A stretch of 64,000 nucleotides of DNA from contig NZ_CP166850.1 in NCBI RefSeq assembly GCF_041346945.1, forward strand, positions 806,001-870,000, given 5' to 3'. Under the pieces are notes generated by a model. That model was not told where the DNA came from. It searched no databases and saw only the letters and a program-made list of their open reading frames with translations. Positions 1 to 64,000 of this stretch are shown here, in pieces (the stretch's first letter is position 1; the number at the start of each line of letters is the position of its first letter). The position numbers and the translations under genes were made by a program. Source of the DNA: Amycolatopsis sp. cg9 (lineage in GTDB: Bacteria > Actinomycetota > Actinomycetes > Mycobacteriales > Pseudonocardiaceae).

Positions 1-100
1 GAGATCGGGCGGCCGATCGGGCAGCTTAGGGGAAACCCGCGCCGCGACACTGGGGTTGTCCCCATGCCGGGTGCGCGCCCGGGCTGGCACCCTGGACCCC

Positions 101-2251
101 ATGCCAGCCGAGCCCGAGCCGCCGCGCCGCCGCCGACCCTGGTCGACGTCCGGGTGGCTGCTGCTCGTGCTGCTGGCCGTCTTCGCGTTCGGGCTGATCG
201 CCTCGCGCCCGCCGTCGCCGCCCGACCAGGGGCCGCCGACCGGGGACGTGCTCGCCGCGCAGAACGCCATCGACGCGCTCGTGCACCCCGGTCCGCACCC
301 CGACGCCCTCGCGAAGCTGCCGAAGGACTTCACCGCGCTCAGCGGCGTCACCCCGGGCGAGATGACCGCGCGCGACGGCACCGTCCGCGCGGTCCACGTC
401 GACGGCGGGTGCTCGACGCCGTGGGGTGACGACAACACCAAGTGGGACTACGCCGTGCCGTGCAAGGCGCACGACCTCGGCTACGACCTGCTGCGCTACG
501 CCGACCGCAAGGGCCACCCGCTCGGCCCGGAGGTCCGCGAGGCGCTCGACGACCGGCTCTCCTACGACATGCACCACGCCTGCGACCTCAACCCGATGAA
601 CTCGGCGCTCACCTGCCGGGTGGTCGCGTCGCTCTACTCCGCCGGCCTGGTCGTCAACTCGTGGCACCAGCGCTGGGGCCCGCCGGTCGGCGACCCGATC
701 GGGCCGATGGTCGCCGGGGTGCTGGTGATCGCCTGCTTGCTGGTGTTCCGGCTGCGCGGCTGGCTGCGGACCCGCCGCGAACCACGGCGGCCGGCTCCCA
801 CGGCCCCCGCCGACGTCAGCCGGTGGGCGCTGCTCGGCGCCGCCGGTGTCGTCCTCCTGCTCCTCGGCGAGTCCGCGACGGCGCTCGCGCACTGGGCCGG
901 CGCCGCCGAGACGGCGTGGTGGCCGCTCACCTGGCTCACCCAGCTCGCCCCGCTGATCTTCTTCGCCGGCGGCCACGCCAACGCCGCCGGCTGGCGCGCC
1001 GAACAGGAGCAGGGCGGCGGCTACCGCCACTTCCTGGCCGAGCGCGCCAGCCCGCTGCTGCGCCCGGCGCTGATCTTCGCCGTCGTCGCGCTGCTGACGC
1101 CGCTCGCGCTCGAACTGCTCGGCAGCCCGGCCGGGACGACGGCCACGGTCATGCGGATCGCGCTGCACCCGCTCTGGCTGCTCGGGGTCTACCTGCTGAC
1201 GATCGTCTGCGCGCCCCCGCTGCTGGCGCTGCACCGCCGGGCGCCGGCGGCCGCGGCCGCCGGGCTGCTCGCGCTGGTCGTCGGCGGCGAGGTGGCCGCC
1301 GAAGCGGCCGGCTCACCCCTGCCCCGCTACGCGGCGACGTTCGCTCTCGCGCTCCTCGCCCAGCAGCTCGCCTTCGCGCACGCCGACGGCGTACGCCCGT
1401 CGCGGCGCCTCCTCGCCGTGGCCGCCGCGACCGGCGTCGCGGGTCTCGCCGTGACGAGCGTCCTGCGGGACGGGCCGCCTGTCCTGCTCGGCAGCCCGGG
1501 CGCCCCGGCGGCGTTGTCGGCGCCGCCGTGGGGCGTGCTGCTGCTCGGCCTGGTCCAGCTGGGCGTGCTCGGGCTGCTCGCCGTCCCGCTGGCCCGGCTC
1601 GGCCGGCGGCCCGGCGTCGCCACCGCGTGCCGGTTCGTGCTGCGCGCGCCGATGAGCCTCTACCTGGCGTTCCTCGCCGCGATGCTGCTGCTCGTCGCCG
1701 TCGTCTACCTGCCGGGGCGGATCGCTGACGGGCTGAGCTGGCTGATCCGGCCGCGGACGCTGGTCGCGGTCGGGCTGCTCGCGGTGCCCGCGACCGTCGT
1801 CTTCTGGTGGTTCGAGCGGCACACCCACGGCGCGCGGGCGCCGCGCGCCGCCGAGCTGCCCGGCCGCCGGACGGCGGTGCTCACCCGGGCCGCGGCCGTG
1901 CTCGGCATCGGCTACGCGGTGCTCGGCGTGTTCGGCTTCGCACTGACCCGGTTCGGCGGGGTGGCCGCCGACGCCGACCTGCTCGGCCTGCGGCTCGACC
2001 CGATCCAGAGCCTGGTGCACCTGCTGCTCGGGGTCTTCCTGCTGCACACGATCCGGATCGGGGCGGGCGCGGCGACCGGCACCTGGCTGGCCACGGCGCT
2101 CGCCTGCGCGCCCTCCCTGCTGTTCGCCGCCGATGGCAGCACGCCCGGCTTCCTCGGCGTCACGCTGCACGCGGTGACCGCGGCGTTCGCCCTGCTCGCC
2201 GCGGCCGGGACGCTGCTGCCGGTCAGACGCCCGGTAAGCGCGGCGTCCTGA
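101..2251 (+). CDS. Membrane protein: phospholipase A2 domain fused to acyltransferase-3-like and DUF4383-like regions
   Basis: The 716-residue product starts with a membrane anchor (about residues 18-35), followed by an extracytoplasmic domain (about 45-190) that looks like prokaryotic phospholipase A2. It has the CxxHDxGY core (C121, H124, D125) and a downstream DxxxxDMxxxC helix (D151, D156, C161), as in Streptomyces secreted PLA2. From about residue 195 the protein becomes strongly hydrophobic and resembles actinobacterial acyltransferase-3 proteins (a GGHANA turn near 290, then an LHPLWLLGVYLL-type helix). The last ~110 residues resemble DUF4383 membrane proteins. A plausible role is lipid deacylation coupled to acyl transfer at the outer membrane face, but this is inference. 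The ATG at 101 was preferred over the GTG at 56 because the anchor then begins close to the N-terminus. The combination is unusual (see findings). Confidence 0.75.
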   Translation: MPAEPEPPRRRRPWSTSGWLLLVLLAVFAFGLIASRPPSPPDQGPPTGDVLAAQNAIDALVHPGPHPDALAKLPKDFTALSGVTPGEMTARDGTVRAVHVDGGCSTPWGDDNTKWDYAVPCKAHDLGYDLLRYADRKGHPLGPEVREALDDRLSYDMHHACDLNPMNSALTCRVVASLYSAGLVVNSWHQRWGPPVGDPIGPMVAGVLVIACLLVFRLRGWLRTRREPRRPAPTAPADVSRWALLGAAGVVLLLLGESATALAHWAGAAETAWWPLTWLTQLAPLIFFAGGHANAAGWRAEQEQGGGYRHFLAERASPLLRPALIFAVVALLTPLALELLGSPAGTTATVMRIALHPLWLLGVYLLTIVCAPPLLALHRRAPAAAAAGLLALVVGGEVAAEAAGSPLPRYAATFALALLAQQLAFAHADGVRPSRRLLAVAAATGVAGLAVTSVLRDGPPVLLGSPGAPAALSAPPWGVLLLGLVQLGVLGLLAVPLARLGRRPGVATACRFVLRAPMSLYLAFLAAMLLLVAVVYLPGRIADGLSWLIRPRTLVAVGLLAVPATVVFWWFERHTHGARAPRAAELPGRRTAVLTRAAAVLGIGYAVLGVFGFALTRFGGVAADADLLGLRLDPIQSLVHLLLGVFLLHTIRIGAGAATGTWLATALACAPSLLFAADGSTPGFLGVTLHAVTAAFALLAAAGTLLPVRRPVSAAS

Positions 2252-2380
2252 CCAGGCGAAAGCGCCGAGCCTGCGGGAAACTGGGTGGTGCATGACACAT
2301 TCGTGGGGGGATGTGTAACGCTACGGCAACCCGGGGAAGGCACCATGCGTCCCAACCCCAGGACCACCGATCGAAGCAGT

Positions 2381-2386
2381 GAGGAG
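2381..2386 (+). promoter_or_regulatory. Ribosome binding site of LCP gene
   Basis: GAGGAG lies 8 nt before the GTG at 2395 and decides that start. An ATG at 2345 is out of frame. Confidence 0.7.
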
Positions 2387-2394
2387 TCGCCCGC

Positions 2395-4053
2395 GTGGAT
2401 CACCCGCCTCGGAACGGGCAAGGCGACCGCCGCCCCGCCCGGCCCCGGCAGGACGAGCCAGGCCGGCGCACCCCACCGCCGTCCCGCCGCCCGGCGCCCC
2501 GCCGCGAGCCCGTGGACGCCCGCCGTGCCGCGCCGCCGCCGCGCCGCCCCCAGCCGCGCCCGGTCGCGCGGGGCCGCCGCAACTCGTTCCGCGGCGCGAA
2601 GATCGCGCTGGCCGTGGTGTCGCTGCTGGTGATGGGCCTGACCGGGTACGCGTGGGCCGCCATGCAGGGCCTGGTCAACGGGCTGAACTACGCGAACGTG
2701 ATCAGCGACGGCGGCGGGGGCGACAAGCCGGCCGACGGCGCCCGCGACATCCTGCTGGTCGGCCTCGACAGCCGCACCGACGCCCAGGGCAACCCGCTGT
2801 CGCGCGAGGTGCTCGACGAGCTGCGCGCCGGCGACTCCGACGGCGAGCTCAACACCGACTCGCTGATCTTCGTGCACATCCCGAACGACGGCAGCAAGGC
2901 CGTCGCGATGTCGCTGCCGCGCGACTCCTACGTCGACATCCCCGGCTACGGCAAGCACAAGATCAACTCCGCGTACGCCCGCGCGATGCTGCAGGCCCGC
3001 AAGGACCTGCAGAAGCAGGGCGTCACCGACCCGAAGGAGCTCGACGTCAAGGCCAACCAGGCCGGGGCGAAGGAGCTCATCGAGACCATCGAGAAGCTCA
3101 CCGGGTCCACCATCGACAACTACGCCGCGGTCAACCTGCTCGGCTTCAGCGACATCACGAAGGCCATCGGCGGCGTCGACGTCTGCCTCAACGACAACGT
3201 CAAGGACCAGTACTCCGGCGCCGACTTCACCAAGGGCCAGCACACGATCTCCGGTGTGCAGGCGCTCGAGTTCGTCCGGCAGCGCCACGGCCTGCCCAAC
3301 GGCGACCTCGACCGGGTCGTCCGGCAGCAGGTGTTCATGGCGGGCATGGCCCGCAAGGTGCTGTCGGCGGGCACGCTGACCAATCCCGGCAAGCTCAGCG
3401 ATCTGATCGACGCCATCAAGAAGTCGGTCGTGCTCAACCAGAACTGGGACATCTTCGGGTTCGCCCAGCAGATGAAGGGCCTGACCGGCGGCCAGCTCGA
3501 GTTCCGCACCATCCCGGTGAAGAACATCGAGTACAAGACCCCCGAAGACGGCACGGCCATCCAGGTCGACCCGGCCGAGGTGAAGCAGTTCGTCCAGAGC
3601 CTCGCCGGGCCGCAGCCGGGCCAGACCGCGCCGCCGGCGCAGCAGGCCGACCCGGCGAACAAGGCGACCACGGTCGACGTCCGCAACGCCTCCGGCAAGA
3701 CCGGCCTGGCCGCGAGCGTCGCCAAGACCCTCGAAGGCAAGGGCTTCACCTCCGGCGACACGGCGAACGCGACCTCGCGCAAGACGACGGTCATCTGGGT
3801 GCCGAAGGGCGGCAAGGACAAGGGCCAGGCCGTCGCGGACGCGCTGGGCGGCTCGCCGACGATCCAGGAGGACAAGAGCGTCCAGGCCGGCCACGTGACG
3901 GTCTTCCTCGGCGCCGACTACGAGGGCACGACGTCGGACGCGAGCTCGGGCGCCGGGGCCGGTGCCTCGTCGAGCGCGCCGTCCCAGGCCGCCGCGCCGC
4001 CGGCCGACGAGGACAAGCCGATCACGGCCGAGGGCGTTCCCTGCGTCAACTGA
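2395..4053 (+). CDS. LytR-CpsA-Psr (LCP) family protein with LytR_C domain
   Basis: The 552-residue protein has a basic, proline-rich cytoplasmic head (1-68), one membrane helix (about 70-92), an LCP catalytic domain (about 115-320) and a C-terminal LytR_C domain (about 430-515). LCP landmarks are visible: DILLVGLDSR, NTDSL, the basic SLPRDSYVDI segment and the arginine pair in FVRQRHG...DRVVRQQ. LCP enzymes transfer lipid-linked glycopolymers such as arabinogalactan or teichoic acids onto peptidoglycan outside the cell. The extreme C-terminus is Ala/Ser-rich and disordered-looking, ending in a lone CVN. Start chosen by the GAGGAG at 2381. Substrate cannot be told from sequence. Confidence 0.92.
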   Translation: MDHPPRNGQGDRRPARPRQDEPGRRTPPPSRRPAPRREPVDARRAAPPPRRPQPRPVARGRRNSFRGAKIALAVVSLLVMGLTGYAWAAMQGLVNGLNYANVISDGGGGDKPADGARDILLVGLDSRTDAQGNPLSREVLDELRAGDSDGELNTDSLIFVHIPNDGSKAVAMSLPRDSYVDIPGYGKHKINSAYARAMLQARKDLQKQGVTDPKELDVKANQAGAKELIETIEKLTGSTIDNYAAVNLLGFSDITKAIGGVDVCLNDNVKDQYSGADFTKGQHTISGVQALEFVRQRHGLPNGDLDRVVRQQVFMAGMARKVLSAGTLTNPGKLSDLIDAIKKSVVLNQNWDIFGFAQQMKGLTGGQLEFRTIPVKNIEYKTPEDGTAIQVDPAEVKQFVQSLAGPQPGQTAPPAQQADPANKATTVDVRNASGKTGLAASVAKTLEGKGFTSGDTANATSRKTTVIWVPKGGKDKGQAVADALGGSPTIQEDKSVQAGHVTVFLGADYEGTTSDASSGAGAGASSSAPSQAAAPPADEDKPITAEGVPCVN

Positions 4054-4160
4054 CCCGGTCGCCGGGACTCCGTTAACCCGTTCGGCCTAACTCGCGCAAT
4101 CGGTATCAAAGACATGCCCGAATTCGCGTAAGGGCCGGGCTCCTGCGCACTTACATACAC

Positions 4161-4706
4161 GTGAGGGTGCACCTGCACGGGAAAGTTGTCACCACCGTAC
4201 GGGTGCCGCGGGAGCGCACGGCAGGGGAAATTGATGTGCTGATCGACGGTGAGGAGTACCAGCGGATCCTCGGGGACGAGCTCCGCAAGCTCCGGCGCAG
4301 CCGAGGGTGGACGCGCAAGGAGCTCAACCAGCACCTGCAGAGCGAGATTTCGCTGCAGACGCTGGCCACTTACGAGCTGGGCACGAGACAGTGCTCCGTC
4401 GTGCGCCTGGTCGAGCTGTGCGTCGCGATGGACGAGCTGCCCCAGGACCTGCTGGCCAAGGTGCACCGGCGGGTGTTCGTCGACGAGCCCGGCCGGGTCC
4501 GCGTCGACCTGCGCAAGGTCGTCGCCGACGAGTCCGCCGAGCTGCTCCCGCTGCGCCGCTGGGCCGAGGACCGGCTGCGGCAGTCCGGCGACCACGGCGC
4601 CGCCGAGGTGGCGCTCGACCTCCCCGCGCTGGAGCGCATGGCCGAGCTCTGCGAGCTGCCGACCGTCGAACTGATCGCCCGCCTCCGCCGCTACGTCTCC
4701 CGCTAG
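4161..4706 (+). CDS. XRE-family helix-turn-helix regulator
   Basis: The 181-residue protein has a short N-terminal beta-like segment, then an XRE/Cro-type HTH (about residues 36-95) with the pattern ILGDELRKLRRSRGWTRKEL...SLQTLATYELGTRQ. The C-terminal half (about 100-181) is charged and helical and could bind a partner or dimerise. No ligand domain is recognised. The GTG at 4161 is used; another GTG two codons later is possible. It stands alone between LCP and the convergent monooxygenase, from which it is separated by a strong inverted repeat. Regulon unknown. Confidence 0.75.
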   Translation: MRVHLHGKVVTTVRVPRERTAGEIDVLIDGEEYQRILGDELRKLRRSRGWTRKELNQHLQSEISLQTLATYELGTRQCSVVRLVELCVAMDELPQDLLAKVHRRVFVDEPGRVRVDLRKVVADESAELLPLRRWAEDRLRQSGDHGAAEVALDLPALERMAELCELPTVELIARLRRYVSR

Positions 4707-4711
4707 TCCCC

Positions 4712-4768
4712 GCGTCATGAGGGGCACCCTGATGGCTTCGACGGCCACGGGGGTGCCCCTCATGACGC
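4712..4768. terminator. Perfect 18-bp inverted repeat between convergent genes
   Basis: Arms 4712-4729 and 4751-4768 are exact reverse complements (core ATGAGGGGCACCC), with a 21-nt loop. It lies between the stop codons of the XRE gene and the monooxygenase and can act as a bidirectional terminator. There is no U-tract. Confidence 0.7.
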
Positions 4769-4769
4769 A

Positions 4770-6227
4770 TCAGCCGACCCGGAAGTCCTCGCGCCGCACC
4801 TTCCGCGTGTCCAGCCAGTAGCGCCAGGTGAAGCCGGGCCAGATCGTCCGGTTCACGCCCTTGGCGTCGAGGTACCAGCTCTTGCAGCCGCCGCGGGTCC
4901 AGATGCCCTTCGCCAGCTTGCGCTGGATCGCGGTGTTGAACCGCTCCTGCACCTCCGGCTTCGGCTCGATGGCCTTCCCGCGGGCCAGCCGCAGCGCCTC
5001 CGCGACGTAGGAGATCTGGGCCTCGATCATGAACACGACCGAGTTGTGCCCGAGGCCGGTGTTCGGCCCGAGCAGGAAGAACAGGTTCGGGAAGCCGCTG
5101 ACGGTGATCCCGAGGTGCGTCCGCATCCCCTCGGTCGCCCACTCCTTGCCGAGGTTGCGCCCGTCGCGGCCGACGATCTCCAGGTCGTCGAAGGCGTCGG
5201 TGACGTGGAAGCCGGTGCCGTAGACGATGACGTCGGCTTCGTGCTCGACCCCGGCCGCGTCGACGACGCCGCGTTCGCGGACCTCCCGGACGCCGTCGGT
5301 CACGACGTCGACGTTGTCCCGCGCCAGCGCCGGGTAGTAGTCGTTGGAGATGAGCACGCGCTTGCAGCCCATGGTGTAGTCCGGGGTGACCTTGCGCCGC
5401 AGCGCCGGGTCGCTGATCGCGCGGTCGATGTTGCGCTTGGCCAGCCGCTGCCCCAGCTTCATCACCCACGACTGGCCGTTGAAGCCGATCGCCCGCGCTT
5501 CGAGCAGCCAGTACAGCAGGTTCCGGTAGGCGCGCTGGGCCGGCGGGAACGCCTTGAACAGCGCGCGGGTGCGCCCGGACATCTCGTGGTCGGCCTTGGG
5601 CATGATCCACGGCGGCGTCCGCTGGAACAGCGTCAGCTCGGCTACCTCGGGCGCGATCTTCGGCACGAACTGGACCGCGCTGGCGCCGGTGCCGATCACG
5701 GCGACCTTCTTGCCCGCGAGGTCGACGTCGTGGCGCCACTGCGCGGAGTGGTAGGCCGGACCCTCGAACTTCTCGATGCCCGGCAGGTCCGGGACCATCG
5801 GCAGGTGCAGCGCACCGACCCCGGCGACCAGGGCGTTCCCCACGAACTCGTCGCCGCCCCTCGTGGCGACGTGCCAGCGGTTCTCGTCTGCGTCCCAGCG
5901 GGCGCCGGTCATCTCCTGGCCGAACCGGATGAAGCGACGCAGGTCGTGCTTGTCGGCGACCTCGCGCATGTAGCGCCAGATCTCCGGCTGCGGCGAGTAG
6001 GCCCGTGACCAGCCCGGGTTCTGCTCGAAGGAGAACGAGTACATGTGCGACGGGATGTCGCAGGCGCACCCGGGGTAGCTGTTGTCGCGCCAGGTCCCGC
6101 CGACGTCGTGCGCCTTTTCGAGGATGACGAAGTCGTCGCGCCCCTCCTTGCGCAGCTGGATCGCCATGCCGAGACCGGAGAAGCCGGTCCCGACGATGAC
6201 GACCCCGGTCTCCGTGCGGTTGCCCAT
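4770..6227 (-). CDS. Flavin-dependent Baeyer-Villiger-type monooxygenase
   Basis: The 485-residue protein has an N-terminal FAD-binding Rossmann motif GTGFSG (13-18), an NADPH Rossmann motif GTGASA (179-184), and between them the Baeyer-Villiger fingerprint FxGxxxHxxxW (F154, G156, H160, W164). Length and motifs fit class B flavoprotein monooxygenases such as the EthA/steroid/cyclohexanone type, which insert oxygen next to carbonyls or oxidise N/S. The substrate is not evident. It is divergent from a TetR gene, and the 73-bp gap holds a likely operator, so induction by its substrate through that TetR is a reasonable inference. Confidence 0.9.
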   Translation of the reverse strand: MGNRTETGVVIVGTGFSGLGMAIQLRKEGRDDFVILEKAHDVGGTWRDNSYPGCACDIPSHMYSFSFEQNPGWSRAYSPQPEIWRYMREVADKHDLRRFIRFGQEMTGARWDADENRWHVATRGGDEFVGNALVAGVGALHLPMVPDLPGIEKFEGPAYHSAQWRHDVDLAGKKVAVIGTGASAVQFVPKIAPEVAELTLFQRTPPWIMPKADHEMSGRTRALFKAFPPAQRAYRNLLYWLLEARAIGFNGQSWVMKLGQRLAKRNIDRAISDPALRRKVTPDYTMGCKRVLISNDYYPALARDNVDVVTDGVREVRERGVVDAAGVEHEADVIVYGTGFHVTDAFDDLEIVGRDGRNLGKEWATEGMRTHLGITVSGFPNLFFLLGPNTGLGHNSVVFMIEAQISYVAEALRLARGKAIEPKPEVQERFNTAIQRKLAKGIWTRGGCKSWYLDAKGVNRTIWPGFTWRYWLDTRKVRREDFRVG

Positions 6228-6264
6228 GGCGCGCCTCCCTGTACCTGTTACCGGTCGTCCATCT

Positions 6265-6275
6265 TACTCAGAGTA
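6265..6275. promoter_or_regulatory. Candidate TetR operator in divergent promoter
   Basis: TACTC-A-GAGTA is an 11-bp dyad within the gap between the monooxygenase and TetR starts. It is flanked by further GTTAC...GTTAC repeats (6247-6251 and 6277-6281). Confidence 0.5.
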
Positions 6276-6287
6276 GGTTACTGCCGG

Positions 6288-6293
6288 TAGAGT
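6288..6293 (+). promoter_or_regulatory. -10 element, probable leaderless start for TetR
   Basis: TAGAGT ends 7 nt before the ATG at 6301; no Shine-Dalgarno is present. Confidence 0.5.
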
Positions 6294-6300
6294 GTTGCCC

Positions 6301-6900
6301 ATGACGACCGCGAAGCGCAAGCGCATGCCCCGGGCCGAGCGGATGCGACAGATGATCGAGGTCGCCGAAGAGGTCTTCGCGGCCCGCGGCTACACGGCGG
6401 CGTCGATGGACGAGATCGCGGAACTGGTGGGCGTCTCCAAGCCGATGCTCTACGAGTACTTCAACTCGAAGGAAGGCCTGCTGCTGGCCTGCATCCGGCA
6501 GTCGCGGGCGGTGCTGCGCGAGGTCACCGAGCAGGCGACGGTCGGCGCGACGACGGCCGAGGACGCGCTGCGCCGCGGCCTGCTGGCGTTCTTCGTCTTC
6601 ATCCGGGAGCGGCGCCAGGCGTGGTCACTGCTGCGCCACGAGATGGCACTGATCGGCACCCCGGCCGCGGACGAGGTCGAGGAGACCCGCCGCCAGCAGA
6701 CCGACCTGATCGCCGCCCTGATGAGCGGCTACTTCGACAGCGGCGACGAGCTGCGGGCCGAAGCGGCCGCGGAATTCGTGGTCGGAGCGTGCGAACGGCT
6801 CGCGATCTGGTGCGAAAAGCACGAGGAAGTGGACCCCGCGACGGCCACCGAATACGCCATGGACGTGCTGTGGAGCGGCCTGCAGCACCGTGCACGGTAA
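6301..6900 (+). CDS. TetR/AcrR family transcriptional regulator
   Basis: The 199-residue protein has a TetR HTH at about residues 15-60 (AEEVFAARGYTAASMDEIAELVGVSK followed by MLYEYF), then an all-helical ligand-binding region. It is transcribed away from the monooxygenase, the classical arrangement for a repressor of a catabolic or detoxifying flavoenzyme. The ATG at 6301 is preferred over a TTG three codons upstream because of the -10 element spacing. Confidence 0.9.
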   Translation: MTTAKRKRMPRAERMRQMIEVAEEVFAARGYTAASMDEIAELVGVSKPMLYEYFNSKEGLLLACIRQSRAVLREVTEQATVGATTAEDALRRGLLAFFVFIRERRQAWSLLRHEMALIGTPAADEVEETRRQQTDLIAALMSGYFDSGDELRAEAAAEFVVGACERLAIWCEKHEEVDPATATEYAMDVLWSGLQHRAR

Positions 6901-7083
6901 CCTGCAAGTGCATTAGGCCATTCGGTCGTTACTCACTGCTGTCGTGTCCTGTGACACAGAGTTGCTCTACGGTATCGAGGACACGGTAGAAAGTGTGCTG
7001 GACTTTTCGCAGCCGAGAGGGGGCGCGAGTACCGCGTCATGGGAATGCGGTAGCCGCGTCACGGTTGTGTAAAGCATGGTGGT

Positions 7084-7093
7084 GGAGGAGAGG
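7084..7093 (+). promoter_or_regulatory. Strong ribosome binding site
   Basis: GGAGGAGAGG precedes the GTG at 7097. It sits inside the longer open frame that begins at 7076 and so argues for the downstream start. Confidence 0.65.
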
Positions 7094-7096
7094 GGC

Positions 7097-7525
7097 GTGA
7101 GGCAGATGGTGGAAGCGATCACGGCGACGTACGTCCAAGAGGACGCCGACTGGAAGATCACGGTCAGCGGCCGCGGCAAGGAGCTGACCGCCAGGGCACC
7201 GGGCATCATCGCCGCACGCGACCGGGCGGACCAGCTGGTCGAGGAGCTCGGCGACGGCAAGGCGACGGTGGTGCACCTGCTCAACGGCAGCGCACTGGAC
7301 TTCACCAGCGCCTACATGACCGCGCGGCTGACGCTCCCCAAGCTCCCGCCGCTCGAGGTCCCGCCGCCCGGCAGCGTGCCTAAGCAGCAGAGCACGGAGG
7401 CCGCGGACAAGAAGCCGCAGCTGCCGCCGAGCAAGCAGCTCCCGAAGGCCGTCGAGGACCGCAAGGCCCCCGCCGCCGAGCCGGCGCCCGCCGCGGAGAG
7501 CAAGGCGCCGGCCAAACAGGCCTGA
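7097..7525 (+). CDS. Conserved hypothetical protein, HicB-like N-terminal fold
   Basis: The 142-residue product has an N-terminal segment of about 55 residues with the pattern A-x-Y-x5-W-x-I-x-V...T-x-A...A...A-x-x-L, which resembles the small alpha/beta HicB-like antitoxin fold common in actinobacteria. A Pro/Ala/Lys-rich tail follows (about 90-142) and is probably disordered. No HicA-like toxin lies next to it, so an antitoxin role is not supported. Start set by the Shine-Dalgarno at 7084. It converges on a DUF3618 gene 3 bp away. Confidence 0.6.
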   Translation: MRQMVEAITATYVQEDADWKITVSGRGKELTARAPGIIAARDRADQLVEELGDGKATVVHLLNGSALDFTSAYMTARLTLPKLPPLEVPPPGSVPKQQSTEAADKKPQLPPSKQLPKAVEDRKAPAAEPAPAAESKAPAKQA

Positions 7526-7528
7526 GCG

Positions 7529-7750
7529 CTACTTGAGGAGCTTGCGCACCAGCAGGACGAGCACGAGGATCCCGCCACCGATCAGCGGGTACTTCACCTT
7601 CGGGTTGTCCAGCTTGGCGCGCACGCCGTCCTTGGCCGCGTCGGCGAGCTTCTTGGGGTCGGCCTTGACGGTGAGCTGGTCGAGCGTCGCCGCCAGAGCG
7701 GTCCTGGCCTGCTCGATCTCACGCTCGATCGTCTCGGGGTCGCGAGCCAC
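7529..7750 (-). CDS. DUF3618 family small membrane protein
   Basis: A 73-residue protein beginning ARDPETIEREIEQAR after the initiator and ending in a single transmembrane helix (about 55-70) with a basic KLLK tail. This is the pattern of DUF3618 proteins, abundant in actinobacteria and often annotated as small membrane proteins of unknown role. The start is the GTG at 7750, preceded by a GAGGAGG ribosome site; the longer frame upstream would run into the tRNA. Confidence 0.85.
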   Translation of the reverse strand: MARDPETIEREIEQARTALAATLDQLTVKADPKKLADAAKDGVRAKLDNPKVKYPLIGGGILVLVLLVRKLLK

Positions 7751-7849
7751 GTGTCCTCCTCGCCGAATGGGTCTTCCGCGCCCCAACTTAGTCGACCGCC
7801 CCACCGCCTCCGCACGGGCCACGCCGCACGCTACGCTTCCGAGTGCTGG

Positions 7850-7923
7850 GGGCCCGTAGCCCAATTGGCAGAGGCACATGGTTTAGGTCCATGCCAGTGA
7901 GAGTTCGAGTCTCTCCGGGCCCA
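7850..7923 (+). tRNA. tRNA with UAG anticodon and short variable loop
   Basis: A full cloverleaf can be drawn: acceptor GGGCCCG (7850-7856) with CGGGCCC (7916-7922), D arm 7859-7875 containing GG at 7867-7868, anticodon stem CATGG/CCATG (7877-7881, 7889-7893), loop TTTAGGT with anticodon TAG at 7884-7886, and T arm GAGAG-TTCGAGT-CTCTC (7899-7915). Discriminator is A7923; CCA is not encoded. The anticodon would read the leucine codon CUA. The variable loop is only 5 nt (7894-7898), whereas bacterial tRNA-Leu normally has a long class II arm. The identity is therefore uncertain (see findings). Confidence 0.85.
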
Positions 7924-8005
7924 CTCGCTCGTGAGCGAGTCCTGCTCGGCGCTTTGCGCCTTCGCCGGACTCGCTCGTCGTGTCTTCCGGGGGTGCGACC
8001 CCCGG
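7923..8005 (+). terminator. Two GC-rich hairpins after the tRNA
   Basis: ACTCGCTC/GAGCGAGT (7923-7940) and CCGGGGGT-GCG-ACCCCCGG (7987-8005) could end tRNA transcription. No U-tract follows either. The first overlaps the discriminator base. Confidence 0.5.
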
Positions 8006-8046
8006 GCCCCGCCCGGCGGGCTTCGCCCCCGGACCCCCTGCCGTGG

Positions 8047-8340
8047 TCACGTTCGCGACGTCGGTCGCCAGTTCTCCTCGGCGTACGCCGACAGCGTGCG
8101 GGGTGGCTTTCCCGTCAGCTGCCGGAAGTCGTCGGTCACCGGGGCGAACACGCCCACACGCACCAGCTCGAACAGGTGCGGCATGCGGTCGACCCACGCA
8201 TCGCGCGTGTCGGCGAAGCCGATCAGGCTGTCGCCGCTCCCCGCGAACAGCTCGCCGGTCTCGCGAAGCGCCTTCGCGAAGACCCACTCGTCTTCGTCGA
8301 AGTTCCGCAGGAACCTTCCGGCGCGAGTACCCCCGGTGAC
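8047..8340 (-). pseudogene. Remnant of an NmrA-like NAD(P)-binding protein gene
   Basis: An open frame without a start codon runs on the minus strand to a TGA at 8047-8049. It encodes about 97 residues that resemble the C-terminal part of NmrA-family sugar-epimerase-like proteins: a FLRNFDEDEW block, then GFADTRD (compare the usual F-V-D-x-R-D-I-A), then directly PVTDDFRQLTGKPPRTL and AEENW, the usual family ending. The N-terminal Rossmann half is missing and the middle appears deleted. The frame runs into the end of the saccharopine-dehydrogenase-like gene in another phase. Reads as a decaying gene fragment. Confidence 0.55.
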
Positions 8341-8350
8341 TACCGCTCGC

Positions 8351-9298
8351 TCAGCTGAGTTCGACGGTGATGTGCGGCGCCAGCGCGCGCAGGAAGTCCG
8401 GCGCGTCGAAGATCTCCCCCGCCGACGCCACGCCCTTCACCCGCGTCCGCCCGGTGAGGATCCGTTCCACCGCCTCCACCGCGAGCGGCGCGCTGACCGC
8501 GTAGATGTCCTGCCCGTGCGCGACGGCCCGGCGTTCCTCGCCGCCACGCCGCACCCGGACGTCCACCACGAACGTCTCCGCCGCATCGCGCTCCGCCGCC
8601 GCGGCCAGGCCCTGGGCCGCGTCCACCGTCATGTACGACGTCACCGACGGGACGTCCAGGTGCCGCGGGATCGTCACGATGTCGGACATCGAGAACTCGC
8701 CGAGCACCGGCCGGGTGCCCAGCGGCTCGGGGAAGGTCCACTCCAGCGACGGCAGGGCGTCCTCGCGGTGCTCCAGCCGGCCGCCCGCGAAGCGGACGCG
8801 CTTGCCGCCGCGGCGTTCGCGGGAGACCCGGCCGGCCGCGAGGGTTCCCGGCGTCGGGTGCCAGCCGCTCAGCCCGTAGGCGACGTGCACCTCGTCCGCC
8901 GACGGCCAGCCGCCCATCGCCGCCGTGGCCAGCAGGTCGGCCAAGCCGCCGAAGAACGCCATCGCGGGCAGCACCACGGTGTCCGCCGTCAGCGCGAAGG
9001 TGTCGAGGTTGGCTTCGATCTCCGCGGCGACGTCCACGTACGGGACGCCGGCGCGGATCGCCGCCGCGGCCAGCGGGAGCGCCGTCGCGGCGAACGGGCC
9101 GGCGCAGTTGATCACCGCCGCGACGCCGTCGAGCGCGCGGTCGAGGGCCTCGGGGTCGTCGACCGCGGCGGGCCGCCCGCCCGGAAGCTTCGCCGCGTCG
9201 CGACCGGAAAGGACCGGGGTGAAGCCGCGTTCGCGCAGCTCGGCCACAACGAAGCGGCCGGTGAGTCCGTAAGCGCCGTAAACCAGTACCGAAGTCAT
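8351..9298 (-). CDS. Saccharopine dehydrogenase-like NAD(P)-binding protein
   Basis: The 315-residue protein opens with a Rossmann glycine motif GAYGLTGR near residue 8 and carries the SDH-type VINCAGPFA...LPLAAAAIRAGVPYVDVAAE block (about 60-90). This matches the trans-acting enoyl reductase/saccharopine dehydrogenase-like group. The true reaction is not evident; close relatives act on polyketide or lipid intermediates or are uncharacterised. It is divergent from a GlxA-type regulator, which probably controls it. Confidence 0.8.
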   Translation of the reverse strand: MTSVLVYGAYGLTGRFVVAELRERGFTPVLSGRDAAKLPGGRPAAVDDPEALDRALDGVAAVINCAGPFAATALPLAAAAIRAGVPYVDVAAEIEANLDTFALTADTVVLPAMAFFGGLADLLATAAMGGWPSADEVHVAYGLSGWHPTPGTLAAGRVSRERRGGKRVRFAGGRLEHREDALPSLEWTFPEPLGTRPVLGEFSMSDIVTIPRHLDVPSVTSYMTVDAAQGLAAAAERDAAETFVVDVRVRRGGEERRAVAHGQDIYAVSAPLAVEAVERILTGRTRVKGVASAGEIFDAPDFLRALAPHITVELS

Positions 9299-9334
9299 GC
9301 AGCAATCCTCGCGACGCTCCTTCGCGGGCGACAG

Positions 9335-9369
9335 TGTCCGGAACGACGTGATGCGTACACTTTCGGACA
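9335..9369. promoter_or_regulatory. Imperfect dyad and -10 element in divergent promoter
   Basis: TGTCCGGAA (9335-9343) and TTTCGGACA (9361-9369) form an 8-of-9 inverted repeat next to the regulator start, a possible autoregulatory operator. TACACT (9356-9361) is a -10 candidate ending 7 nt before the ATG at 9369. Confidence 0.4.
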
Positions 9370-10286
9370 TGCACGCTGTCGCACTCGCCGCCACCGACGG
9401 GATGCTGTCATTCGAGCTGACCATCGCCACCGAGGTGTTCGGCGAGAACCCGCGGTACGACTTCGCGGTCTGCGGCGGCGAGCCCGTGCGGGTCGGCCGG
9501 TTCTTGCTGGAACCCGACGACGGCCTGGACCGGCTGGCGCGGGCGGACACGGTGCTCGTGCCGGGGTGGGCCGACGTCGACGCGGCCCCGCCCGCCGGCC
9601 TCGTCGAAGCGGTGCGCGCGGCCCACGCGCGGGGTGCGCGGGTGGCGTCGCTCTGCACCGGCGCGTTCGTGCTGGCCGCCGCCGGCCTGCTGGACGGGCT
9701 GCGCGCGACCACGCACTGGGCGCACACCGACGTCCTCGCCGCCCGCTACCCGCGGGTGACCGTGGACCCGGACGTGCTCTACGTCGACAACGGCCAGGTG
9801 CTGACCTCCGCGGGCAAGGCCGCCGCGATGGACCTCTGCCTGCACCTGGTGCGCGCCGACCACGGCCCGTCGGTCGCCAACGCGGTCGCCCGGCGCCTGG
9901 TCGTGCCGCCGCACCGCGCCGGCGGCCAGGCCCAGTTCGTCGCCGCGCCGGTCCCGACGCGGGACGACCACCCCCTCTCGGCACTGCTCCCGTGGATCAC
10001 CGCCCGCCTCGACCGGCCGCTGACCGTCGAGGACCTGGCCCGCCAGGCGAACATGAGCTCCCGCCACCTCGGCCGCCACTTCCGGGCCGCGACCGGCACG
10101 ACACCGTTGCAGTGGCTGCTCACCCAGCGGATCCGGCGCGCGCAGGAGCTGCTGGAGAACACCGACAACGGCGTCGAGGCCATCGCGGAGGCGGTCGGCA
10201 TGGGCACCGCCACGACGTTGCGCCGCCACTTCAACCGCGCGGTCGGCGTGCCCCCGGACACCTACCGCCGCACGTTCCGCGGTTAG
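9369..10286 (+). CDS. GlxA-family AraC-type regulator with DJ-1/PfpI domain
   Basis: The 305-residue protein has an N-terminal DJ-1/PfpI-like domain (about 1-175; nucleophile-elbow-like SLCTGAFVLAAAGLLDG segment near 96) and a C-terminal AraC double HTH (about 205-305) with ANMSSRHLGRHFRAATGTTP and GTATTLRRHFNRAVG. These regulators sense small molecules or feed into redox and secondary metabolism control. The ATG at 9369 fits the -10 spacing; an upstream TTG in frame is unlikely. It is divergent from the saccharopine-dehydrogenase-like gene and runs into the next gene 8 bp downstream. Confidence 0.88.
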   Translation: MHAVALAATDGMLSFELTIATEVFGENPRYDFAVCGGEPVRVGRFLLEPDDGLDRLARADTVLVPGWADVDAAPPAGLVEAVRAAHARGARVASLCTGAFVLAAAGLLDGLRATTHWAHTDVLAARYPRVTVDPDVLYVDNGQVLTSAGKAAAMDLCLHLVRADHGPSVANAVARRLVVPPHRAGGQAQFVAAPVPTRDDHPLSALLPWITARLDRPLTVEDLARQANMSSRHLGRHFRAATGTTPLQWLLTQRIRRAQELLENTDNGVEAIAEAVGMGTATTLRRHFNRAVGVPPDTYRRTFRG

Positions 10287-10294
10287 GGTTCGGC

Positions 10295-11047
10295 ATGCAG
10301 TCGTACGGGTTCGTGGGCACCGGCGAGCTCACCGCCGCCATCGTCGAAGGTCTCGGCTCGGACGCACCTGAGGTCTTCCTTTCCCCGCGCAACGAGAAGA
10401 TCGCGCACGACCTCGCCACCCGCTTCCCGAACGTGCGCGTCTGCGGCAGCAACCAGGAAGTGCTCGACAGCGCCACGGCCGTCGTCGTCGCGGTGCGCCC
10501 GCAGATCGTCCGGGAAGTGCTGGCGGAGCTGGCTTTCCGGCCGGAGCACGTCGTGGTGAGCGCGGTCGCCGCCGTCGCGCTCGACGAGCTGCGCGAGCTG
10601 GCCGCCCCGGCCGGTCGGGTCGTCCGGTCCATCCCGCTGCCGACGGCGAGCCGCCGTGCCAGCCGCACCGCGATGTACCCGGACGACGCCGTCGCCCGTG
10701 CCCTGTTCGAGAGCGTCGGCGACGTCGTCGTCCCCGCGGACGAACCGACGCTGGCCACGTTCAGCGCCGCCACCGCGACCTTCGCCGCGCACCTGGACCA
10801 GCTCGCGACGATCGCGGGCTGGATGGCCGAGCACGGCGTCGCGCCCGAGGACGCCGACGGGTACCTCGCGCACGTCTTCGGCGAACTCGGCCGCACCCTG
10901 GCCGGGTTCGACGGCACCCTCGGCGAACTGGCCCGCAAGCACGAGACGCCCGGCGGGATCAACGAGCAGTTCCGGTCCGCGGTGCGGGACCCCGAGCGGG
11001 TGCGCCGGAGCCTCGACGCCGTCCTCGCCCGCGTGCGGGGTCAGTAG
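10295..11047 (+). CDS. Pyrroline-5-carboxylate reductase-like (ProC family) protein
   Basis: A 250-residue protein with an N-terminal Rossmann start GFVGTGELTAAIVEGL and the ProC-type blocks VVVAVRPQIVREVL, VVSAVAAVALDEL, VVRSIPLPTASRR and a C-terminal HETPGGINEQ. ProC reduces pyrroline-5-carboxylate to proline with NADPH. Members of this shorter, divergent group may act on other imino substrates, so the symbol is withheld. The ATG lies 8 bp after the regulator stop. It ends 7 bp inside the convergent aldo/keto reductase gene. Confidence 0.75.
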   Translation: MQSYGFVGTGELTAAIVEGLGSDAPEVFLSPRNEKIAHDLATRFPNVRVCGSNQEVLDSATAVVVAVRPQIVREVLAELAFRPEHVVVSAVAAVALDELRELAAPAGRVVRSIPLPTASRRASRTAMYPDDAVARALFESVGDVVVPADEPTLATFSAATATFAAHLDQLATIAGWMAEHGVAPEDADGYLAHVFGELGRTLAGFDGTLGELARKHETPGGINEQFRSAVRDPERVRRSLDAVLARVRGQ

Positions 11048-12123
11048 CGCACGTCGCTCTGCAGCAACGGCGGGTACACAGTGGACGGTTCGCCGTCGAC
11101 CGTCGCGCCGGCGAACTGCAGCATCGCCCGCTGGGCGCCGTGCATCGGGGCCGGGTAGTCCAAAGTGGGCGCCGAAACCTCGTCCAGCGTCGCGAGCTGC
11201 GCCGCGGAGAGCGTCACTTCCAGGGCCGCGAGGTTGCCGGTGAGGTGCTCCAGCCGCCGGGCGCCGACGATCGGGACGACCGTGCCGCGCCGGGCCAGCA
11301 GCCACGCCAGCGCCACCGCCGCCGACGTCGTCCCGAGCTCACCGGCGATCCCGGCGACGGCGTCGATGACGGCGAACTCCGCTTCGGACGGACCGCCGAC
11401 GTAGGCCGCGCGGGCCGAGTCGGCGACGTCGGCGCCGCGCCGGTACTTGCCCGACAGGAAGCCGTTCTTGAGCGGGCTCCACGGCGTCAGCGCGATGCCC
11501 TGGTCGCGCGCGAACGGCGCGAGCTCGCCTTCGACCGTCCGCGCCAGCAGCGAGTACTCGACCTGCAGCGCGATGAGCGGCGTCCAGCCCCGCAGCAGCG
11601 CCGTGGTCTGGGCCTGCGCGGTCACCCACGCCGGGGTGTTGGAGAAGCCGACGTACCGGATCTTGCCCGCGCGCACCAGGTCGTCGAGGGCCCGCATGGT
11701 CTCTTCGATCGGGGTGTGGCGGTCCCAGTTGTGCAGCCAGTACAGGTCGAGGTGATCGGTCCGCAGCCGCCGGAGCGACTCGTCGAGCTGGGCGGTGATC
11801 GACGCGCGGCCGGCGCCGCCGCCGTTGGGGTCGCCGGGGAACATGTTGCCGAAGAACTTCGACGCCAGCACGACGTGCTCGCGGCGGCCGGGGTGCGCGG
11901 CGAAGAAGTCGCCGAGGATCTTCTCGGAGTGGCCGTTGGTGTAGAAGTTCGCCGTGTCGACGAAGTTGCCGCCGAGGTCGAGGTAGGTGGCGAGGATCTT
12001 TTCGGACTCTTCGACGCTGCAGCCGGCGCCGCCGGGGTCTTCGCCGAAGGTCATCGCGCCGAGGGCGAACGGGCTGACGCGGAGGCCGGACCGGCCGAGG
12101 GTGACGTAGTGGTCGAGTGGCAC
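11041..12123 (-). CDS. Aldo/keto reductase
   Basis: A 360-residue NADPH-dependent oxidoreductase of the TIM-barrel AKR superfamily. Visible are the GRSGLRVSPFALGAMTFG N-terminus, the catalytic region NFVDTANFYTNGHSEKILG (Asp/Tyr), the Lys in the VVLASKFFG strand, the His of DLYWLHNWD, and the C-terminal cofactor loop VPIVGARRLEHLTGN. Substrate unknown. The GTG at 12123 is preceded by AAGGAGAG. It is divergent from an AraC regulator that probably controls it. Confidence 0.92.
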   Translation of the reverse strand: MPLDHYVTLGRSGLRVSPFALGAMTFGEDPGGAGCSVEESEKILATYLDLGGNFVDTANFYTNGHSEKILGDFFAAHPGRREHVVLASKFFGNMFPGDPNGGGAGRASITAQLDESLRRLRTDHLDLYWLHNWDRHTPIEETMRALDDLVRAGKIRYVGFSNTPAWVTAQAQTTALLRGWTPLIALQVEYSLLARTVEGELAPFARDQGIALTPWSPLKNGFLSGKYRRGADVADSARAAYVGGPSEAEFAVIDAVAGIAGELGTTSAAVALAWLLARRGTVVPIVGARRLEHLTGNLAALEVTLSAAQLATLDEVSAPTLDYPAPMHGAQRAMLQFAGATVDGEPSTVYPPLLQSDVRY

Positions 12124-12154
12124 GAAACTCTCCTTGCGTGTCGTATCGGTCAAC

Positions 12155-12235
12155 CCAGGAAACCGCGTTAACGTGCTGTTCGGTAGCTCGATGCCCGCAC
12201 GCCCTTGCACGATCCTCTCGACTTGGGTTTCCTGG
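12155..12235. promoter_or_regulatory. Paired 10-bp operator-like half sites between divergent genes
   Basis: CCAGGAAACC (12155-12164) and GGTTTCCTGG (12226-12235) are perfect inverted copies, 71 bp apart centre to centre. They lie in the gap between the aldo/keto reductase and AraC starts and are likely AraC-type binding sites. Confidence 0.5.
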
Positions 12236-12239
12236 AGGG

Positions 12240-13133
12240 GTGCTCACCGAGATCCGGGACCTCGTCGCCACCCACGCCCGCGAGGGCCTGCGCACGCCGG
12301 TACCCGGCCTCCTGCTGTCCAAAGTGGACACGAGCGAGCCGCACCACTCCCTCGCCGAGCCGCTGTTCGTCGTCATGGCCCAGTGCGGCAAGCGGCTGCT
12401 GCTCGGCGACCGCGTCCACGAGTACCGCGCCGGGCAGTACCTGCTGGTCAGCACCGACCTGCCGGTCACCGGCCACTTCGTCGGCGCGACCCTGCGGACC
12501 CCGGCGCTCGGCCTCGGCCTGACCCTGCGCCCGGCGGCGATCGCCCCGCTGCTGCTGGAGGCCCCGCCCGGCCGCTCGTCCCGCACGCTGCCGCCGTCCC
12601 CGATCGCGACCGGCGACGCGAGTCCCGAGCTGCTCGACGCGGCGCTGAGGCTGCTGCGGCTGCTCGACCACCCGGCCGACGCGCCGGTGCTCGCCCCGCT
12701 GATCGAGCGCGAGATCCTCTGGCGCCTCCTGACCGGCCCGCACGGTGCGCTGGTGCGCCAGATCGGCCTGGCCGACAGCGGCCTGTCCCACGTCAGCCGG
12801 GCGATCCGGTGGATCAGGGCCAACTACGCCGAGCCGATGCGGATCGAGGAGCTCGCCCGCCTGAGCGACCTGAGCGCATCGGCGTTCCACCGCCACTTCC
12901 GCGCGGTCACGGCGATGAGCCCGCTGCAGTTCCAGAAGCGCATCCGCCTCCAGGAGGCCCGTTCCCTGCTGCTGGCGGACGCGGGCGACGTCGCGGGCGT
13001 GGGCCACCTCGTCGGCTACGACAGCCCGTCCCAGTTCAACCGCGAGTACCGCCGCCTGTTCGGCGCCCCACCGGGCCAGGACGCGGCCCGGCTCCGGGAG
13101 GCCGCCGCCCCCGCGGGACCCCAGCTGCCCTGA
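12240..13133 (+). CDS. AraC-family transcriptional regulator
   Basis: A 297-residue protein with an AraC_N-type sensory half (about 1-185; the LFVVMAQCGKRLLLGD and LLVSTDLPVTG segments) and a C-terminal double HTH (about 200-290) including DLSASAFHRHFRAVTAMSPLQFQK and GYDSPSQFNREYRRLFG. The GTG at 12240 gives the usual N-terminus (LTEIRDLV) but its ribosome site GGAGGG is directly adjacent, so the exact start is uncertain. Divergent from the aldo/keto reductase. Confidence 0.85.
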   Translation: MLTEIRDLVATHAREGLRTPVPGLLLSKVDTSEPHHSLAEPLFVVMAQCGKRLLLGDRVHEYRAGQYLLVSTDLPVTGHFVGATLRTPALGLGLTLRPAAIAPLLLEAPPGRSSRTLPPSPIATGDASPELLDAALRLLRLLDHPADAPVLAPLIEREILWRLLTGPHGALVRQIGLADSGLSHVSRAIRWIRANYAEPMRIEELARLSDLSASAFHRHFRAVTAMSPLQFQKRIRLQEARSLLLADAGDVAGVGHLVGYDSPSQFNREYRRLFGAPPGQDAARLREAAAPAGPQLP

Positions 13134-13183
13134 GAGCCGATCCGTTCAAGACCGCCACCCCCGGCGGGTGCGACGCTGGCCCC

Positions 13184-14071
13184 ATGCCTGTGAACCTTCC
13201 CGCGGCGGCGTCGTTCATGGCGACGCACGCCCGTCTCCTCGATCGCCGCCGCTTCGAGCTGCTCGGCGGCCAGGCCGATGCCGGGGCCGTGCTCGCGGCC
13301 GTCGACGGGTACCGCAACCCCGACGGCGGCTACGGCTGGGGTCTGGAGCCGGACCTGCGGGCGCCGGAGAGCCAGCCCGGCGGCGCGCTGCACGCCTTCG
13401 AGGTCTTCGAAGACATCGCACCCGGCACGTCACCGCACGCGGCGAAGCTCTGCGACTGGCTCGCGTCGGTCTCGCTGCCCGACGGCGGCCTGCCCTTCGC
13501 CGTGCCCGTCGCGGACCCGGCGGGCTGCGCGCCGTTCTGGGCGCAGGCCGATCCGGCGGTCGCCACCCTGCAGAGCACCGCGTTCACCGCCGGCGTCGCC
13601 CTGCGCGTCGCCCGCCACGACCGCGCGGTGCGCGAGCACCCGTGGCTGGCGGCCGCGACGCGGTACTGCTTCCGCGCCATCCGCGAGCTTTCCGCGGCGC
13701 CGCACGCGATCGAGCTGTCGTTCGCGGTGCAGTTCGCGGACGCGGCCCACGACCTCCACGCGGAGGCGCCCGGGCTGCTGGACCACCTGGCCGCGTTCGT
13801 CCCGCCCGACGGCTTGGCCCCGGTGGCCGGCGGTTCCGACGGCGAAACCCTGCGCGCGCTGGACTTCGCGCCACTGCCGGACCGCCCGGCACGCGCGTTG
13901 TTCAAGGAAGGCGTCATCGAAAACGAACTGCGGCGGCTCGCCGGCGAACAGCGCGACGACGGCGGCTGGCGGGTGGATTTCGCGAGCTATTCGCCCGCCG
14001 CGGAGCTCGAATGGCGGGGCTACGCGACCGTCCGCGCGGTGTCGGTGCTCCAGCGCAACGGCGTCGCCTGA
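13184..14071 (+). CDS. Prenyltransferase/squalene-cyclase-fold hypothetical protein
   Basis: A 295-residue protein with repeated QW-like blocks: NPDGGYGWG near residue 45, LPDGGLPF near 100 and DDGGWRVDF near 265. Such blocks occur in alpha/alpha-barrel proteins related to squalene cyclases and prenyltransferase beta subunits. No DXDD or zinc-ligand motif of an active cyclase or prenyltransferase is seen, so a catalytic role is doubtful. It follows the AraC gene by 50 bp on the same strand but has its own ATG. Function unknown. Confidence 0.65.
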   Translation: MPVNLPAAASFMATHARLLDRRRFELLGGQADAGAVLAAVDGYRNPDGGYGWGLEPDLRAPESQPGGALHAFEVFEDIAPGTSPHAAKLCDWLASVSLPDGGLPFAVPVADPAGCAPFWAQADPAVATLQSTAFTAGVALRVARHDRAVREHPWLAAATRYCFRAIRELSAAPHAIELSFAVQFADAAHDLHAEAPGLLDHLAAFVPPDGLAPVAGGSDGETLRALDFAPLPDRPARALFKEGVIENELRRLAGEQRDDGGWRVDFASYSPAAELEWRGYATVRAVSVLQRNGVA

Positions 14072-14205
14072 AGATCTACACCAGCGACGACGGGGTTCAC
14101 TCGGCCGTGGCATGTCGGGTCACGGGCGGTAAGCGGTTACATGCCTTTCGGTGGCCACGACCGAACCCGTACTGTGACTCCAGGTACTCGGGCCGGAGGT
14201 GGGGC

Positions 14206-14388
14206 ATGTCGTCGCGCAACCTGTGGGGCTGGTTCGCCCGCTGGGCGGACTGGTTCGAGGAGCGCGGCGTCTACGTGCCCGGCGAAGAGAGCCGCGCAGT
14301 CGACCCGATCCGGGATTTCGGCTGGCTGATGGCTGCATGGGTGGCCGGCGTGGCGATCTTCATCCTGTTGTTCGCGCTCGCCGTTTAA
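14206..14388 (+). CDS. Small single-span membrane protein
   Basis: A 60-residue protein with a Trp-rich head (LWGWFARWADWFEERG) and one C-terminal transmembrane helix (about 38-59). A GGAGGTGGGG ribosome site lies just before the ATG, and TACTGT at 14170-14175 is a possible -10 region. No family recognised; it is a real gene by its start signals and composition. Confidence 0.6.
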   Translation: MSSRNLWGWFARWADWFEERGVYVPGEESRAVDPIRDFGWLMAAWVAGVAIFILLFALAV

Positions 14389-14581
14389 GTGGCATGTGGG
14401 CAGTGATTGTCACGAGCGGTGCCGTTCCGGTCACGGATTGGCCACGGGGTGGCACCAGGTGCGCGACAACCCCCCGTCGCGCCTCGTAACCACGAGCGAT
14501 CACGGCCAGAGTGGAGCGGGTTCGCCCGGCAATCCCCCGTTGCCGAACGGCACCCCCGACCCGCCGACTGGAGTACCCGCG

Positions 14582-15127
14582 ATGGCGCTCGCGCGCACGT
14601 GCAAGATCATGTTCACCTCAGGACTGCTCGGCCTGGCGGTGGCGTGCGGGGTCCCTTCGACGCAAGGCGGTACCGCGGCGCTGGGCGCCGCCGGCTCCCC
14701 GGCGGGTGCCGGGGCCTCGGCCTCGCAGGCGGGCAACGACCTGAAGTTCGGCGCCGACCACCGGTTCGCCAGCGGTCTCACCATCTCGGTCGGCTCCCCG
14801 AAGTCGTTCCGGCCCAGTTCGTCGGCGTACCCGCAGAGCCCGCGCGGCGCGGCGTTCGACATCGAGCTGACGAACGAGGGCGCGACGACGTACAAGCTGT
14901 CGGGCCTCACGATCACCGCGACGGCGTCGGGCACCGCGGTCAAGCAGGTCGTGGACACGACGCAGGGCTTCACCGGCATCACCGACGCGGGCAAGGACGT
15001 GCTGCCGGGCCGCTCGGTGCACATCACGCTGGCGTTCGCGGTCCAGCGCGAGCAGGCGCAGCTGCGCCTGCAGATCCGTCCGAGCGCGACCGAACCCGCC
15101 GCGGTCACCTACTGCGGTCCCGCCTGA
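14582..15127 (+). CDS. Putative lipoprotein, DUF4352-like
   Basis: A 181-residue protein with a signal peptide ending in LGLAVAC (Cys22), an acceptable though not ideal lipobox, then a low-complexity Ala/Gly/Ser linker and a beta-rich domain (about 55-180) with the alternation seen in DUF4352/telokin-like domains (AAFDIELTNEGATTYKL, then LPGRSVHITLAFAV). The sole other Cys is near the C-terminus. Likely anchored outside the membrane; role unknown. ATG at 14582 places the signal peptide at the N-terminus. Confidence 0.7.
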   Translation: MALARTCKIMFTSGLLGLAVACGVPSTQGGTAALGAAGSPAGAGASASQAGNDLKFGADHRFASGLTISVGSPKSFRPSSSAYPQSPRGAAFDIELTNEGATTYKLSGLTITATASGTAVKQVVDTTQGFTGITDAGKDVLPGRSVHITLAFAVQREQAQLRLQIRPSATEPAAVTYCGPA

Positions 15128-15232
15128 CGTTCCGATCCGGCCCGAAAGCAGGCGGACACGAACCGGAGCCAACCCGCTCACCGCCACCTGTTCCGCCGTG
15201 GCTGCCGGTCGGATCGGGAACAATCGGCACAG

Positions 15233-15238
15233 TAGGCT
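15233..15238 (+). promoter_or_regulatory. -10 element, probable leaderless start for bcp
   Basis: TAGGCT ends 6 nt before the ATG at 15245; no Shine-Dalgarno is visible. Confidence 0.5.
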
Positions 15239-15244
15239 CGGCCC

Positions 15245-15718
15245 ATGACCGAGCGTCTTTCCCCGGGTGACGAAGCCCCGGACTTCACCCTGCCCGACAG
15301 CGAGGGCAAGGACGTTTCCCTGCGCGACTTCCGCGGCCAGTCCGTGGTCGTCTACTTCTACCCGGCGGCGAGCACCCCGGGCTGCACGAAGCAGGCCTGC
15401 GACTTCCGCGACAACCTGGCCGAGCTGAACGACGCCGGCTACCGCGTGATCGGCATTTCCCCGGACACGCAGGCGAAGCTGGCGAAGTTCGCGGAGAACG
15501 AGAAGCTGACGTTCCCGATCCTGGGCGACCCGGAGAAGTCGGTCATCGAGGCGTGGGCCGCGTACGGCGAGAAGAAGAACTACGGGAAGACGTACCTGGG
15601 CGTGATCCGGTCGACGTTCGTGGTCGACCCGGAGGGCAAGATCGCGCACGCCTGGTACAACGTCCGCGCGGCGGGCCACGTGGCGAAGCTGATCCGCGAC
15701 CTCGGCCTCGCTGCCTGA
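15245..15718 (+). CDS. bcp: Thioredoxin-dependent peroxiredoxin (BCP/PrxQ type)
   Basis: A 157-residue peroxiredoxin. The peroxidatic cysteine is C47 in PGCTKQAC and the resolving cysteine is C52, the five-residue spacing of the BCP/PrxQ class. It reduces peroxides using thioredoxin in the cytoplasm. The start codon is close to a -10 element, suggesting a leaderless mRNA. The next gene, a NACHT-LRR protein, begins 6 nt after the stop, so the two are probably cotranscribed. Confidence 0.95.
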   Translation: MTERLSPGDEAPDFTLPDSEGKDVSLRDFRGQSVVVYFYPAASTPGCTKQACDFRDNLAELNDAGYRVIGISPDTQAKLAKFAENEKLTFPILGDPEKSVIEAWAAYGEKKNYGKTYLGVIRSTFVVDPEGKIAHAWYNVRAAGHVAKLIRDLGLAA

Positions 15719-15724
15719 CGCGCG

Positions 15725-18700
15725 TTGACGAGCCTGGAGGGGCCGGCACTCAAGCTGGGCGGCCGGATCGCCTCGGCCGCGGCGAAGTCGTGGCTGCGGC
15801 GGCGGAAAGCGAGCTTCGATCGCTCCGCCGAACTGGTCGATCTGGCCGCCGGTGAGCTGAAGGGCCCGTTGGAGCGGCGCAAGCTGGAGAACCTCGTCCA
15901 GACGATCGGCACGCAGGTGGCCGAGCAGCTGGAGGAGGTCCTCGCCGACCGCTTCGCGACGCTCCCGCAGAACGAGATCGATGCCGCCTTCTTGGCCGTC
16001 GAAGACGCTCTGACCGGCGCGGACCTGTCCGACGAAGCCTTCCTGGCGGTCGACGCGGATCCCGAGCACCTGGCCAGGAAGCTCCGCGGCGACCTGCCGC
16101 GTGACCGCCTCCTCGCCCCGCAGGCCGCGGCGCTGTACGAACTGGCGCTGGACCAGGCGTGCCGCCACCTCGTGCAGGTGGTCCGCCACCTGCCGTCGTT
16201 CCAGCCCCGCGCGCTGGCCGAGGTGCTCAGTCGCCTCAGCCGGCAAAGTGACCAGCTCGACGAGTTGCTGGCCCGGGTGCCGAAGACCAGCCTCGCGGCA
16301 CCCGAAGGCGTCGACCACGACGCCGAGTTCGAAGCGGCGTACCTGCGCCTGCTCGCCCGCGACCTCGACCGGCTGGAACTGCTCGGCCTGACCACGGACG
16401 ACCAGCCGGCCCTGCCGTTGACGGTCGCCTACCTGAGCTTGAGCGTCTCGCCGGAGGGCGAGCCGCGCCGGGCGGACCGGCGCACGGACGAGCTGTGGTT
16501 CGAGAAGCGCCAGAGCCGGGCGGGCAGCGCGAACGTGCGCGTCGAGACGGCGTTGAGCGGCACCACCCGCGTCCTGGTGCGCGGCGAGGCCGGCTCGGGC
16601 AAGACGACGCTGCTGGACTGGCTGGCGGTGACGGCGGCCCGCGGCCGGTTCACCGGCAAGCTCGAAGGCTGGAACGGCCGCGTCCCGTTCCCGATCCGCC
16701 TGCGCAGCTTCGCCGCGAAGCCGTTGCCGCGGCCGGAGGAGTTCCTCGCGCACATCGCCCCGATGCAGGCCCCACCGGACGGCTGGGCCCGCCGGGTGCT
16801 GGCTTCCGGACGGGCGATGGTCCTGGTCGACGGCGTCGACGAAGTGGGCACCAGCCACCGCCGCGAGGTGAAGTCGTGGCTGCGCAAGCTGTCGTCGGCG
16901 TTCCCGGACACCCTGATCGTGGTGACCTCCCGGACGGCGGCGGCCGACCAGCGCTGGCTGGTCCAGGAGGGTTTCGGCTGCGTCCTGCTGGAACCGATGA
17001 GCGCGGATGACATCCAGGCCCTGGTCACCCGCTGGCACAAGGCGGCAGAGGCCGGCGGCACGGTCCGCCCGGGCACCGACGTCCCCGCGGTCCAGCGCCG
17101 GCTGCTCAACCAGCTCGACAGCCGGCCCCATCTGCGGACGTTGGCCGCGAGCCCGTTGCTGTGCGCGATGTTGTGCGCGCTGAACCTGGCGCACCGGTCG
17201 GAGCTGCCGCGCGACCGGATGGACCTGTACCGCAAGGCGTTGTCGATGCTGCTGCACCTGCGCGATGCGGAGAGGCACATCGGCGTGTTGCTGACGGAGG
17301 CACAGAAGGAAGTCCTGCTGGGCGACCTGGCTTGGCGGCTTTCGCTGGCGTCGAAGGTGGAGCTGCCGAAGGACCGGGTGCTGTCCCACGTGGCCCGCCG
17401 GCTGCCTTCGCTGCCGCACGTGGACCACACGCCTTCCGAAGTGCTGGACCACCTGCTGGAACGCAGCGGCGTGCTGCGTGAGCCGGTGCGGGACCGGGTC
17501 GATTTCGTGCACCGGACGTTCCAGGAGTGCTTGGCCGCCAACGAAGCCACCGAACAGGACCACCTGGAGACGTTGATCGCGAAGGCCCACCTGGACACGT
17601 GGTGGGAGACGTTCGTGATGGCCTGCGGCCACGGGAAGCACCACCAGGTCGGGACGTTGTTGACCGGGATTCTGGACCGGGCGGATGAGGAGCCTCGGCA
17701 CGCGCGGCACTTGCGTCTTTTGGCGGCGGCGTGCTTGGAGACGGTGAGCAACGCTTCCCCGGACGTCATCGCGCGGGTGGAGGCGGTGATCCGGGAGCAG
17801 CTGGTGCCGCCGCGGAGTCTGCGGGAGACGCAGTCGCTGGCTTCGATCGGGCACCGGGTGCTGCGGTACCTGCCGGAGTCGCTCGACGGGCTCTCGGACG
17901 CGGTGGCGGCAGCGACGGTCCGAGCCGCGGCACTCACCGCGGGGGCGGATGCGCTGGCGCTCCTCCGCGAGTACGCCCGCGACTCTCGCTCAGCGGTGCA
18001 GAAGCAGCTGACCCAAGCCTGGCAGTACTTCGACCCCGAGCGGTTCGCAGTCGAGGTCATGGCCGACTCGCCGCTGGCGAACGGCGCGATCGAACTCGAA
18101 ACCGCGCGGCTCCTGCCACACGTCCGCCACCTGGGTCACCTGACCGAGCTGAGCCTGAGCTTTCGCGGTTCGGACACTCCGACCGACCTCAGTACGCTCG
18201 CCGCGTTGCCGGCCTTGACTCAAATCGCATTCGACTTGAGCCAGCACGAGGTTCCCGTCGATCTCAGCCCGCTCAGCGGACATCCGGGACTCACCGAGGT
18301 CTCGATGTACTTCGCCCACAGCTTCACCGACATCCGAAGCCTGCGCAGTCTCGAACGATTGGAGATACTGACTCTCTTCAACAACCACCCCTGGCCGGAT
18401 CTCGATGAATTCAGCGAGCTGGCCGGTGTCGAATACCTGGGCCTCGGCGCCCTGCAGCGAGTAGAGAGTCTCGATCCGCTGAGCTCACTCGGCAATCTCG
18501 AAGCGCTCGGCCTCAAGGGAATCCAGACGAAAACGCTCTCCTCCTCCGCTCCCCTTGCCAAGCCCACCCACATCGGCTTCTACCGCCAGAGCGACTTGAC
18601 GGAAAACTCGCTGGCCGGCGACGCGGTCGCCCGCTGTTTCCCCCGTTTGACCGATCTCTACCTGTCGGGCGTGGAGATCAGCGGCCTGGGCCCGCTCGCC

Positions 18701-18847
18701 ACCCTGCCGTTGCGCACGCTAACCCTCTCTTACCTGCCCGCGCCCCTCGACCTGAGTCCCTTGGCCGATCTCGAAATAACCGTCAAAGCCACCGAGACCG
18801 AGCTCCTCGGTACGGAGAAGCTCGGCCCCGGCGTCAAACTGATCTAA
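15725..18847 (+). CDS. NACHT-domain STAND NTPase with C-terminal leucine-rich repeats
   Basis: The 1,040-residue protein has an N-terminal helical region (about 1-240), a NACHT NTPase core with Walker A GEAGSGKTT (287-295), Walker B MVLVDGVDE (365-373) and a VVTSR sensor-like strand (399-403), a helical middle (about 440-790), and some eight irregular leucine-rich repeats (about 800-1025; LTELSLSF, LEILTLFNNHP, VEYLGLGAL, LTDLYLSGVEI). This is the NLR-like layout. Some bacterial NACHT proteins are known anti-phage sensors; that role here is inference. The only good start is the TTG at 15725, 6 nt after bcp, without a clear ribosome site. The LRR part (18.1-18.8 kb) is less GC-rich than the rest. 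No effector enzyme domain is recognised at the N-terminus. Confidence 0.85.
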   Translation: MTSLEGPALKLGGRIASAAAKSWLRRRKASFDRSAELVDLAAGELKGPLERRKLENLVQTIGTQVAEQLEEVLADRFATLPQNEIDAAFLAVEDALTGADLSDEAFLAVDADPEHLARKLRGDLPRDRLLAPQAAALYELALDQACRHLVQVVRHLPSFQPRALAEVLSRLSRQSDQLDELLARVPKTSLAAPEGVDHDAEFEAAYLRLLARDLDRLELLGLTTDDQPALPLTVAYLSLSVSPEGEPRRADRRTDELWFEKRQSRAGSANVRVETALSGTTRVLVRGEAGSGKTTLLDWLAVTAARGRFTGKLEGWNGRVPFPIRLRSFAAKPLPRPEEFLAHIAPMQAPPDGWARRVLASGRAMVLVDGVDEVGTSHRREVKSWLRKLSSAFPDTLIVVTSRTAAADQRWLVQEGFGCVLLEPMSADDIQALVTRWHKAAEAGGTVRPGTDVPAVQRRLLNQLDSRPHLRTLAASPLLCAMLCALNLAHRSELPRDRMDLYRKALSMLLHLRDAERHIGVLLTEAQKEVLLGDLAWRLSLASKVELPKDRVLSHVARRLPSLPHVDHTPSEVLDHLLERSGVLREPVRDRVDFVHRTFQECLAANEATEQDHLETLIAKAHLDTWWETFVMACGHGKHHQVGTLLTGILDRADEEPRHARHLRLLAAACLETVSNASPDVIARVEAVIREQLVPPRSLRETQSLASIGHRVLRYLPESLDGLSDAVAAATVRAAALTAGADALALLREYARDSRSAVQKQLTQAWQYFDPERFAVEVMADSPLANGAIELETARLLPHVRHLGHLTELSLSFRGSDTPTDLSTLAALPALTQIAFDLSQHEVPVDLSPLSGHPGLTEVSMYFAHSFTDIRSLRSLERLEILTLFNNHPWPDLDEFSELAGVEYLGLGALQRVESLDPLSSLGNLEALGLKGIQTKTLSSSAPLAKPTHIGFYRQSDLTENSLAGDAVARCFPRLTDLYLSGVEISGLGPLATLPLRTLTLSYLPAPLDLSPLADLEITVKATETELLGTEKLGPGVKLI

Positions 18848-19446
18848 GCCAGTTCCCGCAACGCCGGCAGCAGAGCCCGCAAAGCCCGCCCCCGGTGCGA
18901 AAGCGCGTCCTTCTCCGCCGGCTCCATCTCCGCCGACGTCCGGGACTCCCCATCAGGCTGGAAGATCGGGTCGTACCCGAACCCGTTCGCCCCCCGCCGC
19001 GAGCGCACGAGCGACCCGCGCCACTCACCGCGAACGACCGTCTCCTCGCCCGACGCCAGCACCAACGCCGCCGCACAAACGAACTGGGCTCCGCGGCGCT
19101 CGTCCGGCACGTCGTTCAGCTGCCCCAGAACCAAATCCAGGTTCGCCTCATCGTCCCCGTGACGACCCGACCACCGGGCCGACAACACCCCAGGCATCCC
19201 GTTCAACGCGTCGACAGCGAGCCCCGAGTCATCGGCGATAGCAGGCAACCCCGTTGCCGCCACCGCATCCCGGGCCTTCGCCACAGCATTGCCCTCGAAA
19301 TCCGGAGCCGTCTCGGGCGCCTCGGGAAACTCAGGCACATCAGCGAGACCGAGCACCTCGATCCCCGAAATCCCTTCAGCCTCGAGGATCCGCCGAAGCT
19401 CACCCAGCTTCTTGGCGTTCCGGGTAGCCAGGAGCAGCTTGGTCAC
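18844..19446 (-). CDS. rdgB: XTP/dITP diphosphatase (RdgB/HAM1)
   Basis: A 200-residue house-cleaning pyrophosphatase that hydrolyses dITP, XTP and related purine triphosphates to monophosphates. The N-terminal [17 protein letters not shown], the [13 protein letters not shown] block near 75 and the C-terminal GFGYDPIF and SHRGRAL segments are diagnostic. It overlaps rph by 4 nt and follows it in the same operon. Its 3' end overlaps the convergent NACHT gene by 4 nt. Confidence 0.96.
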
Positions 19447-20219
19447 TTCGACCCCTTCTTCTTGTCCGGCCGCGGCTCCGGCAGCTCACCGGGGTACGGC
19501 AGCGCCAGCGCCTCGTTCTGCAGCCGGGTCAGCTCCGCGCACCCCGCCAGCGCGATGTCGAGCATCTTGTCCAAAGTGGACCGCGCGAAGGTGGCCCCCT
19601 CACCGGTCCCCTGGACCTCGATCAACGTCCCCGCGTCCGTCGCCACCACGTTCATGTCGACCTCGGCGCGCGAGTCCTCTTCGTACGGCAGGTCCAGCCG
19701 CACCCGGCCGTCCACCACGCCGACGCTCACCGCGGCCACCGAGGACGACAGCGGCTGCGGGTCGTTGAGGCGGTTCGCCGCGCCCAGCCACGTGATCGCG
19801 TCCGCCAGTGCGACGTAACCGCCGGTCACCGCCGCCGTGCGGGTGCCGCCGTCGGCCTGGATGACGTCGCAGTCGATGACGATCGTGTTCTCGCCCAGCG
19901 CCGCCAGGTCGATGCAGGCGCGCAGCGAACGGCCGATCAGCCGCGAAATCTCGTGCGTGCGGCCGCCGATCCGGCCCTTCACCGACTCGCGGTCACCGCG
20001 GGTGTTGGTCGCGGACGGCAGCATCGCGTACTCGGCCGTCACCCAGCCGAGGCCGGAGCCGGCCCGCCAGCGCGGCACGCCTTCGGTGACGCTCGCCGCG
20101 CACAGCACCCGCGTGTTGCCGAATTCGATCAGGACCGAACCCGCCGGCCACTGCTGGAACCCCCGGGTGATCTTGATGTCACGGAGCTGGTCGTCGTTCC
20201 TGCCATCTTTTCGAGCCAC
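19443..20219 (-). CDS. rph: Ribonuclease PH
   Basis: A 258-residue phosphorolytic 3'-5' exoribonuclease that trims tRNA 3' ends. The [40 protein letters not shown] and [18 protein letters not shown] blocks are typical. GTG start at 20219. Gene order murI-metallo-hydrolase-rph-rdgB matches mycobacteria. Confidence 0.97.
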
Positions 20220-20243
20220 GGGAGCACTCTAAGACCGCACCGC

Positions 20244-21011
20244 TCACACGTCGTAGACGGCACCCTGCTTGACGACCTCGGCCCCGGCGAACTCGGCCGA
20301 CGCCTCCGCGAGAACCGCGCCCGCGTCGGTCCACGGCGCGATGTGCGTCAGGAGCAGCCGGCCGACTCCGGCGTCGCGCGCCAGTTCGCCGGCCTGCTTG
20401 CCGGACAGGTGCACGCCCGCCGGCCGCTCCGCCGAATCCGTCCAGGACGCCTCCGCGAGCAGCAGGTCGACGCCGTCGGCGAGCTCGTTCAGCGCCGCGC
20501 ACGGGCCGGTGTCGCCGGTGAACGCCAGTATCCGGCCGCCGTAGGAGATCCGGAGGCCGTACGCCGGGGTCGGGTGATCGACCTCGACCGCGACGACGTC
20601 GAACGGCCCGATCCGGAACGGCTCGGGCCGCAGCGGCCGGAAGTCGTAGACGTCGGAGAGGTCCGTGCTGGCCCGCTCGGTCTCGTTGGGCGCGTACGCG
20701 TTCGCCAGCCGCGTGGGCGCGTCCGGTGGCGCGTACAGCGGCAGCAGGCGCGGCCGGGCGGGGTACGGCGGAGCCGGGTGGTAGCGCCGCAGGACGGTGA
20801 GTGCGCTGACGTCGGCGCAGTGGTCGGGGTGCAGGTGCGTGAGCACGAGCGCGTCGAGGTCGAACGGGTCGGCCACGGCCTGCAGCTGCGCCAGCGTGCC
20901 GTTGCCGAGTTCGAGGCCGAGCAGGAAGCCCTCGGCCTCGACCAGGTATCCGGACGCGGCCGCGTTCGGCCCGGGGATGCTGCCAGAGCACCCGAGGATG
21001 GTCAGTCGCAC
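20244..21011 (-). CDS. MBL-fold metallo-hydrolase (Rv1339-like)
   Basis: A 255-residue metallo-beta-lactamase-fold enzyme with the metal motif HLHPDH near residue 60, a later FTGDTG aspartate and a C-terminal LTHI histidine, giving the RNase Z-like set of ligands. By position between murI and rph it corresponds to M. tuberculosis Rv1339, reported to be a cyclic nucleotide phosphodiesterase; that activity is a reasonable guess here. GTG start; part of the rhomboid-murI-MBL-rph-rdgB run. Confidence 0.88.
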   Translation of the reverse strand: MRLTILGCSGSIPGPNAAASGYLVEAEGFLLGLELGNGTLAQLQAVADPFDLDALVLTHLHPDHCADVSALTVLRRYHPAPPYPARPRLLPLYAPPDAPTRLANAYAPNETERASTDLSDVYDFRPLRPEPFRIGPFDVVAVEVDHPTPAYGLRISYGGRILAFTGDTGPCAALNELADGVDLLLAEASWTDSAERPAGVHLSGKQAGELARDAGVGRLLLTHIAPWTDAGAVLAEASAEFAGAEVVKQGAVYDV

Positions 21012-21040
21012 TTCGACACCCTAAGCGCCCGCCGCGCCGA

Positions 21041-21847
21041 TCACGCGGTGGTGGGAGCGAGGACACCCGGCGCGAAGCCCATGAACCGCTGGGCGAGCCG
21101 GGCGAACGGCTCGGCCGAACCGGTGGCCACGAACTCGTGCTGCGGCGGGGTGTCCCGGGTGGTCAGCAGATCGAGTTCGGTGAGCACGCGGACGAGGTCC
21201 TTCGCGGTCTCCTCGGCGCTGCTCACCAGCGTGACCTCCTGGCCCATCACGATCTGCAGCACGCCCTGCAGCAGCGGGTAGTGCGTGCAGCCGAGCACGA
21301 GCGTGTCGACCTGCGCGTCGAGCAGCGGCTGCAGGTAGCCCTGCGCGAGCCCGAGCACCTGGCGGCCGGAGGTGATGCCGCGCTCGACGAAGTCCACGAA
21401 CCGCGGGCACGCGACGCTGGTGAGCGTGATGGCGGGCGCCGCGGCGAACGCGTCCTCGTAGGCCCGCGACCGCACGGTGCCCTCGGTGCCGATGACGCCG
21501 ACACGGCCGGTGTGCGTCGCGACGACGGCGCGGCGCGCGGCGGGCAGCACGACCTCGATCACGGGGACGTCGTAGCGCTCGCGGGCGTCGCGCAGGCAGG
21601 CGGCGGACGCCGTGTTGCAGGCGATCACCAAGGCCTTCACGCCGCTCTCGACGAGTTCGTCGAGCGCCGCGAGCGCGTAGCTGCGCGCGGTGGCGATCGG
21701 GAGCGGGCCGTAGGGGTTGTGCGCCGTGTCGCCGACGTAGCGGAGCTGCTCGGCGGGGAGCTGCTCGAGGATCGCCCTCGCGACCGTCAGCCCGCCGACG
21801 CCGGAATCGAACACGCCGACCGGGGCATCAGCGGGCGGAGACGTCAC
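21041..21847 (-). CDS. murI: Glutamate racemase
   Basis: A 268-residue enzyme providing D-glutamate for peptidoglycan. It shows the [12 protein letters not shown]-terminus and both catalytic cysteine loops, ACNTASA near 76 and LGCTHYPLL near 187. The GTG start overlaps the end of the rhomboid gene by 4 nt, indicating translational coupling. Confidence 0.97.
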
Positions 21848-22482
21848 GCGTCGAGGCTACCTGCTGCCGCCGGGACGGCCTTGCGCGACCGGCGGCTGGT
21901 CAGCCACGCGGCGAGAACGCCGGCGAGCGCGCCGAAGACGTGGCCCTGCCAGGAGACACCGGGGTTGCCCGGCAGCAGCCCGGCCAGCATTCCGCTCCAC
22001 ACGCCCAGCAGGACTACGGCGACGAGGATCTGGCCGGCCGCGCGGTTGAAGATGCCGCGCACCAGCAGGTAGGCGAGCCAGCCGAAGGCCAGCCCGGACG
22101 CGCCGACGGTGACCGCGTTCGCCGGCCCGATCAGCCACACGCCGAGCCCGGACACCACCCAGATGATGGCCGTGACCAGGGCGAACCGGCCGATCCCGGC
22201 GGCCATCGCGAGGAACGAGAACAGCAGCACGGGCACGGTGTTCGCGAACAGGTGCGACCAGCCGGCGTGCAGCACCGGCGCGAACAGCACGCCGTCCAGC
22301 CCGGAGAGCTCCCGGGAGTGGATGCCGCCCTGGTCCAGGTCGCCGGGCAGGATCACGTCCACCAGCTCGACCAGGTAGAGCAGCAGGGTGAACGACAACG
22401 CGACGAGCGCGGCCGCCTTCGGTCGCGGCGGCAGCACGCGCTTGGCGGCGTCGGTTTCCGGGGCGGGGATCGGTGTGCTCAC
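21844..22482 (-). CDS. Rhomboid family intramembrane serine protease
   Basis: A 212-residue multi-span membrane protein. The rhomboid catalytic pair is visible as S129 in VGASG and H181 in WQGHVFG, with the conserved GWSHLFAN segment (H77, N81) in an earlier helix. Rhomboids cut transmembrane substrates; the substrate is unknown. It corresponds to Rv1337 by synteny. The GTG at 22482 gives a short basic N-terminus; reading further upstream would enter the divergent NAT gene region. Confidence 0.9.
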
Positions 22483-22562
22483 GTTTTCGAGGCTACGTCC
22501 GGGTCGGGCGGCTCCGCCTCGGGTGAAATCCCTGATCCGGCGGTTTTGTCGGTGCCTCCCGC

Positions 22563-22568
22563 TAGCGT
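22563..22568 (+). promoter_or_regulatory. -10 element, probable leaderless start for NAT
   Basis: TAGCGT ends 7 nt before the ATG at 22576; no Shine-Dalgarno. Confidence 0.5.
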
Positions 22569-22575
22569 GCGCGGC

Positions 22576-23427
22576 ATGGACGTCACCGGTTACCTCGCGC
22601 GGCTCGGCCTCGATCCCGAGCCGCCGAGCCTTGCCGCCCTGAAGCGGCTGCACGCGGCGCACGTCGAACGCGTGCCCTACGAAGCGCTGGAGGTCCAGCT
22701 CGGGCGGCCGACCCCGCTCGACCCGCCGGCCTCGCTGGCGCGGATCCTGCAGGGCCGCGGTGGGTACTGCTACCACCTCAACGGCGCTTTTTCGGCGTTG
22801 CTGCACGCGCTCGGCTACCAGGTGACGCGGCACATCGGCGGGGTGCAGGGCAGCGCGGCGGACGCGCCGAACATCGACCGGAACCACCTGGCGCTGACCG
22901 TCACCGGGTTGCCGGACGCCCTGGACACGGCGTGGCTGGCCGACGCCGGGCTGGGCGACGGCCCGCACGAGCCGCTCCCCCTCCGGGAAGGCACCTACGT
23001 GCAGGGCCCGCACACCTACCGGGTGCGGCCGTCTGAAGTGGCGCCGGGCGGCTGGCGGTTCGAGCACGACCCCTCGGGCAGCTTCACCGGCATGGATTTC
23101 GCGCCCGGCGTCGCGGTGATGGCCGACTTCGAGGAGAAGCACGCCTGGCTGTCGAGCGCGCCGGAGTCCGGCTTCGTGCGGGTCTGCGCGCTGCTGCGGC
23201 GGGACGCGGCGGGCGTCGACACCCTGCGCGCGCTGACGCTGGACCGCCACGGCGCCAAGGAGCTGATCGAGTCACCCGGCGACTGGTGGGCGGCCGCCGG
23301 TGACGTGTTCGGCATCCGGGCGTCGCTGTTCACGGACGCCGAGCGCGAGCGGCTGTGGCGGCAGTGCGCCGCCCAGCACGAGGCTCACGTCGGCGGCACG
23401 GGCAGCGAGGTGGTGCCCAGCGCGTAG
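22576..23427 (+). CDS. Arylamine N-acetyltransferase
   Basis: A 283-residue NAT-family enzyme. The Cys-His-Asp triad is C65 in RGGYCYHLN, H104 in NHLALTV and D123 in LADAGLGDG. NATs move an acetyl or acyl group from CoA to arylamines or hydrazines, and related enzymes close rings in ansamycin biosynthesis, but no rifamycin-type cluster is here. RGGYC is followed by YHLN rather than the common FELN. It overlaps the convergent racemase gene by 43 bp. Confidence 0.92.
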   Translation: MDVTGYLARLGLDPEPPSLAALKRLHAAHVERVPYEALEVQLGRPTPLDPPASLARILQGRGGYCYHLNGAFSALLHALGYQVTRHIGGVQGSAADAPNIDRNHLALTVTGLPDALDTAWLADAGLGDGPHEPLPLREGTYVQGPHTYRVRPSEVAPGGWRFEHDPSGSFTGMDFAPGVAVMADFEEKHAWLSSAPESGFVRVCALLRRDAAGVDTLRALTLDRHGAKELIESPGDWWAAAGDVFGIRASLFTDAERERLWRQCAAQHEAHVGGTGSEVVPSA

Positions 23428-24101
23428 TCCACCGCCGCTTCGGCGTGCAGGCGGGTCGTGGGGAAGGTCGGCACCGGCGCGTCTTCCGGGCCGACCAGCA
23501 GCTCGATCTCCGTGCAGCCGTAGATGACGCCCTCGGCACCGGCTTCGACGAGCCGCGCGATCACCCCGCGATAGGCCTCGCGGGAGGCGGGCTCGACGAC
23601 CCCGAGCACCAGCTCGTCGTAGATCACCCGGTGCACGAGCTCGCGGTCGTCGAGCGGCGGCACCAGCACGTCGAGGCCGTGCGCGGCGAGGCGGTCGCGG
23701 TAGAAGGGCTGTCCCATGGTGAACCCGGTGCCGAGCAGGCCGACCCGGTGGATCCCGGCGGCCTTCACGGCCGACGCGGTGGCGTCGCCGAGGTGCAGCA
23801 GCGGGATGCCGAGGCCGTCCTCGAGCCGGTCGGCGACCTTGTGCATGGTGTTGGTGCAGAGCACGACGAAGTCGGCACCGGCCGCCTCGAGGGCCTTGGC
23901 GGCGCGGTTCAGCTCGGCGCCGGCGTCGTCCCAGCGGCCGTCGGCCTGCATGCGCTCGACGGCGGCGAAGTCGACGGAGTAGAGCACGGTGTGCGCCGAG
24001 TGGAAACCGCCGAGGACGGCTTTCACCCGTTCGTTCACAAGCCGGTAGTACTCGCTCGAAGATTCCCAGCTCATCCCGCCGAGCAGCCCGATGACCTTCA
24101 T
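23385..24101 (-). CDS. Aspartate/glutamate racemase family protein
   Basis: A 238-residue cofactor-independent racemase-fold protein. The two catalytic cysteines are C82 in LCTNTMH and C196 in YGCTEIELL, and the N-terminal MKVIGLLGGMSWESS is typical of the aspartate racemase/YgeA group. It probably supplies a D-amino acid. Its ATG lies inside the start region of the divergent metallo-hydrolase gene, so the two promoters must overlap coding sequence. Confidence 0.9.
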   Translation of the reverse strand: MKVIGLLGGMSWESSSEYYRLVNERVKAVLGGFHSAHTVLYSVDFAAVERMQADGRWDDAGAELNRAAKALEAAGADFVVLCTNTMHKVADRLEDGLGIPLLHLGDATASAVKAAGIHRVGLLGTGFTMGQPFYRDRLAAHGLDVLVPPLDDRELVHRVIYDELVLGVVEPASREAYRGVIARLVEAGAEGVIYGCTEIELLVGPEDAPVPTFPTTRLHAEAAVDYALGTTSLPVPPT

Positions 24102-24111
24102 GCTGGACAGC

Positions 24112-24939
24112 ATGCCCGAACTGCGCACGGCGTTCGCCGGGGTTTCGAACGTGCTGGTCACCGACGGTGCGTCGGCCGTACTGGTCGACGGCTTCTTCTC
24201 GCGGCCGTCACCGCTGAAGCTGGCCACCCGGGTGGCCCCGGACCGCGGCCGGATCGACGAGTGCCTGCGCCGGCTCGGCGTCACGGCGCTGGACGCCGTC
24301 CTGGTCTCGCACTCGCACGTCGACCACGCACTGGACGCACCGGTGGTCGCGAAGCTGACCGGCGCGACGCTGGCCGGCTCGCCGTCGACGCGGAAGGTCC
24401 AGGAGGGCTACGACCTGGCGGCCGAGCCGTTCGAAGAGCTGGTCCCCGGCAAGCCCGTGGAGTTCGGCGCGTTCACCGTGACCCCCGTCGACACCCGCCA
24501 CAGCGACGGCGACCGGGTGCCCGGCGAGATCACCGAGCCGGTCCGGTTGCCGGCGAAGGCCAAAGCGTTCAAGACCGGGCGCTGCTACTCGTTCCACATC
24601 GCCCACGAGGCCGGCACCGTCCTGGTCCACGCGTCGGCGAACTTCGTGCCCGGCGCCCTCGCCGGGCACCCCGCGGACCTGGCCTACCTCGGCATCGGCG
24701 CGGCCGGGAAGAAGACCGAGGAGTGGCGGGAAGAGTACTGGCGGGAGACCGTCGGCGCGGTCGGCGCCCGGACCGTCCGGCCGGTGCACTGGGACGCCTT
24801 CTGGCGGCCGCTGAGCAAGCCGCTCAAGCTCCTGCCGAAGGTCTTCGACGACCTCGACACGACGATGGCCACCTTCGAGCGGCTGGCCGAGGCCGACGGC
24901 GTCGGCCTCGCCCTGCCCGAACTCTGGACAGCCGAGTAG
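24112..24939 (+). CDS. MBL-fold metallo-hydrolase
   Basis: A 275-residue protein with the metallo-beta-lactamase motif SHSHVDHALD near residue 70 and further candidate ligands (DTRHSDGDR, PVHWDAFW). It lacks the lactamase signature loops and looks like a general hydrolase. In-frame ATGs occur at 24091, 24100 and 24112; the last was chosen because the first two fall within the divergent racemase start codon region, but no ribosome site decides. Substrate unknown. Confidence 0.8.
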   Translation: MPELRTAFAGVSNVLVTDGASAVLVDGFFSRPSPLKLATRVAPDRGRIDECLRRLGVTALDAVLVSHSHVDHALDAPVVAKLTGATLAGSPSTRKVQEGYDLAAEPFEELVPGKPVEFGAFTVTPVDTRHSDGDRVPGEITEPVRLPAKAKAFKTGRCYSFHIAHEAGTVLVHASANFVPGALAGHPADLAYLGIGAAGKKTEEWREEYWRETVGAVGARTVRPVHWDAFWRPLSKPLKLLPKVFDDLDTTMATFERLAEADGVGLALPELWTAE

Positions 24940-24940
24940 C

Positions 24941-25894
<954 letters not shown>

Positions 25895-26167
25895 TCAGCC
25901 ACCGGCCACGGCGGGGAGGATGGTCAGGGTGTCGCCGTCCTTGACCTCGGCCTCGAGGCCACCGGAGAAGCGCACGTCCTCGTCGTTGACGTAGACGTTG
26001 ATGAAGCGGTGCAGCTTCTCCTCCTTGACCAGGCGCGCCTTGATGCCGGCGTGCCGGGACTCGACGTCGTCGATGATCTCGAGCACGGTCGCGCCCTTGG
26101 CCTCGACGGACTTCTCGCCGCCGGTGTGGGTGCGCAGGATCGTCGGGATGGAGACGGTCACGGCCAT
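25895..26167 (-). CDS. cysO: Sulfur carrier protein CysO (MoaD/ThiS fold)
   Basis: A 90-residue ubiquitin-like carrier ending in Gly-Gly, the site that is thiocarboxylated and then receives cysteine from CysM. The DTLTILPAVAGG end is typical. A GGAGG ribosome site sits before the ATG. It lies between mec and cysM exactly as in M. tuberculosis (Rv1334-Rv1336). Confidence 0.95.
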   Translation of the reverse strand: MAVTVSIPTILRTHTGGEKSVEAKGATVLEIIDDVESRHAGIKARLVKEEKLHRFINVYVNDEDVRFSGGLEAEVKDGDTLTILPAVAGG

Positions 26168-26231
26168 GGGTTCTTACCTCCGGTGGTTTCCTAGACGCAG
26201 ACGCACTCGGCGCGGCGCTTTATTCCGGTCG

Positions 26232-26639
26232 TCAGTCGATGATCTCGACCGGCTCCTCGGTGATCTCGGCGTCCACGATCCGGTACGACCGGAACTCGTG
26301 CACTTCGGGGTCGCGGGTGGAGACGAGCACGTAGTGCGCGCCGGGCTCGGCCGCGATGTTCGCGTCGGTCCGCGACGGGTACGCCTCGGTCGCGGTGTGC
26401 GAGTGGTAGATGACGACCGGCGCCTCGTCGTTCGCGTCCAGCTCGCGGTAGAGCTTCAGCAGGTCGGCGGAGTCGAATTCGTAGAACGTCGGCGAGCGGG
26501 CCGCGTTCAGCATGGGGATGAACCGCTCGGGCGAGTCGGACCCCTCGGGCCCGGCGATCACCCCGCACGCCTCGTCGGGGTGGTCACGGCGGGCGTGGGC
26601 GACGATCTCGTCGACGAGTTCACGGCGAATCCGGAGCAC
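26232..26639 (-). CDS. mec: JAMM-family CysO-cysteine peptidase
   Basis: A 135-residue zinc peptidase with a complete JAMM site: E23, then H79-x-H81-x7-S89-x2-D92. Mec removes cysteine from the CysO-cysteine adduct. First gene of the mec-cysO-cysM operon; 64 bp separate it from cysO. Confidence 0.94.
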   Translation of the reverse strand: MLRIRRELVDEIVAHARRDHPDEACGVIAGPEGSDSPERFIPMLNAARSPTFYEFDSADLLKLYRELDANDEAPVVIYHSHTATEAYPSRTDANIAAEPGAHYVLVSTRDPEVHEFRSYRIVDAEITEEPVEIID

Positions 26640-26655
26640 ATCGACATCTTAGGTC

Positions 26656-27087
26656 GTGGACACAAGCGATCCATATCTTGAGATGCTGTGCTCAGGAGCA
26701 CACTGGGGCATGCCGATGCCCTCGATCGCCCGCGAGCGCTGCCGGAAGTTCCTCCGGGACGGCGAGCGGATCCAGTACCTCATCCCCGGGATCTCGCTGT
26801 ACGTCAACGGCGTCCGCACCCGCGCCGCCTTCTTCGTCGTGGTCACCGACCGCAGCATCACCGTCCTCTACGGCGGCCGCTTCCGGCGCTACACGCCGAA
26901 GGCCGTCTACGACCGGCTGCCCCGGCGCACCGAGATCGGCCCGGTCGAGGTCCACCCGTCGCTCGGCCCGGTGCTCACCGTCGCCGAACTGCACCTGGAG
27001 ATCGACGAGGAGTACGTCAGCGCCGTCCGCGCGGCCAACCTGGAAGGCGCCCACGACCTGCCGCCGGACCCGCTGCCCGACCTGTGA
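26656..27087 (+). CDS. Conserved hypothetical protein, bacterial PH-like
   Basis: A 143-residue protein with a central beta-rich segment (IQYLIPGISLYVNGVRTRAA, then VVVTDRSITVLYGG) like a bacterial pleckstrin-homology domain, and an acidic proline-rich tail. The GTG at 26656 is used; an ATG nine codons later is an alternative. Divergent from mec with only 16 bp between starts, so the promoters must be very compact or lie inside the genes. Function unknown. Confidence 0.6.
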   Translation: MDTSDPYLEMLCSGAHWGMPMPSIARERCRKFLRDGERIQYLIPGISLYVNGVRTRAAFFVVVTDRSITVLYGGRFRRYTPKAVYDRLPRRTEIGPVEVHPSLGPVLTVAELHLEIDEEYVSAVRAANLEGAHDLPPDPLPDL

Positions 27088-27088
27088 C

Positions 27089-28069
27089 TCAGCCGAACGC
27101 CTCCGGCCACACGTCCCGGTAAGCCGGCACCCCGCCCGCGGCCGTCGCCGCCAGCAGGCCGCGCACCATCGCCCGCGCGAACACCCGCGCGGCCGCCGAA
27201 CACAGCGTGTCCAGTGCCATCGGGCGCGCCGCCGCGCCGAACGGGCCGCTCGCCTCCGGGAGCTCGTGCTCGCCGGTGGCCAGCGCGAACACCGTGTCGC
27301 CGTCGAACATCGTGTGGGCCGGGCGCACCGCGCGGGCCAGCCCGTCCTGGGCCGCGACCGCGATCCGCCGGGCCTCGGCCTTCGACAGCGCCGCGTCGAC
27401 CGCGACGACGCCGATCGTCGTGTTCAGATCGGTCCGGCGGGACGGCAGCGAAGCGGCCCGCGAAGGCCACGTCACGCCGAAGTCGCCGTGGTCGGCCGCG
27501 TACGGCCGGCCGGTCGAGAGGTCCACCGCCTCGCCGGCCGCGTTGACCGCCGCCAGCGCCCCGACGGTGAACTCGCCGACGACCTCGCTCGCCGAGCCGA
27601 TCCCGCCCTTCAACGACCCCACGGCCGCCCCCGCGCCGGCCCCGACCGTCCCCTCCGCGAACGAGTCCGAAGCCGCCGCGCAGGCCGCGTACCCGAAGGA
27701 CGCGTCCGGCCGGTTGCCCCACTCGCTGCGCGGCAGGTCGAACAGCACCGCCGCGGGCACGATCGGCACCACCTCGTGCGGCTGCGCGCCGACCGGGAAG
27801 CCCAGGTTCCGCTCCGCCAGCCACCGCATCACGCCGTCGGCCGCGGCCAGGCCGTACGCCGAACCGCCCGACAGGCAGACGGCGTTGGCCCGCTGCACCA
27901 GGTTCTCCGGCTCCAGCAGGTTCGTCTCCCGCGTGCCGGGCGCGCCGCCGCGCTGGTCGACGGCCCCGACCGCGCCGCCGGGGACCAGTACCACCGTCGT
28001 CCCGGTGGCCCAGCCGTCGCCGACCCGCTCGTGGTGCCCGACCAGCACGCCGGGGACGTCGGTGATCAT
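27089..28069 (-). CDS. P1 (DmpA-type) peptidase
   Basis: A 326-residue Ntn-hydrolase-like protein of peptidase family S58 (DmpA/L-aminopeptidase). Family blocks include the CLSGGSAYGLAAADGVMRWL helix and the cleavage region DLNTTIGVVAVDAAL near 235, where a Thr is the likely autoprocessing nucleophile. It corresponds to Rv1333. ATG overlaps the DUF2017 gene end by 4 nt. Substrate is probably a small peptide or amide. Confidence 0.88.
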   Translation of the reverse strand: MITDVPGVLVGHHERVGDGWATGTTVVLVPGGAVGAVDQRGGAPGTRETNLLEPENLVQRANAVCLSGGSAYGLAAADGVMRWLAERNLGFPVGAQPHEVVPIVPAAVLFDLPRSEWGNRPDASFGYAACAAASDSFAEGTVGAGAGAAVGSLKGGIGSASEVVGEFTVGALAAVNAAGEAVDLSTGRPYAADHGDFGVTWPSRAASLPSRRTDLNTTIGVVAVDAALSKAEARRIAVAAQDGLARAVRPAHTMFDGDTVFALATGEHELPEASGPFGAAARPMALDTLCSAAARVFARAMVRGLLAATAAGGVPAYRDVWPEAFG

Positions 28070-28623
28070 CCGGTCAGCGCCTGGATCAGCGTCTCCTGCA
28101 CCCAGGTCAGCCAGTGGTAGACGCCCAGGTGCGGCGCCCGCGGGTCGTCCTCGGGCAGCTCGTCGGGCATGTCTTCGGTGACGTCGAGCGCGGTGCCCAG
28201 CGCCAGCCGGACGTCGTTGAGCGCGCCCAGCCAGGCGTCGGCCTGCTCCTCGGTGAGCCGGACCTGGCCGCCGTCGCGGGGCAGCGTGTCGAGCACGATC
28301 TTCGCCACGCCGACCTTGATGTCCAGCAGCTCCGGCTCGTGCAGCGACCGCATCGCCGACGCCGAGTCGAGGTCCTCGCGGGTCGGGTTGTCCGGGTCGA
28401 GCTTGTGGAAGTCCGGGAGCAGCCGCGACAGCACCGGGTCGTCCGGGGACTCGGTGGGCCCGGTCCGGATGCCGGTCAGCTCGGCGAGCTCGTCCTGCGG
28501 CGCCTCCTCGGCCCGCGCGGTGAGCATGTCCTCGAGCTGGCTGACCAGGCCGCGCAGCACCGCCGCTTCCTGCTGCTCGAACCCGGCGTGGATGACCGCG
28601 CCCTTGCGCCGCCAGCCGTTCAC
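28066..28623 (-). CDS. DUF2017 family protein
   Basis: A 185-residue acidic, mostly helical protein found next to clpS in actinobacteria (the Rv1332 position). No catalytic motif. The GTG at 28623 overlaps the clpS stop by 4 nt, so it is translationally coupled. Association with ClpS suggests a role in adaptor-dependent proteolysis, but this is only contextual. Confidence 0.85.
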
Positions 28624-28919
28624 GAGGTCTGCTCCATGGTGGCCCACAGGCCGGCCGCGTGGAGTTTCGCCACGTCCGTCTCCACCTTCTCCTTGCTGCC
28701 GGACGACACGATCGCCTTGCCCTTGTGGTGCACGTCGAGCATCAGCTTGGTGGCGTGGTCGCGGCTGTAGCCGAACAGCTTCTGGAAGACGTACGTCACG
28801 TACGACATCAGGTTCACCGGGTCGTTCCAGACCACGGTCCGCCAGGGGGTGTCCGACTCGGCTACTTCCGCACCGGCCGGCTCGACCTGCGTCTGTTCGG
28901 ATGCGACAGGCGTGGACAT
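28620..28919 (-). CDS. clpS: ATP-dependent Clp protease adaptor
   Basis: A 99-residue ClpS. The core [19 protein letters not shown] followed by [15 protein letters not shown] shows the ND motif that reads N-degron residues and hands substrates to ClpAP/ClpCP. The N-terminal ~25 residues are variable. An ATG three codons upstream (28928) is possible. Confidence 0.95.
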
Positions 28920-28981
28920 GCACCCCATGGTGTCACGGGGGTCACGGGGTACGCCGCGCCAGGTCCGGCCATGTGGGTGAA

Positions 28982-28987
28982 TAGGCT
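28982..28987 (+). promoter_or_regulatory. -10 element, probable leaderless start for pncB
   Basis: TAGGCT ends 6 nt before the ATG at 28994. Confidence 0.5.
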
Positions 28988-28993
28988 GACCCC

Positions 28994-30295
28994 ATGGGTT
29001 CACCGGAGCCGGCGACGGCCAGCACTGCGCTGCTCACCGACCACTACGAGCTGACCATGCTGGGCAGCGCGCTCGCCGACGGGACGCACGCGCGGCCCTG
29101 CGTGTTCGAGGTGTTCGCCCGCCGGCTGCCGACCGGCCGGCGCTACGGCGTCGTCGCGGGCACCGCGCGCGTGCTCGACGCCATCGCGGACTTCCGCTTC
29201 ACCGACGCCGAGCTCGCGCAGCTGGAAGCGACCGCGGTCGTCGACGACGCGACGCTGTCGTGGCTCGCCGACTACGAGTTCTCGGGTGACCTCGACGGGT
29301 ACGCCGAGGGCGAGCTGTACTTCCCCGGCTCGCCGATCCTCACCGTCGCCGGCTCGTTCGCCGAGTGCGTGCTGCTCGAGACGCTGGTGCTGTCGATCCT
29401 CAACCACGACAGCGCGATCGCGTCCGCGGCGGCCCGGATGTCCGGCGCCGCGCACGGCCGCCCGATCATCGAGATGGGCGGCCGCCGCACGCACGAGTAC
29501 GCGGCGGTCGCGGCCGCGCGCGCCGCCTACCTGGCCGGCTTCGCGACGACGTCCAACCTCGAAGCGGGCCGCCGCTACGGCATCCCGACCCGCGGCACCG
29601 TCGCGCACGCCTTCATGCTGCTGCACGACAGCGAAGAAGCGGCCTTCCGCGCGCAGGTCGAGAAGATGGGCGCGGACACGACGCTGCTGGTCGACACCTA
29701 CGACATCACCGCCGGCATCGAGACCGCCGTCCGCGTCGCCGGGCCGGAGCTCGGCGCGATCCGGATCGACTCGGGCGACGTCGGCCCGCTCGCCCGCCGG
29801 GCCCGCGAGCAGCTGGACTCCCTCGGCGCGAAGGACACCCGGATCGTCGTCTCCGGCGACCTCGACGAGCACGCCATCGCGGCGCTGCGCGCGGAGCCGG
29901 TGGACGCGTACGGCGTCGGCACTTCGGTGGTCACCGGGTCCGGCGCGCCGACCGCCGGGATGGTCTACAAGCTGGTCGAGGTGGACGGCAAGCCGGTCGC
30001 CAAGCGCAGCGCGCACAAGGAGTCCCGCGGCGGCCGGAAGTCCGCCCTCCGGCGCCACCGCGGCACCGGCACGGCGGTCGAGGAGGTCGTGTGGACCACG
30101 GCCGGCACCGCGCCCGCCGCGGAGGTCAACGACCGGCCGCTGCAGATCCCCCTGATCCGCGCTGGCCGCGCGGAAGCGGACCTGCCTACGCTCGACGATG
30201 CCAGGCAACGGCTGCGCCGCGGCCTGGTCAGCCTGCCGTGGGAAGGCCTCAAGCTCTCGCACGGCGAGCCCGCTATCCCGACGCTGTTCTTCTGA
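28994..30295 (+). CDS. pncB: Nicotinate phosphoribosyltransferase
   Basis: A 433-residue enzyme joining nicotinate to PRPP in NAD salvage. N-terminal [12 protein letters not shown], the [12 protein letters not shown] block, [13 protein letters not shown], and [11 protein letters not shown] are typical. It is divergent from clpS, as in mycobacteria, and followed 13 nt later by pncA, so nicotinamide is deamidated and recycled by neighbouring genes. Confidence 0.97.
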
Positions 30296-30308
30296 TCGGA
30301 GTTCGACC

Positions 30309-30887
30309 ATGGGTACCGCGCTGATCGTGGTGGACGTGCAGAACGACTTCTGCGAAGGGGGTTCGCTCGGCCTGCCGGGCGGGGCCGCCGCGGCCGCCGG
30401 CATCTCGAAGCAGGCCGCCGAGGGCGGGTACAGCCACGTGGTGGCCACCCGGGACAACCACATCGACCCGGGCGACCACTTCAGCGAGACGCCGGACTTC
30501 AAGGACAGCTGGCCGGTGCACTGCGTCGCCGGTACGCCGGGGGCGTCGTTCCACCCCGCGCTCGACGTCGTCCCGATCGGCGAGGTGTTCTCGAAGGGCG
30601 AGTACAGCGCCGCGTACTCCGGCTTCGAGGGCGCGGCCCGCGACGGGAAGTCCCTGGAAGCCTGGCTTCGCGAACACGACGTCACCGACGTCGACGTCGT
30701 CGGCATCGCGACGGACTTCTGCGTCCGCGCGACGGCGCTCGACGCGGCGAAGGCCGGCTTCGGCGTGCGGGTGCTGCTGGACCTGACGGTCGGCGGCTCG
30801 CAGCCGACGGTCGACGCGACGCTGAAGGACTTCGACGAGGCGGGCATCGCCTACACCGGCACCGCCGCCGTGCCGCCGGCCTCGTGA
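30309..30887 (+). CDS. pncA: Nicotinamidase
   Basis: A 192-residue cysteine hydrolase. Catalytic residues D9, K96 and C138 (TDFCVRATA) and metal ligands D49, H51, H57 are all in place. It deamidates nicotinamide to nicotinate and in mycobacteria activates pyrazinamide. A GATCGGAG ribosome-site-like sequence lies upstream. Second gene of the pncB operon. Confidence 0.97.
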   Translation: MGTALIVVDVQNDFCEGGSLGLPGGAAAAAGISKQAAEGGYSHVVATRDNHIDPGDHFSETPDFKDSWPVHCVAGTPGASFHPALDVVPIGEVFSKGEYSAAYSGFEGAARDGKSLEAWLREHDVTDVDVVGIATDFCVRATALDAAKAGFGVRVLLDLTVGGSQPTVDATLKDFDEAGIAYTGTAAVPPAS

Positions 30888-31528
30888 GGGACCTCCGGGC
30901 CGCGCTGGCCGAACACCGGCTAGTCGCGATCCTGCGGGCCTCGGACGCGTCGCGGTTCGCCGACGCGGCGATGGTGCTGCACGCGGCGGGCGTCCGCCTG
31001 CTCGAAGCGACGCTGACGACGCCGGGCGCGCCCGCGGCGATCACCGCGCTGCGCCTGGCCCTCGGCGAAGACGCGCTGATCGGCGCGGGCAGCGTCCGCG
31101 AACCGTCCGATGTGGACACCGCGGTCGACGCGGGCGCGGCGTACCTGATCACCCCGACGGTCAACCCCGCGGTGCTGGAGCGCGCCGCGGAGCTGGACAC
31201 CCCGGTGGTCTGCGGCGCGCTGACGCCGACCGAGATCGACCAGGCCTGGCGCCTCGGCGCGGCCGCGGTAAAGGTGTTCCCGATCGCGGCCGCCGGCGGC
31301 GTCGCGTACCTGCGCGCGGTCCGGGCCCCGCTGCCGGACGTCCCGCTGGTCCCGACCGGCGGCGTCCACCTGGCCGACGTCGAGGCCTACCTGCGCTCGG
31401 GCGCGATCGCGGTCGCGGCGGCGACCCCGCTGCTGGGCGACGCCCTGTCGTCCGGCGGCAGCCTCCCGGACCTGGCCACCCGCGCAGGCGAGTTCGTCGC
31501 GGCCGCCTCCCGCTTCACCACGGTCTGA
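30884..31528 (+). CDS. KDPG/KHG aldolase
   Basis: A 214-residue class I aldolase with catalytic E41 in EATLTTPG and Schiff-base K130 in VKVFPI. It cleaves 2-keto-3-deoxy-6-phosphogluconate or 4-hydroxy-2-oxoglutarate to pyruvate and an aldehyde. The GTG start overlaps pncA by 4 nt. No other Entner-Doudoroff gene is near, so its place in the NAD-salvage operon is odd. Confidence 0.93.
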   Translation: MRDLRAALAEHRLVAILRASDASRFADAAMVLHAAGVRLLEATLTTPGAPAAITALRLALGEDALIGAGSVREPSDVDTAVDAGAAYLITPTVNPAVLERAAELDTPVVCGALTPTEIDQAWRLGAAAVKVFPIAAAGGVAYLRAVRAPLPDVPLVPTGGVHLADVEAYLRSGAIAVAAATPLLGDALSSGGSLPDLATRAGEFVAAASRFTTV

Positions 31529-31529
31529 G

Positions 31530-31555
31530 GCCGCACTTTCACGTGAAAGTGCGGC
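31530..31555. terminator. Perfect 26-bp palindrome
   Basis: GCCGCACTTTCAC meets its exact reverse complement GTGAAAGTGCGGC. It lies just after the aldolase stop in a convergent gap. The core recurs at 63097-63126. Confidence 0.7.
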
Positions 31556-31568
31556 TTTGCGTCACAAA

Positions 31569-31595
31569 GCGGCACTTTCGTAGGGAAAGTGCCGC
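31569..31595. terminator. Hairpin before the end of the secreted-protein gene
   Basis: Arms GCGGCACTTT (31569-31578) and AAAGTGCCGC (31586-31595) with a 7-nt loop. With the preceding palindrome it forms a two-sided terminator for convergent genes. Confidence 0.65.
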
Positions 31596-31596
31596 C

Positions 31597-32244
31597 CTAC
31601 TTCTTGCCGTAGGGGTCGCAGGCCGCCGTGCCGAGGTAGATGTCGCCGCTCGCCGGGCCGCCCTGCGGGAACAGCCGGATGTGCACCGCGTGCGTCACCA
31701 GGCTGCCGTCCGGCGGTTGCGGCGTCACGGTCTCGTTGAGGACCACCGTCGCCAGCGCCGTGCCCGCGGCCCCGCCGGGGATGACGATCCGGTGGTTCGG
31801 CGGGATCTGCTCGGGCACGGTGATCCCCTGGACGGCGCCGATCGACACCTCGCCACCGCTGCCGGTCTCGCTCGTCGCGCACTTCGCCGAGAAGGTGCGC
31901 ACGGTGATCGCCGGACCGCCGTAGCGCTTGAGGACGGTGGCTTCGAACCGGTGCCCGGACGCCTGCGCGACCGAGACGCCCCCCGAGCGCCCGCAGCCGG
32001 ACTCGCCCATCCCGAACGCGGCGACGTCGCCCGTCGCGCCACCCTGCGTCTGCGCGCTGTAAGGGCCGTCCGCGGTGCATTTCGCCAGCTCACCGGTGAC
32101 GACGTGTTCGTTGTCGATCGTCACGTCCAGCGATCCCGAAGACGCCCATCCGGTGGACGTCCCGGGTGCCGCGGCAGCCAGGAGCGGCACGCCCAGCGTC
32201 GTCACCGCCAGCAACCGGAATGTCCTCTTCCTGGCGTTCCGCAT
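31597..32244 (-). CDS. Secreted protein, choice-of-anchor-P-like
   Basis: A 215-residue protein with a basic N-terminus and signal peptide (about 1-27, cleavage after AAAA-like residues), then a beta-rich region. The pattern IPPNHRIVIPGG...VVLNET...HAVHIRLF...GDIYLGTAACDP resembles actinobacterial choice-of-anchor P proteins. Six cysteines could form disulphides. A GAGGAGG ribosome site precedes the ATG. Extracellular role unknown. Confidence 0.7.
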   Translation of the reverse strand: MRNARKRTFRLLAVTTLGVPLLAAAAPGTSTGWASSGSLDVTIDNEHVVTGELAKCTADGPYSAQTQGGATGDVAAFGMGESGCGRSGGVSVAQASGHRFEATVLKRYGGPAITVRTFSAKCATSETGSGGEVSIGAVQGITVPEQIPPNHRIVIPGGAAGTALATVVLNETVTPQPPDGSLVTHAVHIRLFPQGGPASGDIYLGTAACDPYGKK

Positions 32245-32421
32245 GCACCGGCCTCCTCGGTTTCGTGACAGTTCGTAGTTACCCACTTCGTCATCGGCAG
32301 CCCGGCCGCCGTCCCTGATCGGGTCCACCCGGACGGGTGGCCGGTGAGGAACGCAACTTCGCGGGTTTTGCGGCGGTAACGAGCGTTAACCTCGATCGAC
32401 TTGCTCACCCAGGGAGGTTTC

Positions 32422-33012
32422 GTGTCTTCGCTGTCCTTCGCCGGCAAGCGGCCCGTGCTGGCCGACCTCGTCCCCGGCTCGCTCGTCCGGGACATCGCGC
32501 TGGTCGCCGGCGGTGCCGTGCTCACCGGCGCCGCCGCGCAGCTGACCATCCCGGTGCCGGGCAGCCCGGTGCCGATGACCGGCCAGACGTTCGCCGCGCT
32601 GCTCGTCGGCGCGTCGCTGGGCATGTCGCGCGGTGCCGCGTCGATGCTGGTGTACCTGCTCGTCGGCGCCGTGGGCGTGCCGTGGTTCCAGCACGGCACC
32701 GCGGGCCTGTCCGGCGCGAGCGCCGGCTACATCGTCGGGTTCGTCTTCGCCGGCGCGCTGGTCGGCGCGCTCGCCGGCCGCGGCGGCGACCGGACGCCGG
32801 TGCGCACCGCGGGCACGATGGTGCTCGGCAACGTCGTGATCTACGCGTTCGGCGTGCCGTGGCTGATGGCGTCGACCGGGTTCGACCTGGTGACGGCGTT
32901 CGCCAAGGGCGTCACGCCGTTCCTCGTCGGGGACGCGCTCAAGATCGTCGTGGCCGCCGGCCTGCTGCCGCTGACCTGGAAGCTCGTCTCGGGCCGCCGT
33001 TCCGAAGACTGA
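32422..33012 (+). CDS. bioY: Biotin transporter S component (ECF type)
   Basis: A 196-residue protein with about six membrane helices and BioY features: IPVPGSPVPMTGQTFAALL, GASLGMSRGAASMLVYLLVG, and the late LVGDALKIVVAAGLLP. It binds biotin for uptake by an energy-coupling ATPase, which is not encoded nearby. GGGAGG at 32412-32417 decides the GTG at 32422. Transcribed alone and followed by a strong inverted repeat. Confidence 0.94.
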   Translation: MSSLSFAGKRPVLADLVPGSLVRDIALVAGGAVLTGAAAQLTIPVPGSPVPMTGQTFAALLVGASLGMSRGAASMLVYLLVGAVGVPWFQHGTAGLSGASAGYIVGFVFAGALVGALAGRGGDRTPVRTAGTMVLGNVVIYAFGVPWLMASTGFDLVTAFAKGVTPFLVGDALKIVVAAGLLPLTWKLVSGRRSED

Positions 33013-33013
33013 C

Positions 33014-33100
33014 GCGCGCTGAAGGGGACTTTCCTGGCGTCCGGCGCGAGGAAAGTCCCCTTCACCGCGTCTGACGCAGTGAAAGTCCCCTTCAGCGCGC
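33014..33100. terminator. 20-bp inverted repeat with a duplicated right arm
   Basis: Left arm 33014-33033 pairs perfectly with 33081-33100. The inner copy GAAAGTCCCCTTCA at 33051-33064 can also pair with the left arm (14 bp). It follows the bioY stop. Confidence 0.65.
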
Positions 33101-33152
33101 GGCACGAGCGGCCCGTTCGCGACGGATCACCGATCCTGTCGGTCCCGGCGGC

Positions 33153-33158
33153 TAATGT
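33153..33158 (+). promoter_or_regulatory. -10 element upstream of helicase gene
   Basis: TAATGT ends 8 nt before the GTG at 33167 and overlaps the alternative ATG at 33155, arguing for the later start. Confidence 0.45.
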
Positions 33159-33166
33159 GTGTCGCT

Positions 33167-35218
33167 GTGCCCGCCCGAACTGATTTCCCCGGCGTCCTCG
33201 AACTCCTCACCCACGCGGTGGAGTCCGTCGGTGGTGCCGAACGCCCAGGGCAGGTCGAAATGGCCGACGCCGTCGGGCGTGCCATCCGCACCGGCGAGCA
33301 CCTCGCCGTGCAGGCGGGCACCGGCACCGGCAAGTCGCTGGCGTACCTCGTCCCCGCGATCCGCCACGCCGTCCAGAAGGAGGCGACGGTCGTCGTCTCG
33401 ACGGCGACGATCGCGCTGCAGCGCCAGCTCGTCGACCGCGACCTCCCGCGCCTGGCGAAGGCGCTGAAGAAGCCGCTGGGCCGCGAACCGACCTTCGCGA
33501 TCCTCAAGGGCCGCCGCAACTACATGTGCCTGCACCGGCTGGATTCCGGCGCGCCGGACGAGCCGGAGGACGCCCAGCTCTTCGACCCGTTCGCGGTGTC
33601 GCGGCTGGGCAAGGAGGTCACGCGGCTGCGGGAGTGGGCGTCGGACACCGAAACCGGCGACCGCGACGAGCTCGTCCCCGGCGTCACCGACCAGGCGTGG
33701 CGCCAGGTTTCCGTGACGGCGAAGGAATGTCTCGGCGCTTCGCGCTGCCCGATCGGCACGGACTGCTTCGCCGAGAAGGCCCGCGCCGAGGCCGGCCGCG
33801 CCGACGTCATCGTCACCAACCACGCGCTGCTGGCGATCGACGCGCTGCAGGGCTACCAGGTGCTGCCGGACCACGACGTGGTGATCATCGACGAGGCCCA
33901 CGACCTGGTCGACCGGGTCACTTCGGTCGCCACCGGCGAGCTGACCAGCGCGATGTGCGCGTCGGCCGCGCGCCGCTGCGGCAAGCTCATCGACGCCGAC
34001 GTCGCCGACCGCCTGCTGGAGGCGGGTGACGGGCTGGCGCTGATCGTGGACGACCTGCCCGCGGGCCGGATGGACGAACTGCCGCGGCCGCTCCAGGGCG
34101 CGATCCCGGCGGTCCGCGACGCCGCGCACGCGTGCATCACCGCGCTCGGCTCCGACCGCAAGGAGGACGTCGAGGGGGCCACCGCGCGCAAGCTGGCGCG
34201 CTCGCTGCTCGACGAGGTGCACGACACCGCGGTCCGGCTCCTGGAGGCGTTCGACGAAGACCAGGCGCACCAGCGCGACGTCGTCTGGCTGTCCGGCGAC
34301 AAGTTCTCGTCGAACCCGCGCCCGCCGGCGTTGAAGGTGGCGCCGCTCGGCGTCGCGGGCCTGCTGCGCGAGCGCGTGTTCAACCAGCACACGACGATCC
34401 TCACCTCGGCGACGCTCACCCTCGGCGGCACGTTCGACACGATGGCGCGCCAGTGGGGGCTGCCGCCGGGCGCGGCCCGCGTGGAACAGGCGCCCGGAGC
34501 CGCGACGGAGAAGGAAGCGCCGTCGGACGTCGACAGCAGCCCCAAATGGACCGGGCTGGACGTCGGCTCGCCGTTCGACCACAAGCGCAACGGCATCCTC
34601 TACCTGGCCAAGCACCTGCCGCCGCCGGGCCGCGACGGCCTCGCGTCGTCCACAATGGACGAGCTGGCCGAGCTGATCGAGGCCGCGGGCGGGCGCACGC
34701 TGGGGTTGTTCTCGTCGATGCGGGCGGCCAAGCAGGCCACCGAGGAGATGCGCGAGCGGCTCGACTTCCCGATCCTCTGCCAGGGCGAGGATTCGACGTC
34801 GCTGCTGGTCCAGAAGTTCTCCGAGGACGTCCGCACGTGCCTGTTCGGCACACTCAGCCTGTGGCAGGGCGTGGACGTGCCGGGGCCGTCGCTGCAGCTC
34901 GTGGTCGTCGACCGGATCCCGTTCCCGCGCCCGGACGACCCGGTGTCCTCGGCCCGCCAGCGCGCGGTGGAAGCCCGCGGCGGCAACGGGTTCCTCACCG
35001 TGGCGGCCACGCACGCGGCGCTGCTGCTGGCGCAGGGAACCGGCCGGCTGCACCGCTCGGTCACCGACCGCGGGGTGGTCGCGGTGCTGGATTCGCGGCT
35101 GGCGAACGCCCGCTACGGCGGATTCCTCCGTGCTTCGCTGCCGCCGTTCTGGCCGACGATGGACCCGAAGGTGGTGCGCGAAGCGCTGCGCCGGCTGGAC
35201 GCAGCCGCGCCCGCGTGA
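33167..35218 (+). CDS. DinG-family ATP-dependent DNA helicase
   Basis: A 683-residue superfamily 2 helicase of the DinG/XPD type. Walker A is AGTGTGKS near 50, the Walker B box is IIDEAHD near 243, and cysteines in YMCLHR and ECLGASRCPIGTDCF are placed like the 4Fe-4S ligands of this family. Late motifs LWQGVDVPG and QGTGRLHRS complete the helicase core. It likely unwinds R-loops or recombination intermediates. Start at GTG 33167 by -10 spacing; ATG 33155 is an alternative. Confidence 0.92.
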   Translation: MPARTDFPGVLELLTHAVESVGGAERPGQVEMADAVGRAIRTGEHLAVQAGTGTGKSLAYLVPAIRHAVQKEATVVVSTATIALQRQLVDRDLPRLAKALKKPLGREPTFAILKGRRNYMCLHRLDSGAPDEPEDAQLFDPFAVSRLGKEVTRLREWASDTETGDRDELVPGVTDQAWRQVSVTAKECLGASRCPIGTDCFAEKARAEAGRADVIVTNHALLAIDALQGYQVLPDHDVVIIDEAHDLVDRVTSVATGELTSAMCASAARRCGKLIDADVADRLLEAGDGLALIVDDLPAGRMDELPRPLQGAIPAVRDAAHACITALGSDRKEDVEGATARKLARSLLDEVHDTAVRLLEAFDEDQAHQRDVVWLSGDKFSSNPRPPALKVAPLGVAGLLRERVFNQHTTILTSATLTLGGTFDTMARQWGLPPGAARVEQAPGAATEKEAPSDVDSSPKWTGLDVGSPFDHKRNGILYLAKHLPPPGRDGLASSTMDELAELIEAAGGRTLGLFSSMRAAKQATEEMRERLDFPILCQGEDSTSLLVQKFSEDVRTCLFGTLSLWQGVDVPGPSLQLVVVDRIPFPRPDDPVSSARQRAVEARGGNGFLTVAATHAALLLAQGTGRLHRSVTDRGVVAVLDSRLANARYGGFLRASLPPFWPTMDPKVVREALRRLDAAAPA

Positions 35219-35377
35219 CGCGGTCCACAGCACCGACCGGTACGGTGAAGCAACCCGGTACCAATCCGGCCAAAAGCAGGCCGCCCTCCACGGGGGACGT
35301 AACCGCCGCTACGGAAGTCATGCGGCCGTGGCTGTGGTCGGATTGGTACTAGCGGCACAGCAACAAGGGAGCACCGG

Positions 35378-35719
35378 TTGACCCAGGATTCGTCCAGCGC
35401 ACAGTCCCGGACCGTCAGTGTCGACGACACCGGCGTGCGGCGGCGCCTCGCGGACGGCAGCGAAGAAGCTGTCACGTGGGCCGGCCTGTCGTCGGTGATG
35501 GTCCGCGTGATCCCCGACGGCCCGTGGAACGAAGACGTGTTCTTCATGCTGGTCGGCACGGACGGCAAGGGCACCGCGGTCCCCAGCGGCGACCCGGCGG
35601 CCGACGCCCTGATCGAGCGCCTGCAAGCCCTGCCCGGCTTCGACAACGAGAAGTTCATCGAGGCCATGACGACCGACGCCGACCAGGCGTACGTCGTCTG
35701 GGAATCCACCCAGAACTGA
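35378..35719 (+). CDS. Conserved hypothetical protein
   Basis: A 113-residue acidic protein (VSVDDTGVRRRLADGSEEAVTW...) with alternating beta strands and a helical end. It resembles small actinobacterial proteins without known function. The TTG at 35378 is preceded by AAGGGAG (35365-35371). The 159-bp gap upstream holds an 11-bp inverted repeat, GTACCAATCCG (35258-35268) and its complement (35339-35349). Confidence 0.6.
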   Translation: MTQDSSSAQSRTVSVDDTGVRRRLADGSEEAVTWAGLSSVMVRVIPDGPWNEDVFFMLVGTDGKGTAVPSGDPAADALIERLQALPGFDNEKFIEAMTTDADQAYVVWESTQN

Positions 35720-35753
35720 CGGGACGCCCCGCGTAACAGATCCACCAGCACTG

Positions 35754-36177
35754 GTGGCCACGATCACCGGTGCGGGGACGGCTTCAGCCGGCGTGACGGT
35801 GCTGTGCTCCGGCAGTTCGTACTCCACGTGCATCTCCGGCGGCTACACAGCCGTCAACGACGCGCCCACCCCCACCTACCAGCTGGGCAACGCCTGGCCT
35901 TGGCCTCGAACGGGCACTTGGCCTACGTGGAGTCCTGGGACGACACGAACCTGGTCGTCTCCGAAGACAACTACTCCACGGGACCGTTCCGCTGGCGGAT
36001 CATCACCGCCGGCGACGCGCAGTGGCCCAGCACTTCATCCACTTCAAGGACCTGGCCTCCGCCGGGCAGAACCGGATCGCCATCGTCACCCCGTGCGGTG
36101 CCGTCTACGCCAAGGACGACATCGGCCTCGGCAGCTGGATCGACCGGGGGGCGCAGGTCCTCAGCCTCGCCGGCTGA
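35754..36177 (+). pseudogene. Frameshifted CHAP-domain/tectonin-repeat protein gene
   Basis: Homology-like blocks run through all three frames in order. Frame one gives CSGSSYSTCISGGYTAVND and YQLGNAWPW (to about 35905); a shift then gives LASNGHLAYVESWDD and LVVSEDNYSTGPFRWRI (about 35910-36030); a second shift gives HFIHFKDL, IAIVTPCGAVYAKDDIGLGSW and a stop at 36175-36177. The first two parts match a CHAP amidase domain (GNA-x-W, GHVAYVE, E-N-Y, FIHFKDL), the last a tectonin-like repeat. The gene also lacks a signal peptide and part of the amidase core. Confidence 0.7.
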
Positions 36178-36180
36178 CGA

Positions 36181-36582
36181 TCAGGCCGGGAAGCTTTCCG
36201 TCACCGGGATGCCCTTCTTGAGCGTCCGGCTCACCGTGCACAGCCGCTCGATCGCGCGGTCCACGGCGCCCGCCAGCGCCTCGCGCTGATCCGCCGCCAA
36301 TGTCGACACGTCGACGTCGAAAGCGACGTGCACGGCGTCAAGCTCCGAAGCCCCTTCGCGCCGGTCCGCCGTGACGGTGACGCGGAACTTCGAGTCGTCG
36401 CCGACGCGCCGGGTGATCAGCTCTTCGGCGGTCACCGCGCTGCAGCCCGCGGCCGCGATCTGCAGCAGTTCGGCGGGCGAGAACGCCCCTTCGGCGCCCG
36501 CCCGGCCGAGCCGGACCTCCGCGCCCCGGTCGTTGCGCCCCACGAACGCGTGCTGCCCGTCCCGCTGAACTTCGAGTCCCAT
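36181..36582 (-). CDS. OsmC/Ohr family protein
   Basis: A 133-residue OsmC-fold protein. The first peroxidatic cysteine region SPAELLQIAAAGCSAVTAEEL and the second CTVSRTL are both present, so it may reduce organic hydroperoxides with two cysteines. It is the last gene of the serB-PTH2-OsmC run, 16 bp after PTH2. Confidence 0.88.
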   Translation of the reverse strand: MGLEVQRDGQHAFVGRNDRGAEVRLGRAGAEGAFSPAELLQIAAAGCSAVTAEELITRRVGDDSKFRVTVTADRREGASELDAVHVAFDVDVSTLAADQREALAGAVDRAIERLCTVSRTLKKGIPVTESFPA

Positions 36583-36598
36583 GCCCGCTCCAACCTGC

Positions 36599-38712
<2,114 letters not shown>

Positions 38713-38720
38713 TCAGGTAC

Positions 38721-40508
38721 TTACTTGTCGTCCCGCTCGCTCGCGTTGTCGTTCGAGTGGTCCCCCGGGATCACGGCTTCGGTCAGCAGCTGCGACGGCG
38801 CCGCGTGGCTGTTGACCTTCTGCTTGCCGAAGAACCCGATCTCGCCCTCCTGGTGGAGGCGCTCGATCATGTGCGGGTAGTGCAGCTCGAACGCCGGCCG
38901 CTCGGAGCGGATCCGGGGCAGCTCGGTGAAGTTGTGCCGCGGCGGCGGGCAGGAGGTCGCCCACTCGAGCGAGTTGCCGTAGCCCCACGGGTCGTCCACC
39001 GTGACGATCTCGCCGTACCGGTAGCTCTTGAAGACGTTCCAGATGAACGGCAGCGTCGAGGCACCGAGGATGTACGCGCCGATCGTGGAGATCGTGTTCA
39101 GCGTCGTGAAGCCGTCACTGGTCAGGTAGTCCGCGTACCGGCGCGGCATGCCCTCCGCGCCCAGCCAGTGCTGGACGAGGAACGTGCCGTGGAAGCCGAT
39201 GAACGTGGTCCAGAAGTGCCACTTGCCGAGCTTCTCGTCCATCATCCGGCCGGTGATCTTCGGGAACCAGAAGTAGATGCCGGCGAAGGTGGCGAACACG
39301 ATCGTGCCGTAGAGCACGTAGTGGAAGTGCGCGACGACGAAGTAGCTGTCCGACACGTGGAAGTCGATCGCCGGCGCGGCCAGCAGGATGCCGGTCAGGC
39401 CGCCGAAGAGGAACGTGACGATGAAGCCCATCGAGAAGATCATCGGCGTCTCGAAGGACAGCTGGCCCTTCCACATCGTGCCGATCCAGTTGAAGAACTT
39501 GATGCCGGTCGGGACGGCGATCAGGAACGTCATGAAGGAGAAGAACGGCAGCAGCACGGCGCCGGTGGCGTACATGTGGTGCGCCCACACCGCGACCGAC
39601 AGCGCCGCGATGGCCAGCGTCGCCCAGACCAGGCTCTTGTAGCCGAACAGCGGCTTGCGGCTGAACACCGGGAAGATCTCCGACACGATCCCGAAGAACG
39701 GTAGCGCGACGATGTAGACCTCGGGATGGCCGAAGAACCAGAACAGGTGCTGCCAGAGGATCACGCCGCCGTTTTCGGGGTCGAACACGTGCGCCCCGAG
39801 GTGCCGGTCCGCCAGCAGGCCCATCAGGGCCGCGGTCAGGATCGGGAAGGCGAGCAGGATCAGGATCGACGTCACCAGGATGTTCCAGGTGAAGATCGGC
39901 ATCCGGTACATCGTCATGCCGGGCGCGCGCAGGCAGACCACGGTGGTGACCATGTTGACCGCGCCGAGGATGGTGCCGAGACCGGAGACCACCAGGCCGG
40001 AGATCCACAGGTCCGCGCCGACGCCCGGCGAGTGGATCGCGTCCGACAGCGGGGTGTAGGCGAACCAGCCGAAGTCGGCGGCGCCACCCGGGGTCAGGAA
40101 GCCCGACAGCACGATCAGGCCGCCGAAGAGGTACAGCCAGTACGAGAACGCGTTGAGCCGCGGGAACGCGACGTCCGGCGAGCCGATCTGCAGCGGGAGC
40201 ACGAAGTTCGCGAAGCCGAAGAGGATCGGGGTCGCGTACAGCAGCAGCATCACCGTGCCGTGCATGGTGAACAGCTGGTTGTACTGCTCCTGCGAGAGGA
40301 ACTGCTGCCCGGGCCGCGCCAGCTCGGTGCGGATCAGCATCGCCATCGCGCCGCCCGCCATGAAGAAGGCGAACGACGTGACCAGGTACATGATCCCGAT
40401 CTGCTTGTGGTCCGTCGTGCGGAACAACCGCAGCAGGTACGAACCCTTGACCGACTCGCGCGCGGGGTACGGGCGCGTCGCGATCGGCTTGGGGGCTACG
40501 GCCGTCAC
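38721..40508 (-). CDS. ctaD: Cytochrome c oxidase subunit I
   Basis: A 595-residue, 12-helix haem-copper oxidase subunit I of the aa3 type. Ligand segments are visible: [10 protein letters not shown] (CuB His and the cross-linked Tyr), AHHMYATG (CuB His pair) and [10 protein letters not shown] (haem His). It is the catalytic terminal oxidase of the respiratory chain. The GTG at 40508 is preceded by GGAGGCAGGA. Other oxidase subunits are not in this window. Confidence 0.97.
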
Positions 40509-40641
40509 TCCTGCCTCCAACACTGAAACCTTGTGGTGGTCATCGTCCGGCCACCGGGGCCCGGGAACCCGGTCCGGCGGCTTAGGGGGATCGTAGCCCT
40601 CGCTACCGACAGTCGCGCGCACCGGCTGGCAAGATCGGGCC

Positions 40642-41472
40642 GTGGCCGACGAACACACGCGGAACGCGGTCCGCGCGGCACTGGCCGTGACCTCCGGGCT
40701 GGGTCTGCCCGAGCACGCTCCCGAAGTGCTCCACGAGCGGTCGAACGTGCTGGTGAGACTGGGTCCGGTGGTCGCCAGGGTGCCGGCGACCACGGCGCTC
40801 GCCCGGCCGGAGCCGGCGGCCTGGCTGGCCCGCGACGTCGCCGTCTCGAGGTTCCTCACGGACCGTGGTGTGCGCGTCGTCTCACCCACCACGGATCCCC
40901 CGGCCGGGCCCCATTTCGCGGCCGGGCTGCCGGTCACGCTCTGGCACCACACGCCGCACGATCCGGGCCACCGGTACGCACCGGACACGGTCGCGGGTTC
41001 CCTCGCCGAGGTGCACTCCGCGTTGCGCGGGTTCCCCGGCGAGCTGCCCCGCCGCGGGCCCCTCGACGACCTGGAGCGCATCCTCGCGCGCCACGGCGGC
41101 GCGATGGACGGCGCGGCACCCCGGCTGGCGGCCGAGGCGGCACGGATCGGGGCCGCGCTGCCGGCTTCCGGCGGCCGCCCGCTGCACGGCGACGCGCACC
41201 CCGGCAACCTGATCGCCACGCCCGCCGGCCCGTGCTGGCTCGACTTCGAGGACACCTGGCACGGGCCGCTCGCCTGGGACCTCGCCATCCTGGCCGGGCA
41301 GGGCGGCCCCGAGCACCTGGCGGCGTACCCCGGCTCGGTGCCCGAGGACGAGCTCGCCGTGTGCACGCGGCTGCGAGAGCTGTTCGCCGTCGCGTGGCGC
41401 TACGTCATCGCGAAGCGGTTCCCGCACCGGCTCCCCGAAGCCCGATCCGCGCTGGCCGCCTACTTCTCGTGA
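40642..41472 (+). CDS. Aminoglycoside phosphotransferase-family kinase
   Basis: A 276-residue APH-fold protein with the catalytic loop [10 protein letters not shown] near 180 and the metal-binding [17 protein letters not shown]. The N-terminal nucleotide lobe is short. Such proteins phosphorylate antibiotics, sugars or other small molecules; nothing here shows antibiotic resistance. GTG start. Confidence 0.85.
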
Positions 41473-42221
41473 GTCGCGGGGTACCAGGACAGGATCGCCT
41501 CGACGACCCCAGCGGGGTCTTCCAGCGGCGTCAGGTGCCCGGCGTCCGGGAGCACCACGAGCGTGGCCCCGTCGACGGCTTCGGCGATCTCGCTCGCGGC
41601 CGCGACCGGCGTGATCGGGTCTTCTTCACCCACGATGACCAGCGTCGGCACCTTCGAGTCCCGGAGCAGGTCGAGGGAGCCGGGCCGGGTCCGCAGCGCC
41701 AGCGCCGTCCACGAGATGCCGGCGGGCGGCTGGGATTCGACGATCGCGCGGACGGTCTCGACGAGCTCGGGCCGTCCCGTCCGGGTCGATTCCGCCAGCA
41801 GGTTCGGCAGGTTGGCCTCGGCCAGCCAGTGCTCGATCCCTTCGCGTTCGACGCGCTCGGCGACGTCCAGCCTGCTCTGCGCGGCCTCAGGCGTGTCGGG
41901 CGTGGCCTTCGTGTCGATCAGCACGAGCCCGCCGACCCGCTCCGGTGCCAGCCGCAGCACGGCCATCGCGAGGTAGCCGCCCATCGAGCAGCCGCCGAAC
42001 ACGACGCGGTCCAGCTCCAGCCGGTCGAGCAGGGCGACGACGTCCCGGGCGGCGTCTTCGAGACTCGGCTCGCGATCGGACTCCGGCAGCGGCGAGCGAC
42101 CGAGCCCGCGCTGGTCCGGTGTGATCACCCGAAAGTGTGAAGCGAGGGGCTCGCGCACCGCGTTCCACATGCGGGAGTCCAGGGGAAAGGCGTGGAGGAG
42201 GACCAGCGGCAGTTCGGTCAT
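41460..42221 (-). CDS. Alpha/beta hydrolase
   Basis: A 253-residue hydrolase. Nucleophile S79 lies in GGCSMGG, the oxyanion region is LLHAFPLDSRMW, and the acid/histidine pair are in VGEEDPITP and DAGHLTPLE. Substrate unknown. An ATG three codons upstream is possible. Convergent with the APH-like gene, overlapping it by 13 bp. Confidence 0.9.
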   Translation of the reverse strand: MTELPLVLLHAFPLDSRMWNAVREPLASHFRVITPDQRGLGRSPLPESDREPSLEDAARDVVALLDRLELDRVVFGGCSMGGYLAMAVLRLAPERVGGLVLIDTKATPDTPEAAQSRLDVAERVEREGIEHWLAEANLPNLLAESTRTGRPELVETVRAIVESQPPAGISWTALALRTRPGSLDLLRDSKVPTLVIVGEEDPITPVAAASEIAEAVDGATLVVLPDAGHLTPLEDPAGVVEAILSWYPATHEK

Positions 42222-42248
42222 GCGAGCCATTTTGTCGGACCCCCGCGC

Positions 42249-42254
42249 TAGCTT
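42249..42254 (+). promoter_or_regulatory. -10 element, probable leaderless start for acetyltransferase
   Basis: TAGCTT ends 7 nt before the GTG at 42262. Confidence 0.45.
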
Positions 42255-42261
42255 CGCCGAT

Positions 42262-42759
42262 GTGTTCACCGACATCGAAACCGACCGGCTGCTGCTGCGT
42301 CCGCTCCACGAGGCGGACCGGCAGGCGATGGTCGACATCCACACCGACCCGCGCACCAACCGCTTCCACCCCGACCCGCCCGACGTCCCGCGCGCGTCGG
42401 CGATGTTCTCGGACTGGCTGGCGCACTGGGCCGACCACGGCTTCGGCTACCCCGCGGTCCTCGAACGCGGCGGCACCGAGGTGATCGGCATGTGCGGCGT
42501 CCGGCTGCGCGAGTTCCACGGCGAGAAGGTGCTGAACCTCGGCTACCGCTTCCGACCGTCGGCGTGGGGGAAGGGGTACGCGGTCGAGGCCGGCCAGGCG
42601 GTGCTCGAGTGGTGCGCCCGCGACCTCCCGTCCGTGCCGGTGCTGGCGAGCGTGAGCATCGCGAACAAGCCGTCGCTGCGGGTGGCCGAGCGCCTCGGCT
42701 TCACGGAGTACACGGAGGAGATGTACGACGGCGCGATGTCGCGGCACTACCGGCGCTGA
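42262..42759 (+). CDS. GNAT-family N-acetyltransferase (RimJ-like)
   Basis: A 165-residue protein starting ETDRLLLRPL, with the acetyl-CoA loop RPSAWGKGYAVEAG and the ANKPSLRVAERLGF ending typical of the RimI/RimJ-like GNAT group. Substrate may be a protein N-terminus or a small amine. Divergent from the alpha/beta hydrolase. Confidence 0.9.
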   Translation: MFTDIETDRLLLRPLHEADRQAMVDIHTDPRTNRFHPDPPDVPRASAMFSDWLAHWADHGFGYPAVLERGGTEVIGMCGVRLREFHGEKVLNLGYRFRPSAWGKGYAVEAGQAVLEWCARDLPSVPVLASVSIANKPSLRVAERLGFTEYTEEMYDGAMSRHYRR

Positions 42760-42794
42760 GCCGGATGGCTGTTTGACAACTGGAGAGTGAAGGA

Positions 42795-43103
42795 TCACCG
42801 GCGCCGGGTCGGCCGCCGCCGGGCCCGCGCGTCCCAGCAGGCCCGGTGCCAGTGCCGCCGGTCGGCGACGGACCCGGTCTCGTCGGCGGGCCAGACCACG
42901 ACGTGCGGCGTCCCGGGCCGGATCTCGTGGTCGCAGCCCGGACAGCGGTAGAACTTGGTGGCCTGCGCCCCGGGCACGCTCCGCACGAGCCAGTCCCCAT
43001 CGACCCCGGCCTCGGCCCGAGCCCACCCGGTAGCGGCACCAAGCTCCCGTTCAGGCGACGGCCCACCGTCCGAGCGGCGGCCGGGACGGTTGCGTCGAGG
43101 CAC
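42795..43103 (-). CDS. Small Cys/His-rich protein, actinobacterial zinc-ribbon-like
   Basis: A 102-residue basic protein. The conserved part YRCPGCDHEIRPGTPH...RRHWHRACW offers Cys-x2-Cys and His/Cys ligands for a zinc ion. Homologues are common in actinobacteria, sometimes labelled ATP/GTP-binding proteins, without proof. The GTG at 43103 is chosen because the family usually begins PRRNRP; the long frame upstream is repeat DNA. Confidence 0.65.
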   Translation of the reverse strand: MPRRNRPGRRSDGGPSPERELGAATGWARAEAGVDGDWLVRSVPGAQATKFYRCPGCDHEIRPGTPHVVVWPADETGSVADRRHWHRACWDARARRRPTRRR

Positions 43104-43656
43104 GAGCCCCACGGTAATGGCCACCCCGGAAGCCGACCGTCCCTGGTCCGCCTGCTCCGGGGCTGGCGCGTGGGCCGGCGCCAACCGACCCCCTCCGGCC
43201 CGCGCTGCCCTGCTCCGGCCCGGCCGACAGTCCGCCTTCAGCCCACCCTGCTCCCCGGCTGATCCACGGACCAGCGCCAACCGGTCGCGGCGGCCCGCAT
43301 GGCCCCGCACCCGCCCGGTCCACAGTCCGCCTTCAGCCCACCCTGCTCCCCGGCTGATCCACGGCCCAGCGCCAACCGGCCGGCGGCGGCCCGCATGGCC
43401 CCGCACCCGCCCGGTCCGCAGTCCGACGCCGGCCGACCGCTCCTAGCTCCCCGGCCGGCCCCGCCCGGCACGAACCGGTCGCCTCCCGCCTACTCGGCCC
43501 GGGGCCTGCCCGACTCACGATCCGGCGTCGGCCGACCAGCACCGCCCGGCATCCCAGGCGCCGCTCACCACCTCGGCCCGGTCCCGCCCACCGAGGCCCA
43601 CCCAGCCCCGCGAGCGAACCAGCCCGGCCGATCCCGCGCACCCGCCCCGCGAGATC
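43104..43656. repeat. Gene-free stretch with degenerate ~95-bp tandem repeats
   Basis: No credible gene is seen in these 553 bp. A unit containing CAGTCCGCCTTCAGCCCACC is repeated at about 43228, 43323 and (diverged) 43419, a period of 95-96 bp. Adjacent sequence is proline/arginine-codon-like low-complexity GC DNA in every frame. Long open frames here are a by-product of the composition. Confidence 0.65.
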
Positions 43657-44757
43657 TCAAGCCGCCCGCTCCACCACCCCGCCACCCACTCCCAGCCGGC
43701 GCACGATCCCCTCTTGGCCGAGCCCCTCCCACCCGAGCCGCCCGAGGGTCCGCCCGGTCCGCCGGAAGTCCTCCCCGCCGAGCACCGACATGATCGTGAT
43801 CGCGGCGTCCACCACCGGCGTCGCCACCCCGGCGCACCGCGCGAGGGCCTGCAGCGGCACCAGCGTCGACCGGATGTCCTCGGTCAGGAACCGGTGGTCG
43901 AGGCTGGTCGGCGCGGCGATCGTCCGGTACGGCTCCACCGTCCGCAGCGCGTCCAGCAGCGTCGTGGCCGGGCAGCCGTAGTACCGGTCGAGCACCTCGG
44001 TCATCGGCATCAGCCGCGCGCCGTAAGCCCGCGCCACCAGCGCGAACTCGGCCTCGGTCCGCTCCAGCAACGCGATCGTGCGCGCCGAGACGCCGTCGAC
44101 GTAGAAGAGCAGCTCCTCCGCGCGGTCGATGGTGCCGAGGTTGGCGAGCGCGATCGGCACGTGCGCGACCGCGCCGAAGTCGTGCAGCCCGCGTTCCACC
44201 GGGTTGCGCGCGATCTCCAGCATCGGGAACCACTCGCGCAGCAGCCCGGCCCGCCGGGCGACGGCGGCCGGGGTGCTGCCGGAGATCAGGTTCCAGCCCT
44301 TGGCGCCCAGCACGGTCACCCCGGCGGTCCCGGCCGGCCGGGCGGCGAAGAGCGCGTCGGTCTCGACGACGTCGACCTCGGGCGCCCCGGCGGCGGCGAG
44401 CGCGTGCGCGAACTCGACGCTCCCGCAGAGCTTGCTGGAGAACAGCACCACGACCTGCCCCGCGCTCAGGTGCGGCGCGAGGCGGGCGGCGACCTCCGGG
44501 TAGGCGGTGGTCACGGTGGCGATCAGCACGACGGCGCGCCCGCCCAGCCCGGCGGGGTCGGAAGTCACCTCCCGCAGCGGGAAGCGGCCCTCGAGCGCAC
44601 CGTGCGCGACGATCTCCCGGCGGCGCGCGATCCCCGCCACGGCAGCGAGATCCCGCGTGTACAGGTGCACGGGCAGCCCCCGCGCGGCGAGGTGGGCGGC
44701 CACGGCCCGTCCCTCGCCGCCCGCCCCGACGACCCCGATCCCGTCCAGCACGCTCAT
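43657..44757 (-). CDS. Octopine/nopaline dehydrogenase-like opine dehydrogenase
   Basis: A 366-residue protein with an N-terminal Rossmann motif [13 protein letters not shown] near residue 8 and a C-terminal octopine dehydrogenase domain (about 185-345; LGTIDRAEELLFYVDG, MTEVLDRYYGCPATTLLDAL, LDHRFLTEDI). Opine dehydrogenases reductively join an amino acid to a keto acid. No nicotianamine-synthase-like or metal transporter gene is next to it, so a metallophore role is not supported. ATG at 44757. Confidence 0.82.
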   Translation of the reverse strand: MSVLDGIGVVGAGGEGRAVAAHLAARGLPVHLYTRDLAAVAGIARRREIVAHGALEGRFPLREVTSDPAGLGGRAVVLIATVTTAYPEVAARLAPHLSAGQVVVLFSSKLCGSVEFAHALAAAGAPEVDVVETDALFAARPAGTAGVTVLGAKGWNLISGSTPAAVARRAGLLREWFPMLEIARNPVERGLHDFGAVAHVPIALANLGTIDRAEELLFYVDGVSARTIALLERTEAEFALVARAYGARLMPMTEVLDRYYGCPATTLLDALRTVEPYRTIAAPTSLDHRFLTEDIRSTLVPLQALARCAGVATPVVDAAITIMSVLGGEDFRRTGRTLGRLGWEGLGQEGIVRRLGVGGGVVERAA

Positions 44758-44853
44758 TCCGCCCACTCCCGTCAGTCCGGTACGCAGTGGACAGGTCGGC
44801 ACCGGAAGGCGGAAAGTTCCCGCCGCCGCACGTTCCCGGAAACCGGGCGCCCG

Positions 44854-45978
44854 TCAGCCCTGGGCGAGTGCGAGCGGCACCAGCTGTTCGGCGGTGGTCA
44901 GCGACCCGTGCTGCCCGATCAGCGACGTCTCGACGGCCTCCGCGAGCCCGCGCACCATCCCGAACCGGTCCCGGGCCGCGGCGACGACGTCGCCGATGCG
45001 GGGCAGCACCCGGTCGCTGACCGTGTGCCCGAACCAGCCCTCGGCGACGGCTTCCTCCCGCGAGCGCACCCAGGCCCGCTCGCCGAGCACCGCCCGCCAG
45101 GCCGCGAGGACGTCCGCGGTCGCACCCGGCTCGGTGTAGACGTGCCGGGCCCGCACCTCGCCCCCGAACGTCCGGACGCCGTCGAGCAGCTCCGGGGCGT
45201 CTTCGAGGTCGAGCTTGTCGTCGACGGTCACCATCCCGTGGTCGGCCACGACGGCGAACAGCGCGCCGGCCGGCAAACCCTCCACAATGGACTCGACGAG
45301 CCGGTCGACCTGCCGCAGCTGCATCCGCCACGCGGTCGAGCCGGGCCCGTAGACGTGGCCGAGCAGGTCGAGTTCGCTGTGGTAGGCGTAGCAGAACGCG
45401 CGCCCGCCGAGCACGTCCACCGTCCGCGCGGCGAGGTCGCCCAGCGCGTGCACCCCGGCGTAACGCGCACCGCTCTGCGTAGCCCTGGTCAACGCGGTGT
45501 CGGCGAACTTCGCCGCGGACACCACCGCGGCGTCGATCCCGGCCGCGGCGGCCCGCTCGAACGTCGTCGGCAGCGGCTGCACGTCGCGGGGCGGGAGGGC
45601 GCCGCGCAGGTCGCTGCCGTCCTCGTGGCTGCACCAGCGCAACGCGTTGAGCACGCCCACGCCGGGCATTTCGAAGGTGTAGCCGACCATGCCGTGTTCG
45701 CCGGACGCGAGCCCGGTGCCGATCGCGGCCACCCCGGCGGCCGTCGTCGACGGGAAGCCCACGCGCAGCGACCCGCGGGCGAGCTCGGTCAGCACCGGGG
45801 CGTCCGCGGCGTGCTCGGCGAGCAGTTCCCGGCCGAGCCCGTCGACGAGCAGCACCCCGGCACTGCGCGCGGCCGGCAGGGCGAGGGTGTTCCCGCAGCC
45901 GGGCACCCCGAGCGCGGCGAGCAGGGACGGGACGACCTGGCCGAGGTGCGGGACGTCGGCGAGTGAAGGCGGCTGCAC
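44854..45978 (-). CDS. Alkaline phosphatase-superfamily phosphodiesterase
   Basis: A 374-residue nucleotide pyrophosphatase/phosphodiesterase-like protein. The first metal Asp is in VLLVDGLGREL, the Thr nucleophile in GFPSTTAAGVAAIGTG, and later ligands in ELDLLGHVYGP and VVADHGMV. No signal peptide is evident, so it is probably cytoplasmic. The GTG at 45978 gives the shortest reasonable start. Same strand as the opine dehydrogenase, 96 bp upstream of it. Confidence 0.87.
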   Translation of the reverse strand: MQPPSLADVPHLGQVVPSLLAALGVPGCGNTLALPAARSAGVLLVDGLGRELLAEHAADAPVLTELARGSLRVGFPSTTAAGVAAIGTGLASGEHGMVGYTFEMPGVGVLNALRWCSHEDGSDLRGALPPRDVQPLPTTFERAAAAGIDAAVVSAAKFADTALTRATQSGARYAGVHALGDLAARTVDVLGGRAFCYAYHSELDLLGHVYGPGSTAWRMQLRQVDRLVESIVEGLPAGALFAVVADHGMVTVDDKLDLEDAPELLDGVRTFGGEVRARHVYTEPGATADVLAAWRAVLGERAWVRSREEAVAEGWFGHTVSDRVLPRIGDVVAAARDRFGMVRGLAEAVETSLIGQHGSLTTAEQLVPLALAQG

Positions 45979-46068
45979 GCGCCCAGCTTCCCACCGGCGG
46001 CCGCACGCGGCGGTCCGGGCGGCCGATCCCCTCCGCCGCCCGGCTTCCCTTCCCCCGGGCCGTCCGGC

Positions 46069-46074
46069 GATAAT
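46069..46074 (+). promoter_or_regulatory. -10 element, probable leaderless start for FmdB-type gene
   Basis: GATAAT ends 6 nt before the ATG at 46081. Confidence 0.5.
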
Positions 46075-46080
46075 CGCGGC

Positions 46081-46290
46081 ATGCCGACCTACGCCTACCG
46101 CTGCCGCGAGTGCACCGAGACGTTCGAGCTCCTGCGCCCGATGAGCGAGTCCGGTGCGCCGGCGCCCTGCCCGGAAGGGCACTCCGACACCGTCAAGCTG
46201 CTCACCACCGTCGCCCTCACCGGGGCCGCGAGCGGTCCCGCGGCCCCGGCCGGTGGCGGCGGCTGCTGTGGTGGCGGCTGCTGCGGCTAG
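46081..46290 (+). CDS. FmdB-family zinc-ribbon protein
   Basis: A 69-residue protein starting PTYAYRCRECTETFE, with the first Cys-x2-Cys at C8 and C11. The second pair reads PCPEGH instead of CPxC, so the fourth ligand may be His. The end is a Gly/Cys run with four cysteines (CC-GGG-CC). FmdB proteins are regulatory or unknown. It overlaps the convergent PLP enzyme by 4 nt. Confidence 0.85.
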   Translation: MPTYAYRCRECTETFELLRPMSESGAPAPCPEGHSDTVKLLTTVALTGAASGPAAPAGGGGCCGGGCCG

Positions 46291-47405
46291 AGCGCCTTCA
46301 GCGCCTGCTCCAGGTCGGCCCACAGGTCCTCGACGTCCTCGAGGCCGACGGACATCCGGATCAGCTGGTCGGACACCCCGGCGCCGCGGCGGTCGCCCTC
46401 GTCGACGATCCGATGGCTGATCGAGCCGGGGTGCTGGATCAGCGTGTCGACGCTGCCGAGGCTGACGGCCGGCGTGATCAGCCGGACCGCCCCGATCAGG
46501 GCGTGCGGGTCACCGTCGACCTCGAACGCCACCAGCGGCCCGCCGATCCGCGGGTAGTGGACGGTGGTCACGGCCGGGTGCTCGGCAAGCCGTGAAGCCA
46601 GCGTCGCCGCGGTCGCGGACGCGGCGTTGACGCGCAGCGGCAGCGTGGAAAGCCCGCGCAGCAACAGGTATCCGGCGAGCGGGTGCAGCACGCCGCCGGT
46701 GGCGAAGCGGATCTGCCGCAGGCGCGCGGCTTCTTCGGCGCCGCACGCGACGACCCCGCCCATCACGTCGCCGTGGCCGCCGAGGAACTTCGTCGCGCTG
46801 TGCAGCACCATCCGGGCCCCGTGGCGGCCGGGGCGCTGCAGCACGGGCGTGGCGAAGGTGTTGTCGACGGCCAGCGGCACGTCCCCGCAGGCCGCCGCCA
46901 GCTCGGCGAGGTCCACCTCGGCCAGCGTCGGGTTCGCCGGCGTCTCGACGAACACCAGCCCGGTGTCCGGCCGGAGCGCGGCGGCGACGGCGCCGGGCGC
47001 GGCCCAGGTGACCTCGGTGCCGAGCAGCCCGGACTCGAGCAGGTGGTCACTGCAGCCGTACAGCGGGCGCACGGCGACGACGTGCCGTTTCCCTTGCGCC
47101 ACCGCGGAAAGCAGGCAGGCCGAGACGGCGGCCATCCCGCTGGCGAACGCGACGCCGTGGTCGAAGCCTTCGAGTTCGGCGAGCGCCCGCTCGAACCGTT
47201 CGACGGTCGGGTTGCCCACCCGGCCGTAGATCGGCGGGCCGTCGAGCTCGCCGCCGGCGGCGAAGTCGTCGATCCGGGCGGCTTCGGCGGCGCTGTCGCG
47301 GGACGGGTAGGTCGTGGACAGGTCGAGCGGAGCGGCGTGCACGCCGAGGTCCGTGAGATCGTCACGGCCGGCGTGGACGGCTCGGGTTCGCAGCGCGGAA
47401 GTCAT
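46287..47405 (-). CDS. Cystathionine gamma-synthase/gamma-lyase-type PLP enzyme
   Basis: A 372-residue Cys/Met-metabolism PLP enzyme. The cofactor lysine is in SATKFLGGHGDVMGG, with YGRVGNPT, GMAAVSACLL and FVETPANPTL blocks, and the C-terminal SLGSVDTLIQHPGSISH. It may act as methionine gamma-lyase, cystathionine gamma-lyase or gamma-synthase; sequence alone does not decide. Divergent from an Lrp regulator, which probably controls it. Confidence 0.92.
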   Translation of the reverse strand: MTSALRTRAVHAGRDDLTDLGVHAAPLDLSTTYPSRDSAAEAARIDDFAAGGELDGPPIYGRVGNPTVERFERALAELEGFDHGVAFASGMAAVSACLLSAVAQGKRHVVAVRPLYGCSDHLLESGLLGTEVTWAAPGAVAAALRPDTGLVFVETPANPTLAEVDLAELAAACGDVPLAVDNTFATPVLQRPGRHGARMVLHSATKFLGGHGDVMGGVVACGAEEAARLRQIRFATGGVLHPLAGYLLLRGLSTLPLRVNAASATAATLASRLAEHPAVTTVHYPRIGGPLVAFEVDGDPHALIGAVRLITPAVSLGSVDTLIQHPGSISHRIVDEGDRRGAGVSDQLIRMSVGLEDVEDLWADLEQALKAL

Positions 47406-47451
47406 GCGAGCATGGTCGAGCTTTCCCCGGATCGGGGGCAACACTCTCGGA

Positions 47452-47457
47452 TATGAT
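47452..47457 (+). promoter_or_regulatory. -10 element, probable leaderless start for Lrp gene
   Basis: TATGAT ends 6 nt before the ATG at 47464, inside a 58-bp divergent promoter. Confidence 0.5.
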
Positions 47458-47463
47458 TCGCCG

Positions 47464-47940
47464 ATGTCCGATTCCGTCGAACTGAGTCCGGTGGACCTCC
47501 GGATTCTGCGGCTGCTGCAGAACGATGCCCGGATCACGAACAAGGACCTGGCGGCCGCGGTCGGCATCGCCCCTTCGACGTGCCTCGACCGCGTGGCCCG
47601 GTTGCGCGACACGGGCGTGATCACCGGCCAGCACGCCTCGGTCGACGCGGCCAAGCTGGGGCGTCCGCTGGAGGCCTTCCTGTTCGTCCAGGTCCGGCCG
47701 CACCGGCGGCCGCTGGTGGACCCGTTCATCGAGCACCTGCTGTCCCTGCCGGAGGTGCGCGCGGTCTACCACCTGACCGGCCCGGACGACTTCCTCGCGC
47801 ACGTGGCCACCAATTCGGCGGGTGAGCTGCAACGCCTGGTGCTCGACGAGCTGACCGCGCGGGACGAGGTGGCCCGCGTCCACACGAACCTGGTGTTCCA
47901 GCACTGGAGCGGCGGCCCGCTGCTGCCGCCGGGTGCCTGA
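47464..47940 (+). CDS. Lrp/AsnC family regulator
   Basis: A 158-residue protein with an N-terminal HTH (ILRLLQNDARITNKDLAAAVGIAPSTCLDRV) and an RAM ligand domain (VRAVYHLTGPDDFLAHV). It is divergent from the sulfur amino-acid PLP enzyme and likely regulates it in response to an amino acid. Confidence 0.93.
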   Translation: MSDSVELSPVDLRILRLLQNDARITNKDLAAAVGIAPSTCLDRVARLRDTGVITGQHASVDAAKLGRPLEAFLFVQVRPHRRPLVDPFIEHLLSLPEVRAVYHLTGPDDFLAHVATNSAGELQRLVLDELTARDEVARVHTNLVFQHWSGGPLLPPGA

Positions 47941-47942
47941 CG

Positions 47943-48467
47943 TCAGAGGGTGTCGAGCCAGCGGCGCGTCTCGCGCGGGGACGTCAGCCGGACGACCGCG
48001 GTGCACGGCGGCTCGGCGGCCCAGGCCCGGATGGTCGCCCGCTTCCTCGCGAACGACGTGAAGTGCCAGCGGATGATCGAGTCCGTGGAGAACATCTGCC
48101 GGAACGACTCGACGTTGCCGTTGCAGATCCGCTCGCGGGTCACCGCGCGCCGGGCCGTCCGGCGCACCAGTCGGCCCAGCGAAAGCCAGCGCGGGTAGTC
48201 GAGGCCGACGATGAGCTGCGTGCGGGGCAGCACGACGTCCCGCCACCTGGTGTACGCGGCGTCGAGGACCCAGGTCTCCCCCGCGCACACCTCGGCGATC
48301 CGGCGGCGCTGCTCGTCGTCCGGGACCGCGACCCAGCCCGGCTGCCAGGTGAGGTCGTCGGCCGAGACGTACGGCAGGCCGGTGCGTTCGGCGATGCGGG
48401 CGGCGAGCGTCGACTTGCCCGAGCCGGTCACGCCGTAGACGACGATGCGCTCAGGCGCCGGGGTCAC
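47943..48467 (-). CDS. P-loop ATPase, adenylate kinase/FlaR-like
   Basis: A 174-residue P-loop protein with Walker A GVTGSGKST (12-20), a DDLTWQPGWV block and a C-terminal RLTSPRETRRWL, as in topology-modulation/FlaR-like small kinases. The substrate is unknown. Its GTG start overlaps the end of the second Lrp gene by 17 bp in the same direction. Confidence 0.8.
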   Translation of the reverse strand: MTPAPERIVVYGVTGSGKSTLAARIAERTGLPYVSADDLTWQPGWVAVPDDEQRRRIAEVCAGETWVLDAAYTRWRDVVLPRTQLIVGLDYPRWLSLGRLVRRTARRAVTRERICNGNVESFRQMFSTDSIIRWHFTSFARKRATIRAWAAEPPCTAVVRLTSPRETRRWLDTL

Positions 48468-48915
48468 GGGCGGGCTCCTGCGGGCCGCGGTAGGGCAGGG
48501 TCTGGCTGTAGACGACGTTCGTGGTCGTGCTGCCGAACTGGGCGAGCTCGTCCATCGTGTGCTCGAGGTGGGCCATCGAGGCGGCGGCGATCTTGAGCGT
48601 GTAGCAGTCGTCGCCGGTGGTGCGCAGGCATTCGAGGACCTCGAGGCGTTCGGCGAGCAGCTTGTGCAGTGCCTCGTGCCGGCTGCCGGGGTACTTGAGC
48701 CGGACGACGGCGAGCACCGCGTAGCCGACCTTGCCGAGGTCGACCTGCGCGCGGTAGCCGGTGATCACGCCGGTGGCCTCGAGCCGGCGGAGCCGTTCGG
48801 TCGTCGCCGACGCGCTGAGGTTCACCCGGCGGCCCAGCTCGGTGAGCGGCAGCCGGGCGTCGCGCTGGAGCTCGACGAGGATGGCCCAGTCCGTCTGGTC
48901 GAGACTCTCGGTCAT
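48451..48915 (-). CDS. Lrp/AsnC family regulator
   Basis: A 154-residue protein with an HTH (ILVELQRDARLPLTELGRRVNLSASATTERL) and RAM domain (CLRTTGDDCYTLKIAAASMAHLEHTMDEL). It is divergent from an F420-type oxidoreductase gene 93 bp away and upstream of the FlaR-like kinase, which may be in the same transcript. Confidence 0.92.
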   Translation of the reverse strand: MTESLDQTDWAILVELQRDARLPLTELGRRVNLSASATTERLRRLEATGVITGYRAQVDLGKVGYAVLAVVRLKYPGSRHEALHKLLAERLEVLECLRTTGDDCYTLKIAAASMAHLEHTMDELAQFGSTTTNVVYSQTLPYRGPQEPARDPGA

Positions 48916-48996
48916 TCGCCGAATGTACCGCGAGATCCACGGCCCGAGCCGGTCAACGCCGTGACTTTTCCCTTCCGACCAGGGCCGGAGCGCCGA

Positions 48997-49002
48997 TAGC
49001 CT
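48997..49002 (+). promoter_or_regulatory. -10 element, probable leaderless start
   Basis: TAGCCT ends 6 nt before the GTG at 49009. Confidence 0.5.
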
Positions 49003-49008
49003 TTCCCG

Positions 49009-49848
49009 GTGAAGATCGGCGTGAACGTCCCCAACTTCGGTCCCGGCACGGATCCGGGTGTCCTGCGCGCGTGGGCGCGGACGGTGGAAGGCCTCGGCTA
49101 CGACCTGCTGATGGTGTCCGACCACGTCGCCATCACGCCGGACGTCGCCGGCCAGTACCCGGCGCCGTTCTACGAGCCGTTCACGACGCTGTCGTGGCTG
49201 GCCGGGGTCACCGAGCGGGTGCGGCTCGGCACCACCGTGCTCGTCGTGCCGTACCGGCATCCCCTGCTGGTGGCCCGGATGGCGGCGAACCTCGACGCGC
49301 TGAGCGGCGGGCGGCTGGTGATCGGCGCCGGCATCGGCTGGGCGAAGCAGGAGTTCGAGGCGCTGGGCGTGCCGTTCGAGCGGCGGGGGAAGCTCACCAC
49401 CGAGTACCTCCGGACGATCCGCGCGGCCTGGGCCGATCACGACGACTACCGCGCGGGCCCGATCCCGCTCTGGCTGGGCGGGCACAGCGACGCCGGCCTG
49501 CGCCGGGCGATCGAGCTCGGCGACGCGTGGCACCCGCTGCGGCTGACGATGGCCGGTTTCCGCGACGGCTTGGCCCGGCTGGAAAAGCTGGCCGGCGACC
49601 GGCCGGTACCCGCCTTCGCGCCGCGGATCCTGCTGCGGCTGACCGGGTCGCCGGTGACCGGACCGGACCGCCGGGCCGGTGAAGGCACCCTCGACCAGGT
49701 CCTCGACGACCTGGCGCAGCTGCGGGCGCTGGGCGCGGAGACCGTCGTGCTCGACCCGTTCGACGCGGACCCGGCCGAAACCCTCCACCCCGAAGTGGCG
49801 TGGCGAGACCTCGCGGCGATCGCCGCGTCCTGGAAGGAGAACCGGTGA
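49009..49848 (+). CDS. LLM-class F420-dependent oxidoreductase
   Basis: A 279-residue luciferase-like TIM-barrel protein. N-terminal IGVNVPNFGPG, the LSGGRLVIGAGIGWAKQEFEALGVPF block and the WLGGHSDAGLRRAIELGDAWHP segment are typical of actinobacterial F420-dependent members. Substrate unknown. First gene of a three-gene operon with overlapping stops and starts. Confidence 0.9.
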   Translation: MKIGVNVPNFGPGTDPGVLRAWARTVEGLGYDLLMVSDHVAITPDVAGQYPAPFYEPFTTLSWLAGVTERVRLGTTVLVVPYRHPLLVARMAANLDALSGGRLVIGAGIGWAKQEFEALGVPFERRGKLTTEYLRTIRAAWADHDDYRAGPIPLWLGGHSDAGLRRAIELGDAWHPLRLTMAGFRDGLARLEKLAGDRPVPAFAPRILLRLTGSPVTGPDRRAGEGTLDQVLDDLAQLRALGAETVVLDPFDADPAETLHPEVAWRDLAAIAASWKENR

Positions 49849-50270
49849 AGGAAACCGAAGAAGCCCTGCTGCGGCGGGCGATCCAGCTGGCCCGCGAAGC
49901 GCGCGAGGAACACGGCAACCCGCCGTTCGGCTCCCTGCTGGCCGACGCCGACGGCAACGTCATCGCCGAAGACCGCAACACGTCGTTGACCGACAACGAC
50001 ATCACGGCCCACCCGGAGCTGAAGCTGGCCCGCTGGGCCGCGCAGAACCTGGACCCGGAAACCGCGGCGGCGACGACGATGTTCACCAGCACCCAGCCCT
50101 GCGGCATGTGCACCGGCGCGATCGAGCGGTCCGGGCTGGGCCGCGTCGTGTACGCCCTCTCGACCGAGCAGTTCCTCACCCTGCGCCCGCCGGTGAAGTG
50201 GGGCTACGAACTCGACGGCCCCGCCCTGTTCGACGAGGCCCGCGTGCCGGTCGAGGGCTATTACACGTGA
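49845..50270 (+). CDS. Cytidine/deoxycytidylate deaminase-family nucleoside deaminase
   Basis: A 141-residue zinc deaminase with the PCGMC zinc pair near 88 and the first ligand region TAHPELK. The usual HAE is HPE, a known guanine-deaminase-like variation. The GTG overlaps the oxidoreductase stop by 4 nt and is preceded by AAGGAGA. Substrate may be guanine, cytosine or a modified base. Confidence 0.88.
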   Translation: MKETEEALLRRAIQLAREAREEHGNPPFGSLLADADGNVIAEDRNTSLTDNDITAHPELKLARWAAQNLDPETAAATTMFTSTQPCGMCTGAIERSGLGRVVYALSTEQFLTLRPPVKWGYELDGPALFDEARVPVEGYYT

Positions 50271-50677
50271 CGAGCTACGAGGTCCGCCCGGTAGCGCGCG
50301 TGGAGTCGCCCCTGACCGATCGCGGCACGGCCCCGAAGCAGGGCGACGAGGGCGCCCCGCCGGCCCGCGTGGTCTTCGACCCCGCATTCCACGCGGCAGC
50401 GGCCGACCTGCGACCGGGCGACCGCCTGGTCCTGCTCACCTGGCTGCACGAAGCCGACCGGCGGGTCCAGGCGGTGCACCCGCGCGGTGCCCCGGACCGG
50501 CCGAGCACCGGGGTGTTCTCGACGCGCTCCCCGGACCGCCCGAACCCGATCGGCCTCCACCCGGTCACCGTGACCGCGGCCGAGGCGGGCGTGCTCACGG
50601 TGACCGGCCTGGAAGCGATCGACGGCACGCCGATCCTGGACGTCAAGCCGATCCTCGGCGAGGTGGCCGGGCGCTGA
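50267..50677 (+). CDS. TrmO-like tRNA methyltransferase (TsaA family)
   Basis: A 136-residue YaeB/TsaA-type protein. The conserved blocks VARVESPLTD, LVLLTWLHEADR, GVFSTRSPDRPNPIGLH and LDVKPIL are present. E. coli TrmO N6-methylates t6A37 in tRNA-Thr. GTG start overlaps the deaminase stop by 4 nt. It is a short version, ending after the core. Confidence 0.88.
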   Translation: MTSYEVRPVARVESPLTDRGTAPKQGDEGAPPARVVFDPAFHAAAADLRPGDRLVLLTWLHEADRRVQAVHPRGAPDRPSTGVFSTRSPDRPNPIGLHPVTVTAAEAGVLTVTGLEAIDGTPILDVKPILGEVAGR

Positions 50678-50700
50678 GCGACTCGATCACGATCCGGGTT

Positions 50701-50718
50701 CGGGGGTAACAACCCCCG
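50701..50718 (+). terminator. GC hairpin after the trmO-like gene
   Basis: CGGGGGT (50701-50707) pairs with ACCCCCG (50712-50718) around the loop AACA. Confidence 0.5.
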
Positions 50719-50781
50719 CCCGCGGGCCGACCTCCTTCGCACGAACGGACCAACCCGACCGTGCCGACCGGAGGTGTCACG

Positions 50782-51291
50782 ATGACCGACGCGTTCGAAC
50801 CCGTCCCCGATCCGTGGCCGCAGCCGGTACCGCCACCGGCGCGGACCCGGACGAACTTCTGGCACTTGCTTCTCGCCGGTGCTGCCGGCGCGGCTTTGGT
50901 CGGCGCCCTGTGGGTCGGCCTCGACCTGGCCCGCGCCGTCTCGCCGAGCGCACCGGCGGTCACCGCCGCGCAGTCGTTCGACCTCAGCGGCACTTTTACG
51001 CTGTACAGCACCGGGTACAGCTACAGCACCTGCGGTGGCTCCGGCGGCTACTCGGACATCACGACCGGGACAGCGGTCACCGTCTACAACGCGGCGGGAA
51101 CCGTGCTCTCCCAAGGCGCGCTGGGAACCGGGCACTCGAACGCCGCCTGGACGTGCGTGTTCCCCCTCTCCGCGCCGAACGTGCCGGCAGGTGAAAAGTT
51201 CTACCTCGTCGAGGTCTCCCACCGCGGCCGGATCATGGTCCAGCCTGACGACGCGCGATACGGACGCGTCGCGCTCAGCCTGGGAAACTGA
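50782..51291 (+). CDS. Single-span exported hypothetical protein
   Basis: A 169-residue protein with a proline-rich cytoplasmic head, one membrane helix (about 32-52) and a beta-rich outer domain containing a Tyr/Ser/Gly-rich patch (LYSTGYSYSTCGGSGGYSD) and two cysteines likely to pair. GGAGGTG at 50769-50775 precedes the ATG. The outer domain is not recognised. Convergent, end to start, with the dehydrogenase gene. Confidence 0.6.
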   Translation: MTDAFEPVPDPWPQPVPPPARTRTNFWHLLLAGAAGAALVGALWVGLDLARAVSPSAPAVTAAQSFDLSGTFTLYSTGYSYSTCGGSGGYSDITTGTAVTVYNAAGTVLSQGALGTGHSNAAWTCVFPLSAPNVPAGEKFYLVEVSHRGRIMVQPDDARYGRVALSLGN

Positions 51292-53058
51292 TCAGTAGGT
51301 CTTGAAGCCCTTCCCGGTCTTCCGGCCCAGCCGCCCGGCCGTCACGAGGTGCTCCAGCAGCGGCGCCGGGGCGAAGCCCTCCTCGCGGAACTCGTTGTAC
51401 AACGTCCGCTGGATGGCCAGCGAAACGTCCAGCCCGACGACGTCCAGCAGCTCGAACGGGCCCATCGGCAGGCCGCACCCGACCTTCATGGCCGTGTCGA
51501 TGTCGTCCGCCTCCGCGTAGTGGGCCTCCAGCATCTTCACCGCGTCGTTGAGGTACGGGAACAGCAGCGCGTTGACGATGAAGCCGGCGCGGTCGCCGCA
51601 GTGGACGGCGTGCTTGCCGACCGCGGCGCAGACCGCGCTCGCCGTCGACACGACGTCCGGGGCGGTCGCGATCGTCGAGACCACCTCGACGAGCTTCATC
51701 ACCGGTGCCGGGTTGAAGAAGTGGAGACCGACCACATCGGACGGCCGGGAGGTCGCGGCCGCGCACTCGATCACCGGCAGCGAGGACGTCGTCGTAGCGA
51801 GCACCGCGCCGGGGCGGACGACCTCGTCCAGCGCCGAGAACACCGCCTGCTTCACCGAAAGCTCCTCGGCGACCGCCTCGACGACGAGGTCGACGTCGGC
51901 CAGTGCCTCGAAGTCCGTCACCGGGGTGATCCGGGCCAGCGCGGCCGAAGCGTCCTCTTCGGACAGCTTTCCGCGAACCACGGCCTTGTCGAGCGACTTC
52001 TTCACCTTCGCCACGGACGCCTGGGCCTTCTCCAAGCTCCGGGCGCGCAGCACGACGTCGAGGCCGCGCTTCGCGAACACCTCCGCGATGCCGGTGGCCA
52101 TCGTCCCGGTGCCGACCACGCCGACCCGCGCCACCGGCCGCGGTGGCACCGAGTCCACAGTGGACACGACGTCGGCGGCGACCACGTTCGGCGAGTCCGG
52201 GGCGTCGTAGGTGTAGAAGCCGCGGCCGGTCTTGCGGCCGAGCAGCCCGGCCGTGATCATCTGCTTCAGCAGCGGCGCCGGCGCGTGCAGCCGGTTGCGG
52301 GACTGGTGGTACATCGTGTCGAGGATTTCGTTCGCGGTGTCCAGCCCGATCAGGTCGAGCAGCGCGAGCGGGCCCATCGGGTAGCCGCAGCCGAAGCGCA
52401 TCGCGGCGTCGAGGTCTTCGCGCGTGGCGTAGCGCTGCTCGTACATCCGCACCGCGTGGTTGAGGTAGCCGAACAGCAGCGCGTTCGCGATGAACCCGGC
52501 CCGGTCGCCGATCACCACCGGCACCTTGCCGAGCCGCTCGGCGAACTCGACCACCTCGGTGACCACTTCCGGCTCGGTCACCACGGTCTTGACGATCTCG
52601 ACGAGCTTCTGCACCGGCGCCGGGTTGAAGAAGTGCATGCCGACGACCTTGCCCGGACGCGTGGTGTGCACGCCGATCTCGGTGATCGACAGCGACGACG
52701 TGTTGGACGCGAACACGACCTCGGGCCGGGTGATCTTGTCGAGCTCGGTGAAGACGTCGGCCTTCAGCTCGAGGCTCTCCGGGATCGCCTCGATCACCAA
52801 GTCCACATCGGACAGATCGGAAAGCGAGGTGCTGTACCGGATCCGGCCCAGGAGCGCGTCCCGCCCTGGCGCATCCAGCTTTCCGCCGGAAAGCGCCCGT
52901 TCGGTGGAGTGCCGCAGGTGCCCGCGGCCCCGCGCCACCCCCGCCTCGTCGAGCTCGACCGTGACGACGTCGAGCCCGCTGCGCGCGAGCACTTCGGCGA
53001 TCCCGGCCCCCATCGTGCCCAGGCCGATCACTCCGACCGTCGAGATGTCCCGCGTCAT
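51292..53058 (-). CDS. Double-length 3-hydroxyacyl-CoA dehydrogenase
   Basis: A 588-residue protein made of two complete 3HCDH modules. The first (about 1-285) has the NAD motif GLGTMG (12-17) and catalytic H142 in GMHFFNPAP; the second (about 305-588) has GTGTMATG and its own GLHFFNPAPV. Both contain the C-terminal helices (YPMGPLALLD and LPMGPFELLD). It oxidises 3-hydroxyacyl-CoA in fatty-acid or PHB metabolism. Such tandem fusions are rarer than the ~285-residue single enzyme. The region upstream has a TetR-like dyad. Confidence 0.92.
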   Translation of the reverse strand: MTRDISTVGVIGLGTMGAGIAEVLARSGLDVVTVELDEAGVARGRGHLRHSTERALSGGKLDAPGRDALLGRIRYSTSLSDLSDVDLVIEAIPESLELKADVFTELDKITRPEVVFASNTSSLSITEIGVHTTRPGKVVGMHFFNPAPVQKLVEIVKTVVTEPEVVTEVVEFAERLGKVPVVIGDRAGFIANALLFGYLNHAVRMYEQRYATREDLDAAMRFGCGYPMGPLALLDLIGLDTANEILDTMYHQSRNRLHAPAPLLKQMITAGLLGRKTGRGFYTYDAPDSPNVVAADVVSTVDSVPPRPVARVGVVGTGTMATGIAEVFAKRGLDVVLRARSLEKAQASVAKVKKSLDKAVVRGKLSEEDASAALARITPVTDFEALADVDLVVEAVAEELSVKQAVFSALDEVVRPGAVLATTTSSLPVIECAAATSRPSDVVGLHFFNPAPVMKLVEVVSTIATAPDVVSTASAVCAAVGKHAVHCGDRAGFIVNALLFPYLNDAVKMLEAHYAEADDIDTAMKVGCGLPMGPFELLDVVGLDVSLAIQRTLYNEFREEGFAPAPLLEHLVTAGRLGRKTGKGFKTY

Positions 53059-53075
53059 CGAGGCCTCCAGAGATG

Positions 53076-53089
53076 TTACTCGCTGGTAA
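53076..53089. promoter_or_regulatory. Candidate TetR/FadR-type operator
   Basis: TTAC-TCGCTG-GTAA is a dyad 17 bp upstream of the dehydrogenase start. It shares TTACTC with the dyad at 6265. Confidence 0.4.
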
Positions 53090-53176
53090 TTGCCCCGATA
53101 CTGCCACGCGGAACCACGCGAAGCCCAGACGGAATCGAGTCAGTACCGCTCAAGTCACCCGGTCGCGAACCCCGCC

Positions 53177-53848
53177 TCACTCGCCGAAATTGCCGTCCAC
53201 CAGCTCTTTCGCCTTCGCCAGAGCCGCCGAAGCCTGCGGGCCGCGCGCCCGCAGGAGAATCCGGTCACCCTGACGGGCGCCGAGCGACATCAGGGCCAGC
53301 ACGCTGCGACCGTCGGCCTCCTGGGCACCGAGCCGGACGGTCACCTCGGCGTCGAACTCGCTGAGCGTGCGCACCAGCACCGCGGCGGGCCGGGCGTGCA
53401 GCCCGACGTCGTTGCGCAGCTCCAGCTCGACCTCGGCGCCGCCCGCCGTGGACTCGACGGGCTCGAGGTCCTCCGGGATCCCGGCCGCCGCGGCGGCCTC
53501 GGCCACCGCTTTGCGGTCCTGCCCCGCCTGGGCGGCGACGGCCGCGGCGATGGCACCCTCGACCAGCGGGCCGTCCGCGACGACGGCCGCCGACGGATCG
53601 GCCAGCGATTCGACGGCGAGCTCGGCGGTCATCTGCGCGCTGCCGAGGTCGTAGAGCAGGACGACACCGTCGCCCCGGTCGGCGCGCTGGGTGGCGGCGA
53701 CGACCTCGTCGTAGTCCGTGCCGATCGAGCCGTCGGAGAGGCCACCGGCCGGCACGATGGTGACGTCCGGCGCCATCTGCGCGGCCAGCTCGGCCAGGCC
53801 TTCGGCGAGTTTGGCGCTGTGCGAAACGAGCACGATACCCACGCTCAC
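53177..53848 (-). CDS. dhaM: PTS-dependent dihydroxyacetone kinase phosphoryl donor
   Basis: A 223-residue DhaM with an N-terminal mannose-type EIIA domain (phosphorylated H10 in VSHSAKLAEG) and a C-terminal HPr domain (His in NDVGLHARPAA). The third, enzyme I-like part of E. coli DhaM is absent, as usual in Gram-positives. It passes phosphate from the PTS to DhaL. Confidence 0.94.
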   Translation of the reverse strand: MSVGIVLVSHSAKLAEGLAELAAQMAPDVTIVPAGGLSDGSIGTDYDEVVAATQRADRGDGVVLLYDLGSAQMTAELAVESLADPSAAVVADGPLVEGAIAAAVAAQAGQDRKAVAEAAAAAGIPEDLEPVESTAGGAEVELELRNDVGLHARPAAVLVRTLSEFDAEVTVRLGAQEADGRSVLALMSLGARQGDRILLRARGPQASAALAKAKELVDGNFGE

Positions 53849-54474
53849 CGGGCGGCCTCCGCGAACGCGCGCAGCAGCAGCGCCGACGACCGGGCGCCGG
53901 GGTCCATGTGGCCCACCGCGCGCTCGCCGAGGTAGGACGCCCGGCCCTTGCGCGGCACCAGGTCCACTGTGGACTCCGCGCCGCGGTCGGCGGCATCGGC
54001 CGCGGCGGTCAGCACGGCGGCGACGTCCCCGCCCTCCTCGGCCGCCTTCTCCGCGGCCGAGACCGCGGGGATCAGGGCGTCGACCATGGTCGCGTCGCCA
54101 CCGACGGCCTTCCCGCGGGCCTGGACGCCTTCGAGGCCGGCGCGCAGCGCGTCCAGCAACGCCGGGACGTCCAGCTCGGTGGCGGCGCCCAGCTTGGCCG
54201 AGGCGCGCAGGAAAGCCGTGCCGTACAACGGGCCCGCGGCCCCGCCGACCTTGGAGATCAACGTCGTCGCGACGAGCTTCAGCACCCCGCCCGGCGTGTC
54301 CGGCGCACCCGCGTCGAGCGCCGCGACGACGGCCGTGAACCCGCGGTTCAGGTTCTCGCCGTGGTCGCCGTCGCCGATCGCGCGGTCGAGGTCGATCAGT
54401 TCCACGCGGTGCTCGGCGACCACCGCCGCGGCGGCGCGCACGGCCGCCGCGACCCCCTCGGCCTTGCAGGTCAT
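53845..54474 (-). CDS. dhaL: Dihydroxyacetone kinase ADP-binding subunit
   Basis: A 209-residue DhaL. The DLDRAIGDGDHG aspartate cluster binds Mg-ADP, which stays bound and is rephosphorylated by DhaM. ATG shares one base with the dhaK stop, so the genes are coupled; dhaM overlaps its end by 4 nt. Confidence 0.95.
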   Translation of the reverse strand: MTCKAEGVAAAVRAAAAVVAEHRVELIDLDRAIGDGDHGENLNRGFTAVVAALDAGAPDTPGGVLKLVATTLISKVGGAAGPLYGTAFLRASAKLGAATELDVPALLDALRAGLEGVQARGKAVGGDATMVDALIPAVSAAEKAAEEGGDVAAVLTAAADAADRGAESTVDLVPRKGRASYLGERAVGHMDPGARSSALLLRAFAEAAR

Positions 54475-55475
54475 CAGCACCCCCACCGCAGCGCCGCGGT
54501 GTTGACCGGGGCGTCCCAGAGCTCGGTCAGCTCGTCGTCCAGTTTGAGCAACGTCAGACTCATCCCCTGCATCTCGAGGCTGGTGATGTACGGGCCGACC
54601 AGCCGGCGTTCGACCACGATCCCACGCTCGGCCAGCAGCCGCTCGGCGATGCCGTGGGCCAGGTACAGCTCGACGAGCGGGGTGCCGCCCATCGAGTTGG
54701 TGAACAGCAGGACGCGGTCGCCGGAGGTGAACGGGAGGTCCGTGACGACGGCCTCGACCATCCGCGCCACCAGGGCGTCGGCCGGTTCGAGCGGGATCCG
54801 CTCGCGGCCGGGCTCGCCGTGGATGCCGATGCCGAACTCGATTTCGCCGTCGTCGAGGTCGAAGCTCGGGGTGCCGGCGTGCGGCACGGTCGGCGCGGTC
54901 AGCGCCACGCCGATCGACCGCACCTGGCCGATCACCTTCTGCGCCAGCGCGGTCACGGCGTCGAGCGAGTCACCGCGCTCGGCGGCGGCGCCGGTGATCT
55001 TCTCCAGCAGCACGGTCCCGCCGACCCCGCGGCGGCCGGCGGTGTAGGTCGAGTCCTTAACCGCGACGTCGTCGTCGATCACGACGCTGCGCACGTCGAG
55101 GTCCTCGGCGGCGGCCAGCTCGGCGGCCGTCTCGAAGTTCAGCACGTCACCGGTGTAGTTCTTCACGATGAGCAGCGCGCCCGCGTCACCGGTGGTCGCG
55201 GTGACGGCGGCCTGCACGGCGTCCGGCGTCGGGGAGGTGAACACGGCGCCGGGGACGGCGGCGGCGAGCATCCCCCGGCCGACGAACCCGCCGTGCAGCG
55301 GTTCGTGCCCGGACCCGCCCCCGGAGATGACGGCGACCTTGCCCGCGACCGGCGCGTCGGCCCGGACGACGACATCGGGGTCGTACTGGACGCGCAGGAC
55401 GTCGGAGTGCGCGGCGGCGAGCCCCCGCAGCGACTCCGCGACCACGTTCGCCGGATCGTTGATGATCTTCTTCAC
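54474..55475 (-). CDS. dhaK: Dihydroxyacetone kinase substrate-binding subunit
   Basis: A 333-residue DhaK. SGGGSGHEPLHGGFVG near the N-terminus and GIGIHGEPG, whose His binds dihydroxyacetone covalently, are present. With DhaL and DhaM it makes dihydroxyacetone phosphate. The GTG at 55475 is preceded by GGAGG; a GTG five codons upstream is less likely. No glycerol dehydrogenase is adjacent. Confidence 0.95.
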   Translation of the reverse strand: MKKIINDPANVVAESLRGLAAAHSDVLRVQYDPDVVVRADAPVAGKVAVISGGGSGHEPLHGGFVGRGMLAAAVPGAVFTSPTPDAVQAAVTATTGDAGALLIVKNYTGDVLNFETAAELAAAEDLDVRSVVIDDDVAVKDSTYTAGRRGVGGTVLLEKITGAAAERGDSLDAVTALAQKVIGQVRSIGVALTAPTVPHAGTPSFDLDDGEIEFGIGIHGEPGRERIPLEPADALVARMVEAVVTDLPFTSGDRVLLFTNSMGGTPLVELYLAHGIAERLLAERGIVVERRLVGPYITSLEMQGMSLTLLKLDDELTELWDAPVNTAALRWGC

Positions 55476-55542
55476 GGCAACCTCCGGCACATCCGCGGGT
55501 GGGGTGCCCCCTTCCTACCTCGCCGCGCGGCCCACCGCCAGG

Positions 55543-56559
55543 TCAGGGCTTGGGGAGCTTCGTGACGACGTTTTTGGCGACGGTCACGGCTTTGCCGCAC
55601 GGGTCGTCGCTGCTCGCTTCGGCGGCGTAGCTGCTGTAGTCCACTTGGGCCAGTTCGACGTCGTCGCCCTGCCACGGCCGGTGCTGCCACTCCACCGTGC
55701 ACCGCGACGAGCTCGTGCTCGTCTGCTTCCGGAACGCCGTGACCCCGCCCCCGATGTCCACCTTGGAGTACCCGTCGCCGACGATCGGGGGCAGGCCAGG
55801 CAGGAACTTGACGGTGATCGTCGGATCCGTGCCGTTGCTCTTCCAGTCGCAGGAGTGCAAGCCCGAGGGCGCGGACTTGGCCGACGGCACGGCGGCGGCC
55901 ACCACCGAGGTGTCGGCCATCGCGCACGGGTCGGCGGTCAGCACGGTGCCCGGCGGCGTCGAGTACTTCTCCGGCGAGTTGTGCACCTTCTGGACGGCCG
56001 CTTCGAGCACCGCCTGCCCGGGACGGCACGGGTCGCCGGCGTAGGTGACCGACACGGTGATCGCCAGGTCCGGGTTCAGCGCCGTCATCGCCGCGACCAG
56101 GCAGTCGGTGTCGTCGGACTTGCTGACGCGCAGCGGCAGCCCGCCGATCTGGCCGGTCGTCTTGTCGGCCCGGGGCAGCAGGGTGTTCCCGAGCTCGACC
56201 TCGAACCGGATCTCCTTGCCGCCGGGGTCCTTCACCTTGTTGCTGCAGGTGTCGAAGGCGATCGACGACGGCGACGGGTCCTCCTCGACCGTGCCGAGGC
56301 CGAGCGCACCGAGGGCGTCCTTGGTCAGGAACTGGCACGGCTTGATCGCGCGCAGCGCGTTCGTCGCCACGGCGGCGTCGGTGATCGGGCCGTCGGTGGT
56401 CTGGCCGGTGCCGCCGGCCGCCGCGGGCACCGTCGTCCGGCCGAAGTTCGACCGGCCGAGATCCTGCCCGCACGCGGTCAGCGGCAGCGCGAGGACGATG
56501 ACCAGCAGGAACAGCTTCGGGAGACGGCGGCGCCGAGCGTCAAGGAGCACGCGATGCAC
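55543..56559 (-). CDS. DUF3558-type lipoprotein
   Basis: A 338-residue lipoprotein: signal peptide ending LALPLTAC, a Gly/Thr linker, then two DUF3558-like halves, AIKPCQFLTKDALGALGLG (near 75) and DPCAMADTSVVAAAV (near 205), each with paired cysteines. DUF3558 proteins are actinobacterial surface lipoproteins of unknown function. GTG at 56559; GTG 56550 possible. Confidence 0.85.
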   Translation of the reverse strand: MHRVLLDARRRRLPKLFLLVIVLALPLTACGQDLGRSNFGRTTVPAAAGGTGQTTDGPITDAAVATNALRAIKPCQFLTKDALGALGLGTVEEDPSPSSIAFDTCSNKVKDPGGKEIRFEVELGNTLLPRADKTTGQIGGLPLRVSKSDDTDCLVAAMTALNPDLAITVSVTYAGDPCRPGQAVLEAAVQKVHNSPEKYSTPPGTVLTADPCAMADTSVVAAAVPSAKSAPSGLHSCDWKSNGTDPTITVKFLPGLPPIVGDGYSKVDIGGGVTAFRKQTSTSSSRCTVEWQHRPWQGDDVELAQVDYSSYAAEASSDDPCGKAVTVAKNVVTKLPKP

Positions 56560-56597
56560 GGTAGCCGCACCTTCGCGCCGTTGTCCGGACAACCCGG

Positions 56598-56882
56598 CTA
56601 TTCGCCCGCGGCGGGCGCCGTGTCTTCCGTCTCGGTCGACGCCGGGACGACGAGCGGCCGCACCTTCGCCCAGATGATGAAGAGCGCGGACACGACCAGC
56701 ATGCCGATCCCGGCCCACAGGTTGATGTTGACGCCGGCCGCCTTCTGGATCTCCGCGTCGGAGGTGAAGCCGATGCCCATCACCGTCAGGATCACGCCGT
56801 ACACGCCGATCAGCAGGGCGATGATCAGCCGGATGTCGAAGGCGCCCGCCTTGTGCGGCCGTGCGCCGGACTCGGTAGCCAT
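56598..56882 (-). CDS. Small two-span membrane protein
   Basis: A 94-residue protein with two helices (about 18-38 and 53-73) and an acidic end. It follows the symporter by 10 bp and is probably its partner, as small membrane proteins accompany many SSS-type carriers. No family named. Confidence 0.7.
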   Translation of the reverse strand: MATESGARPHKAGAFDIRLIIALLIGVYGVILTVMGIGFTSDAEIQKAAGVNINLWAGIGMLVVSALFIIWAKVRPLVVPASTETEDTAPAAGE

Positions 56883-56892
56883 GCGTGCCTCC

Positions 56893-58590
56893 CTAGAAGA
56901 TGACGTTGAGGGCGATGGTCAGGATGAGCACGATGCCCGCGAGCAGGCCCGGCTTGCGGTACCAGCCCGCGTTCTCGCCGGTGTCGTCGTGCTTGAGCGA
57001 GTCGCGCGGGGTGAGCGAGTAGACCAGCCCGACGAGCTCCTCGTCCGGCTTCGGCTTGGTGGCCAGCGACACCACGACGCTCGCGACGATGTCGACGACG
57101 AACGCGGTCCCGGCGGCGACGAAGCTGATGCCCTGGCCGGTCAGGCCCAGCACCCCGGCCTGCGAGAGGCCCCACACCGTGATCGCCGACGCGGTACCGA
57201 GCACGAGGCCCAGCCAGCCGGCGTGCGGCGTCATCCGCTTCCAGAACATGCCGAGGATGAACGTCGCGAACAGCGGCGCGTTGAAGAACGAGAACAGGTC
57301 CTGCAGGTAGTTCAGGATGTTGCCGGAGTTCGACGCGATGAACGCGGTGCCGATCGCGAGGATCGTGCCGCCCGAGGTCACCACGCGGCCCAGGTTCAGG
57401 TAGTAGTGGTCCGGCTTGTCCTTCTTCACGTACGTCTGCCAGATGTCGTACGTGAACACGGTGTTGAACGAGCTCAGGTTCGCCGCCATGCCCGCCATGA
57501 ACGAGGCCAGCAGGCCGGCGATGGCGATGCCGAGCATGCCGTTCGGGAGCAGGTCGCGCATCAGCAGCAGGAGGGCGTTGTTGAACGTGACGCCGCTTTC
57601 GGCCTTGCCGCCGTCGAGCAGCACCTGCTTGTCCTTGACGTACTCGGACACGCTGACCGCGGCGATCATGCCGGGGATGATGACGATGAACGGGACCAGC
57701 ATCTTCGGGAAGGCGCCGATGATCGGCGTCCGGCGGGCGGCGGACATGCTCTTCGACGCCATCGCGCGCTGGACCTCGACGAAGTTCGTCGTCCAGTAGC
57801 CGAAGGAGAGGACGAAGCCGAGACCGAACACGATGCCCAGCACCGAAAGGATGCTGTTGCCGAAGCCGGTCAAGTTGTCGCCGGGCCAGGAGTGCAGCTG
57901 CGCGTCCCCGCCGGGGCTGTTGGTGACCTTGTCGACCAGGCCCTGCCAGCCGCCGACCTTGACCAGGCCGATGATCGTCAGCGGCACCAGCGCGATGACG
58001 ATCACGAAGAACTGCAGGACCTCGTTGTAGATGGCCGCGGACAGGCCGCCGAGCGCGGTGTAGGAGAGCACGATCGCGGCGGCGACGATGATCGACACCC
58101 AGAGCGGCCAGCCGAGCAGCAGGTTCACGACGCTGGCCAGCAGGAACAGGTTCGCGCCCGCGATCAGGATCTGAGCGGCGGCGAAGCTGATGCCGTTGAC
58201 CAGGTGGGCCGGCTTGCCGAAGCGCCGGCGCATGAACTCGGGGACGCTGCGAACCTTGGAGCCGTAGTAGAACGGCATCATCACGATGCCGAGGAACAGC
58301 ATCGCCGGGATGGCGCCGATCCAGAAGTAGTGGACGGTCGGCAGGCCGTACTGGGCGCCGTTGGCCGACATGCCCATGACCTCGACCGCGCCGAGGTTCG
58401 CCGAAATGAACGCCAGGCCGGTGACCCAGGCGGGCAGCGACCGGCCGGACAGGAAGAAGTCGAGGCTGCTGGAGACCTGCCGCCGCGCCAGGTACCCGAT
58501 GCCGAGCACCAGCACGAAGTAGAACGCCAGCTCGATGTAGTCGATCGCGCTCGCGTCGAGTCGCAGGTTCGCATCGGCTAGGACGAGCAC
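56893..58590 (-). CDS. Solute:sodium symporter (SSS family)
   Basis: A 565-residue, about 14-helix symporter. SSS marks include SSSLDFFLSGRSLPAWVTGL near the N-terminus and GLSAAIYNEVLQFFVIV. Substrate could be a sugar, myo-inositol, acetate or other organic acid. The GTG at 58590 has GGGAGG 8 nt upstream; the GTG at 58599 overlaps that site and is less likely. Transcribed with the small membrane protein. Confidence 0.92.
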   Translation of the reverse strand: MLVLADANLRLDASAIDYIELAFYFVLVLGIGYLARRQVSSSLDFFLSGRSLPAWVTGLAFISANLGAVEVMGMSANGAQYGLPTVHYFWIGAIPAMLFLGIVMMPFYYGSKVRSVPEFMRRRFGKPAHLVNGISFAAAQILIAGANLFLLASVVNLLLGWPLWVSIIVAAAIVLSYTALGGLSAAIYNEVLQFFVIVIALVPLTIIGLVKVGGWQGLVDKVTNSPGGDAQLHSWPGDNLTGFGNSILSVLGIVFGLGFVLSFGYWTTNFVEVQRAMASKSMSAARRTPIIGAFPKMLVPFIVIIPGMIAAVSVSEYVKDKQVLLDGGKAESGVTFNNALLLLMRDLLPNGMLGIAIAGLLASFMAGMAANLSSFNTVFTYDIWQTYVKKDKPDHYYLNLGRVVTSGGTILAIGTAFIASNSGNILNYLQDLFSFFNAPLFATFILGMFWKRMTPHAGWLGLVLGTASAITVWGLSQAGVLGLTGQGISFVAAGTAFVVDIVASVVVSLATKPKPDEELVGLVYSLTPRDSLKHDDTGENAGWYRKPGLLAGIVLILTIALNVIF

Positions 58591-58788
58591 CCGACCCACC
58601 TCCCGGCAGTACCTCTTGAATTGGACAATATCCGACAGGAATCACCATCGTCCCGTCGGATCCGGACAGTACTGCATGGATTCAGGGTCGGCACGCTGAC
58701 CTGTCCAAAGTGGCCGGAGGGCGCGCCTCCCCCGGCATCTACCAGGGGAAACGCGCCCTCGTTTGCGCGCCGCGGGAGCGGCAGCCGA
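58591..58788. other. Intergenic promoter region of symporter
   Basis: This 198-bp gap contains a less GC-rich stretch (58616-58640; TTGAATTGGACAATATCC) suited to the symporter promoter on the minus strand. No gene is seen. Confidence 0.4.
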
Positions 58789-59565
58789 TCACCGGTCGGT
58801 CGGGACGGCGATCTCACCTTCTTCGTCGATCAGCCGCGCCAGCACGGCGTCGGGCAGGTAGGTCCGGTGCGGGTAGCCCGGGCCCCAGGAGTTGAGGATC
58901 GGCACGGCGCCGAGCTCGTCGGCACGCGGGTTGCCGAGCACGGCGTGCACGTCGTCGACCGACTTGGCCCAGCGGAACGCCTTGATGCCCTGCTTGGCTT
59001 CCGGCGCGTACTGCTCGCGCTTCTGCCAGTCGTCGCTGCCGTAGGAGTCGTCCCACAGGACGTGCCCGGCTTCCGCGAGCACCTCGGCCGCGGCGCGGAC
59101 GGACGTGCCGTTGTCGTCGCCGGGGTTGGTCTCGGGCCACTCGTCGCGCTTCTTGGCCGAGTCCCACAGCCAGCGGGCGGCGTACTCGCTGCCGTTGAAG
59201 ATCGACATGCACCGCGACCACCCGAACCCGACGCAGGCGCCTTCGCGGCCCTGGTCGTAGAACGCGTACCAGGCGTCGGTGTCCGGCGTCCCGCCCGGTT
59301 CGAGGCACACGCAGTGCCCGCCGCGGACCCGGCCGAGCTTCTTGTCGCCGGCCTTCGCGATGAAGAACTCGCCGGAGGTCTCGTCCTGCTCGGGCTCGTC
59401 GAACGCGGAGTACCAGTTGACCCCGATCACGACCGGCGCCCGGGTCGGCCGGTCGTCGTCGGCGAGCGCGGACAGCGGATACCTTTCCACGTGCCGCCAG
59501 TCGTCCGGAATGAACCGCCCCAGCCGCGGGTCGGCCGGATCGGAACCGAGTGGGCGATAACGCAT
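58789..59565 (-). CDS. Papain-like C1 peptidase with rearranged catalytic order
   Basis: A 258-residue protein with all papain-type pieces, but out of order. In normal C1 peptidases the Cys block comes first, then His, then Asn. Here the His strand (PVVIGVNWYSAFD...RGGHCVC, H84) precedes the Cys block (DQGREGACVGFGW, Q105 and C111), and the Asn motif NSWGPGY (N225) and a LIDEEGEIAV ending close the chain. The fragments fit actinobacterial and phage C1-type proteins well. No signal peptide. ATG at 59565 has a GGAGGAGGAAG ribosome site. Flanked by gene-poor DNA. Confidence 0.72.
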   Translation of the reverse strand: MRYRPLGSDPADPRLGRFIPDDWRHVERYPLSALADDDRPTRAPVVIGVNWYSAFDEPEQDETSGEFFIAKAGDKKLGRVRGGHCVCLEPGGTPDTDAWYAFYDQGREGACVGFGWSRCMSIFNGSEYAARWLWDSAKKRDEWPETNPGDDNGTSVRAAAEVLAEAGHVLWDDSYGSDDWQKREQYAPEAKQGIKAFRWAKSVDDVHAVLGNPRADELGAVPILNSWGPGYPHRTYLPDAVLARLIDEEGEIAVPTDR

Positions 59566-59980
59566 GACTTCCTCCTCCGTGCAGGCGAAAACGCGCGCAC
59601 ACCGGCCGGCTGGCGTGCGCACACCGAGCTCGAAGGCGGACTGAAACGTTGGCACGACGAAGAAAGACGGCCGAGCGCACCACCCTCCGGCCACACCGGA
59701 CGCACCGGCGGAACCCCTCGAATCGAGTGTGCCACGAGCACGCGGAATAAGATCCCGGACTCACCCGAACAGCGCAGGAATCCCGCGAAAAAAGACCAGG
59801 TCACAGCGCCGCGACCGATCACGTCAATGATTTCCTTGCGGAGTAATCGAGCCGGAATCAGATACCGGAATTCGGCATCGATCCGGTATCGGCGCGGAGA
59901 ACGATTACCGCACGGGCGCGTAACGGCGAAGCACCCCCCGGCGACTCCGTCTGCCGTAGCCGCAGCCGAAGGGAGCCCGG
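59566..59980. other. Intergenic region without a recognised gene
   Basis: 415 bp between the peptidase start and the next plus-strand gene. The first 150 bp hold the peptidase promoter region; 59740-59900 is less GC-rich (runs such as GCGAAAAAAG). No repeats, RNA or credible small gene were found. Confidence 0.4.
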
Positions 59981-60673
59981 ATGCCACCGTGGGCCGTAGT
60001 CGTAGTCCTCCTCGCGATCTTCGCCGGGGCAGTGGGCGTGAAGGTGACGCGTTCCGCGACGCTGGCGGGCGCGGACCTCGAAGAGGGGGTCATCGCGGCC
60101 TTCGAAGACCTGCGGCTGACCGCGACCGCCGTCGTCGAAGGCACCGGTGGCCGCGCGCTGCGCTACCCGGTGGCGGGCCTGTCCGCGCGAGTCGAGATCC
60201 GGAGCGCCGAACACAGCCGGGTCACCGTGCCGAGGGTGCTGCTGCTCGGGCTCCTGGCGCTGGCCGTCAAGAAACGGGGCTACGAGAGCGAAGCCCACCT
60301 CGTCGTCGAAGGCCCCGGGATGACGGTCGAACGGGCGGTCAGCCTCCGGAAGCGCCCGGACGCGGCCGCGGCGGGCCGGGAGTTCGCCGCGCGGCTGAAC
60401 CAGCTCGGCGGGCAGCCCGGCGCCGGTGACACCACGCGTTCCGGGCCGCCGGACGACCGCGAACGGTTCGACGTCGCGCTGCTCGACGCCGGTGCGCGCC
60501 AGGTCGAGGTCGTCCGGGTGGTCCGCCGTCTCGTGCGGGGCATCGGCTTGCTCGACGCCAAGGAACTGGTCACCGGCACTCCGTCGATCCTGCTGGAGCA
60601 GGTGCCGGAGCCCCAGGCCGAAGCGGCCCGTGACGAGCTCGAGAAGGCCGGGGCCGCCGTCGAACTGCTGTGA
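59981..60673 (+). CDS. Membrane-anchored protein with ribosomal L7/L12 C-terminal-like domain
   Basis: A 230-residue protein. An N-terminal hydrophobic segment (about 3-20) anchors it; a second hydrophobic stretch lies near 88-96. The last ~68 residues (FDVALLDAGARQVEVVRVVR...LLDAKELVTGTPSILLEQ...ELEKAGAAVELL) match the L7/L12 CTD pattern of FDVxL-x-x-AG, VVR, LDAKELV and EKAGA-x-VEL. L7/L12 CTDs recruit translation factors; here the role is unknown. AAGGGAG precedes the ATG. Confidence 0.75.
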   Translation: MPPWAVVVVLLAIFAGAVGVKVTRSATLAGADLEEGVIAAFEDLRLTATAVVEGTGGRALRYPVAGLSARVEIRSAEHSRVTVPRVLLLGLLALAVKKRGYESEAHLVVEGPGMTVERAVSLRKRPDAAAAGREFAARLNQLGGQPGAGDTTRSGPPDDRERFDVALLDAGARQVEVVRVVRRLVRGIGLLDAKELVTGTPSILLEQVPEPQAEAARDELEKAGAAVELL

Positions 60674-60675
60674 GC

Positions 60676-60882
60676 TCAGCTCTCCACGCGGCGGAAGCGC
60701 GGCACCGGGCCACCGTCCGTCGGTACCGTCTCGGTGAACATCGCCTTCGGGCGCACCCACAGCCCGCGCTCGCCGTACAGCGCCCGGTACACCACGAGCT
60801 CTTCCTCGGTCTCGCTGTGCCGGGCCACGCCGAGCACCTCGTACTCCCCGCCCTTGTAGTGGACGTACCGCCCGGGGAGCAC
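60676..60882 (-). CDS. DUF1653 family protein
   Basis: A 68-residue protein of the small DUF1653 family (GRYVHYKGGEYEVLGVARHSETEE, then VVYRALYG and RPKAMF). Function unknown. The GTG overlaps nothing; it begins one base after the nucS stop on the same strand and is probably cotranscribed. Confidence 0.93.
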   Translation of the reverse strand: MLPGRYVHYKGGEYEVLGVARHSETEEELVVYRALYGERGLWVRPKAMFTETVPTDGGPVPRFRRVES

Positions 60883-60883
60883 C

Positions 60884-61543
60884 TCAGAACAGCCTGAACT
60901 CGTCGGACTCGATGCCGCGCAGCTCGTCGTAGTCCAGGGTCAGGCACCGGATGCCGCGGTCCTCCGCCAGGGTCCGGGCCTGCGGCTTGATGATCTGGGC
61001 CGCGAACACGCCCTGCACCGGGGCCAGCAGCGGGTCGCGGTTGAGCAGCTCCAGGTAGCGCGTCAGCTGCTCGACGCCGTCGATTTCGCCGCGGCGCTTG
61101 ATCTCCACCGCCACCGAACGGCCGTCGGCGTCGCGGGCCATGATGTCGACCGGGCCGATCGCCGTCGGGAATTCGCGGCGGACCAGGGTGTAGCCGTCGC
61201 CGAGGGTCTTGATGTGCTCGGCCAGCAGTTCCTGCAGGTGTGCCTCGACGCCGTCCTTCTGCAGGCCCGGTTCCGCGCCGAGGGCCTGGGTGTAGTCGTG
61301 GAAGACCTCGTCGATCGAGATCACCAGCTTCTCGCCCTGCTTGTTCTCGACGATCCAGAGCTTGCCGTCCTCGATCAGCCAGCAGGGTGGGCTCATCCAG
61401 TTCAACGGCTTGTACGCGCGGTCGTCGGAGTGGACCGACACCGAGCCGTCGGACTTCGCGAGCAGCAGGCGGGTGGCCATCGGCAGGTGGGCGGTGAGCC
61501 GGCCGGCGTAGTCGACCTGGCACCGCGCGATCACGAGACGCAC
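60884..61543 (-). CDS. nucS: Mismatch-specific endonuclease NucS/EndoMS
   Basis: A 219-residue nuclease. Catalytic residues D133, E147 and K149 (GPVDIMARD...VAVEIKRRG) have the exact spacing of characterised NucS enzymes. NucS cleaves mismatched DNA and replaces MutS/MutL repair in actinobacteria. GTG start at 61543; no Shine-Dalgarno is visible. A sliding-clamp-binding tail would be expected at the C-terminal SDEFRLF end. Confidence 0.96.
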
Positions 61544-61567
61544 CCGAGGAGGGTAGGACAGGTCCGG

Positions 61568-61573
61568 GATACT
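61568..61573 (+). promoter_or_regulatory. -10 element, probable leaderless start for Nudix gene
   Basis: GATACT ends 6 nt before the GTG at 61580. Confidence 0.45.
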
Positions 61574-61579
61574 GGGCGG

Positions 61580-62125
61580 GTGGACCCCATTCAGCGTGTC
61601 GCGTCCCGCGAGGTGTACCGGAACAACTGGATGACCGTGCGGGAGGACGAAATCCGCCGCCCGGACGGCTCGCCGGGCATCTTCGGCGTGATCGACAAAC
61701 CCGCGTACGCGCTCGTCATCCCCCAGGACGGCGACCGGTTCCGGCTGGTCGAGCAGTTCCGCTACCCGGTCGGCGAGCGCCGCTGGGAGTTCCCGCAGGG
61801 CACCGCGCCCGACCGGGCCGACGTGCCGCCCGCCGAGCTCGCCGCGCGCGAGCTGCGCGAGGAAACCGGGCTGCGGGCCGGTTCGATGGTCGTGCTCGGC
61901 AAGCTCGACGTCGCGCCCGGCATGAGCAGCCAGCGCGGCTGGGTGTTCCTCGCCACGGACATCACCGAGGGCGAACCCGAGCGCGAGCTCGAAGAGCAGG
62001 ACATGCGCAGCGCGTGGTTCCCGCGCGCCGACGTCGAGAAGATGATCCTCGCCGGGGAGATCACCGACGCGCAATCGGTCGCCGCGTGGGCCCAGCTCAT
62101 GCTGTACGAGCGGCTCCGGCCTTGA
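61580..62125 (+). CDS. Nudix hydrolase, ADP-ribose pyrophosphatase-like
   Basis: A 181-residue Nudix enzyme. The box ends [16 protein letters not shown], and [21 protein letters not shown] precedes it as in NudF-type enzymes that hydrolyse ADP-ribose. The loop between the first Gly and the ELA helix is longer than the classical box by about three residues. Divergent from nucS. Confidence 0.88.
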
Positions 62126-62561
62126 GCATCCCGCGGATGACGAGGTGGTGGAACGGCTTGATCACCGCGAAGTAGGCCGGTCCGACGCGGTTGTGGAACT
62201 GCACGATCGTGCCGAGCCGGAACCCGCGGGGCACCGCTTCGACCGTCAGGTACCCGGTCAGGTGACTGTCGTCCACGCCCGCGACCAGGTAGCGCTCCGG
62301 ATCCCCGGCGCGGACGGTGAAGAACGCGACCCGGTCGCCGGGCGCGAACCCGACGTCTTCGGGCCGGAGCCGGCCGGTCCGCGGGACCGACGCGGTGTCC
62401 AGCCGCAGGGCCTTGGCGAGCAGGTACCGGACGCCGAAGAGTCCCTTCACCCACCACGGCGACCAGCCGAACACGCCCGCGACGAACTCGCGCAGGCTGT
62501 TGTCGCTCGCGATCTCCTTGAATTCCACGTAGTCGGCGCCGTCGAGAAAAGGCTCGGTCAT
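62097..62561 (-). CDS. DUF2867 family protein
   Basis: A 154-residue protein of the DUF2867 family ([47 protein letters not shown]). A membrane- or lipid-associated role is likely but unproven. The ATG overlaps the TetR stop by 4 nt, so TetR probably regulates it. It converges on the Nudix gene with a 29-bp overlap. Confidence 0.86.
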
Positions 62562-63064
62562 TTCCGTCTCCCCAGAACGAGTTCCAGCGCGCTCTTGAGC
62601 TGACGGCCGGACAGCGGGGGCACGACCTGCCCGGCGCCGACGACCACCAGGTACAGCGCCTGCGCGAGATCGGCGTCGCCGCTGATCTCGGTCAGGTAGG
62701 CCACGCGGGTCCGGTCGACGCGCTCCTGGACCGCCCGCGCTTCGACGTCCTGCAGAGCCCACGCCCGGACGGCGATCTCCAGCTCCGGACCGGGTCCCGG
62801 CGCGAGGACGAGCTTCAGCAGAGCGCCCAGCCGGTCGCCCTCCGCCGCTTCGGCCTGCTCCACGAAGCGGGTCGTGCGTTCGGCCTCGAAGTGCTCCAGC
62901 AGGGCGGTGCGGAAGCCGCCCATGCCCTTGAAGTGGTGGTAGAACGAGCCCTTCGACAGGCCGAGCCGCTCGGCCAGCCGCTCGATCGTCACCGCCGGCG
63001 CGCCCTGCTCCGCCAGCAGCACCAGCCCCGCGTCCAGCCAGTCCCGTTTTCCCGCCATGGCCAT
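62558..63064 (-). CDS. TetR family regulator
   Basis: A 168-residue regulator with the HTH LAEQGAPAVTIERLAERLGLSKGSFYHHF at about 16-45. ATGs at 63064 and 63058 are both possible; the 63064 ATG lies within the operator. It heads a two-gene operon with DUF2867. Confidence 0.9.
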   Translation of the reverse strand: MAMAGKRDWLDAGLVLLAEQGAPAVTIERLAERLGLSKGSFYHHFKGMGGFRTALLEHFEAERTTRFVEQAEAAEGDRLGALLKLVLAPGPGPELEIAVRAWALQDVEARAVQERVDRTRVAYLTEISGDADLAQALYLVVVGAGQVVPPLSGRQLKSALELVLGRRK

Positions 63065-63080
63065 ACCATACCGTATGGTA
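63064..63080. promoter_or_regulatory. Perfect TetR operator
   Basis: TACCATAC-C-GTATGGTA is a perfect 17-bp dyad overlapping the TetR start codon, so it is almost certainly the autoregulatory site. Confidence 0.75.
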
Positions 63081-63096
63081 CGGGGAATGGCCGCGA

Positions 63097-63126
63097 AGCC
63101 CGCACTTTCACGTGAAAGTGCGGGCT
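63097..63126. terminator. Perfect 30-bp palindrome
   Basis: AGCCCGCACTTTCAC meets its exact complement GTGAAAGTGCGGGCT, ending on the first base of the crotonase stop codon triplet. It shares the 22-bp core with 31530-31555 and separates crotonase from TetR. Confidence 0.7.
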
Positions 63127-63899
63127 CAGTCGGGCCAGGAAGGCTTGCGCTTCTCCAGGAACGCCGCCATGCCTTCGCGCGCGCCGGGCAGCTGCGACGC
63201 CGCGGCCATGACCTCCAGCGCGATCGCGTACGCGTCGGCCTCGGGCCGGTCGAGCTGGGCGTAGAGCGTGACCTTGCCCATCGACTTGCTCGCACGGCTG
63301 CCGCGGGTCGCCCGCCCGAGCAGCTCCGCGACGGCGTCGTCGAGCTGCTCGTCCGGGACGACGCGGTTGACCAGGCCCCAGTCGAGCGCGGTGGGCGCGT
63401 CGATGACGTCGCCGGTCAGCGCCAGCTCCATCAGCCGCTTGCGGCCGATGGAGCGCGCCACCGGCACCGCCGGCGTGTGGCAGAACCAGCCGCCCTTGCC
63501 GCCGGGGAGCGCGAAGCCCGCCGATTCGGCGGCCACGGCGAGGTCGCACGACGCCACGAGCTGACAGCCCGCCGCCGTGGCCAGGCCGTGCACCCGCGCG
63601 ATGACGACCTGCGGCACGGACTCCATCGTCTTCATCAGGTCCGTGCACAGCGTCAGCAGCTCGCGCACGCCCATCAGGTCGCGCGCGGCGACGTCGCCGA
63701 AGTCGTGGCCGGCGGAGAACACCGGGCCCGCGCCGGCCAGCACGATGCCGGTCGCGTCGGACGTCCCCGCCTCGTGGAACGCCGCGAGCAGCTCCGCCAG
63801 GTGGTCCGCGGACAGCGAGTTGCGCCGCGCCGCTCGGTTCATCGTGATCGTGACGGTGCCGCCGTCCCGCTTGACCAGGATGTGCTCGTACTCGGTCAT
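63126..63899 (-). CDS. Crotonase-fold protein lacking both catalytic glutamates (ECHDC3-like)
   Basis: A 257-residue enoyl-CoA hydratase/isomerase-family protein. The oxyanion loops (SAGHDF and HGLATAAGCQL) are present, but the two hydratase glutamates are replaced: the usual GGGCE is AAGCQ and the usual QPE is LPG. The HGLATAAGCQLVASCD and GGWFCHTPAVPVAR segments resemble the ECHDC3 group. Hydratase activity is therefore unlikely. ATG overlaps the partial AraC stop. Confidence 0.85.
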   Translation of the reverse strand: MTEYEHILVKRDGGTVTITMNRAARRNSLSADHLAELLAAFHEAGTSDATGIVLAGAGPVFSAGHDFGDVAARDLMGVRELLTLCTDLMKTMESVPQVVIARVHGLATAAGCQLVASCDLAVAAESAGFALPGGKGGWFCHTPAVPVARSIGRKRLMELALTGDVIDAPTALDWGLVNRVVPDEQLDDAVAELLGRATRGSRASKSMGKVTLYAQLDRPEADAYAIALEVMAAASQLPGAREGMAAFLEKRKPSWPD

Positions 63900-64000
63900 G
63901 CCCCGACGGTAACCGTTCGGAATGTGCGCCGGTAGCTGTCCGGCCCGACGCCGACTTCGGCGCGCATCCGGCGTCGCAGGTTCGCCGCCGTGCCCAGGCC
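63896..64000 (-). CDS. C-terminal end of an AraC-type regulator (cut by window edge)
   Basis: The last 34 codons of a minus-strand gene read GLGTAANLRRRMRAEVGVG, then DSYRRTFRTV and a stop at 63896-63898. This is the second HTH helix and tail of an AraC/GlxA-type regulator (compare GTATTLRRHFNRAVG in the gene at 9369). The stop overlaps the crotonase ATG. Confidence 0.75.
   Translation of the reverse strand, partial: GLGTAANLRRRMRAEVGVGPDSYRRTFRTVTVGA

Follow-up and report, generated by a model that had tools for sequence, protein, structure and literature searches.

In the papain mechanism a cysteine acts as the nucleophile and a histidine as the base, while an asparagine orients the histidine and a glutamine lies in the oxyanion hole. 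The permuted DNA methyltransferases are a further precedent for the reordering of a protein, next to the cases cited below. The permutations of papain-like enzymes that the accessible part of a 2023 survey names affect the helix alone, the helix together with strand 1', or, among OTU, SdeA, agglutinin and viral enzymes, the strands (PMC10318531). Two papers, in their available passages, call non-circular protein permutations rare (PMC10085705, PMC3863775); in a further case, going by the text at hand, the partners match in structure but show no likeness in sequence (PMC2096629). Xylellain-type genes have been acquired by tailed phages, according to a survey of the papain family in whose accessible text the word permutation is absent (PMC10380794). 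A search of the open-access literature, in the portions accessible, returned no description of a papain arrangement with a transposed His.

The gene described here is located in a window of 64,000 nucleotides (the whole stretch of DNA that was analysed). It is an ATG-started frame of 258 aa on the minus strand (P0002, positions 58789-59565), and occurs in one copy only in the 10.6 Mb source genome. The encoded protein, hereafter the window protein, reads PVVIGVNWYSAFD...GGH84CVC, then DQ105GREGAC111VGF and finally N225SWGPGY. The order His84 - Gln105/Cys111 - Asn225, which had been pointed out by a sequence-only reading, was confirmed when the frame was re-read and the homologues were aligned. 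The features of the gene are the following.

58789..59565, minus strand: whole gene of the permuted papain-like peptidase, 258 aa plus stop (reading frame, homologues, alignment, dN/dS)
59571..59578, minus strand: ribosome-binding site GGAGGAGG, 5 bases before the ATG (sequence)
59440..59565, minus strand: N-cap, residues 1-42, with a core LGRFIPDDWRHVERYPL that is common to the canonical siblings and N-terminal in both orders
59302..59439, minus strand: transposed segment, residues 43-88, made up of strand 45-52 (PVVIGVNWY), a loop and strand 80-88, which holds the His
59314..59316, minus strand: codon of His84, putative catalytic base (alignment, conservation)
59260..59301, minus strand: linker, residues 89-102, from the moved segment to the Cys block (papain alignment, end-cap comparison)
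58912..59259, minus strand: Cys block and left-domain helices, residues 103-218 (model, profile alignment)
59251..59253, minus strand: codon of Gln105, putative oxyanion-hole residue (alignment, conservation)
59233..59235, minus strand: codon of Cys111, which begins helix 111-124 and is the putative nucleophile (alignment, model, conservation)
58792..58911, minus strand: residues 219-258, with the Asn strand (220-224), NSWG, strands 235-238 and 251-255 and the C-tail GEIAVPTDR
58891..58893, minus strand: codon of Asn225, putative third catalytic residue (alignment, conservation)

The frame is a real gene, because it has a ribosome-binding site, a third-position GC of 94% and a dN/dS of 0.09-0.28 against five Amycolatopsis orthologues; the gene is under purifying selection in Amycolatopsis. 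A GGAGG-type site likewise precedes the ATG of the homologues at loci L001, L002, L011 and L013. Two long plus-strand frames, 58621-60429 (602 aa) and 55168-58581 (1137 aa), lie antisense to real genes, and long frames of this kind are probably an effect of codon bias at high GC.

Homologues with the same order, which the sequence-only reading had proposed to look for, were found in large numbers. A total of 1331 homologues of the window protein were recovered at E<=0.001, at least 120 of them with the same order: all 120 listed have the His before the Cys (117 by pattern, the other three carrying an accidental extra GxH). A profile built from 13 phage versions gave 1766 homologues among 7997 candidates scored, and again all 120 listed are permuted, five of which were missed by the motif pattern and assigned by eye. 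Among the homologues listed, every name shown is 'hypothetical protein' or 'uncharacterized'. In an alignment of 24 sequences H84, Q105, C111, N225, S226, W227 and G228 are invariant and colinear, and an alignment of 83 rows, reaching down to about 40% identity, retains 20 invariant columns, including G82, H84, Q105, G109, C111, W227 and G228. The His-Cys-Asn order is thus far beyond chance. Cys, His and Gln are kept in 294/294 permuted rows, counted in motif-split sequences (480/482 passed; the split may have overlooked a few atypical members), and Asn is kept in 292/294, with Thr in its place in P0268 and Gln in L054. The 294 rows comprise 285 distinct sequences, with the window protein counted twice; L059 (two unjoined frames) and L048 (cut off) were left out, and 20 of the 80 loci of one locus search were added, many others being repeat contigs or partial matches.

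The canonical order is found in a group of close siblings. The phage protein L051 has the order Cys-His-Asn, and of its 2038 homologues the 120 listed are all canonical (109 recognized by the motif pattern, 10 by eye, and one that bears an accidental extra GxH). The nearest pair across the two orders, the permuted P0314 and the canonical P0136, is 71% identical when the Cys, His and Asn blocks are put in one order. Both ends of the protein are shared as well: the N-terminal LGR..P.D..H is present in 255/294 permuted and 117/134 sibling canonical rows and in 1/52 other canonical rows, and the C-terminal GE....TDR in 272/294, 118/134 and 0/52, respectively. An hhalign comparison of the permuted profile A3 with the canonical profile A4 gave an E-value of 1.7e-50 and left the His unit of either profile out of the alignment. 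Permuted proteins and canonical siblings (L051 and P0123-P0242) thus evidently have a common ancestry, as judged from this profile match, their shared end caps and their grouping in the trees described below. Within the canonical siblings P0241 has kept Cys and Asn but has a Leu where the catalytic His would be (GGLALC), and is likely an inactive member.

The similar stretch of the moved unit begins near V/T-P-V-V-I-G and ends near GGHCVC-L, with similarity weakening beyond both points, and corresponds to residues 43-88. The hairpin loop before NSWG seems to have been retained at its old place (GASDRRQAV in L051, RADELGAV in the window protein), in agreement with hhalign. About 46 residues appear to have been transposed, changing the arrangement A-C-H-T into A-H-C-T, and the change is non-circular, since N-cap and C-tail keep their ends and no rotation leads from one to the other. 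The segment transposition put forward by the sequence-only reading was thereby borne out: N-cap and C-tail are the same, one internal block has moved, and the canonical siblings are up to 71% identical. A duplication intermediate, with one His segment before the Cys block and another after it, was found in 0/479 split sequences (3/482 could not be split). Split or two-gene forms were considered as another source. Weak matches among loci L141-L171, covering only residues 11-68 of A5, resembled a His-only protein. Of the 31 loci in this range 21 were examined; all 21 hold C1 proteins of canonical order, and the candidate was rejected.

The relationship to papain was followed through profiles and a structure model. 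With the window protein as query, nothing was found in Pfam (E<=1) or NCBIfam, and a sequence search of solved structures with this protein alone gave chance matches only; the close siblings L051, P0136 and P0314 have no Pfam family match either. Profile A3 matched the xylellain structure 3ois weakly (E 0.0056), and the canonical profile A4 had 3ois as its best match (E 4.3e-20) and also matched cathepsins. PF00112 was reached by the distant canonical relatives L066 (23.6 bits) and L021 (24.0 bits), at a cut-off of 20.7. PHROG 16701, 'peptidase', matches residues 102-211 of the window protein, i.e. the Cys part (E 2.6e-14). An AlphaFold2 model of the window protein had a pLDDT of 90.7 and a pTM of 0.90; the structure models were built with hand-picked sequences (83 for A3, 28 for A4). 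In the model Cys111 begins helix 111-124, as the nucleophile of the papain-like superfamily does at the N-terminus of the core helix. Residues 89-258 superimpose on papain 1ppn with 2.8 A over 146 residues, starting with residue 89 opposite papain residue 6. The best structural match is the xylellain-type 3ois, and the Foldseek TM-scores of the best matches are about 0.4, as expected if the order differs. The possibility that the DQG block is something other than the papain Cys block, which would have undermined the sequence-only reading, is contradicted by the profile alignments and the structural match to papain. The model has a papain-like fold of clan CA type, and the permuted rows carry the clan CA residue set (Cys, His, a third polar residue and an oxyanion Gln). 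Family C1 in the strict sense does not take in the window protein, as the order is not Cys-His-Asn and there is no PF00112 match above the gathering score.

Coevolution gave a view of the moved strand that is separate for the two orders. Mean-field direct-coupling analysis was run on 294 permuted rows (effective number 145) and on 186 canonical rows (effective 148). The strongest permuted pair is C85-G115, the residue after the His and the fourth after the Cys, and the strongest canonical pair, G57-C185, is homologous to it. The letter pairs C/G, A/S and A/A dominate here, with 244, 19 and 13 of the 294 permuted and 78, 28 and 49 of the 186 canonical rows. Furthermore, V86-I223 (z 4.9) in the permuted set corresponds to V186-F200 (z 9.2) in the canonical set, the pairing expected between the His strand and the Asn strand. 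The strongest antidiagonal of the permuted set is the expected one, 309; in the canonical set the strongest is 389 and the expected 386 comes second. Couplings between the moved unit and the rest correlate between the sets with a Pearson coefficient of 0.18, and the value does not exceed 0.053 once the mapping is offset by 1-12 residues; these absolute correlations are low, that for pairs inside the unmoved part being 0.16. Out of the top 20 permuted pairs between the moved unit and the rest, 8 are within the canonical top 2% and 12 outside, compared with 0.9 on average and never more than 4 over 40 shifts. Shared ancestry may inflate the agreement between the sets, yet it would scarcely make that agreement depend on the exact register. 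The top coevolving pairs of the two orders correspond to each other, and the moved strand has therefore most likely kept its old packing position on the Cys helix and the Asn strand.

The gene was found in bacteria and, widely, on phage contigs. A search of species-representative genomes, limited to close relatives, gave 19 loci, 18 of them from Amycolatopsis and one from Saccharopolyspora rosea. At the level of the order 22/298 genomes match, 14 of them over the full length; of these 14, 10 belong to the same genus (which has 11 genomes in the list, the source genome being one of those that match) and four to other members of the family. Phylum-wide, 8/396 genomes match, and the source genome alone does so over nearly the whole profile. 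The peptidase gene lies between an SSF symporter gene and nucS in 18/18 Amycolatopsis loci (only 19% of nucS was matched in L007). The Amycolatopsis gene is a stable chromosomal gene and not a prophage gene, because these flanks are constant in all 18 loci. A gene for a DUF1653 protein adjoins nucS in the window (60676-61549, minus strand), and DUF1653 is found near the peptidase gene in 14/18 Amycolatopsis loci. Divergent from the peptidase gene lies a gene (59981-60673, plus strand) whose product ends in a ribosomal L7/L12 C-terminal domain (PF00542) and has, by inspection, a hydrophobic N-terminus. It was detected by tblastn in only 2/18 Amycolatopsis loci (L002 and L010), and is therefore variable within an otherwise conserved neighbourhood.

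C1 peptidases, including those of phages and actinobacteria, had been said by the sequence-only reading to keep the Cys-His-Asn order. This holds for three actinobacterial relatives and for 65 of the 98 viral rows examined, and fails for the large permuted group, to which the other 33 viral rows belong. On 14 phage contigs the permuted gene has terminase, portal, major head, tail and endolysin genes as neighbours (40 neighbouring proteins, 14 of them without any PHROG). It lies next to portal or terminase genes in L024, L030, L025 and L026 and near an endolysin gene in L044, L047 and L129, with head and tail genes elsewhere. In L025 and L026 (about 3.9-5.6 kb) it stands between the genes for the terminase large subunit and the portal. 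No single function is indicated by these phage neighbours. A role as a capsid maturation protease, an idea that came from L024 and L030, was dropped as the position of the gene varies among phages. Matches in named phages are partial: six records of Streptomyces phages match the window protein over residues 104-211 or 104-246.

Taken as a whole, the window protein is very probably a papain-like (xylellain/C1-type) intracellular cysteine peptidase with a transposed His unit (residues 43-88), and the transposition most likely took place a single time, in an ancestor that this protein has in common with those of phages. A beta-loop-beta unit with the catalytic His would have left its place before the NSWG strand and inserted between the N-cap and the Cys helix in this ancestor. 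The moved strand would then fold back on the Cys helix and the Asn strand and rebuild the papain active site, a reconstruction from Cys111, His84, Asn225 and Gln105 that is supported, like the papain-like fold itself, by model and coevolution. Cys111 would be the attacking nucleophile, His84 the base that takes the proton, Asn225 the residue orienting His84 and Gln105 the one holding the oxyanion, so that peptide bonds would be cleaved by the papain mechanism. By inspection the N-terminus has no hydrophobic stretch, and the enzyme is therefore likely cytosolic. The phage form could be a late-region peptidase, and the Amycolatopsis form may perhaps be a domesticated chromosomal peptidase of the housekeeping type, kept from a phage.

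How often the order changed was addressed with three quick trees of the reordered sequences, of 183, 109 and 99 rows, the latter two after removal of 5/114 and 15/114 long-branch rows; the motif split had failed for 2/482 sequences (P0230 and P0241, canonical by eye) before the 109-row tree. The permuted rows and their canonical siblings group in a single clade that excludes the other C1 proteins (SH-aLRT 99 in the 109-row and 100 in the 99-row tree). The order label requires two changes in all three trees, and in the 99-row tree the starred branches force two, which speaks for a repeated change, with either two separate transpositions or one that was later reversed, perhaps through recombination of phage genes. 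Starred branches are few (17/180, 8/106 and 9/96 in the 183-, 109- and 99-row trees) and internal support is poor. When the 38 permuted rows of the 99-row set were constrained as a clade, the tree was 98 log units better than the free search (p-AU 0.899), and a return to the old order would be mechanistically harder. A repeated change is thus unlikely, and a single origin of the permuted order is preferred, if unproven. Rotation of the papain fold, as in the LRAT/YiiX-type NlpC/P60 enzymes, would be a more ordinary route, and a permuted papain-like domain with the Cys toward the C-terminus is known from the accessible part of a study of the latter (PMC3142127). It is very improbable here: A-H-C-T is no rotation of A-C-H-T, N-cap and C-tail stand at the ends in both forms, and NSWG remains C-terminal to the Cys. 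An assembly error, a chimera or a chance resemblance of motifs can be given next to no weight, given the same order in 18 Amycolatopsis assemblies and one of Saccharopolyspora, the full-length matches in the order-level genomes and the permuted viral rows.

A different doubt concerns activity, as the sequence-only reading had allowed for either an active peptidase or a scrambled, inactive relative. A pseudoenzyme retained for binding instead of cleavage would fit the loss of His in P0241, which suggests that the wider family has likely inactive members. Pseudoenzymes usually lose catalytic residues, whereas those of the permuted rows are kept down to about 40% identity, and the gene is under purifying selection. 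Kept residues, a confident model and coevolving contacts favour the active form, and the inactive one appears rather improbable. The moved segment might also complete the active site of a partner chain in a segment-swapped dimer, as the model is of a monomer and coevolution is blind to whether contacts lie within or between chains; the confidence of the monomer model and the median of about 22 residues from GGH to DQG make this quite improbable. We consider it probable that one non-circular move left a working active site and siblings about 70% identical, spread among phages and became fixed and syntenic in Amycolatopsis. If true, this is among the cleanest known cases of a fold being rewired. 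Motif-order searches and profile libraries such as Pfam and NCBIfam miss enzymes of this kind.

Compared with known systems, the window protein has the same catalytic letters as papain and PF00112 (Peptidase_C1), but the order of the residues differs. It resembles the xylellain-type C1 peptidases (3ois) and the canonical phage C1 proteins in the Cys helix, the Gln, the Asn strand, NSWG and the helices, whereas their His lies between Cys and Asn and that of the window protein lies before the Cys, in the transposed 46-residue unit. The LRAT-like and YaeF/YiiX-like NlpC/P60 enzymes are papain-like and, as described in the available text, have the Cys after other core elements, as here; those permutants carry the catalytic Cys near the C-terminus as the result of a rotation, whereas here the Asn strand follows the Cys and the termini are unchanged (PMC3142127). 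OTUD5 and SdeA, of the same superfamily, show a non-rotational rearrangement of the sheet; they are described with reversed or missing strands, and the accessible part of the survey mentions no unpermuted sibling of about 70% identity (PMC10318531). The major capsid protein of phage BPP-1 is a natural non-circular permutation in a phage protein, with an HK97 and not a papain fold; its sequence, according to the available text, cannot be recognized as similar to those of other HK97-like proteins, and its origin is thereby obscured, whereas here both forms are recognizable homologues (PMC3863775). In this and the other protein precedent the partners are related by structure without recognizable sequence, as far as their accessible text goes (PMC3863775, PMC2096629), whereas the peptidases described here are siblings in both orders. 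The points of excision and insertion can therefore be read to within a few residues, and, as the sibling orders coexist, ancestral and derived enzymes can be compared and the tolerance of a fold for moving a catalytic strand is directly testable.
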